Below are positions 1 through 31,872 of a stretch of 31,872 nt of DNA, in pieces; position 1 is the first letter of the stretch; the number at the start of each line of letters is the position of its first letter. Location: positions 1-31,872 of the IMG/VR virus record IMGVR_UViG_3300026184_000291. The stretch is one strand, 5' to 3'. The translations under genes were made by a program, and so were the position numbers. Source of the stretch: a virus. The notes under the pieces are model-generated. The model was not told the origin of the DNA, ran no database searches, and saw only the letters and a program-made list of their open reading frames with translations.

Positions 1-227
1 TCGGCGCTCCATAAGACGTCGGGCGCACAGTCGACGATGAAACATGGGGCAGTCAACTTACGAAGCTCGCCTTGACGCGGCCCTGCGTTGGCGACACTGA
101 AGACATAGCCGATCGGAAGTTCCTCGATCACCGTTCCGGCCTTTCCGACGTGGCAGGCATACGCCGAACCTACGCGAGAGTCCCCGACGATCAAGACGCG
201 GGTTCCGACCCCGATCGCGGCACTCAT
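1..227 (-). CDS. Unknown small protein, partial (runs off left edge)
   Basis: An open leftward frame starts at the ATG at 225-227 and has no stop before base 1, so at least 75 residues are coded and the C-terminus is missing. The start overlaps the TGA of the upstream gene as ATGA (224-227), which argues for translational coupling. The visible protein begins MSAAIGVGTRVLIVGDSRVG and continues with a glycine/valine pattern (VGKAGTVIEELP) that resembles short beta-barrel (SH3/KOW-like) folds. That resemblance is only an impression. No function can be assigned. It is the last visible gene of the leftward operon headed by the primase-helicase. Confidence 0.6.
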   Translation of the reverse strand, partial: MSAAIGVGTRVLIVGDSRVGSAYACHVGKAGTVIEELPIGYVFSVANAGPRQGELRKLTAPCFIVDCAPDVLWSA

Positions 228-466
228 GCCCGGCTCCGCTTGGGCGTGCCGCGCGACCAGCGAGGCCGCTCGGACGTGAGAATATAGTCGAGCGAAAACT
301 GTCGTGGCTCGCCGTCGATACAGAGTACGACCTGGCGAGGCTCGTCACGACCGTAACCATCGATGATCCGGCCGGGGTACGTCCCCTTGCCGGGGACCTC
401 GCGCCGGATCAGCGTGCCCGTGACGGAGTAGTGCCCGCCAAAGATATAGCGCTTTCGACGTGCCAT
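224..466 (-). CDS. Hypothetical basic phage protein, 80 aa
   Basis: This is an 80-residue, Arg-rich protein (MARRKRYIFGGHYSVTGTLI...) that I do not recognise. It starts at the ATG at 464-466, four bases downstream of the stop of the coiled-coil gene (471-860), and ends in an ATGA overlap with the next gene. Short beta-strand-like stretches with glycines (GGHYSVTGTLIRREV, QVVLCIDGEPRQFSLDYIL) and a basic tail (RPRWSRGTPKRSRA) suggest a small beta-rich, possibly nucleic-acid-binding protein, but that is inference. The tight packing with both neighbours supports it as a real gene. A frame on the same strand at 58-360 overlaps it but has no comparable coupling. Confidence 0.6.
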   Translation of the reverse strand: MARRKRYIFGGHYSVTGTLIRREVPGKGTYPGRIIDGYGRDEPRQVVLCIDGEPRQFSLDYILTSERPRWSRGTPKRSRA

Positions 467-470
467 CGGG

Positions 471-857
471 CTACGCCTTCAGCACTTTGAGGACGGTCAG
501 GTGCTCGACCTTCACGGGTACCTTCTCCCCGGCCTCGAGCCGGTCAAACACGGCCTTCGAGTTGATGCGCCGCTGGTAGAGGTCGGGCGCGTCGTGCGCC
601 TTGGCGTATTCGAAGAACTTCGACCAGTCCGGGACGTTCGCCACGTCTTTGATCTCGCGCTTGAGCCGGCCGGCGACGCCCTTGGTCTCTCCGATCTTCT
701 GGGCATTCATCAGGCCGAGCGCGTGCTCTTCTAACTCGCGGATTTTATCCTTGTACTTCTTCTGCTCGGCCTCGTGCTTGCGCTTGAGCGCGGCGAGGTC
801 CTGGTTCATCTGATAGAGCTTGTCGGCGCAGGTGCCGAGGGTCTTTGGCAGTGCCAT
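471..857 (-). CDS. Coiled-coil phage protein of unknown function
   Basis: The protein has about 128 residues. It starts MALPKTLGTCADKLYQMN, continues with a charged heptad-like helix (about residues 15-50, rich in K/E/L), and ends in a compact region containing DWSKFFEYAKAHDAPDLYQRR and a basic/hydrophobic tail. I recall this overall shape from unnamed proteins in the early regions of tailed phages, but I cannot name the family. Two ATG codons lie in tandem (858-860 and 855-857). A strong GAGGAG (865-870) is 4 nt from the first and 7 nt from the second, so I prefer 857. A candidate promoter at 925-957 could transcribe this gene and the two small genes after it independently of the primase gene. 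Confidence 0.7.
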   Translation of the reverse strand: MALPKTLGTCADKLYQMNQDLAALKRKHEAEQKKYKDKIRELEEHALGLMNAQKIGETKGVAGRLKREIKDVANVPDWSKFFEYAKAHDAPDLYQRRINSKAVFDRLEAGEKVPVKVEHLTVLKVLKA

Positions 858-924
858 CATCCGTCTCCTCTTTTTCGTGGTTTACGTGTGTCAAACGGTC
901 GGCCTGGTCGCCGCGCCGTTACCG

Positions 925-957
925 ATAATATATAAACTAAAATTGTATAGATGTAAA
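925..957 (-). promoter_or_regulatory. Candidate leftward sigma70-like promoter
   Basis: The AT-rich strip 919-970 interrupts otherwise GC-rich sequence just downstream of the primase-helicase gene. Read leftward it offers TTTACA (complement of 952-957) followed after 17 nt by TATATA (complement of 929-934), or after 19 nt by TATATT. It lies about 70 nt upstream of the coiled-coil gene. Identification rests only on motif resemblance and position. Confidence 0.35.
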
Positions 958-965
958 CTATTTTC

Positions 966-2963
966 TTAATATTTTTTTCGCCGCCCACCCGGCCCGGCCT
1001 CGAACGCCTCGACGACGGCCTTCGGCTTGGCCTTCGCCCACTTGTCGGCGTTGCGGATCGCGTAGAGCCGCGTTGGCCCGGCCGAGGTCCGCACGACGGG
1101 GAGCGCGGTGACGCCCGCGCGGCGGAGCGACTTGCCGACCGCGTTCACCGTCACGCGGGTCTTCTCGAGCGGGTCATAGAGCCGCAGGAGCTGCGCCGGG
1201 GTCCAGAGGTCCGCCTTCGCCGGGACGCCGTCGACGCGAAGCGCGGCGTCGGGATCAGCGACGAGGTCGGCGACCCAGCGGTCGAGGTCGGACTTCGCGT
1301 GATAGATCATACTCTCTTTCGAGGCGGTCGTCGGCGCGCGCTCCTGTGGGCGGAAGTCGCCGACGTCGTAGCGGAGAAAGTAGTCGAAGAGCGCGGACGG
1401 CCCCGGGCCGCGGTGTAGCCATTCGTCGTAGTCGAGCGCGAAGTCGAGCCCGAGCGGCCCCGACGTGACCTCGTGCACGAAGTAGCGCCGGTCCTTGTCC
1501 TCGATAAAGAGCGCGTCGGGGTGGTTCGAGGTGAAGAGGTAGTTGATCACGTCCGCCGTCTCATAGACCGGCATATACTTGGCATTGATGTGGATCGTCG
1601 TGCGCGTGATCATCGCCTTGAGCAGATCGGCGAATTGCCGCGAGTCATTGCCCGTGACCTCGTCGCCGAGCGCGAACTGCTTGCCCTTCGCCCAGCCGTT
1701 AAAGTTGCCGGTGAGCATCGACTCGTTGAGCTCGACGAAGTTCTCGCCAAAGATCTTCCCGAGCGATACGCCCGCGAGCGACTTGCCCGACCCGGTCTCC
1801 GATGACCAGAGGAGCACAGATGTATAAAGCTTGACCCCGGGCCGTTGAAATTGTATCGCGCACCACCGCTCGAACCACTGTCGTGCCGCGTCGTCTTTGC
1901 CGAAAACATGATCCAATAGACGATGCCAACGCGAGACGTCTCCCTTCTTCGGCTCGGCGCCCCAGCCGCGCCATAGGTTATACGCGCCCTCCGACGTGAC
2001 GCGCTCGCCCCCCGGCTCGTAAACGAATCGGCGCAGCGTGAACCGCCCGGGCCACTTGAGCCAGGCCGGGGCGAGGGGCTTCTTTTTGGCCTTACCTGAT
2101 TCCTCGTCGACCTCGAGATACGTTCGATGCGCGAACGCATGGGCGGTAAAGTCCCCCGGCTTGTACTGCAGCCCGTCGCGGAGCCGGACGATAAGCCCAG
2201 GGTCTTCGACGTAAGCGACCTCGAGATTGAGTTCGTGCAGCGCCCGTGAAAGGTCGTAGGGCTCAGCGCCTCGCAGCACATCGAGAAACGCCTCGGCCCC
2301 GCGCGCGACGACGAAGTCGTCGAGGCCCGTCTTTCCGTCGTGCTCGTCGAGCCCGGGAAGATAGGCGACGTAGACCTCGGCGCCGCGGTCGGTCAGTTCC
2401 TTTGAGAGCGCGTGCAGCGCCCGCCGCACCTGCGCATTCGTCGCGAGGTCCGAGTCGAATACCAGATAAACGTCGCGGCCGTCCCACGCAAAGCGCTCGA
2501 GGTCGGCGATGAACGAGATGGCCTTCTTTTTCGAACGCCATGACCAGACTCCGCCGAGCCCGATCGTCGGCAGCGCGTACTTGGTCGCGCACGCGGCCTT
2601 GAGTTCCCCCTCCGTGACGATGATCGGCTGTTCGGCGTCCGCGGCGACGTCGGACCAGGTCATATTCTTGTTAAGCAGCGGGGGTAGGTAAACACGTGGA
2701 GATGTGTCGGCGGGCTGCGTATAGCGCGGAGTCTTTTTCTTGAACGAGGCGCTTTGCTCTAACAGACGAATGCGCCAGAAGTGGTTCGCCTTACCATTAG
2801 GTTCGAAGTACGGGAGTTGCATCGACGCGACCGAGAACCTCTCATCGGTCACCTTAGCGGTCTGCGTCTTACTCAGAAATTTTATCTTAAGGCGTTGCGC
2901 GTCTTTTTTATCGAGCCCGCTCGTAGCGAGCTTTTCATACATCGCAGTGGCGGTGACAGTCAT
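966..2963 (-). CDS. Primase-helicase: TOPRIM-like (DUF3854-type) plus SF3-type helicase (DUF5906-type)
   Basis: A 665-residue replication protein, probably acting at the phage origin. A TOPRIM-like segment spans about residues 110-230. It has TEGE (acidic E118) and, after strand DVYLVF, the FDSD motif (D170, D172), the usual metal-binding acids. The helicase part spans about 380-500: Walker A SETGSGKS (K394, S395), Walker B FALGDE (D434, E435), a motif C-like FTSNH (S479, N480) and the arginine-finger-like DKDRR (491-493), as expected for phage SF3/DUF5906 ATPases. No N-terminal zinc finger is visible, so primer synthesis is less certain than unwinding. A GGGAGAGG Shine-Dalgarno lies about 9 nt before the ATG. 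The gene reads away from the octamer-repeat region at 3147-3419, which fits an origin or operator next to the replication initiator or helicase. Confidence 0.85.
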   Translation of the reverse strand: MTVTATAMYEKLATSGLDKKDAQRLKIKFLSKTQTAKVTDERFSVASMQLPYFEPNGKANHFWRIRLLEQSASFKKKTPRYTQPADTSPRVYLPPLLNKNMTWSDVAADAEQPIIVTEGELKAACATKYALPTIGLGGVWSWRSKKKAISFIADLERFAWDGRDVYLVFDSDLATNAQVRRALHALSKELTDRGAEVYVAYLPGLDEHDGKTGLDDFVVARGAEAFLDVLRGAEPYDLSRALHELNLEVAYVEDPGLIVRLRDGLQYKPGDFTAHAFAHRTYLEVDEESGKAKKKPLAPAWLKWPGRFTLRRFVYEPGGERVTSEGAYNLWRGWGAEPKKGDVSRWHRLLDHVFGKDDAARQWFERWCAIQFQRPGVKLYTSVLLWSSETGSGKSLAGVSLGKIFGENFVELNESMLTGNFNGWAKGKQFALGDEVTGNDSRQFADLLKAMITRTTIHINAKYMPVYETADVINYLFTSNHPDALFIEDKDRRYFVHEVTSGPLGLDFALDYDEWLHRGPGPSALFDYFLRYDVGDFRPQERAPTTASKESMIYHAKSDLDRWVADLVADPDAALRVDGVPAKADLWTPAQLLRLYDPLEKTRVTVNAVGKSLRRAGVTALPVVRTSAGPTRLYAIRNADKWAKAKPKAVVEAFEAGPGGRRKKY

Positions 2964-3146
2964 TGAATTCGGCCTCTCCCGAGTTTCGTGGCATTGGTAT
3001 TAGGCGCGGCCCCGAGATCGACGCCGCACCACTACGGCGGGCGCGGGAAATTCGGATCGGCCAGGGTCCGAGGACGCGCCACGCCGACCGGCCGGGATGC
3101 GGGGAGCGGGACCCGAGCCGGCGGCGCCCGGTCCGGGGCCGCGAAA

Positions 3147-3419
3147 TGTTACGATAACCCAAAATCGTAACAGCCGTAAATAATTTTTAAATTGTTGTTT
3201 TTTAACGGAAATCGGCGAAAATCGGCCTGTTACGATGTTACGTGTTACGACGCCTCCCTATTCTTTCTAGATTTTTTCCTTTATTACTTTCCTTTACTTT
3301 ATATACTTAATATAACAACGTAACATCGTAACAAATGAACGAAAACAAGCACTTAGAAAGTTACGATGTTACGATAAAACGCTAAGTGCCAGAAATTTAA
3401 AAAGATTTTTGTCGTAACA
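3147..3419. repeat. Array of ten TGTTACGA octamers (iterons or operators)
   Basis: By eye there are ten copies of TGTTACGA or a 7-base version. Forward copies are at 3147-3154, 3228-3235, 3236-3242, 3243-3250, 3360-3366 and 3367-3374. Reverse copies are at 3165-3172, 3319-3325, 3326-3333 and 3412-3419. A further GTTACG lies at 3479-3484. Copies occur head-to-tail (a triplet at 3228-3250, pairs at 3319-3333 and 3360-3374) and as an inverted pair with an 8-nt gap (3147-3155/3164-3172). Chance cannot explain this density of an 8-mer. The arrangement fits binding sites for a phage DNA-binding protein, either origin iterons or repressor/activator operators. Confidence 0.85.
3349..3389. repeat. Perfect 8-bp inverted repeat enclosing an octamer pair
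   Basis: GCACTTAG (3349-3356) and CTAAGTGC (3382-3389) are exact reverse complements separated by 25 nt. The intervening loop contains precisely the two head-to-tail octamers at 3360-3374. It could extrude as a stem presenting the protein sites, or be a second dyad operator. Confidence 0.6.
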
Positions 3420-3517
3420 TCGGGCGGCGCCGATTCGCCCTCCCAAATGGGTGGCCGGCCCGCCCGGCGGCCGTTATAGTTACGTCAACGGGTCGGCGGA
3501 CTAAGTGGTTGGCACTC

Positions 3518-3889
3518 ATGGCAGCGAGCAAAACAGCAAAGCGCGATCGAGAGGTCCGTGAACGCGCGGCGAAGAACCGCTTCATTCGTGCTGAAGAACT
3601 TCGCGCCAAACTCCAGGCCGATGAGTACCTACGGCAGTGGGAAGACGCACAAAAGAAACTGACCCGAGTCGCCGACGCATTGCGCAAGAATCGCAGCCGA
3701 TACGTCGCTGAAGAAGTCGCAGCCGCCCGCGCAGAGATTGCCGCGCTCCAGGCGACGATCGACCTCAATGCAAAGCGGTTGAACAAAGTACTCCCCGACT
3801 TGAAGTCGGTCGAGCTCACGGACCCACAGGGCGAAAACCCACTGGCGACACTGGCCGCCGCGATGCAAGCGAGCGCGGGAAAGAACTAG
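3518..3889 (+). CDS. Helical protein, candidate small terminase subunit
   Basis: This is the first gene of the rightward late operon, about 123 residues from the ATG at 3518 (a TTG at 3509 would add three residues; neither has a strong Shine-Dalgarno). The protein is almost entirely helical and charged: a basic N-terminus (ASKTAKRDREVRERAAKNRF), then coiled-coil-like stretches (about residues 30-100) rich in A, R, E and K. It ends near LTDPQGENPLATLAAAMQAS. Position two genes before TerL and the helical, basic character are compatible with a DNA-recognising small terminase, but I do not recognise a family signature. The stop TAG overlaps the GTG start of the next gene by one base. Confidence 0.65.
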   Translation: MAASKTAKRDREVRERAAKNRFIRAEELRAKLQADEYLRQWEDAQKKLTRVADALRKNRSRYVAEEVAAARAEIAALQATIDLNAKRLNKVLPDLKSVELTDPQGENPLATLAAAMQASAGKN

Positions 3890-4098
3890 TGCCCCGCCAG
3901 GTCGAACAACTGTACTCCCGAGACGCCGCTGGTCGCTGCTCTCCCATCTTCGTCGAATACACTCGCACGAAGGACCGGGTGATCAGACTCGTGCGCGTGT
4001 ATGTCGATGGTGAGCGCGTGAGAGACCTCGACGAAAAGAGCCGCGCCGTGATCCTGAGAAAGCTCACAAACCTGCCCGTCAACGGGGGCCTGGCATGA
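3889..4098 (+). CDS. Hypothetical small protein before terminase
   Basis: A 69-residue protein begins at GTG (3889-3891), whose first base is the last base of the previous stop (TAGTG). It ends in an ATGA overlap with TerL (4095-4098), so it is sandwiched by translational coupling. The sequence (PRQVEQLYSRDAAGRCSPIF..., then RLVRVYVDGERVRDLD) looks like a short beta-hairpin followed by a helix (KSRAVILRKLTNLP). I do not recognise it. A small terminase accessory role is suggested by location only. Confidence 0.65.
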   Translation: MPRQVEQLYSRDAAGRCSPIFVEYTRTKDRVIRLVRVYVDGERVRDLDEKSRAVILRKLTNLPVNGGLA

Positions 4099-5660
4099 AC
4101 GCCCGTGTGCAAGACTATGCCGAGCTATTGACCGAGTACCGTGCGCGGGCCTTTGACGAGCCGGCGTGGTTCTTCGACGAGGTCCTTCGCTTTCCGCTCG
4201 ACGACTGGCAGCTCTTTGCGATCGAGGCCGTGGCCGACGTGCACCGCCCGCCCGCCAGGCGCCGTGTTAATAAGCGCGGGCTTAATGATATCGCCATCGT
4301 GTCGTGCCACGGCACGGGCAAGACGCAGTTCATTGCCGCCACGGGGCACTGGTGGAACTTTGTCTTTTACGGCCTGGCCGTGGTCACGGCGCCGAAGCAG
4401 GACCAACTCCGAACGCGGTTTATGCCGCGGTATCGGCTCGCGCTCCGTGGTGCGATCGACTGGTACAGAAGTCTAGTGCACGCCGATACGCTCAAGACGT
4501 CAGTCGCAAACGATCCCGACTGGGGCCTCATCTGTGAGACCGCGGCCGAAGACACGTCGCTCGCGGGGTATCACGACAATCCGCAGCTATTTCTCGTCGA
4601 CGAGGCGAGCTCACGGCGTATCGACCCGCTCATCCCGACCATCGAGGGAACGCTCAGCACGCCCGGTTCGGTCGTCGTGAAGATCGGAAACGGCACGCGG
4701 GCGAGCGGTGACTTCTATTCGTCGCACAACAAAAAGGGCGTCAAAGAATTGGTGTTCCGCATGCAGATCATCCCTCGCAGTGCGCCGGCCGACGTCATCT
4801 CCCGCGCCCGTAAGCGCCCCGGCGTGCACGTCTTCTACAGCGACCGGGCGCCAAAGGATTGGGTGCAGCGGTATATCCGCAAGTATGGGAAGGACAGCCC
4901 GGTCACGAAGGTCCGCGCGTTTGGCGAGTTCGCCGATTCGGAAAAGAATCAGCTCATCGCAATGGACTGGGTCACCGACGCCCGTGAACGTGAGTTCAAA
5001 GAAGACGGGTCCGTGCCTGCGCTCGTGGTCTCGGGGGACGCGGCCGACGGGGGCGATGACTTCAACGTGATTACCGTAGCGCGCCTATATCAGACAACGG
5101 ACCACTACCTACGACAGACCAAGCATTCGTTCCCTGAGGCGAAGGCCCCGATCATGTTGGGTAAGGCCCTGGCCAAGACCTTCGACGCGTGGGGCGGCGA
5201 CAAGGCAGGCGGTCGCGATTACATCGTCGTCGACGCGCTCGGTCCCGGGTCCGGCGCGGCCGGTTGGTTGATCGAACACAAGTACCCGGTCGTCGTCTAT
5301 AAAGGCGGCGCCGCGAGCGACGATCCGAAGCAGTGGCGCAACCGTCGCGTACAAAGCCACATCGCCTATCGAGACGCGCATCGAGACGGCCGCGTCGTAT
5401 ACGCGCCGGACTTTACAGAGGACGAGGCCGAATGGGACGAGTATATGGATCAGGTCTCGTGGATTCGCACGCGCGAGGGCGAGGAGCGGCTCGAGGACCT
5501 CGAACCGAAGCGCTCATTGATACAACGCACGAACAAATCGCCGGACCGCGTCGACAGCGCGGTTATGGTCTACGCCACGCAGGTCCCTGTACTCCCGTCG
5601 GGCGGTATGGACGCGATAATCGAGGGCGAAGAATTGGAGGCCGCGTATGAGGCTTGGTAA
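4095..5660 (+). CDS. terL: Terminase large subunit (packaging ATPase-nuclease)
   Basis: This 521-residue motor protein pumps DNA into the prohead and cuts it. ATPase part: Walker A IVSCHGTGKT (K76, T77; Ser in place of the usual first Gly), then FYGLAVVTAPKQDQL, and Walker B LFLVDE (D169, E170). A C-terminal RNase-H-like nuclease is marked by VVSGDAADGG (D315, D318), DYIVVDALGPG (D380) and DRVDSAV (D487). Length and motif order are normal for a phage TerL. It overlaps the upstream gene by ATGA and the portal gene by 14 bp. The N-terminal DDWQLFAIEAV segment with Trp-Gln is the usual adenine-binding region. Confidence 0.95.
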   Translation: MNARVQDYAELLTEYRARAFDEPAWFFDEVLRFPLDDWQLFAIEAVADVHRPPARRRVNKRGLNDIAIVSCHGTGKTQFIAATGHWWNFVFYGLAVVTAPKQDQLRTRFMPRYRLALRGAIDWYRSLVHADTLKTSVANDPDWGLICETAAEDTSLAGYHDNPQLFLVDEASSRRIDPLIPTIEGTLSTPGSVVVKIGNGTRASGDFYSSHNKKGVKELVFRMQIIPRSAPADVISRARKRPGVHVFYSDRAPKDWVQRYIRKYGKDSPVTKVRAFGEFADSEKNQLIAMDWVTDAREREFKEDGSVPALVVSGDAADGGDDFNVITVARLYQTTDHYLRQTKHSFPEAKAPIMLGKALAKTFDAWGGDKAGGRDYIVVDALGPGSGAAGWLIEHKYPVVVYKGGAASDDPKQWRNRRVQSHIAYRDAHRDGRVVYAPDFTEDEAEWDEYMDQVSWIRTREGEERLEDLEPKRSLIQRTNKSPDRVDSAVMVYATQVPVLPSGGMDAIIEGEELEAAYEAW

Positions 5661-7992
5661 GTTCGAGATCGGATTTGCAAAGAAAGAAGACCCGCAGCCG
5701 CCTACGGACGAGGTACTGTGGTCGCTGTCCGCGCTCTATTCCGTCGGGCAGTTCATGCAGTACAACCCAGACGAGATGATTGGCCGGCGCGGGTACCAAA
5801 TCATCCCGAAGATGATGTCTGACGAGCAGCTCAAGGCCGTGGTCTTCTTTCGACGCAACGCGGTCACTGGTCGCGGCTGGAAGTTCGAGTTTGAGGATGA
5901 CGTTGCCGCCGAGTTGACCGACGCCGAGATGGACCTTCGCAAGGACGTGATGCGCCGAGCCGTTGCCCGACTGCCCGGCACGTTTCAGCGCGGGCTCAAT
6001 GCGATCATGACGTCCCTTGAATACGGGTTCTCGGTCACCGAAAAGAGCTATCAACCATTTGACTATAAGGGCAAGGCGTATTGGGGCATCAAGTCGCTGC
6101 GCCGTAAACCGCAGTCGTCATTCTACTTCAATCAAGATCAGTTTGGCGATCTGTACAGCATCGAGCAGGTCATGGGGGCGAGCCGCCAGGAGGTCGACCC
6201 GACGCGGGTCATCTTGCACGTGCACAACTCCCACATACACGAGTATTATGGACAGACCGAGCTGCGCGAGGCCTATCGGGCCTGGTACTCGAAGGATGTG
6301 ACGCTCAAGCTCCGCAACATCTACCTCGAGCGCCTGGCCGGCGGCTTCGTCTGGGCCAAGCCGACCGGCGCGGCAAATATCACAAAGGGGAGCGCCGACT
6401 ACAAGGCGCTGAAGAGCATCCTGAGCTCCATCAATACGAAGACCGGCATCTTGATGCCGAAGGACGTCGAGCTCAACGTCGAGCAGCCCACGTCGACGGA
6501 GGCGTTTGACAAGGCCGAGGCGCGGAATAACCAGGCAATCGCCAAGGCCCTGCTCATGCCCAACTTGCTCGGCCTCAGTGAGCAGGGAAGTACCGGGGCC
6601 TACGCGCAGTCGAAGACGCAGCTCGAGGCATTTCTGTGGATGCTGAATGCCGAGGCGCGCGACCTGGAAGAGACGATCAACGAACAGCTCGTCAAGGAAC
6701 TCGGCGACTACAACTTCGGCGACGGACTTTACCCAATGTTCCGGTTCCGTCCGCTCTCGGTGACGATGCTCGACGCCGTGGCGAGTATCTGGAACAACTT
6801 TGTCTCTTCCGGCGCGGTCATTCCCACGGACACGGACGAAGAGTATTGGCGCGAGATGCTCAGTCTGCCGGACAAGGGCGAGCCCATCAAAAAGGCCGCG
6901 CCTCCGCCCGCGGCCCCGGGGCAGCCGCCCGGCACGCCTGGGCAGACAGACCCGAACGCGCCGCCGGACCCGAACGCCCCGCCGAAGGGACAGCCTGATG
7001 GCAATGAGCCTCCGGCGACGGCCGCCGATGTTCAGGAGACGGTCATCGGTCAGGGCGTGGCGGTCATCGAATACAATCGCGCGCGCTTCGACCGGGCCGT
7101 GCGCCGCGTGCAGTTCTCTGCCATTGACCGCTCGGCCGAGTCGGGCGTTATGACCGGGACCGCGCGGCTTGCGCACTCTATCGGTAAGTTTATCAATGGC
7201 GTACTGGACCAGGCCGCCGCTGGCGGAGATCTGTTGACCGATCCGAAGGCCGTGACAAAGCTCACTGTGCCGAAGGCCGTGATGAGTGACCTAAAGAAAG
7301 GGTCACGTCAGTCGTTAAAAGACGGGTGGGACATCGGCACGATGCACGCTGAGAACGAGCTCAAGATGGCGTCAAAGACGCCGAAGTTTTCGAAGGACCA
7401 CTTTGCCGAGTTCGCGTCTGTCGGGGACATCGCCGCGAAGTACCTCGACGCCAAGGCGTTTACGATGGCCGGCAACCTGTCGGGCGACGCGCTGAAGCTG
7501 ATCCAGCAGATTCTTATCAATGGCATTAAATACAGCAAGTCCTTCGAACAGGTCAAACAAGACGTCTACGCGCAGTTTGCCGCGAAGGGCATGATCGACG
7601 CGCAAGAGGCCGCCGACGCCCTGGGCGAGGCGCTTCAGGTGCAAAACCCGTCGGCCCGCCTGGACACGGTCATCCGCACCAACGTCTTCGACGCAATGAA
7701 CGAAGCGCGGTATTCGATGTTCACCTCTGACGCGACTGGCGGCTATGTCACGGACTTGGAGTATAGCGCGATCCTCGACGGACGCACGACGCCAATTTGC
7801 CGAGAGCTCGGCGGCGAAGACTCCCCCGACGGCCGCCCGTACGTCGCGCCGAAGGACGCGGCGCAGTGGGACTCGCTGCGCCCGCCCAACCACTTTAACT
7901 GTCGGTCGCTGCTCGTGGCGGTGACGCAAGACGACAACGTGGCCGCGAATACCTGGGCCGTGAAGAATCAACCACAGGAGGGCTTCGGCTGA
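5647..7992 (+). CDS. Portal protein (DUF935/Mu gp29-like) fused to MuF-type head protein
   Basis: A 781-residue two-part head protein. Residues about 1-410 resemble the Mu-like portal family: LRKDVMRRAVARLP-type helices, NQAIAKALLMPNLLGLSEQG and an ARDLEETINEQLV helix. This ring forms the DNA entry channel. A proline-rich linker (about 415-457, repeating PPG, PNAPPDPNAPP) follows. The C-terminal part ends in a MuF/SPP1-gp7-like module: TNVFDAMNEARYSMF (about 677-691), DGRTTPICRELGG and PPNHFNCRSLLVAV. These are normally two adjacent genes; here one frame covers both with no stop. It is the second gene after TerL's own coupling chain and its stop overlaps the next ATG by one base. Confidence 0.9.
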   Translation: MRLGKFEIGFAKKEDPQPPTDEVLWSLSALYSVGQFMQYNPDEMIGRRGYQIIPKMMSDEQLKAVVFFRRNAVTGRGWKFEFEDDVAAELTDAEMDLRKDVMRRAVARLPGTFQRGLNAIMTSLEYGFSVTEKSYQPFDYKGKAYWGIKSLRRKPQSSFYFNQDQFGDLYSIEQVMGASRQEVDPTRVILHVHNSHIHEYYGQTELREAYRAWYSKDVTLKLRNIYLERLAGGFVWAKPTGAANITKGSADYKALKSILSSINTKTGILMPKDVELNVEQPTSTEAFDKAEARNNQAIAKALLMPNLLGLSEQGSTGAYAQSKTQLEAFLWMLNAEARDLEETINEQLVKELGDYNFGDGLYPMFRFRPLSVTMLDAVASIWNNFVSSGAVIPTDTDEEYWREMLSLPDKGEPIKKAAPPPAAPGQPPGTPGQTDPNAPPDPNAPPKGQPDGNEPPATAADVQETVIGQGVAVIEYNRARFDRAVRRVQFSAIDRSAESGVMTGTARLAHSIGKFINGVLDQAAAGGDLLTDPKAVTKLTVPKAVMSDLKKGSRQSLKDGWDIGTMHAENELKMASKTPKFSKDHFAEFASVGDIAAKYLDAKAFTMAGNLSGDALKLIQQILINGIKYSKSFEQVKQDVYAQFAAKGMIDAQEAADALGEALQVQNPSARLDTVIRTNVFDAMNEARYSMFTSDATGGYVTDLEYSAILDGRTTPICRELGGEDSPDGRPYVAPKDAAQWDSLRPPNHFNCRSLLVAVTQDDNVAANTWAVKNQPQEGFG

Positions 7993-9263
7993 TGCCATAC
8001 AAAGTCACTCAAAAGGGCGACCAGTGGTGCGTCGTCAAAGAGGCGGACGGCAAAGAGATGGGCTGCCACCCGTCGGAGCAAAAGGCGAACGCGCAGCTCG
8101 CTGCCCTGAATATCAGTGAAGGCATGACGCGCGAGCAGCTCGACGACGCACTGGTCGAGGCCCTGCACGCCGAGTTCAAGGGCAAGGCGACCTACGAGCT
8201 TGATGCCGAGGTGTTCGCCCCCGGTAAGTGGAACGGCTACCCGTTTTCGCTCAAGGACCTGGAGTCGATGGTGGCGAACTTCGACCACTTTGCGAAGGTC
8301 CACCAGGTGCCACTGAAGCTCGGGCACGACGATAAGCAGCCGTTGACCGACGGCCTGCCGGCCCTCGGCCGAGTGACCAAACTCTGGGTGGCCAACGGGC
8401 AGGACGGCAAGCCGAAGCTGATGGCGCACTTCTCCGAGCTGCCCAAAATCGTGTACGACGCCATCAAGGCGAAACGATACAATAAGGTGTCCATCGAACT
8501 TGACTTCGACGTCAAGCACGGCGGAAAAGTTTATGACTTCGTGATGAGCGGAGTCGCGCTGCTGGGGTCGGCCCTCCCGGCAGTGAATACATTGGCGGAC
8601 CTCACCGCATACATGGGCCGCGATCCTTTGGTCGCGGACCGGCGCGTGGCGTTCAGCCTGGCCACAGACGAGAATGGCTCAATCAACAACGTGGAGGGCA
8701 ATTCGATGCCTATTTCCCAGGAAGAGTACGACAAGCTGATGCGCGAAAAGCGCGAGGCGGAAGACAAGGCCGCGCAGTTCGAGCGCGAAAAGCAGGCCGC
8801 CGACGACAAGGCCGCGCGCCTGGAGGCCGAGGCCAAGGCCAAGGCCGAGCGTGAGCAGAAGGAGGCCGTGCAGTTCAAGCGCCAGAAGTTCGCCGGTAAG
8901 CTGGAAGACGCCGTCAAGGACGAGCGCCTGACCCCGGCGCACCGTGACCGCATCGCCGCGATGTACGGCCTCGACAATGACGAGCGCGTGGCCGGTCTCG
9001 ACGAGAAGGACTTCGACGAGACGCTGAAGGTCTTCTCCGTCGAAAAGAAGGCCACCGGCGGCAAGGCCACGGGCGGCCAGGGCGAGGGCGGTCAGGGCGG
9101 CGCGCAGGGCGACGCGGGCGATCGGCTCGATGCCGAAGTGCACCAGCTCCGTCTCAAGCGCCCCGAGCTGACGTACGGCGACGCCCTGATCGAGGTCATG
9201 AACGCCAACCGTGAGCTGGCCCGCGAGCACGTCGACGCCACCGGGTACGCGACCGAAGAGTAA
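7992..9263 (+). CDS. Prohead protease (Mu gpI-like) with C-terminal scaffold
   Basis: A 423-residue protein. Residues 1-45 (MPYKVTQKGDQWCVVK..., with GCHPSEQKANAQLAAL) form a small module I recall from several phage head proteins. Residues about 60-225 resemble the Mu I-type maturation protease: FAPGKWNGYPFSLKDLESM, VPLKLGHDDKQPL, YNKVSIELDFDV and GVALLGSALPAV. Residues 239-300 are a long charged helix (EREKQAADDKAARLEAEA) typical of scaffold, followed by a Gly-rich hinge (TGGKATGGQGEGGQGG). The protease would cut head proteins after the scaffold templates assembly. I do not assign catalytic residues. A nested scaffold start lies inside (8706). Confidence 0.88.
   Translation: MPYKVTQKGDQWCVVKEADGKEMGCHPSEQKANAQLAALNISEGMTREQLDDALVEALHAEFKGKATYELDAEVFAPGKWNGYPFSLKDLESMVANFDHFAKVHQVPLKLGHDDKQPLTDGLPALGRVTKLWVANGQDGKPKLMAHFSELPKIVYDAIKAKRYNKVSIELDFDVKHGGKVYDFVMSGVALLGSALPAVNTLADLTAYMGRDPLVADRRVAFSLATDENGSINNVEGNSMPISQEEYDKLMREKREAEDKAAQFEREKQAADDKAARLEAEAKAKAEREQKEAVQFKRQKFAGKLEDAVKDERLTPAHRDRIAAMYGLDNDERVAGLDEKDFDETLKVFSVEKKATGGKATGGQGEGGQGGAQGDAGDRLDAEVHQLRLKRPELTYGDALIEVMNANRELAREHVDATGYATEE
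8706..9263 (+). CDS. Nested in-frame scaffold protein (internal start)
   Basis: Inside the protease gene, GGAGGG (8693-8698) stands 7 nt before an in-frame ATG (8706-8708, codon 239). The product would be 185 residues starting MPISQEEYDKLM, exactly the coiled-coil scaffold part without the protease. Expressing scaffold separately from the 3' end of the protease gene is known for Mu (I/Z) and lambda (C/Nu3). The strong ribosome site at the domain junction is direct sequence evidence; expression is inferred. Confidence 0.7.
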   Translation: MPISQEEYDKLMREKREAEDKAAQFEREKQAADDKAARLEAEAKAKAEREQKEAVQFKRQKFAGKLEDAVKDERLTPAHRDRIAAMYGLDNDERVAGLDEKDFDETLKVFSVEKKATGGKATGGQGEGGQGGAQGDAGDRLDAEVHQLRLKRPELTYGDALIEVMNANRELAREHVDATGYATEE

Positions 9264-9312
9264 CGCACTCTTCGGCGCTTGACGGCACAACAGATACGGA
9301 GGAACCAGTAAC

Positions 9313-9696
9313 ATGGCTACCGAAAATGGAACCATCGACTTTACGGTCGAAGCGGGGGCGGATCTGTCCGCCTATCAGTACCGCATCATCGACCTGGCGG
9401 GCACGCTCGCCGAGTCCTCGGACGTCGCCATCGGCTCGCTGCGCAATAAGCCCAGCGCGTCCGGTGTCGGCGCTCAGGTCGACGTATTCGGCAAGATGAA
9501 GGGCATCGCCGGGGCCGCGGTCGCGGCGCAGGCCGGTCTGAAGGTCGCCTCGGGCGGTTTTCTGATCGCTGTCGCTTCGGGAGACAATGCCGTGCCGGTC
9601 GGGAAGAACCTCAACGCCGCCGTGGCGTCGGGGGACATCTTTTCGTTCTTCGGCAATTTCATCAATGGCGCCGCGGTCAAGACGAGCTCGCAGTAA
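9313..9696 (+). CDS. Capsid decoration-like protein (DUF2190-type)
   Basis: A 127-residue Gly/Ala/Val-rich protein immediately before the major capsid gene. Low-complexity beta-rich sequence (DLSAYQYRIIDLAGTLAE, KPSASGVGAQVDVFGKMKGI, AVPVGKNLNAAVASGDIFSF) resembles DUF2190-type or head-decoration proteins, which in many phages sit between protease and capsid. It would bind the outside of the head lattice and stabilise it. A GGAGG Shine-Dalgarno lies at about 9299-9303. The fold assignment is by pattern and position, not by an alignment. Confidence 0.8.
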   Translation: MATENGTIDFTVEAGADLSAYQYRIIDLAGTLAESSDVAIGSLRNKPSASGVGAQVDVFGKMKGIAGAAVAAQAGLKVASGGFLIAVASGDNAVPVGKNLNAAVASGDIFSFFGNFINGAAVKTSSQ

Positions 9697-9741
9697 GCGC
9701 GCGCCGGCCTGACCTGACAACGAACTAAGAGGAAAGCTACT

Positions 9742-10725
9742 ATGGCTAACAAACTGAAGCGCGTAGTCTTTGCCGCGACGGGACGCGAGCTGCACATCGA
9801 CGTGCCGCTCTCGAACCTGGCGATCGACTACACCCCGGCCGAGATGATCGCCGATCAGCTCTGCCCGACGGTCCCCGTGCCGAACCTCAGCGGGCAGATT
9901 CCGATCTTCAGCCGCGGCGACCTGCTGCGTTCGGACAACGACCTGCGAGCCCCCGGTACCGAGGCGAACAAGGTGCACCGCAACGTCTCGAGCGATTCGT
10001 TCCTGTGCAAGAATCGCGCGCTCAAGACCGACGTCACGCTGGAAGACCGGAACAACTCCGACCCGATCTACGTGCAGAAGCTCTACAACGGGGCGGCGAC
10101 GTTTCTGAAGACCAAGCTGCTCATCAACAAGGAGTCCCGTGTGGCCCTGACCGTGACGTCCGGCAGCAATGTCGGTTCGTACTCGGCGTGCGGCTCGTCC
10201 TGGACCGACCACACCAACTCGGACCCGCTCTCCGACGTGCAGACGATGCTCGACAACGTGCAGGACCTGACTGGTAAGCGGCCGAACAAGGTCGTGATGG
10301 GCGTCCAGGCCTGGCGGCACTTCCGCCGCAACGACACGGTGCGCAACCTGATCTTCGGCACCAACAACGGCGGCGGCTTCCCGTCCCGTGATCAGGCGGC
10401 GAACCTGCTCGACGTGGGCCAGGTACTGGTCGGCGAGACGTACGAGAACACCGGGGCCGAGGGCCAGAGCGAGGACCTGTCCTCCATCTGGGCCGACCAC
10501 GTGTTTGCCGAGTACGTGCCGGGCGCGCCGAGCATCTTCGAGCCGTCCTTTATGTACGAGTTCCGGTGGACACAGGCCGGCATCCCGAACATGCAGGCCG
10601 AGCGGCATCCGTACAACCCGAAGACGAAGAGCGAGGAGATCGAGCTCGGGTTCTACACGGAGGACCAGAAGGTGACCGGGGCCGACTACGGCTTCCTGCT
10701 CACCAATTGCACCTCGTCCACCTAA
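9742..10725 (+). CDS. Major capsid protein
   Basis: A 327-residue protein in the canonical position after protease/scaffold and decoration genes. It begins ANKLKRVVFAATGRELHIDV, with a segment PAEMIADQLCPTVPVPNLSG typical of capsid N-arms. It continues with TLEDRNNSDPIYVQKLYNGA, a central QTMLDNVQDLTGKRPNKVVM helix-strand pair and a C-terminal part with MYEFRWTQAGIPNMQAERH. This pattern fits the HK97-fold capsid type found with Mu-like portal and protease genes. AGAGGAAA precedes the ATG. It uses strongly preferred GC-rich codons, as expected for the most abundant protein. It is the most likely partner of any virion glycosylation by the 1021-aa enzyme downstream. Confidence 0.9.
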   Translation: MANKLKRVVFAATGRELHIDVPLSNLAIDYTPAEMIADQLCPTVPVPNLSGQIPIFSRGDLLRSDNDLRAPGTEANKVHRNVSSDSFLCKNRALKTDVTLEDRNNSDPIYVQKLYNGAATFLKTKLLINKESRVALTVTSGSNVGSYSACGSSWTDHTNSDPLSDVQTMLDNVQDLTGKRPNKVVMGVQAWRHFRRNDTVRNLIFGTNNGGGFPSRDQAANLLDVGQVLVGETYENTGAEGQSEDLSSIWADHVFAEYVPGAPSIFEPSFMYEFRWTQAGIPNMQAERHPYNPKTKSEEIELGFYTEDQKVTGADYGFLLTNCTSST

Positions 10726-10794
10726 TAGGTAGCACGATAGGCTAGGACACTAATGGCCAGGGACGGCCACCAACACGACCAAGAGGACAGACAG

Positions 10795-10965
10795 ATGGCA
10801 CTGACCCCACACAAGAAAGACCCGAACCGCGAAGAAGAGATGGCACGCAAGGAGAAAGACCCGGGCTCATTCGGCATCATGATGATCGACGGTAAGCCGG
10901 TGACCAACGCCGCGCGTCGCGCCGAGGTGCACGAACAAAAGCGCAACGAAAAGGCCGGTAAGTAA
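10795..10965 (+). CDS. Small charged protein after the capsid gene
   Basis: A 56-residue hydrophilic protein beginning MALTPHKKDPNREEEMA, with a central GSFGIMMIDGKPVTNAARRA and a Lys/Glu-rich tail. I prefer the ATG at 10795 because AAGAGGA (10781-10787) is 7 nt upstream. An in-frame ATG at 10753 would add 14 hydrophilic residues and has only TAGGA before it. I do not recognise the family. It lies between the capsid gene and the glycosyltransferase gene, in the same orientation. Confidence 0.65.
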   Translation: MALTPHKKDPNREEEMARKEKDPGSFGIMMIDGKPVTNAARRAEVHEQKRNEKAGK

Positions 10966-11011
10966 CGCCGGGCCATCATAGGTAGCTACTAGCTGACAAG
11001 GAGCACAGACC

Positions 11012-14000
11012 ATGTACATAGTGATTCATTGCGGAGGTCTGCCGTTCAACGGCGAGACCATCAAGACCGAGGCCCTCGGCGGCAGCGAGACGGCGGCGTA
11101 CTACGTGGCCATGGAGCTCGCCGAGCGCGGTCACAAGGTGACGATGTTCACCAACACGAACAAGGGCGGCGAGTGGGATGGCGTCCTGTACGTGCCGGCG
11201 GGCAAGGCCACCGAGGCAGCCCCACTTGGCGAGCACTTCCACTACTACGCGGCCCACACGCCGCACGACGTTTTGATCATTCAGCGCCACCCGAATGCCT
11301 TTACCCACAAGTATGCCTCCAAGGTAAATCTGCTGTGGCTGCACGACCTGGCCCTGCACCGCTTCAAGGGAAACATCAACGCTCAGATGGTCAACGTAGA
11401 CGGCGTGCTGACAGTGTCCGAGTGGCACAAGCGGCAGGTGTGCGAGGTCTATGACCTGGACCCGGACGTCGTACACTCTATCGGCAATGGCATTGACCTG
11501 TCGTTGTTCGATAAGGACCTGTGGAATGTTCCGGCCGATGCGCCCGCGAGGCATGTGTCGAAGGACCGATCCAACGGGCGCAAGCCGCTGTTGTTCGCCG
11601 CCCGCCCCGAGCGCGGCCTGGAGGAGCTGGTGCAGCCCGGCGGAGTCATGGAGCTGTTGGCTAACAAGGACCCGCACTACCATCTGTACGTATGCGGATA
11701 TGTCAACACCACAGGGCAGATGAAGGACTACTATGACTATCTGAACGCGCAGTGCGAGCGCCTGCCGAACGTCACGATGTTGGGCGCGTTGAGCAAACAG
11801 GAGCTGGCCGACGTCATGCGCCTATGTAATGCGTACGTCTACCCGACGTCGTTCGAAGACACGTCCTGCATCGTCGCGATGGAGTGCGCGGCGGCCGGGC
11901 TGCCGTTCTTTGCATTCAAGACGGGGGCGCTGCCCGAGACGACCAAGGGTGCCGGGGCGCGGCTGCTCGACCTGAAAGACGGCGAGCCCGACTTGGAGAG
12001 GTTCGCCAACGCCGTGCACAGCGCGTACAAGAATGGTCGGCTGTCCGACATGTCCGTCGCCCAACGCGACGCGGCATTTCTGTATTCATGGGGCCACGCC
12101 GTGGACCGGCTGACAAGTGTCATTGACTCGAAGTTTGGCGGCTCTCCCGGCGCGATCTTGACCGACCTCATCCGCATGTCGGACGTCTATGCCGCCCGGC
12201 ATTACCTGGAGCACTATCCCGTCGATCGCGATGATCCGATCGTGGCGGCCAAGCTCAATGAGCTGGAGGAATGCTATGCCTTCACCGAAAGCCCCGAGGC
12301 GTACCGCGACCACTACGCCGCGTACTATCAGTATGAAAAAGACCGGGGCGTGGAGTACGGCCCGGAAGACGTCACTGGCACTATGCGCTTTCGTTCGGTG
12401 GCCGATCGTCTTATGCGTGGCGGTCGTGATTCTGGCCCTGCGGTCAGCGAGGGGGGCACGGTCCTTGATTATGGCTGCGCGCACGGGGCGTACATTATCC
12501 CGCTTGCAAAGGCATTCCCACACCTGCGGTTCGTCGGGGTCGACATCTCCGAGTCCAACATCGAAAAGGCCCGCCAGTGGGCCGCAGACGCAAAGTGCGA
12601 CAATGTCGAGTTCTACGTCGGAGAGGTCGACGTCGAGGAAGGTCGTATACATGAGCGATCGGAGGTCTTCGCAAAAGCCGCCAACGAGCCGCTGGTAACG
12701 ACCAGGCTCGACCCGCTGGCTGCCCGCAAATTCGATGCCATTATTGCGGCCGAGGTCCTGGAGCATGTGATGGACCCGCAGGCACACATCGACGTGCTGC
12801 ACAGTGCGTTGAACGAGGGCGGTCTGTTCATCGCCACGACGCCCTACGGGCCGTGGGAGTCTCGCGGCTATAAGGCGCATTGGCCGTGGCGAAACCACGT
12901 GCACCACTTCGAGCGACAGGACCTGCACGACATGGTCGGTCACTTCGATGACTTCAAGGTGCAGGTGGCCCCACAGCCGAACGCTCCGGAGCCGGTGGGG
13001 TCCTATGTGTGGTCATTCCGAAAGACCGGAGATGCCCGCGCCAGGTCGATTGACTATGACCGAAAGCTGCGCCAGCTCTCACCGCGCCAGACCGTGACGC
13101 TGGCCATGATCGTGCGGGACGCGGCTGGGTCGATTCGCCACTGCCTGGAGCATGCGCTCCCGCTGGTCGACGAGCTGGTAATGGCCGTAGACTCCGAGAC
13201 TTCCGACGAGACGCGCGAGATCGTGGCAGGCTATATGCAGGAGCACTGGCCCGAGCTGCCGTTTACGGTATTCGAGAATGACTCGCCGACCAAGATCGGG
13301 TTCGACGAGGCGCGCAACGCCACGGTCGAGAAGGCGAGCGGTGACTGGGTGCTGTGGATCGACTCCGACGAGACCGTGTTCGCCGGGGCCGACTACTTCC
13401 GCGAGCTGCGGCCCAATCAATTCGGGGCCTATGCGGTTCAGCAGCATCACTTCGCCATTGACCCGCCCCAGGTTCTGCAGACTGACCTACCCGCTAAGCT
13501 GTTTCGTAATCACCGGGGCATCCGGTTCTATGGCGTCGTGCATGAGCACCCGGAGAAGTCCCTGAATAACGGGCCGGGTCGGGTCCACGTCACACAGCAC
13601 CTGCGGGTGTCCCACCCCGCCTACGCCACCGAGGGCGTGCGGCGCGGGCGGTTCGAGCGCAACTTCCCGCTGCTGCTCAAGGACCGAGAGAAGCACCCGA
13701 AGCGCACGCTCGGCAAGATGCTGATGCTGCGGGACTGCGCACAGATGGCCCAGCGAATTCACGAGCGCGAAGGCCGTGTGACCGACGAGATGGTCAAGAC
13801 CGCGGCCGAGGGCGTGAAGCTCTTCGAGGAGCTACTGGAAGAGGCCGACGGCCGGATGCTGCTCAATGCCCTGGAGTTTTATACCGGTTGCGCGCAGTTG
13901 GTCGGCGAGGTCTTCACCTATCGCCTGGTGCTGGACGCCGACCTCTACGGCCGCCCGTTGAACGAGGGCGACGGTACCGAGGTGTTGGCCCGATTCTGTG

Positions 14001-14077
14001 CCCGAGACCACCTTGACAAGCTGCTCAAAAAGTTAAACGACGAGCGGCTCGACAAGTTCGGCTATCGGTACATGTGA
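11012..14077 (+). CDS. Three-domain GT4 - SAM methyltransferase - GT2 enzyme
   Basis: A 1021-residue protein inside the head operon. Residues about 1-380 are a GT-B, GT4-like glycosyltransferase: ALGGSETAAYYVAMELAERG near the N-terminus, VDGVLTVSEWHKRQV, and DTSCIVAMECAAAGLP (a D-x7-E form of the donor-binding motif). Residues about 440-650 are a class I methyltransferase: VLDYGCAHGAYI (from residue 484), FVGVDIS, FDAIIAAEVLEHV and GGLFIATTPYG. Residues about 690-900 are a GT2 (GT-A) domain: VTLAMIVRDAAGSI, ARNATVEKASGDWVLWIDSDE with DxD at 784-786, and LFRNHRGIRFYGVVHE. AAGGAG (10998-11003) gives a strong start. It probably builds and caps a methylated oligosaccharide. The substrate is unknown; virion protein, DNA or host polysaccharide are all possible. 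Confidence 0.88.
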   Translation: MYIVIHCGGLPFNGETIKTEALGGSETAAYYVAMELAERGHKVTMFTNTNKGGEWDGVLYVPAGKATEAAPLGEHFHYYAAHTPHDVLIIQRHPNAFTHKYASKVNLLWLHDLALHRFKGNINAQMVNVDGVLTVSEWHKRQVCEVYDLDPDVVHSIGNGIDLSLFDKDLWNVPADAPARHVSKDRSNGRKPLLFAARPERGLEELVQPGGVMELLANKDPHYHLYVCGYVNTTGQMKDYYDYLNAQCERLPNVTMLGALSKQELADVMRLCNAYVYPTSFEDTSCIVAMECAAAGLPFFAFKTGALPETTKGAGARLLDLKDGEPDLERFANAVHSAYKNGRLSDMSVAQRDAAFLYSWGHAVDRLTSVIDSKFGGSPGAILTDLIRMSDVYAARHYLEHYPVDRDDPIVAAKLNELEECYAFTESPEAYRDHYAAYYQYEKDRGVEYGPEDVTGTMRFRSVADRLMRGGRDSGPAVSEGGTVLDYGCAHGAYIIPLAKAFPHLRFVGVDISESNIEKARQWAADAKCDNVEFYVGEVDVEEGRIHERSEVFAKAANEPLVTTRLDPLAARKFDAIIAAEVLEHVMDPQAHIDVLHSALNEGGLFIATTPYGPWESRGYKAHWPWRNHVHHFERQDLHDMVGHFDDFKVQVAPQPNAPEPVGSYVWSFRKTGDARARSIDYDRKLRQLSPRQTVTLAMIVRDAAGSIRHCLEHALPLVDELVMAVDSETSDETREIVAGYMQEHWPELPFTVFENDSPTKIGFDEARNATVEKASGDWVLWIDSDETVFAGADYFRELRPNQFGAYAVQQHHFAIDPPQVLQTDLPAKLFRNHRGIRFYGVVHEHPEKSLNNGPGRVHVTQHLRVSHPAYATEGVRRGRFERNFPLLLKDREKHPKRTLGKMLMLRDCAQMAQRIHEREGRVTDEMVKTAAEGVKLFEELLEEADGRMLLNALEFYTGCAQLVGEVFTYRLVLDADLYGRPLNEGDGTEVLARFCARDHLDKLLKKLNDERLDKFGYRYM

Positions 14078-14142
14078 TGGACATAGAGACCGGCGTCAGT
14101 CTAGAACCTATCGTTGTCGGCATCGACGGAGGACTCGATACT

Positions 14143-14463
14143 ATGAAGCGTTTTCAAGTCGGGGACACTGCGCGGTTTACGTGGGTCTCGTCCGGCGTCA
14201 CCATTGAGGCAAATTCGAGCCACGTGACGATATACACTGGCTCAGAGACGGTGATCGCCACATACGATCTGGTGAGTTCCGGCAGCGGTCTCTACTACGC
14301 AAACGTGGCCGTCCCAGACACGCCGGGGTTCTACGTCGGTGAGTTCGTCACCTTGGTCGGCAGTGGCCACGGGGCTGGCCCGGGGCCTGGCCCAGGCGGA
14401 GCGACGTATGCAACCTACCGGCGGCGTCAGAAGTTTTGGGCCGTCACTAATCAGGTAGACTAG
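14143..14463 (+). CDS. Head-tail region beta-sandwich-like protein
   Basis: About 106 residues starting MKRFQVGDTARFTWVSSGVT. I choose ATG 14143 because GGAGGA (14128-14133) precedes it by 9 nt. GTG 14074 or ATG 14077, overlapping the previous stop, would add an extra 22-23 residues. The sequence reads as an Ig-like beta-sandwich: SSHVTIYTGSETVIATYDLV, SGSGLYYANVAVPDTPGFY, VGEFVTLV. A GPGPGPGG linker follows, with a final YRRRQKFWAVTNQVD strand. Proteins of this shape occur between head and connector genes in siphoviruses; exact role unknown. Confidence 0.72.
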   Translation: MKRFQVGDTARFTWVSSGVTIEANSSHVTIYTGSETVIATYDLVSSGSGLYYANVAVPDTPGFYVGEFVTLVGSGHGAGPGPGPGGATYATYRRRQKFWAVTNQVD

Positions 14464-14464
14464 C

Positions 14465-14917
14465 ATGAGCGCACGATACATCAAATGGGATGACGTCGTG
14501 GCCCGCTACCCGGACGCGGCAAAAAAGGACACCGGCGCGGCAGAGATGGACGATGCGCAGATCCGGTTTGCCGAGTCGTGGGTCGAGGGTCGGCTGGCGC
14601 GGAAGTTCACGGTGCCGTTTAGCGTGAACAACCTTACGGTGGTGGATCTCATGATCGACGCCGCCTACGCGCGGGCGCTTCGATTTCGTAACGTGAAGTG
14701 GCGAGACGCCCTGGTCAAAGACCTAAACGACCGGATTGACGCGCTCTTGAGCGGCGAGGCCTCCATGATGACCACCAGTGCCGACCAGGTGACTGGCGAC
14801 GTCGCCACGGCCTGGTCAAATACGGAGGCGTATAGCCCGGCGTTCGACAAGGAAGACGTCCTCTTTCAAGAGATCGACCCCGACGAACAGGAGGACGAGT
14901 ACTATGGCCGGCAATGA
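14465..14917 (+). CDS. Head-tail connector/adaptor (Mu gp36/DUF1320-like candidate)
   Basis: A 150-residue, mostly helical protein. The N-terminal YIKWDDVVARYPDAAK, then DAQIRFAESWVEGRLARKF and LMIDAAYARALRFRNVKW, matches the helical adaptor pattern (a bundle that binds under the portal). The C-terminal tail is acidic (EIDPDEQEDEYYGRQ). Location directly before a gpG-like gene agrees with a head completion protein. It overlaps the next gene by 14 bp. Family naming is by pattern; the adaptor role is moderately secure. Confidence 0.78.
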   Translation: MSARYIKWDDVVARYPDAAKKDTGAAEMDDAQIRFAESWVEGRLARKFTVPFSVNNLTVVDLMIDAAYARALRFRNVKWRDALVKDLNDRIDALLSGEASMMTTSADQVTGDVATAWSNTEAYSPAFDKEDVLFQEIDPDEQEDEYYGRQ

Positions 14918-15371
14918 GCCTCCGATCAGTCTCGAGGTAAAGCCACCGCTTGATAAGCTCAAGAGGCGCCGGGAGAAGCGCGTCGATGAGCTCAAGAAGC
15001 TGGAGGTGCCTAACGCCCGGGTGGCCACGTTCTTGGACACTTGGGTGCAGCGGAACTTTCAGACCGAGGGCGGCAAGGTCGGCGGCTGGGCCCCGTTCGC
15101 GGCCGGCGGGCGCTGGGTCAAGGGCCGCGGGCTCGATGCCTCGGCCAAACTTGAGCAGGACACGGGCCGACTGCGGCACAGCTTTGTGCCGTTCTGGTCA
15201 AGGCGCAACGCGGGCATCGGGTCCGACCTCGACTATGCTAAGAAACAGAGCAAGGGCGACCCGACCAAGGGCCTGCCGCCACGTCGCATGCTGCCCCGCA
15301 AGAAAGAGGTGAAGAAGGACGTGGACCGAATCTACAAGAAGCGCATCGATAACACGGTACTCAAGCCATGA
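14904..15371 (+). CDS. Virion morphogenesis protein (Mu gpG-like)
   Basis: A 155-residue, strongly basic protein. After a short charged helix (KLKRRREKRVDELKKL) it shows RVATFLDTWVQRNFQTEGGK, the spaced WAPFAAGGRWVKGRGLD, then DTGRLRHSFVPFW and GSDLDYAKKQSKGDPTKGLP ending in PPRRMLPRKKE. The combination of F-x-T-E-G-G-x-W, TGRLR and LPPRR is the signature I associate with phage virion-morphogenesis (Mu gpG, tail completion) proteins. It acts at head-tail joining. It overlaps the connector gene before it and ends in ATGA with the following gene. Confidence 0.85.
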   Translation: MAGNEPPISLEVKPPLDKLKRRREKRVDELKKLEVPNARVATFLDTWVQRNFQTEGGKVGGWAPFAAGGRWVKGRGLDASAKLEQDTGRLRHSFVPFWSRRNAGIGSDLDYAKKQSKGDPTKGLPPRRMLPRKKEVKKDVDRIYKKRIDNTVLKP

Positions 15372-15823
15372 GCATGGTAGACGTTTCAAAGATCACGCGC
15401 GCGGTGGAGCGTCAGCTAAAGAAGGACGCCGCCCTGATCGAAGAGGGCTTCGACGTCGAGCGCGCCGAGGTCATCAACACGGACCCAGGCCGTACGCCAT
15501 GGGCCGGCGTCTATCGCGCGTCGGTGACCTACGCCCCCGGCACGCTTGGGCATCATGCACAGAGCTGGGACGCCTCTGTGGAGATTAAGGTCGTTGTGCA
15601 AGCGGCCGATCCGACGGGCGAGGGTGCTCAGGCCGAGGTGGATCTCGCGCGTTACGAACAATTGACCGTCGCCGCTCTGTGGGCCGACCCGACGCTCGGC
15701 GGTACGGTTGACATGCTGACAGCGCTATCGGTCGACTACACGTTCGTAGAGACCGAGGATGACGAGAACGTGTATTTCCCCAATGCCATCATCACAGTAA
15801 CCGCGGAGGTCGGGGCAGGATGA
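15368..15823 (+). CDS. Candidate tail terminator protein
   Basis: A 151-residue protein coupled by ATGA to the genes on both sides. Alternating strands and helices (ITRAVERQLKKDAALIEEGF, VYRASVTYAPGTLG, SVEIKVVVQAADPTGEGA, DLARYEQLTVAALW, and the terminal NAIITVTAEVGAG) resemble the alpha/beta terminator proteins that cap the tail tube. In siphoviruses this gene normally lies between the head completion protein and the tail tube gene, exactly as here. Function is from position and secondary-structure pattern. Confidence 0.75.
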   Translation: MSMVDVSKITRAVERQLKKDAALIEEGFDVERAEVINTDPGRTPWAGVYRASVTYAPGTLGHHAQSWDASVEIKVVVQAADPTGEGAQAEVDLARYEQLTVAALWADPTLGGTVDMLTALSVDYTFVETEDDENVYFPNAIITVTAEVGAG

Positions 15824-16017
15824 ACTACGTACTTATTGACTGGAGGGGCGAGGAGCGCATGGTACCGGGATGCGGTATGGCCCGCCGTGGTCATACGTTG
15901 TCAGTGCCGGAGAACATGGCCGTCGCGCTCATCAAAGAGGGGCTGGCCACGCGTCACAAGGTGCCCAGTGGCAAGACTAAACCGGCGAAGGCCGAAGACA
16001 ATCAGGAGGCTAACTAA
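15820..16017 (+). CDS. Hypothetical small protein before the tail tube
   Basis: A 65-residue protein starting MNYVLIDWRGEERMVPGCGM, coupled by ATGA to the terminator candidate and ending two bases before the tail tube ATG. It has a compact beta-like N-terminal half, one helix (PENMAVALIKEGLAT) and a disordered basic tail (SGKTKPAKAEDNQEAN). Similar short proteins with a lysine-rich tail are often found at this place in phage operons. No function is assigned. Confidence 0.7.
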   Translation: MNYVLIDWRGEERMVPGCGMARRGHTLSVPENMAVALIKEGLATRHKVPSGKTKPAKAEDNQEAN

Positions 16018-16019
16018 CC

Positions 16020-17003
16020 ATGGCAAAGAAAATCTACGGGCAGACTGCCCACCTGGCCATAGGGTTCCAGAACAGCTTCGGCACTGCTAAGGTCGATTCG
16101 CTGTTCACGATCCCGTTTACCGACGAGAGCGTGGCTCTCGAACAGGAGCAGCTCATCGACCCGAACATGCGCGGGGTATTCGACGAGGGCGACCACTACA
16201 CCGGCAAGAGCCAGTGCCCCGGTGACGTCGGGGCGACGGCGCAGCCGATCCCGCTCGGTGCGCTGCTCAAGTCCGTACTCGGCCCGCCCACGAGCACCAA
16301 GGAGGCCTCGGCGGACGTGTACCAGCACGTCTTCACGCCGCGCACGGATGACTTCGACGACTTCGCGGCCAACGTCCCTGTCACACTGTACAAGTACCTA
16401 CAGACCGGATCGGCGCAGTTGTTCTATGATCTCGTCGGTACGACTCTCGAACTCGACATGCCGAACGGCGACTTTCTCAAAGCCAAGGTGACGTTCGCGG
16501 GCGGTAACTTCGACCAGCAGGCCAACGTCACGCCTACGTATCCCGTGGGCAAGCGCTGGACTTGGGACGTTACGAGCGTCACCATCGGTGGGTCGGCACA
16601 GCCGATGATCTCGGCGCTCAATATCAAGGACGAGGAGAACATCGGCCCAGAGTGGTCCCTCGACCCGGCGCGCGGCAAGTTCCCCCGCTTTGTGAAGCGC
16701 ACGGGCGAGCGCGTGACGACGATCTCTGGCACGTTGCGCTTCTCCGATACCAACGAATTCGATGAGTGGGTGTCACAGTCCGAGCGCGAGCTGGTGGCCT
16801 ACCTCAAGGGCCCGACCACGATCTCCAGTGGCTACCAGGACGCCGTGAAGGTCGAAGTGCCGATGTTCCGGTACTCGGAGTTCAAGCCCAATGCGGGCGG
16901 TAACGGTCCGATCGACGTGTCGTTCACTGCCAAGGGCGTGTATTCTGTGGACTCCGGGTTTCCGTTCCGTATCACGCTGACCAACACACAGACCGCCTAC
17001 TAA
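16020..17003 (+). CDS. Major tail tube protein
   Basis: A 327-residue protein preceded by AGGAGG. The N-terminus (AKKIYGQTAHLAIGFQNSFG) with SLFTIPFTDESVALEQEQLI, and the central FYDLVGTTLELDMPNGDFLKAKVTFAG, GKRWTWDVTSVTIGGS and RVTTISGTLRFSD, are beta-rich pieces typical of siphovirus tail tube proteins. It lies immediately before the frameshifting chaperone pair and the tape measure gene, the conserved tail order. Monomers polymerise as hexameric rings around the tape measure. Confidence 0.85.
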   Translation: MAKKIYGQTAHLAIGFQNSFGTAKVDSLFTIPFTDESVALEQEQLIDPNMRGVFDEGDHYTGKSQCPGDVGATAQPIPLGALLKSVLGPPTSTKEASADVYQHVFTPRTDDFDDFAANVPVTLYKYLQTGSAQLFYDLVGTTLELDMPNGDFLKAKVTFAGGNFDQQANVTPTYPVGKRWTWDVTSVTIGGSAQPMISALNIKDEENIGPEWSLDPARGKFPRFVKRTGERVTTISGTLRFSDTNEFDEWVSQSERELVAYLKGPTTISSGYQDAVKVEVPMFRYSEFKPNAGGNGPIDVSFTAKGVYSVDSGFPFRITLTNTQTAY

Positions 17004-17030
17004 TCGGCAACAAAGAGAGGAGCTATTAGC

Positions 17031-17441
17031 ATGAGTAACTTCACACCACGGGTGGAAGAGACCGTCGAGTTTGACGGCGACACGATCACGTACACGTCGC
17101 AACGCCTCAAGAAGGTCGATATGGCGATGCTCAAGCCACTGATGCCGGAGCCGGACGAGAACGGCAAGGTGGTAATGAGCATCTCCGACAACGTGCGTCT
17201 GATCGACGCGACTATCGGCCTGCTACCGAAGTACGTATCGAATTTCCGGGGCCTGACGGCCAAGGACGGCTCGACTATCGACCTGGAGCACATGCTCGGA
17301 GAGGCGTATTTCTATTCGCTGCAGGCAGACATGGCATCGCGGCTGTTGAAGGCGTCATTCGTCAATGAGGACGACGAAAAAAACTCCGGCGTGCAGTCCG
17401 ACGAAGTCTCGAAGGAATCGACCTCGATCGAGACCAATTGA
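17031..17441 (+). CDS. Tail assembly chaperone (lambda G-like)
   Basis: A 136-residue protein between tail tube and tape measure genes, preceded by GAGGAG. Beta-strands (VEETVEFDGDTITYTSQRL) are followed by helices (VDMAMLKPLMPEPDENG, DNVRLIDATIGLLPKYV, LEHMLGEAYFYSLQADMASR) and an acidic, Ser-rich tail. The product would bind the tape measure protein and recruit tube subunits. Near its 3' end lies A AAA AAC (17378-17384) in the correct register for -1 slippage, so a fraction of ribosomes should make a longer G-T form. Confidence 0.88.
   Translation: MSNFTPRVEETVEFDGDTITYTSQRLKKVDMAMLKPLMPEPDENGKVVMSISDNVRLIDATIGLLPKYVSNFRGLTAKDGSTIDLEHMLGEAYFYSLQADMASRLLKASFVNEDDEKNSGVQSDEVSKESTSIETN
17378..17384 (+). 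promoter_or_regulatory. -1 ribosomal frameshift slippery heptamer A AAA AAC
   Basis: In the chaperone frame the codons are GAA AAA AAC, so bases 17378-17384 read A AAA AAC, the canonical X XXY YYZ heptamer. After a -1 slip the new frame continues without a stop from 17384 to the TAA at 17636-17638. A perfect 7-bp inverted repeat (GTCTCGA 17406-17412, TCGAGAC 17428-17434) lies 21 nt downstream and could form a hairpin. Confidence 0.85.
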
Positions 17442-17638
17442 TTGCCGGACTGCCATGCAGTGAGTGGGTGTTGGCCTTTCGCGGTACGCACAACATTGGG
17501 GCGTCGACCGGCGTGCAGCGGATCGAGTGGCCCACTGGCGGCGCGTACGCGGAGCAGGAGCACTTGGTGGTCTGGGCCATGTCGGTAATGGGCAGCGAGA
17601 CGATGGCGTGGCTAAAGGCCAACACTAACGAGGGGTAA
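17384..17638 (+). CDS. Frameshift extension of tail chaperone (lambda T-like)
   Basis: This frame has no good start codon of its own (the first TTG at 17438 lacks a ribosome site) but is open from the slippery site to 17638. The -1 product would have 118 residues of the G part plus 84 new residues, about 202 in total. The new part contains GLPCSEWVLAFRGTHNIG and LVVWAMSVMGSETMAWLKA, helical and more hydrophobic than the G tail. In lambda the T part binds the tape measure protein. It ends 7 nt before the tape measure ATG. Confidence 0.82.
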   Translation, partial: LRRAVRRSLEGIDLDRDQLIAGLPCSEWVLAFRGTHNIGASTGVQRIEWPTGGAYAEQEHLVVWAMSVMGSETMAWLKANTNEG

Positions 17639-17645
17639 GGCTCCG

Positions 17646-19691
17646 ATGTCGAATGTCATAGAGTTTACGATCCGGGGCGTGGACCAGTTCTCCGGGCCGA
17701 TGGGGAAAGTGAGTAAGACCATCGGCACGACGGTGAAGACCGTCGCGAAGTTCGCCGCTGGGGCCTCTGCCGCTGCCACTGCCACCTTCTACTTCACCAA
17801 GAAGGTAGCGGACAGCGAGGATCGACTGGCCAAGTTCTCGCGGCGTATTGGCGTCGCGGTCGATCAGCTCTCGCAATATGAGTTCGTCGCCTCACAGTCC
17901 GGGGTGCAGTCTGAACAGTTCGACCTCGCCGTGCAGCGCATGACGCGTCGCGTCGGGGAGGCCGCGCAGGGGTTCGGGTCTGCGCGGCAGGGATTGATTG
18001 AACTCGGCATCGATGCCAAGAAGTTTGCCCAGCTCCCGCTGTCGGACCAGATGACGACCCTGGCCGATAAGTTCCAGAACGTGCACGGCGAGGCAAACAA
18101 GCTGCGACTCGCCTTTACCCTGTTCGACTCCGAGGGCACGTCTGTCATTCAGATGCTCAAGCAGGGGTCCCCCGCGATGCAGAAGATGGCCGAGGACGCG
18201 CAGCGACTCGGCCTGGTGGTCAGTAATCAGGCCGCCGCAAACGCCGAGGAGTTCACCAACGCGATGGGCCGCGCCTGGGGCAGCATCAAGGGCGTGTCGC
18301 GGGCGGTGGCGGATCAGCTTATCCCCGTATTCACCGGCCTGGGCAATCGGTTTGCCGATGCGACGTCGGGGATGATCGCCTCGGTGCAATCGTTCACGAA
18401 GCGGGCGCTGCACGGGTTCTTTACCTTCGTCGCCGTGCTCGGGCAGATTGGCGACACGTTCAAGAAGATATTCAATGGCAACACCGAAGTGTTGACGCGG
18501 TTTTTGCATAGCCTCGGCAAATTTGCACAGTCGGCCGTGGTCATTTTGTTCGCCATTGGGCACGGCCTGGCGGTAAGCATGTGGGAGGGCGTCAAGGCCA
18601 CGACGCATATTCTCAACGATTTCGGGTCGTGGCTCGGCAAGGCCATCTACAACTGGACGCACGGCAAGAATGCCCCGGACCTTGGCAAGTTCATGGCCGA
18701 GTCGCTGATCAAGAACATCGGCAAGGCGCGCGAGCAGATCATCAAGGGCATCCAGGGTGACGTATCAGTGATCAAGCTCGCGTCACACGACGCAGGTCAG
18801 GCATTGGCAAGCGGATTGAATATCGACATGTCCAAAGCGAGCGCGTCGGCGGACATGATGATCAGCAAGCTACAGACGATCGGTGACGCGGCCAGCGAGT
18901 CGGCACAAAAGACGACGGTGGCGGCCAAGACATTCTCGCAAGAGATGCTCCAGCTCACTAACGACTTCAAGAACCAGGCGGGCACAATCACGCATCAGTT
19001 GGCTTCCGGCCTGTTCGATATGATGACCAACGCGGCCGGGACCATCGGTGATACGTTTGCGCAGGTCATCGTCGAGGGCGGGTCCATGGCCGACGCGCTG
19101 CAAAACATTGCCCGCAATGTCCTTAAGACCCTACTCGGGATGCTCATCAAGATCGGCGTGCAGCGGTTGATCTTGGCAGGCATTGAAAAGGCCGCCATCA
19201 CGTCGCAGGCGAGCGCGCAACTCGCCTCTGGCCTCGCGCAGACCTACACGAACTCGTTTGCATCAGCAGCGGCGATCCCGCTGTACGGTTGGGCGATGGC
19301 CCCCGCCGTGGCGGCGACGAACCTCGGGCTCGCGACGGCAGGCGCGGCGGGGGCGGCGGCGGCAGGCGCGGGCCTGGGGGCAGGCATCGGCGGCGCGGCC
19401 CATGGCGGCATGGACTACGTGCCCAAGGAGCAGACCTTCCTGCTGAACAAGGGCGAGCGCGTCGTGTCGCCACAGCAGAACAAGGACTTGACTTCGTATC
19501 TGTCACAACAGCGGTCCGGCGGGGGCGGAATGATGATCGAGGGCGGGCTAACGATTCAAATCACCGGCACGGACTTGCGTAGCATGTCCCCGGCGGAGCT
19601 GTCCGACCTCGTCGCCGAAAAGCTCTTTCCGGCCTTCGACCGACTGGCCAAGGCCGGGGTAAAGCCCACCTACATGCTGGGAGGCAAGTAA
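17646..19691 (+). CDS. Tape measure protein
   Basis: A 681-residue protein that sets tail length. It begins with SNVIEFTIRGVDQFSGPMGK, followed by Ala/Lys helices and a hydrophobic stretch (KFAAGASAAATATFYFTKK). The body is helical, with segments DRLAKFSRRIGVAVDQLSQY, FTFVAVLGQIGDTFKKIF and SAVVILFAIGHGLAVSMW that could insert in the membrane at injection. The Ala/Gly-rich region (about 540-580) and the ending HGGMDYVPKEQTFLLNKGER are the usual tape-measure C-terminal design. The ATG follows the chaperone frame by 7 nt. It is short for the class, implying a modest tail length. Confidence 0.92.
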   Translation: MSNVIEFTIRGVDQFSGPMGKVSKTIGTTVKTVAKFAAGASAAATATFYFTKKVADSEDRLAKFSRRIGVAVDQLSQYEFVASQSGVQSEQFDLAVQRMTRRVGEAAQGFGSARQGLIELGIDAKKFAQLPLSDQMTTLADKFQNVHGEANKLRLAFTLFDSEGTSVIQMLKQGSPAMQKMAEDAQRLGLVVSNQAAANAEEFTNAMGRAWGSIKGVSRAVADQLIPVFTGLGNRFADATSGMIASVQSFTKRALHGFFTFVAVLGQIGDTFKKIFNGNTEVLTRFLHSLGKFAQSAVVILFAIGHGLAVSMWEGVKATTHILNDFGSWLGKAIYNWTHGKNAPDLGKFMAESLIKNIGKAREQIIKGIQGDVSVIKLASHDAGQALASGLNIDMSKASASADMMISKLQTIGDAASESAQKTTVAAKTFSQEMLQLTNDFKNQAGTITHQLASGLFDMMTNAAGTIGDTFAQVIVEGGSMADALQNIARNVLKTLLGMLIKIGVQRLILAGIEKAAITSQASAQLASGLAQTYTNSFASAAAIPLYGWAMAPAVAATNLGLATAGAAGAAAAGAGLGAGIGGAAHGGMDYVPKEQTFLLNKGERVVSPQQNKDLTSYLSQQRSGGGGMMIEGGLTIQITGTDLRSMSPAELSDLVAEKLFPAFDRLAKAGVKPTYMLGGK

Positions 19692-19692
19692 G

Positions 19693-20043
19693 ATGTACCG
19701 GCTATTCGTCGACAGCAATACCGGCGTGACGCTGTACCCCAACTGGGACTTTCAACAGACCGGGGAGAAAATCGAGGACCGGCACCGCGCCCGCGGCGGG
19801 CGCGAGTACGTCTATAAGTGGGGTCACTTCGACGGCTTTAAGTTCGGCGTGTCGTTTGTCGATTCGGCCACGATGGCCGTCGTCAATTCGTGGTGGCAGT
19901 CGAACACCGATCTGTTGTTCATGTCCTCGGGCGATACGGTCGTGCACAGTGTGCACCTGGTCGGGAAGAATCCGCCGATCGGCAAGTACGTCGAGCCATA
20001 CGACAGTCTGTTTTCGGGTACCATCGAGCTGGGGACCTACTGA
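19693..20043 (+). CDS. Minor tail protein, distal-tail candidate
   Basis: A 116-residue beta-rich protein directly after the tape measure gene. Aromatic-rich sequence (MYRLFVDSNTGVTLYPNWDF, REYVYKWGHFDGFKFGVSFV, AVVNSWWQSNTDLLFMSSGD) resembles small distal-tail adaptors that link tube end to hub. It starts one base after the tape measure stop and its TGA overlaps the next ATG (TGATG), so the three genes are probably translated together. Exact family not recognised. Confidence 0.78.
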   Translation: MYRLFVDSNTGVTLYPNWDFQQTGEKIEDRHRARGGREYVYKWGHFDGFKFGVSFVDSATMAVVNSWWQSNTDLLFMSSGDTVVHSVHLVGKNPPIGKYVEPYDSLFSGTIELGTY

Positions 20044-22292
20044 TGAGCTATCAGGTCTCCAGCTGGTTTCAGACACAACTCCAGTCGCGCACGGCTGAGC
20101 CGGTGCGTAGATTTGAGATTGAGAATCACGTAGGTGGTTCGTGGGAGACATTCGTCGACTCCTACGATGATTGGGCGGTGGGCGTCAATTCGAATAGCGT
20201 CGTGACGAGCGATGGATTTGTCGGTGTCAGTAGTGATAGTGACATTTACCTATGCGGCCCGTCTGGAAACACGTCTGTCCGTAGTATTGATATGACGTCT
20301 TGGGTCGATACGATGCACTGCATTACTATTGACGCATGGGTTAGGCCAGAGGCGAATGCCAGATATTCGTCTCTGTTTCAAGCCAACCCCAATGATAGTG
20401 CGAATAGACTTAATTGTCATTTCCCGTGGGTCGACGGTATTATTTATTGGGACTTTGGCGATAGTAGTAGCGAGCGTTTAACCAAGGCTTGGAATAGTGC
20501 ATGGAATCACGTATATGGACATTGGGTATTTCGTGCTGGGTCCGGGCAGCCTATGACCATACACAGAGACGGTGTGTTGGTGGCTAGCGGTGGTTTCTAT
20601 CATGGCCCGTTTGCCCCCGGCACAAAAGAATTGGGCATCGCTGCTTATTTACAGACGGGGTCTTATTGGATAGGCAGGGTCGCAAATTTTCGTGTGTGGT
20701 CTTCATATATACCAGATACCGACATAAGCAGTCTATCTGTCTATAAGGCCGATGGGTCTGAAGTCGATTTATTGCTGTGCCTTCCGTTTGATGAAGGTTC
20801 CGGTTCGTATGCCAGAGACATCACGACAAACGCAAATACCGGTTACATTGTGTCGCCGGTATGGTCATCGCACCCATCGCCGTATCCGTCGTACTTCACT
20901 TCGAGTGAGTATGCACCCACGTCAAACGCGCTACCGGTCGCTACCAGCTCCCTGACGTGGTCCGCATCGCTCAATGGGCAGGGGCTTGCGCTGCAGACCC
21001 GCGTCTCGACCGACGCCGGGTCCAATTGGGGCGCGTGGACGGCCGGGACTGACGCATCACCTATCGATACGCTGCCGGACACAATCACGGCCGATACGCG
21101 ACTGCAATTTCGGGCCGTGTTCTCGATGTCGGATATCAATACGCCAGGGCCGCTGCTCGACTCGGTCGGACTTTCCCTGGTAACGACAGCGGTCAATTCG
21201 GACTACTCCGACCGCGTCCTTAAGTGGCCGACCGTCAAGCGGGACTGGAACAGCGTGCGGCCGCAGAGCGTGAACGTCGATCTCGCGAACGAAGACGGAG
21301 CGCTCAATTTCTTTTATCAGAGCAACGCGAGTCTGGCAAAGCGATGCCTAGTGCGGTTCGGGTTTACACACCCCACCAGTGGCGACGAACTCGTCACGCT
21401 GTACTCGGGCAAGACCGACCACATGCAGTACGACAAGGGCAAGGCCACGCTGTCGCTGCTCGACAAGTTCAAACAGCTTACCGAGCGCGAAGTCGGGACC
21501 AACGACGCGCCCGTGACGTTTACCGATTCGGCCACACCGCCCGACATTGCCTGGGCCGTGGTCACGAGTTGGGGCGGGTACTCGGGCGTGCAGTCAACGA
21601 GCAACCCGGACATCGACTACCAGTCCTGGCTCGACTGGGCCGCCGTGTTCAGTGCCGACGGCGTGTATATGAACGGCAACATCCAGGGCAAGAAGTGCAG
21701 TGAGGTCTTGGCCAAACTGGCGGACTACACGCAGTCGGCGATCTTCGTCGAGAACGATATGCTCACGTTTCGCCGATTTAGCGCAGCGGACTCGGCGCAG
21801 ACGGTGCTCGACAACGACTCGATCCTCGACCTGTCACTGGAAGTCAACGACGCGGACATCGTCAATCGGCAGTACGTGCTCGGCGGCTACAACGTGTCGG
21901 TTGACACGTGGACCATCACGGGCCTGTCGGTCAATACGACTTCGGTCAATACGTTCGGCGCGCGCGACCAGACGCAGAAGTCAGACTTCGTCTGGTACGT
22001 GGACAGCACCTCGGCCAACGTACAGGCCACACGAGAGACATACGTCAAGGCGATGCCGTATCCCAAGCTGCGCGTGCGAGCTCCGCTGGTCCCCGCCGTG
22101 CGGCAGATTGGCGACACCATCACGGTGACGGACGAACAGCGCGGCATCTCGGGCGAGTCGTACCGGCTGATGGGGTATCAATTTAACCTTGATACCGGGG
22201 AGTTCGAGACGGACATCGACGCATCGCAGTACTCGGGGCAGTTCACGCTCGATGTCTCGACGCTCGATAATACCACCGACCTACTGTTATAG
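20043..22292 (+). CDS. Tail hub protein with low-GC LamG/concanavalin-like insert
   Basis: A 749-residue protein from ATG 20043. A frame extension to 19890 exists but overlaps the preceding gene by about 150 bp. Residues about 1-25 (SSWFQTQLQSRTAEPVRRFE) and about 384 onward (YSDRVLKWPTVKRDWN, VNVDLANEDGALNFFY, LVRFGF) look like a tail-hub/baseplate protein. Residues about 45-290 form a LamG-like jelly roll: ITIDAWVRPEANARYSSLFQ, HWVFRAGSGQPMTIHRDGVL, YWIGRVANFRVWS. Then a fibronectin-like segment (SLTWSASLNGQGLALQTRVS). The lectin part is distinctly poorer in GC than the flanks (about 26 of 60 bases versus 43 of 60 in sampled lines), suggesting an acquired receptor-binding domain. Confidence 0.85.
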   Translation: MSYQVSSWFQTQLQSRTAEPVRRFEIENHVGGSWETFVDSYDDWAVGVNSNSVVTSDGFVGVSSDSDIYLCGPSGNTSVRSIDMTSWVDTMHCITIDAWVRPEANARYSSLFQANPNDSANRLNCHFPWVDGIIYWDFGDSSSERLTKAWNSAWNHVYGHWVFRAGSGQPMTIHRDGVLVASGGFYHGPFAPGTKELGIAAYLQTGSYWIGRVANFRVWSSYIPDTDISSLSVYKADGSEVDLLLCLPFDEGSGSYARDITTNANTGYIVSPVWSSHPSPYPSYFTSSEYAPTSNALPVATSSLTWSASLNGQGLALQTRVSTDAGSNWGAWTAGTDASPIDTLPDTITADTRLQFRAVFSMSDINTPGPLLDSVGLSLVTTAVNSDYSDRVLKWPTVKRDWNSVRPQSVNVDLANEDGALNFFYQSNASLAKRCLVRFGFTHPTSGDELVTLYSGKTDHMQYDKGKATLSLLDKFKQLTEREVGTNDAPVTFTDSATPPDIAWAVVTSWGGYSGVQSTSNPDIDYQSWLDWAAVFSADGVYMNGNIQGKKCSEVLAKLADYTQSAIFVENDMLTFRRFSAADSAQTVLDNDSILDLSLEVNDADIVNRQYVLGGYNVSVDTWTITGLSVNTTSVNTFGARDQTQKSDFVWYVDSTSANVQATRETYVKAMPYPKLRVRAPLVPAVRQIGDTITVTDEQRGISGESYRLMGYQFNLDTGEFETDIDASQYSGQFTLDVSTLDNTTDLLL

Positions 22293-22302
22293 GAGACCGG
22301 CA

Positions 22303-22515
22303 ATGCCGATACTGCGAAAGATCGTCTGCGACGTGTGCGGGCAGGCATACACAGAACGCGAGGCCGGTCATGGCTTCCCCGGCTGGGGCGCGTTTCATGG
22401 GATCAAACTCGACGGCGTCGACAACCCACAACTCTGTCCGGTGCACAAGGCCGCCGTGGCGGACTTCATCGACGAACTCAAGCACGGGCCGCGCCCCGCC
22501 ATAGCCAAGAGGTAA
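22303..22515 (+). CDS. Small CxxC/CxxH protein, possible zinc knuckle
   Basis: A 70-residue protein starting MPILRKIVCDVCGQAYTERE. I set the start at 22303 because AGGAG (22291-22295), overlapping the previous stop, is 7 nt upstream. C9-x2-C12 and C45-x2-H48 could bind one zinc ion. The middle (HGFPGWGAFHGIKLDG) is unusual and glycine-rich. It lies between hub and fibre genes and could be a small tail or chaperone component. I do not recognise it. Confidence 0.75.
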   Translation: MPILRKIVCDVCGQAYTEREAGHGFPGWGAFHGIKLDGVDNPQLCPVHKAAVADFIDELKHGPRPAIAKR

Positions 22516-22519
22516 CGAC

Positions 22520-23542
22520 ATGACCTGGGTAGATCAATCATCGGCGTTCGGGTACGGGTCCGTGCTCACGAGCACGCAGATGCAGAACCTGCGCGACAAC
22601 CTCGCGGCATTCGCGGCCGGGGACAGCGGCGCGCCACAAATTACATCGCAGGGCGTTCTGGCGTCGAACATTGTCGGACAGGCGCAGATCAAGATAGCTA
22701 GTAGTTATCATGACATCACAATTAGCGACCTGGGGGCGGCCGCTTATTTCTATACGAGCCCAGGCGGTAGCTATACAATCGGCGGTGCGCCAAAAGTCGG
22801 TTTTACGGGCGGCGCGGGAGCGGACTATGTCACCTCTGGTGTTGGGACATTCGGGGCCTATTCTAGTGATGGGTATACGGCGGCGGGAATAACGGCATAC
22901 GGAACAACAGGGCGCGGCTCATACGTCAATTACGTTTGGATAGGCACAACTGGCGGCGGCGACACGACCAGAGGATATGTCTATTACATTCAGGCGTCCC
23001 CGCCCTACGACATGGGCGATGGAGTCTGCGGAAAGTTTATGTTTGCGCTTATCGACAAGTCGGGCAACGTGAAGCAGCTCTGGGTCGCGCCCGAGGCGCC
23101 CTGGCACAACAACGGACCCACGGACCTGCGCCCACACGGCTACGACAACAAGGGATCGCCATTTAAGCTCGTGCTAGACGTACCATTTGACTTGAAAGAG
23201 GCGAAGTCCGATCCGGTCAAGTTGGCGGAGGCGTTGGACGCAAAGAAGAACGGATCTTACAAGCGCAAGATGATCGACCGGGCCATGCAACAGGCCGACA
23301 TGCCGCTAGTCCCGCACCCATTTACAAACTTAGCGGTCGACGACGTGGTGGTACTGATCGACCCGGTAAGTGATCTGTGCCATCATGTCTCGGCGTTAGA
23401 GGATGAGGACGGTAGTGACTTCATACTCGGAGACGCAATACAGAATGGGTACATCAAACTAGACAATGTACCGCTCTCCCGCGTAACGCCCCCAGGAGTA
23501 CAGGTAGTCGCGGCCAATTGGAAGAGGACACGTAAACTATGA
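22520..23542 (+). CDS. Tail fibre/receptor-binding candidate
   Basis: A 340-residue protein with the N-terminal pattern TWVDQSSAFGYGSVLTSTQM followed by QNLRDNLAAFAAGDSGAP, which I associate with tail-fibre anchors of siphoviruses. The central part (about 65-160) is Gly, Tyr, Ser and Thr-rich (SPGGSYTIGGAPKVGFTGG, GTTGRGSYVNYVWIGTTGGG) and probably a beta-structured tip or shaft. The C-terminal half is a mixed domain (PFDLKEAKSDPVKLAEALDA, HPFTNLAVDDVVVLIDPVSD) of unknown role. It ends in an ATGA overlap with the endolysin gene. Confidence 0.75.
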   Translation: MTWVDQSSAFGYGSVLTSTQMQNLRDNLAAFAAGDSGAPQITSQGVLASNIVGQAQIKIASSYHDITISDLGAAAYFYTSPGGSYTIGGAPKVGFTGGAGADYVTSGVGTFGAYSSDGYTAAGITAYGTTGRGSYVNYVWIGTTGGGDTTRGYVYYIQASPPYDMGDGVCGKFMFALIDKSGNVKQLWVAPEAPWHNNGPTDLRPHGYDNKGSPFKLVLDVPFDLKEAKSDPVKLAEALDAKKNGSYKRKMIDRAMQQADMPLVPHPFTNLAVDDVVVLIDPVSDLCHHVSALEDEDGSDFILGDAIQNGYIKLDNVPLSRVTPPGVQVVAANWKRTRKL

Positions 23543-24102
23543 GCATCGTACTACTTTCTGCCGGCCATTACCCCGCCGCCCCCGGTGCGTGCTTCGAGGG
23601 GTACTGCGAGCACGAAGAGGCGACACAGTGGGTCTCCGAGATCGCGTTTCGGTACGGCGAGGGGATCAAGGTCGTGCCGACCGGTGTGCTGCAAAAAAAG
23701 GTGTCGTACATCAATGAGCAGGTCGAACAGCACAACGCAGTGTTCGTCCTGGAGGTGCACTTCAACTACGCCACCAAGAACGTGAACGGCACACCGGAGC
23801 CGGTCGGGCGCGGCTGCGAGACGCTGTACTATCCCGGCAGCGAGCCCGGCAAGCGGGCCGCCGAGATCATTCAGGGGCGCATGGCCGAGCTGTTCCCCCC
23901 GTCCCGCGGCGTGAAGGAAGGCTACTACCGAATGAATCCGGCGAACGGGCCCGACTTTCTACTCGCCCGCACCAAGTGCCCGGCCGTGATCGTCGAGCCT
24001 GAATTCATGCATCACAAGGACAAGATACAGGCCCAGCGGATGGAGGGGTGTATTGCGCTGGCGCAGGCGCTTAAGACAATACGAGGTGAGCTTGATGCTT
24101 AA
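23539..24102 (+). CDS. Endolysin, N-acetylmuramoyl-L-alanine amidase (Amidase_3-like)
   Basis: A 187-residue zinc amidase that would cleave the bond between N-acetylmuramic acid and L-alanine in peptidoglycan. Visible signature: SAGHYP (H10), CEHEEATQW (E26/E27), LEVHFNY (H74) and VIVEPEFMHH (E153/E155). These match the two His, Glu and catalytic Glu of the Amidase_3 fold. There is no signal peptide or wall-binding domain, so release depends on a holin. It is coupled by ATGA to the fibre gene and overlaps the next membrane gene by 8 bp, forming a lysis cassette with the spanins. Confidence 0.88.
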   Translation: MSIVLLSAGHYPAAPGACFEGYCEHEEATQWVSEIAFRYGEGIKVVPTGVLQKKVSYINEQVEQHNAVFVLEVHFNYATKNVNGTPEPVGRGCETLYYPGSEPGKRAAEIIQGRMAELFPPSRGVKEGYYRMNPANGPDFLLARTKCPAVIVEPEFMHHKDKIQAQRMEGCIALAQALKTIRGELDA

Positions 24103-24493
24103 ACCATTCGGAGAGCACTTCTTCGACGTCTTAGAAGTCTTGCTGTTCGCCCTGGCCCTGGCGGCCGGGGCGATGGGGGGCTGTACTGTGGCAGGCTATC
24201 AGATCATCCGAGACAAGGGGCAGCTTCGTCGCTACCTGATCTTTGCGTATGCCGTCATCGGGGCGTTCTTCGGCGGGGCGATCTACATCGTCGCCAGCCA
24301 CATATACCTATACGCGCACTCGACCATCGAGCTGTTGTCGCTGTCGATGATCTGTGGCTTTCTGGGCACGCTGGTCCTGTCGGCCACGAACCTGTCTGCC
24401 AAGTTCATACTTCGACGGCTCGGAATCGAGGTCGTGGTCGACGTGCGCCGGACAAAGAGGGAGGACTGCGATGATCACCGACCACGTGATTAA
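24095..24493 (+). CDS. Small membrane protein, holin candidate 1
   Basis: A 132-residue protein from ATG 24095 (GAGGTGA upstream) with three probable membrane segments: VLEVLLFALALAAGAMGG, YLIFAYAVIGAFFGGAIYIV and LSLSMICGFLGTLVLSATNL. It has a charged, Arg-rich C-terminus. Placement between the endolysin and spanin genes points to a holin or antiholin. It overlaps the amidase by 8 bp and the next gene by 23 bp. Confidence 0.72.
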   Translation: MLKPFGEHFFDVLEVLLFALALAAGAMGGCTVAGYQIIRDKGQLRRYLIFAYAVIGAFFGGAIYIVASHIYLYAHSTIELLSLSMICGFLGTLVLSATNLSAKFILRRLGIEVVVDVRRTKREDCDDHRPRD

Positions 24494-24776
24494 GGTCCTG
24501 GCGGACCCGTTCGTGATGCTGCTCCTCGGCATGGCGGCGCACTTCCTCAAGGCGCTGGCGCAGGCCAAGAAGGCCGATAGCTACCCCGGTGCGTGGGGGT
24601 ACTGGGTCCGACACCGCCCGTCGAGCTACCTGGCGATCGTCTGCGCCCTGGCCGGGTTCGTCAGCCTGTACGCGGCCGGACGGCTCGACCCCATGACGGC
24701 GTTCGGCGTGGGATTTATGGCGAACAGCGTCGGCGACGTCTTGGGCAGCCGGGCCTCGAACAAACTTCAACAGTAG
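24471..24776 (+). CDS. Small membrane protein, holin candidate 2
   Basis: A 101-residue protein from ATG 24471, with GGGAGGA (24459-24465) five bases upstream inside the end of the previous gene. Probable membrane segments are PFVMLLLGMAAHFLKAL and SSYLAIVCALAGFVSLYAAG, and perhaps the amphipathic DPMTAFGVGFMANSVGDVLG. Its partner upstream is also membrane-bound; one may be the holin and the other its regulator. Which is which cannot be told from sequence. Confidence 0.72.
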   Translation: MITDHVIKVLADPFVMLLLGMAAHFLKALAQAKKADSYPGAWGYWVRHRPSSYLAIVCALAGFVSLYAAGRLDPMTAFGVGFMANSVGDVLGSRASNKLQQ

Positions 24777-24786
24777 GAGGTCCGTC

Positions 24787-25182
24787 ATGACCAAGGCAGT
24801 TGTGATCGCGGTGCTGGCCCTGGCCGTCGTGGCCGGGGCATTTGTCGGCGGGTATGGGCTGTGTGCCTGGCAGATGTCCAAGGGGCAGGCCGCCCAGGTA
24901 CAGAAGATGGAGCGCGAAAACCAACGCCTCCAGACTCGCGTCGACGATCAGGCCGTAAGGCTCCAACAGGAAAAGGGCAAGGTTCACGTCGTCTATCGCA
25001 CCCTTACTAAGGAGGCAGAGCAGCATGAAAAGACTATCCCCAATCGTACTTGTTTTGGCCCTGCTGACGTGCGCCTGCTCAACGCCGCCGCTCGTGGAAA
25101 AGAGAACCCCGACGTTTCACGCGTCGATGCTCAAACGTCAGCCGGCGACGCTCCCGCAGCTACAAAACGGGTCGGCAAATGA
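24787..25182 (+). CDS. Inner-membrane spanin (Rz-like)
   Basis: A 131-residue protein with one N-terminal membrane anchor (VVIAVLALAVVAGAFVGGYG, about residues 4-24). A periplasmic coiled coil follows (QVQKMERENQRLQTRVDDQA, to about residue 65) and then an unstructured tail. This is the Rz layout; with the outer-membrane partner it fuses the two membranes in the last step of lysis. AGGAGG precedes the ATG. The Rz1-like lipoprotein gene begins inside it in another frame at 25025, the classical nested arrangement, and implies a Gram-negative host. Confidence 0.88.
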   Translation: MTKAVVIAVLALAVVAGAFVGGYGLCAWQMSKGQAAQVQKMERENQRLQTRVDDQAVRLQQEKGKVHVVYRTLTKEAEQHEKTIPNRTCFGPADVRLLNAAARGKENPDVSRVDAQTSAGDAPAATKRVGK

Positions 25183-25279
25183 GGTCCGGCGAGTGATGCT
25201 GCTCTGGGCGGAGCGGTATCAGTCGTGCCGGGTGTCAAACAACCGCCTGATTGACGCGGTCCTGGAGACCCAGGAATAA
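25025..25279 (+). CDS. Outer-membrane spanin lipoprotein (Rz1-like)
   Basis: An 84-residue protein starting MKRLSPIVLVLALLTCACST: a short basic start, hydrophobic core and a lipobox-like end with Cys at 16 and 18. LLTC or TCAC are both imperfect, so the lipidated Cys is uncertain. The mature part has PPLVEKRTPTFHASM, proline-containing as in Rz1 proteins. AAGGAGG stands 9 nt before the ATG. The gene overlaps the Rz frame by 158 nt and runs 97 nt past it, ending at the terminator. Confidence 0.85.
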   Translation: MKRLSPIVLVLALLTCACSTPPLVEKRTPTFHASMLKRQPATLPQLQNGSANEVRRVMLLWAERYQSCRVSNNRLIDAVLETQE

Positions 25280-25315
25280 AAAAAAGGGCGGCCCATTGCG
25301 GGCCGCCCTCGTCTT
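25280..25315. terminator. Bidirectional intrinsic terminator between convergent operons
   Basis: GGGCGGCCC (25286-25294), loop ATTGC, GGGCCGCCC (25300-25308) form a perfect 9-bp GC-rich stem. Leftward transcripts run into an uninterrupted U tract (complement of the A run 25278-25285), so the leftward termination signal is strong. Rightward transcripts meet TCGTCTTT, a weaker tract. It lies between the last lysis gene and the leftward gene ending at 25339. Confidence 0.9.
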
Positions 25316-25338
25316 TGCGCCCGTGTGGCGCCGGATTA

Positions 25339-25581
25339 CTACAACGAATACCGCTTGAGCGCCATTCGGGCCGTCTGGCCGTGGTCCTTCGACAGCCGCG
25401 AGACGTCGACCGACACGGTCTTCTTGCCGACCTCGCAGGCGCTGGCTTTGTAGCTGTAGTTCGTGCCGGGATGGTGCACGGTCACGAGCGGCTCAAAGGC
25501 GCATTTTGCGGTCGTCGGATGGCCGACGTCGTACCCGGTGAAGGCCGACAGGGCCAGCATGGCAGTGATGATCAAGTTCAT
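25339..25581 (-). CDS. Small exported protein with one Cys pair
   Basis: An 80-residue protein starting MNLIITAMLALSAFTGYDVG, a likely short signal peptide or anchor. A probable extracytoplasmic part follows with two Cys (C27, C49) that could form a disulphide, and a basic C-terminus (RMALKRYSL). AGGAG lies close before the ATG. It is the last gene of the leftward operon and ends just before the terminator. Small exported phage proteins in such positions may affect superinfection, but nothing specific is seen. Confidence 0.75.
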   Translation of the reverse strand: MNLIITAMLALSAFTGYDVGHPTTAKCAFEPLVTVHHPGTNYSYKASACEVGKKTVSVDVSRLSKDHGQTARMALKRYSL

Positions 25582-25655
25582 GGTCTCTCTCCTCTTCAGT
25601 GTGCCGCGCAGTTTAGTGATTTATCGGGCCGCGCGACGATCGCCCGGGTGCTCTG

Positions 25656-25907
25656 TTACTCAGATTCCTCTTCGTTTCGACCGGGGCGGGCGGCCCTCTC
25701 CTCCGACAAGTAGACGCGTGCGGCATGATCGATCCAGAAAAACGGATCGGCCCCCCACTCTTTGTACATCGGGTAAAGATGTACCGTCACGTCGGGGCCG
25801 CATATCTCGACCCTGGCTACGTTATCAGATCCGCCCGCCGTCACTCCGACCTCGACGCCCGGCCCGAGGCGCGTCTGCAGGTGCATCAGGTGTTCGGCCT
25901 TAAGCAT
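25656..25907 (-). CDS. Hypothetical acidic-tailed protein, 83 aa
   Basis: An 83-residue protein starting MLKAEHLMHLQTRLGPGVEV at the ATG 25905-25907, with AGGAGG about 9 nt upstream. An in-frame reading 5' of this would run through the overlapping Pmp3-like gene and is not used. A beta-rich core (SDNVARVEICGPDVTVHLYP) is followed by FFWIDHAARVYLSEERA and a charged tail. No family is recognised. Its start lies 8 bp inside the end of the Pmp3-like gene. Confidence 0.7.
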   Translation of the reverse strand: MLKAEHLMHLQTRLGPGVEVGVTAGGSDNVARVEICGPDVTVHLYPMYKEWGADPFFWIDHAARVYLSEERAARPGRNEEESE

Positions 25908-26109
25908 GGCGGACGCCCTCCTCTCGAAATGCGTCGCGGACCCGGCGCAGTCGCTTGGCGTCGCGTCGGTCGTGCACCACGACGCAGGCGTGCACGACGC
26001 CGGGCAGCCACCCGAGCAGACACAGCAGCACGTTGAGGACCGCCCCGAACGGCCGGCCACAGAATAGCACCGCCACCGGCGGCAAAAAGATCGCGAGTAC
26101 GTACATCAT
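25900..26109 (-). CDS. Pmp3/YqaE-like proteolipid membrane protein
   Basis: A 69-residue protein from tandem ATGs at 26104-26109, with GAGGAGG 7 nt upstream. Two hydrophobic segments carry the Pmp3 pattern: YVLAIFLPPVAVLFCG (P10-P11), then VLNVLLCLLGWLPGVVHACV (N26, G33, P36-G37, H40-A41). A basic cytoplasmic tail (HDRRDAKRLRRVRDAF) follows. In bacteria and fungi Pmp3/YqaE proteins are small plasma-membrane peptides linked to membrane potential and stress. I do not know it as a usual phage gene. It overlaps both neighbours. Confidence 0.85.
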   Translation of the reverse strand: MMYVLAIFLPPVAVLFCGRPFGAVLNVLLCLLGWLPGVVHACVVVHDRRDAKRLRRVRDAFREEGVRHA

Positions 26110-26447
26110 CGGTGGTCCTCCTCTCGTGAGTATGATGGCCAGCCGCACCGCGGGCAGCCGACACCGTCGAATCGGGTCTTGCAGGTCGGGCAGTATCGCT
26201 CGCCATGTTCGCGATACCTGGGCGGCTCGTCGAACAGGCCGACTTCGAAGCCGACCTGTTCGGCCGCGTCGCGTCGAAGCTCTTCGGCGAAGTCAGCAGC
26301 GTCTAACATTTCCAACGCCCGTTTGATCCTCTCCGCCTCGTGCCGCGAGATTCCGGCGCCCTGTACGACATACATTGGCGGAACGCAGAAATATTGGGCG
26401 CAGTGCGGATCACCGCACGGGCACTTGACGATTTTATACTTACTCAT
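26106..26447 (-). CDS. Zinc-ribbon-like protein of unknown function
   Basis: A 113-residue protein with a Cys-rich N-terminus (C9, C11, C16, C21 in VKCPCGDPHCAQYFC), a helical centre (SRHEAERIKRALEMLDAADF) and a C-terminal ribbon C86-P-T-C89 ... C98-P-R-C101 that would hold zinc. AAGGAG lies about 10 nt before the ATG. It ends in ATGA with the Pmp3-like gene and starts 8 bp inside the end of the deaminase gene. A nucleic-acid or protein-binding role is plausible; no family identified. Confidence 0.75.
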   Translation of the reverse strand: MSKYKIVKCPCGDPHCAQYFCVPPMYVVQGAGISRHEAERIKRALEMLDAADFAEELRRDAAEQVGFEVGLFDEPPRYREHGERYCPTCKTRFDGVGCPRCGWPSYSREEDHR

Positions 26448-26967
26448 AGTACTGTGGCTCCTTTATCGGCGACGGTCCGAACTGCCACGAACCGGCGCGG
26501 CGGGACGACTCCCACAGTGCCCGGGCCGCGTCGTCGTGCGCGTATGGCTCGGCAAAGACGATCCGGCGACAATCGGTATTTAGTAACATCTTGACGCAGG
26601 CCAGGCACGGGGACACGGTCACGTAACACACGTCGATGAGCCGCGCGTCGGGGCACTGAAGAAGCGCATTCTGTTCGGCGTGCACGGCCTCACACGCCTC
26701 GATCCGCTCCCCCGACGCCGCGCTCGATCCGTCGCAGGCATAGTCATACTCGTTGACGGCGACGTCGCCCTCGGGGTCGAACTCCATTGTGACACCCGTG
26801 ACCTGATTGCAGTGCGGCATCCCCGCCGGCCGGCCGTTATACCCGGTCGTGAGCACGTGACCATCCACATCGACCAGCACGGCGCCGACGGCGCGGCGCA
26901 GGCACGTCGAGCGCATCGCGACGACCCGGGCCATCTCTAAGAAGTATTCGTCTTTACTCGGTCTCAT
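26440..26967 (-). CDS. dCMP deaminase
   Basis: A 175-residue cytidine/deoxycytidylate deaminase converting dCMP to dUMP, the precursor of dTMP. Zinc site: H96-A-E98 in CEAVHAEQNALL and P120-C121-x2-C124 in SPCLAC. The N-terminus MRPSKDEYFLEMARVVAMRS, TGYNGRPAGMPHC and the terminal basic patch fit the phage/bacterial dCMP deaminase family. I use the ATG at 26967 because GGAGGGG precedes it; a frame extension to 27027 overlaps the TSCPD gene further. It sits in the nucleotide metabolism block. Confidence 0.92.
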   Translation of the reverse strand: MRPSKDEYFLEMARVVAMRSTCLRRAVGAVLVDVDGHVLTTGYNGRPAGMPHCNQVTGVTMEFDPEGDVAVNEYDYACDGSSAASGERIEACEAVHAEQNALLQCPDARLIDVCYVTVSPCLACVKMLLNTDCRRIVFAEPYAHDDAARALWESSRRAGSWQFGPSPIKEPQYYE

Positions 26968-27349
26968 GACTCCCCTCCCTCTCTGTGTGACGTTCGTATA
27001 GCATCGCCAGGCCAGGCCCCTCGTCAAACGCCCGGCGAACCTCGGCGCCGATCCGGGCGACGAGCGACGGGCAGACGTCGGTCGACCCCGGCAGGACGTG
27101 GCGCGTCTTGGCCGAGTGCACGGCCTCGAGCTCTTCGATGATCAGCCCGAGCGGCAGCCCCTCTCGCAGCGCCATCGAGACAAACCGCGTGAGGGCCGTG
27201 ACCCACTCGTGAAGATCCGGGTCGTCGAGCCGGACAAAGAGCTCGAGCGGCCGGCCGTCGGCGTCCCAGTTGACGGTGACGAACAGCGGCCGGCCGTCGT
27301 CGAGCCGGGCCAGGCGGGTCGCCCCGGTCGAGGTGCGCTCGATGGTCAT
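26954..27349 (-). CDS. Standalone TSCPD-like (ribonucleotide-reductase-associated) domain protein
   Basis: A 131-residue protein. DDGRPLFVTVNWDADGRPLE (18-37), FVSMALREGLPLGLIIEELE (56-75) and DVCPSLVARIGAEV (91-104, C93-P94) correspond to the pattern of the TSCPD domain normally found at the C-terminus of B12-dependent ribonucleotide reductases. There it is thought to bind metal or regulate. No reductase is in this window; the domain stands alone among nucleotide genes. It could act on the host or on another phage enzyme. The start ATG overlaps the end of the thymidylate-synthase-family gene (ATGA), and it overlaps the deaminase by 14 bp. Confidence 0.72.
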   Translation of the reverse strand: MTIERTSTGATRLARLDDGRPLFVTVNWDADGRPLELFVRLDDPDLHEWVTALTRFVSMALREGLPLGLIIEELEAVHSAKTRHVLPGSTDVCPSLVARIGAEVRRAFDEGPGLAMLYERHTEREGSHETE

Positions 27350-28194
27350 TGCGGGCGAATCCTCCAGGCGGGCGTCTCTCCGGCGGGCCGGTCACGACAA
27401 ATCTCCAGCGACTGCCACAACCGCTTCCACCCGTCGCGCCAGGTCACGAGCTCGGCCGGCAGCGGGTCGACGTCGTCGGCCCCTACCGAGGGCGTGGTCT
27501 TCAGCACGTGCCGCGCGTCCTCGAGGTCTCTTTCGTAGAGGTGCGACGACGCCGCCGTCCAGTAGACGAGGCCCGGCTCAATGACGTCGGGGTTTCTCGG
27601 CTCTTCGTTCATGAGATTAAAGTTGTAGAGCCACGCGACGCGGGCCGCGACCATCGCGAAGTTGAAGAAGTCATACGGCACGCCGAGCCACGCGTCGGAT
27701 GACCGCATAAACACGTGCGCGTTGAGCCGTCCCGCCCGGATGTTGAATGTCATCGACACGGTGCACGGGATATCCCGCGACGCCGCCGGGTTTGGCCGCC
27801 AGATCGTCAGTACGGCCTGGCGGGTGTCCCGGTCGTCGAGTAGCTTTCGCACGACGTACGAGATTTGCTCTTCGATGCGCGGCCCGTATGCGCCCGCGAA
27901 CGTGACGCCGTCGTCAGAAAACTGGGCGATGTTCGGGTTGTACGGCGCGATCGTCTCGACGCGATCGTCGCCGGCCAAGATCCACATCGCCTCCGCGGCC
28001 ATGAACTTATAGCTCAGTTTGCGGGCCGGCGCGACGACGACGGGGCGGGCGATCGGGTAGGCGACAGAGTTGTGCAGCAGCTCAACCGTGCGCTGCCCAC
28101 GTGGCGCCACGGCGTTGTGACGTTGCGCGACGAGGTGTTGAAGAATGTGCAGCCACGCGACGGTGGCGGACCGATATTTGAACGGGACACTCAT
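27346..28194 (-). CDS. Thymidylate-synthase-family enzyme, likely dCMP-specific (hydroxy)methylase
   Basis: A 282-residue member of the ThyA fold. Catalytic Cys C144 in DIPCTVSMTFNI; MRSSDAWLGVPYDFFNF holds R164, S165, D167; SSHLY supplies H218 and Y220. The key feature is D175 in PYD, where dUMP-using ThyA has Asn (N177 of E. coli). Asp at this position is known from T4 dCMP hydroxymethylase, and N-to-D mutants of thymidylate synthase act on dCMP. T145 replaces the His usually after the catalytic Cys. The enzyme therefore probably makes 5-hydroxymethyl-dCMP or 5-methyl-dCMP rather than dTMP. GAGGAG precedes the ATG. It is ATGA-coupled to the kinase upstream. Confidence 0.88.
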   Translation of the reverse strand: MSVPFKYRSATVAWLHILQHLVAQRHNAVAPRGQRTVELLHNSVAYPIARPVVVAPARKLSYKFMAAEAMWILAGDDRVETIAPYNPNIAQFSDDGVTFAGAYGPRIEEQISYVVRKLLDDRDTRQAVLTIWRPNPAASRDIPCTVSMTFNIRAGRLNAHVFMRSSDAWLGVPYDFFNFAMVAARVAWLYNFNLMNEEPRNPDVIEPGLVYWTAASSHLYERDLEDARHVLKTTPSVGADDVDPLPAELVTWRDGWKRLWQSLEICRDRPAGETPAWRIRPQ

Positions 28195-29126
28195 TTTAGC
28201 AGCTCCTCAATTAATGGATAGGGCTCATGACGGCGAAATCGTCTCCAGTACTGCGGGTGCGGGACTTCGGCGGCCGTGACGCCGGCGCGGAGACACCACG
28301 CGGCGGCGTTTTCACCGAGCGCAATGACCTTGCGCGGGCTGAGGGCCCCGACGAAGCTCGGGTCCGTCTCCCGGCCGGCCGCGTCGGCGGCGTTGGCCCA
28401 GTAGAGGGCGTCTTCGGGGACTCCCGCCGCCTCGAGCCGGTCGGCGAGCCAGATGGAGCACCCGCCCCGGTGCAGGCCCGAGAACGGGGTCCGATTCGCC
28501 TCGCTCGGCGCCGTCTGGCCGCCCCCGGGCCGGCCGCTGACGATCAGGACCGAGACCCCCGGTCGCCAGACCCCGCCCCCAGGGGCGCCGAGAGGCGGCC
28601 TCCGGCGGACCCTCTCTAGGGCGTCTCGTAGCCCCTCTAGGCTCGCGCTGCGGCGGCAGTCGTAGACGACCAGGGGTAGGCCATCGACCGACGCCCGGGT
28701 GGCCAGCTCGGCGTAGCGGTCGTATACGGCCGCCAGCTTCGCGGCCCGGTCGAGGTACTCTCGATCGGCGCGGGCCCGCCACGTCTTGAGGAGCTTCCCG
28801 ATCGGCGGCAGGCACAGGGCGACGACGCCGCCGCGGGTCGCCGCCACGCGTCCGAGAATCCGCGCCCGCGCCCGACCGACGCGGTCGGCCCCGTTCCGCA
28901 TGACGACGCCATAGATCGGCTCTGAGAGCCACGAGCGGTCGAGGACGATGTCCTCGCGGGTCGTCTCTCGGGTCAGCGAGGTGAAGTAACGGTGCGCGAC
29001 GTCGGCCTCACCGAGGTACGGCCCGTGGTGGTCCACGCGCGCGGTCGCCGGGTTCGGATAGAGCCGCGCGATCGTCGTCGACTTGCCTGACGCGTCGGGG
29101 CCTTCGAAGATCGTCACGCAGGTCAT
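28191..29126 (-). CDS. Thymidylate-kinase-like P-loop kinase fused to UDG-like domain
   Basis: A 311-residue fusion. Residues 1-175 are a nucleoside-monophosphate kinase: Walker A FEGPDASGKST (K15, S16), then IVLDRSWLSEPIYG with the DR(S/H) motif (D63-R64), and a lid-like Arg-rich helix. Residues about 190-311 look like the uracil-DNA-glycosylase superfamily: VLIVSGRPGG, TPFSGLHRGG, LYWANAA, KVIALGENAAAW and VPHPQYWRRF. The start ATG 29126 has GGGGAGG upstream and an ATGA overlap with the next gene; an earlier ATG at 29171 lies deep in that gene. A kinase for modified dCMP or dTMP is likely, with the C-terminal domain perhaps a base sensor. Confidence 0.8.
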   Translation of the reverse strand: MTCVTIFEGPDASGKSTTIARLYPNPATARVDHHGPYLGEADVAHRYFTSLTRETTREDIVLDRSWLSEPIYGVVMRNGADRVGRARARILGRVAATRGGVVALCLPPIGKLLKTWRARADREYLDRAAKLAAVYDRYAELATRASVDGLPLVVYDCRRSASLEGLRDALERVRRRPPLGAPGGGVWRPGVSVLIVSGRPGGGQTAPSEANRTPFSGLHRGGCSIWLADRLEAAGVPEDALYWANAADAAGRETDPSFVGALSPRKVIALGENAAAWCLRAGVTAAEVPHPQYWRRFRRHEPYPLIEELLK

Positions 29127-29482
29127 CGGCCGGCCTCCCCGGCCTCGACGCGGCGATGGTTCTCGCCCCACTTTGTCTCGAGCGCCACGTGGAGGTCTTC
29201 GGCCGTCAGGCCGAGCGCGAGAGCGGCGTTTGCCCAGAATTGAATGATGTCGGTCATCTCCGTGGCGAGGCGTTTTCGGGCAACCGGGTCATTGAGGACC
29301 GCCTCGAGTCGCTGCACATCGGCGTATGACTTCCACGGCTTCCACGGCAGCTCGGCAAGGACCTCGGTTACCTCGACCTGCATTGCGAGAAAATTCTCCT
29401 TTGCGCCGGCGACGCCCTTACCAGTCGGCCAGTTCATCCGGTCTTGTAGCGCGGCCTGTTCGGTCATGATTCGTTCAAACAT
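29123..29482 (-). CDS. All-alpha NTP pyrophosphatase (dUTPase/dCTPase, MazG-type)
   Basis: A 119-residue helical protein with the family metal-binding pattern E37-x2-E40 (QVEVTEVLAELPWKPWK) and E75-x2-D78 (ATEMTDIIQFWANAALAL). These bind magnesium and hydrolyse (d)NTPs to monophosphate and pyrophosphate. The pattern with Trp-rich LPWKPW is close to dimeric dUTPase-like phage enzymes; T4 dCTPase/dUTPase belongs to the same superfamily. I use ATG 29480-29482 (GAGGAG upstream); a frame extension to 29638 lies inside the methyltransferase gene. It overlaps both neighbours by 1-4 bp. Confidence 0.85.
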   Translation of the reverse strand: MFERIMTEQAALQDRMNWPTGKGVAGAKENFLAMQVEVTEVLAELPWKPWKSYADVQRLEAVLNDPVARKRLATEMTDIIQFWANAALALGLTAEDLHVALETKWGENHRRVEAGEAGR

Positions 29483-30570
29483 TAAGAAAGCTCCTCTCGT
29501 TGAATAGTTGCCTTGCGCAAGTCGATGACTTCGACCCGCGGCCGGCGTAGCCGCTTGTCCTGATCGATGGCCTTGCGCACGAGCCCGCCGATCCAGTTGG
29601 CGATGGGCGGCATCACGGCGCGGGTCATCACGTCCCAATCGATATCAGACGCGCGCTCCGACGTCGGCAACACGCGCCAGCGCCGGGGATACCCACAGAG
29701 GGCCTTGAACTCGGCGAAGTTGACGTACCGTACCTCTGTCGGGTGAAACGCCGTGCAGCCGACGAGACACGGGCAGACGCGGTCGGCGGCGAGGCGCTGC
29801 CACTTAAACCCGGGCCGCCCGACGACGAACTTGCGCCCGGTCGAGGCGGCCCGGGTCTTTCGCGTGTGCTCCGGGTTCTTACGATTGAACGCGTTGTACA
29901 ACTTCTCCCCGGGCCGAGTATACCGATATATTTTTTTGAGGTTTTCGTTCATGACTGGCTTGCGACTGTCTTCGTCTGTCTTACACTGGACGCTCGCAAG
30001 GACCTCGCCGGTCGTCGGTGCCTCTTTGAACTTGACCCACCGGTCCCAGTCAAACGCGACCTTGTGCGCGATCATAAAGTACCGGACCCGGCGATGGCTC
30101 CCCCCGACGTACTGCGCGTCGAACCGCAGGTGTGTGACCGAGTACCCGAGGGCGACGGCGCGCGCGGCCAGGCCGTCGACGAATGGGCGCCCGGTCGTAA
30201 AGGCCCGGTCGACCGACTCCCAGACCCAGACGGTCGGGCGCAGGTCCTCGAGCAGCCCGAAGTGCCGGCGCGTGCAGTCGACGCGGGCATCTTGTTCCCA
30301 CGACTGCTCGGCCTGTGTTCGCTTTCCGTTGAGCGCCGACCAGGCCGCGCAGGGCGGGTTGCCGTAGACAAACGGCACGCCTCGGTAGTCCTTGCGCGGC
30401 CACGAGTCCGGTCCGACAAAGATCGGCATCTTCGGAAAGTTGGCCCGTGCCGTGCGCACGCCGTAGCCGTCGTCCTCGAAGTGCGCGAGCACGTCGAAGT
30501 GCCGACGCACGCCCTCCGTGAAGCCGCCGCCGAAGACGTATGCCCCGAGGGCCTGAGGCTTCTTAGCCAT
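29482..30570 (-). CDS. Divergent C5-cytosine DNA methyltransferase
   Basis: A 362-residue protein with the order of 5mC methyltransferase motifs: a degenerate motif I (GAYVFGGGFTEGV), motif IV GNPPCAAWS with catalytic C74, motif VI WESVDRA in place of the usual ENV (E118), motif VIII AQYVGGSHRRVRYF (Q153, R160, R161, R163) and a C-terminal motif IX/X region (FKALCGYPRRW, RAVMPPIANWIGGLV). It should methylate C5 of cytosine in DNA, but the degeneration leaves room for another acceptor or reaction. CAGGAG precedes the ATG. It is placed between the glycosyltransferase candidate and the NTP pyrophosphatase. Confidence 0.85.
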   Translation of the reverse strand: MAKKPQALGAYVFGGGFTEGVRRHFDVLAHFEDDGYGVRTARANFPKMPIFVGPDSWPRKDYRGVPFVYGNPPCAAWSALNGKRTQAEQSWEQDARVDCTRRHFGLLEDLRPTVWVWESVDRAFTTGRPFVDGLAARAVALGYSVTHLRFDAQYVGGSHRRVRYFMIAHKVAFDWDRWVKFKEAPTTGEVLASVQCKTDEDSRKPVMNENLKKIYRYTRPGEKLYNAFNRKNPEHTRKTRAASTGRKFVVGRPGFKWQRLAADRVCPCLVGCTAFHPTEVRYVNFAEFKALCGYPRRWRVLPTSERASDIDWDVMTRAVMPPIANWIGGLVRKAIDQDKRLRRPRVEVIDLRKATIQREELS

Positions 30571-31591
30571 TTATGATTCTCCTGAGTTGGTTTAAAAACT
30601 TGCGACGAGACCACGATCGACGTTGAAATGTCTCCCGCTGCCCGTAGGCGACGTCGGCGCGATCGGCGATCGACAGGCGCTCAAAGTCTCGCGGCGCCAC
30701 GTCATACGCCGGTCCGATGGGAGCCATCTCTGCGGCATCGCCGAGCAGCGGTACGCCCCTCACTGCCGCAAATACGAATCGTGCCCGCCACCACCCGCCG
30801 CCGGCGTGCGGATACTTTGGCGAAAGCAGGCCCTCGTACTTCGACATCGTGGCCACGAGCTCAGATTCTGCGATTCGCGGGTGCGTTCCCTTTTTGTGCC
30901 CGTACCAGTCGACCGGCCACCTCAGGTTGAGGTCATTGAGCCAGCGCGAGTGATCCCCCAACGTGGCGAGAAGCCAGCGTCTCCCGTGTCGCGAGGTAGG
31001 TGGCACGAACGACTTTGCCTCTGACGGGATCTCGACCAACGGCGACGGGTCGACCGCGTCTATGCCGATCTCGGAGCGCACGCCCAGCTTGTCGACGTCG
31101 CCCCAGGGGAACACGTAGCACAGGACGCGGTGGCGATATGTGCGCGTGGCCGCCGTGTCGGTCACAAACTTCTCAATCCGACGACGAAGCCTCGGCGACG
31201 CCAACACCTCTTCGTTATGGCGACGCTGCACGGCGATCGTCGACTGCCAAAGGTAATAGTAGTCCCTGGTCGACAGCGTTCCGATACCATTCATGATTGT
31301 CTTAAATTGCCAGTCGTCAAACGAAACGATCGCGTCGGGCCGCTTGACGAGTGCCGTGAACGCCCCCAAACGGTACATTGCACCAAGCATTACAGGATTG
31401 GCCATAAACACAACGACGCGATCGTATTCTTTGAAGTTCTCGAACGGGGACGCCGGCCGCCAGTCGACGTCGTGGCGCAGCGCACGAAGACCTTTGACGA
31501 GCAGCGCCGGAGCGCTGACGTACTTGTTGATCGGCCTTTGGCGCTGACTGCCGATCTGCGTGGCCGTCATCCCCGTCACAAGAATCTTCAC
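30563..31591 (-). CDS. GT-B-like candidate (DNA) glycosyltransferase
   Basis: A 342-residue protein from GTG 31589-31591 (GGAG 8 nt upstream, GTGA overlap with the gene before). N-terminal Rossmann-like strands: KILVTGMTATQIGSQRQRP, then YDRVVVFMANPVMLG and PDAIVSFDDWQF. C-terminal: WLLATLGDHSRW, VDWYGHKKG, KYEGLLSPKYPHAGGGWWR (251-269) and FVFAAVRGVPLLGD (272-285). The late Gly-Trp-Trp-Arg loop followed by helix-Gly-x-Pro is the layout of GT-B donor sites. Length is near that of T4 beta-glucosyltransferase (351 residues). Donor and acceptor unknown; DNA base is inferred from neighbours. Confidence 0.7.
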   Translation of the reverse strand: MKILVTGMTATQIGSQRQRPINKYVSAPALLVKGLRALRHDVDWRPASPFENFKEYDRVVVFMANPVMLGAMYRLGAFTALVKRPDAIVSFDDWQFKTIMNGIGTLSTRDYYYLWQSTIAVQRRHNEEVLASPRLRRRIEKFVTDTAATRTYRHRVLCYVFPWGDVDKLGVRSEIGIDAVDPSPLVEIPSEAKSFVPPTSRHGRRWLLATLGDHSRWLNDLNLRWPVDWYGHKKGTHPRIAESELVATMSKYEGLLSPKYPHAGGGWWRARFVFAAVRGVPLLGDAAEMAPIGPAYDVAPRDFERLSIADRADVAYGQRETFQRRSWSRRKFLNQLRRIING

Positions 31592-31872
31592 TTCGCGAGC
31601 TCCAAGATGCCGTGGCTCTCTTCGTAGCGAAGGTCGGCCGATGTACCGCCGTTTTCCATGTACTCGGCCACGGTCTTCGATTTGAAGTACTTTGCAAAGC
31701 GCTTGTGCGCAGCGGACCCCTCCCGCTTCGGGTTCTCTGAAACGAGCCACTTGATCTTCGTGGTCTCGTCATATGATCGCGAACGGCCGGCCGTGCTAGC
31801 CGTCGTCTTCTTGGCCGTCGTCTTCTTGGCCGTCGACTTCTTGGCCGTCGACTTCTTGGCCGTCGTCTTCTT
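31588..31872 (-). CDS. Lys-rich repeat protein, partial (runs off right edge)
   Basis: An open leftward frame enters from the right edge; 94 residues are visible and the N-terminus is missing. The visible start is a pentapeptide repeat (KKTTA or KKSTA, five copies). Then GRSRSYDETTKIKWLVSENP, REGSAAHKRFAKYFKSKTVA and EYMENGGTSADLRYEESHGI follow, ending ELAK. The repeat resembles lysine-rich tails of histone-like DNA-binding proteins. The C-terminal domain resembles a small module I recall from phage and bacterial proteins without function. Its TGA overlaps the GTG start of the glycosyltransferase candidate. Confidence 0.7.
   Translation of the reverse strand, partial: KKTTAKKSTAKKSTAKKTTAKKTTASTAGRSRSYDETTKIKWLVSENPKREGSAAHKRFAKYFKSKTVAEYMENGGTSADLRYEESHGILELAK
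31798..31872. repeat. 15-bp tandem repeat encoding KK(T/S)TA
   Basis: Unit GGCCGTCGTCTTCTT or GGCCGTCGACTTCTT, present at 31813-31827, 31828-31842, 31843-31857 and 31858-31872, with a partly degenerate copy at 31798-31812. The units differ only in one T/A base (Thr/Ser codon). The array continues past the edge, so copy number is unknown. Confidence 0.95.

Follow-up and report, generated by a model that had tools for sequence, protein, structure and literature searches.

A glycosyltransferase-methyltransferase-glycosyltransferase fusion tied to the major capsid gene of a phage clade and its probable role in virion glycosylation

Introduction

Virion glycosylation is known for the mycobacteriophages Che8, Corndog and Myrna (Freeman et al. 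2023, cited in PMC12363180 and PMC12619734). As summarized in the articles that cite this work, phage glycosyltransferases add glycans to the capsid and the tail tube (PMC12363180), and these glycans are located on the C-termini of the two proteins (PMC12619734). Che8 gp110 is named as essential for capsid glycosylation (PMC12363180). It is a Glyco_transf_25 (GT25) protein; another glycosyltransferase of this phage, gp108, joins a GT2 domain to a methyltransferase. The major capsid protein (MCP) of Che8 ends in FNKTGS and its tail protein in SDGS.

Protein glycosyltransferases are also known from bacteria. The glycosyltransferase domain of Listeria GmaR transfers GlcNAc onto flagellin, and the TPR domain that follows it has been proposed to hold the acceptor (PMC9638930). 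SunS and ThuS are glycocin S-glycosyltransferases.

Here we describe a 31,872-nucleotide stretch of viral DNA (IMG/VR record IMGVR_UViG_3300026184_000291; hereafter the window) whose head operon encodes a fusion of a GT4 glycosyltransferase, a methyltransferase and a GT2 glycosyltransferase. Phages with this fusion resemble Che8 in encoding glycosyltransferases together with a methyltransferase domain, which in Che8 is also fused to GT2, and in having MCPs that end in Ser/Thr. They differ in that the three genes of Che8 lie at the far right end of its genome, whereas the fusion is a single three-domain protein whose gene adjoins the MCP gene in the head operon. The mycobacteriophage glycans have been placed on capsid C-termini; in the clade described here the MCP C-terminus is a putative site. 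Because gp110 has no domain-profile match to the fusion, and only chance BLAST matches, the fusion is regarded as probably working like the mycobacteriophage system and not as a homologue of the Che8 GT25 enzyme. A literature search that covered few subscription papers found no paper describing the fusion family.

Results and Discussion

The head operon and the fusion gene

On the + strand of the window, the terminase gene is followed by those for a Mu-type portal/F fusion, a protease, a 127-aa head protein and the MCP. A short charged ORF lies between the MCP gene and the fusion, after which come connector genes, tail tube and tape measure (coordinates in Table 1). An earlier note on this DNA had placed two glycosyltransferases and a methyltransferase in a single protein, encoded between the capsid and connector genes and in their orientation. 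Both observations hold, the first being borne out by the ORF, the Pfam matches and an AlphaFold model. The MCP matches 3bjq (E 6.6e-22) and the lambda capsid in fold. The short charged ORF, which several relatives also have, probably starts at 10797, so that its protein begins MALTPHKKDPNREEE. This small gene is not the decoration-like neighbor that had been proposed; the candidate for a decoration or scaffold protein, and for a secondary acceptor, is the 127-aa head protein encoded upstream of the MCP. It has no Pfam match, and the syntenic gene of the Chromohalobacter phage YPCBV-1 is annotated DUF2190. A scan of the interval between the MCP and the fusion for promoters and terminators found nothing convincing, and megablast of the window against phage records gave no match.

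Table 1. Features of the head operon and of the fusion protein in the window.
Feature	Position	Strand	Evidence or remark
127-aa head gene upstream of MCP	9313..9696	+	phrog_673, synteny
MCP, HK97 fold, Phage_cap_E	9742..10725	+	phrog_1005 7e-60, Pfam
MCP last four codons, TSST, proposed acceptor tail	10711..10722	+	tail conserved in enzyme-bearing clade only
Short charged ORF between MCP and fusion	10753..10965	+	phmmer matches in about ten loci
GT4-methyltransferase-GT2 fusion enzyme, 1021 aa	11012..14077	+	ORF, translation, Pfam, AlphaFold model, relatives
Domain 1, residues 1-377, retaining GT-B glycosyltransferase GT4	11012..12142	+	Pfam, MshA structure match, residues
Helical linker, residues 378-444	12143..12343	+	AlphaFold (AF2) secondary structure
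Domain 2, residues 478-672, class I SAM methyltransferase	12443..13027	+	Pfam, residue conservation, PDB profile
Domain 3, residues 690-870, inverting GT-A glycosyltransferase GT2, GmaR/SunS type	13079..13621	+	PDB profile, residues
C-terminal helices and protein end	13631..14074	+	AF2 model
Tail tube protein, ends ..TNTQTAY, no Ser/Thr terminus	16020..17003	+	Phage_tube_2 4e-18

The fusion starts with ATG, preceded by an AAGGAG ribosome-binding site at 10998-11003. Pfam recognizes Glyco_transf_4 (residues 23-164), Glycos_transf_1 (202-341), Methyltransf_23 (477-644, E 7e-20) and Glycos_transf_2 (699-789). The structure prediction that the earlier note had called for was made from 58 aligned viral sequences and has high confidence over the full chain (pLDDT 91.4, pTM 0.91). 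The GT4 domain has the two-Rossmann GT-B fold, the E/D-X7-E motif (D283/E291), R198/R201 and H111, and its model (residues 1-376) matches MshA with Z 34.0 over 349 aligned residues at 2.9 A. Motif I of the class I SAM methyltransferase is LDYGCAHG (D486, G488, G492) and its acidic ribose-binding residue is D511. The GT2 domain carries D727, D784-x-D786 and VHEHPE, and is followed in the model by four long helices (residues 874-964). The structural matches of the fusion include WaaG and also SunS and ThuS; the list is dominated by the GT4 domain, and the methyltransferase and C-terminal helices were searched within the whole chain.

GGSE, H111, D112, R198, R201, E291, D727 and D784 are invariant across 58 fusion sequences, and K262, D786, the VHEHP motif, methyltransferase motif I and D511 are nearly universal. 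The glycosyltransferase residues GGSE, R198/R201, E291, D727, D784 and D786 are found in 57-58 of the 58, so the catalytic residues of the phage-encoded glycosyltransferases are intact in this set. For the methyltransferase, motif I and D511 are present in 53-57 of the 58. Position 283 is E in 43 sequences and D in 15, including the window. Since these signatures are conserved, all three domains appear to be under selection as enzymes.

Distribution and linkage to the capsid gene

Searches with the fusion as query found 42 viral loci. Fifty-seven aligned relatives, 34-49% identical to the fusion, share its three domains and their order, which makes the architecture very unlikely to be a product of chance. 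Searches by the enzyme are circular as a measure of linkage, and the MCP alone was therefore used as query. The best 80 contigs of this search were examined, 188 further relatives lying outside the count. Among these 80, the fusion is present, next in a conserved gene order, in 69 of the 69 contigs that extend more than 409 nt past the MCP; the 11 contigs that lack it stop at or before 409 nt. Some near-duplicates are included in these counts. A second search, spanning MCPs of 28-51% identity, was scored on an MCP profile of the clade. The limit is sharp: among the matches listed, the fusion is present at scores of at least about 379 wherever the contig is long enough, and is absent at scores of 236 or less (28-32% identity), many of these contigs having about 6 kb of downstream sequence. 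MCPs of the fusion-bearing clade reach down to about 37% identity. One locus in the clade, L146, lacks the fusion in appearance: its contig is cut after two radical SAM genes following the MCP, and L142 has the same order, two radical SAM genes and then the fusion. RcWaterboi and YPCBV-1, whose MCPs are distant and whose gene order is similar, have connector genes after the MCP and no fusion.

Sequence distances between fusions rise together with the distances between the portal, MCP, terminase and tail tube proteins (correlation r 0.64-0.86, with none of 499 permutations as high), as shared descent predicts. Given the invariant presence, the intact domains and this parallel descent, the gene content and sequences of these contigs indicate that the fusion is a core gene of the phage clade. 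The earlier observation was thus right and understated; the fusion is not a private oddity of the window phage.

A profile search of 369 bacterial genomes matched the fusion in one of them only, L047, the others being of the same class. There the GT4 half is fused in frame to a penicillin-binding-protein-like sequence near the end of a contig. The join is read as an assembly chimera; on these 369 genomes a bacterial origin is rejected, and no host is drawn from L047.

Relationships of the GT2 domain

In a PDB profile search the GT2 domain matches GmaR (1.5e-25), SunS (1.2e-21) and ThuS (1.7e-19), and a single-sequence comparison again gives GmaR (1.9e-13). As judged from these searches, its nearest solved structures are protein and peptide glycosyltransferases, with which it shares GT-A similarity and the DxD motif (D784/D786). 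For the four fusion members scanned, SunS is the top-scoring GT2 family in NCBIfam, with scores of 28.8-61.6 bits against the SunS equivalog model TIGR04195, for which the cut-off is 350 bits. By this measure the domain is related to SunS and is not itself a SunS. The GT2 class that holds GmaR and SunS (cd02511) also contains lipooligosaccharide glucosyltransferases, which may be missing from the PDB matches merely for want of a solved structure.

The order of the domains provides a further parallel. In GmaR, as in the fusion, the glycosyltransferase domain is followed by a helical region, TPR in the one and the four helices in the other, and by analogy the C-terminal helices of the fusion are a possible acceptor-binding part (cf. 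PMC9638930). The acidic motifs are kept in the GT2 domain of the fusion. Unlike GmaR, SunS and ThuS, the fusion has this domain behind a methyltransferase and a GT4 domain and, in the sets searched, occurs in viruses alone. An anti-repressor domain is present in GmaR and not in the fusion.

A candidate acceptor on the capsid protein

In phages that carry the enzyme, the MCP has a short Ser/Thr tail at its C-terminus, typically YGFLLTAVNSST (..VNSST), with the conserved pattern (V/H)(N/T)SS(T). Ser or Thr at position -3 followed by Ser at -2 is found in 83% of 89 distinct enzyme-bearing MCPs and in none of 46 MCPs from phages without the enzyme; the Ser/Thr content of the MCP as a whole is 14%. 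The MCPs without an enzyme are mostly one or two residues shorter at this end (LGYFFSACVA). The MCP of the window ends in TSST, a putative acceptor. Because some enzyme-bearing MCPs end otherwise (VQSCA(A) in four, GVGSAQ or SAQANGLT in others), a strict SST tail is not required. The correlation lies within one clade, so tail and enzyme are confounded by common descent, and a single origin of both could explain the pattern. On the sequences compared, the MCP C-terminal tail is the best candidate acceptor.

It is unlikely that the glycan is placed instead on another virion protein, such as the 127-aa head protein, the tail tube or the large variable proteins of 424-1320 aa that lie between the fusion and the connector in relatives. 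All of these are encoded in the same operon as the fusion, the tail tube is glycosylated in mycobacteriophages as well (PMC12619734, in its account of earlier work), and one of the large proteins has a head-decoration match. The window, however, has none of the large proteins. In the clade the tail tube mostly ends in Y, and positions -1 and -4 hold no Ser or Thr. The upstream head protein is variable at its C-terminus and has no conserved Ser/Thr end. Both were rejected as main acceptors for this reason; only the tail of the MCP tracks the enzyme.

Proposed function

The linkage to the MCP, the resemblance of the GT2 domain to protein glycosyltransferases, the Ser/Thr tail that tracks the enzyme and the mycobacteriophage precedent together suggest virion glycosylation. 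The conserved catalytic residues, the glycan-tailoring genes in the operons of relatives and the podovirus cluster described below also speak for it. We consider it probable (about 0.6) that the product of the fusion is a short glycan with a methyl cap, carried by the virion and most likely by the C-terminus of the MCP. The earlier note had proposed a methyl-capped glycan on the capsid or on its decoration-like neighbor; this interpretation is likely right in kind, the four lines of evidence favoring the capsid, and the neighbor drops out as a target. We infer the following product, acceptor, order of steps, sugars and methyl target. The fusion would be made late, together with the head proteins. 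The GT2 domain, being of the GmaR/SunS type, would attach the first sugar to a Ser/Thr of a virion protein, most likely in the (V)(N/T)SST tail of the MCP; it is given the protein-facing step because the corresponding domain of GmaR glycosylates flagellin, with TPR repeats proposed to hold the acceptor. The GT4 domain would then add a second sugar, with retention, and the methyltransferase domain would O-methylate the glycan as a cap. In relatives, further genes of the operon may elaborate the glycan or the tail.

If this is true, a large group of uncultured phages would regularly have sugar-coated capsids, and the fusion and the MCP may suffice to rebuild the reaction in E. coli. In at least 69 contigs the likely enzyme is a single core gene that accompanies the capsid gene, with a putative acceptor tail that can be tested. 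As a three-domain glycan-building enzyme it would be a resource for glycoengineering, and an MCP with an SST tail next to the fusion could serve as a marker for finding further systems.

Other functions of the fusion were weighed against virion glycosylation. One is that the fusion alters sugars of the host surface, in LPS or capsule, while the cell is infected, perhaps as a block to superinfection or an aid to release. LPS synthesis commonly involves GT4 and GT2 enzymes of this general kind, consistent with the structural match to WaaG, and temperate phages do have serotype-converting glycosyltransferases (cited in PMC12619734). This role is nevertheless quite improbable, since the gene is part of the late head operon and keeps strictly to a single MCP clade, whereas a host-specific surface trait would be expected to swap often, and since the nearest solved structures of the GT2 domain are protein glycosyltransferases.

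The earlier note had also raised action together with DNA-modification genes, in which case the fusion would glycosylate and methylate a hypermodified base of the phage DNA. The window does carry genes for a dCMP deaminase, a TSCPD protein, a thymidylate-synthase-like protein and a C5-methylase at 26-31 kb, but these are on the other strand and in a different cluster from the fusion. A hydroxymethylase-like gene, as expected for DNA glucosylation of the 5hmC/5hmU type, is thus present in the window and does not co-occur generally: of the enzyme-bearing records, 5 of 22 have a thymidylate synthase/hydroxymethylase-like gene that scores above the cut-off and 3 of 20 a C5-methylase that does so, many of these records being 41-54 kb long and some perhaps fragments. 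The suggestion is therefore unsupported, and DNA modification is very improbable. Least credible of all is a cargo gene without a role in the virion, held at a tolerant site of the head operon, for the region does take inserts in relatives but these come and go, whereas the fusion is invariant, keeps its domains intact and has descended with the structural genes.

Accessory genes in relatives

In relatives, the operon of the fusion also carries genes for other tailoring enzymes. Radical SAM proteins number 13 in the first set of relatives and often occur two to an operon. Also encoded there are an FkbM methyltransferase and further class I methyltransferases, as well as Sulfotransfer_3 proteins and an extra GT4; other sulfotransferase-like P-loop proteins are recognized by motif alone (HTGTHY ... 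RNPVEVFKSH). The head operon of the window has no further glycan gene and none of these accessory genes, and the fusion would therefore act alone there. The description of the enzyme as self-contained thus fits the window; many relatives add tailoring enzymes. A more tentative extension of virion glycosylation, which we regard as possible but doubtful, is that the MCP tail of the clade is treated like a modified-peptide substrate, and that the accessory radical SAM, sulfotransferase and methyltransferase genes diversify the glycan into a variable sulfated or methylated coat.

Other viral proteins of similar composition

The best viral structural matches of the fusion are A0A6J5T3W3 and A0A6J5M7M7 of uncultured Caudovirales, long proteins annotated with glycosyltransferase or methyltransferase domains. 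Their arrangement cannot be superposed on that of the fusion (rmsd about 28 A over the whole length). In the podovirus ctKR88 (MW202524, Manatee Spring), a GT4 and a GT2 domain are joined in one 770-aa protein, whose gene is separated from the upstream MCP gene by one small gene and followed by further glycosyltransferase and methyltransferase genes. Unlike in the fusion, the GT2 domain precedes the GT4 domain, the methyltransferases are separate genes and the phage is of a different type. The ctKR88 protein seems to have arisen independently as a solution of the same sort, at a comparable genomic position.

Neighborhood of the fusion gene

The compared loci (L numbers) include relatives of, and contrasts to, the GT4-methyltransferase-GT2 fusion. 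Podovirus ctKR88 (L003) has a fusion in the order GT2-GT4, the reverse of that in the window; this fusion and separate GT and MT genes lie shortly after its own major capsid protein (MCP) gene. The joined ORF of L047, a locus in a bacterial MAG, adjoins a broken MCP gene and is near the contig end; the join is probably an assembly chimera. The MCPs of one sub-group (L014, L037, L040 and L091) end in VQSCA(A) rather than NSST, and the fusion is retained. In these proteins, Ser-Cys at the terminus might serve as the acceptor instead.

Features of the window and of related loci
Feature	Location	Strand	Remarks
GT2-GT4 fusion, separate GT and MT genes	L003:3120-12000		podovirus ctKR88
GT4 half of fusion, in frame with penicillin-binding-protein-like sequence	L047:1297-4368		Acidiferrobacterales MAG
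Short charged ORF	window 10797-10965		between MCP and fusion; conserved start in relatives
Second, free-standing GT4-like gene	L038:2627-3571; also L129, L130		between MCP and fusion
Tail-region ORF	window 19890-22289		LamG/concanavalin-like domain
Gene cluster	window 26440-31750	-	apparent modified-pyrimidine pathway

The start of the short charged ORF, M(A)LTPxxxDPNRxxExxRKxKDPxSF, is kept in about 10 relatives. The free-standing GT4-like proteins (315-333 aa) are additional to the GT4 of the fusion. The head operons of L012, L013, L019, L023, L025-L027, L043, L142 and L146 encode radical SAM proteins, often two per operon, in the portal/protease or the MCP/fusion interval. Some of these proteins match SPASM, and WAGQ and C-terminal cysteines are conserved among them.

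In L007-L014 and L032-L036, a gene for a member of a family of proteins of about 175 aa (TRADGxIE..NIVTxxGLN) abuts or overlaps the end of the fusion, and large variable proteins (424-899 aa) are encoded between it and the connector. These large proteins are possibly head fibres and potential glycan carriers.

Nucleotide and tail genes

The minus-strand cluster, which combines a dCMP/cytidine deaminase, a TSCPD protein, a thymidylate-synthase-like protein and a diverged C5-cytosine methylase, looks like a modified-pyrimidine pathway. Two of its proteins (326 and 395 aa) have no Pfam match. GC content dips at 20001-21000. The low GC of the tail ORF's first kilobase (0.51 versus about 0.62 elsewhere) suggests that this stretch is a receptor-binding part acquired by exchange.
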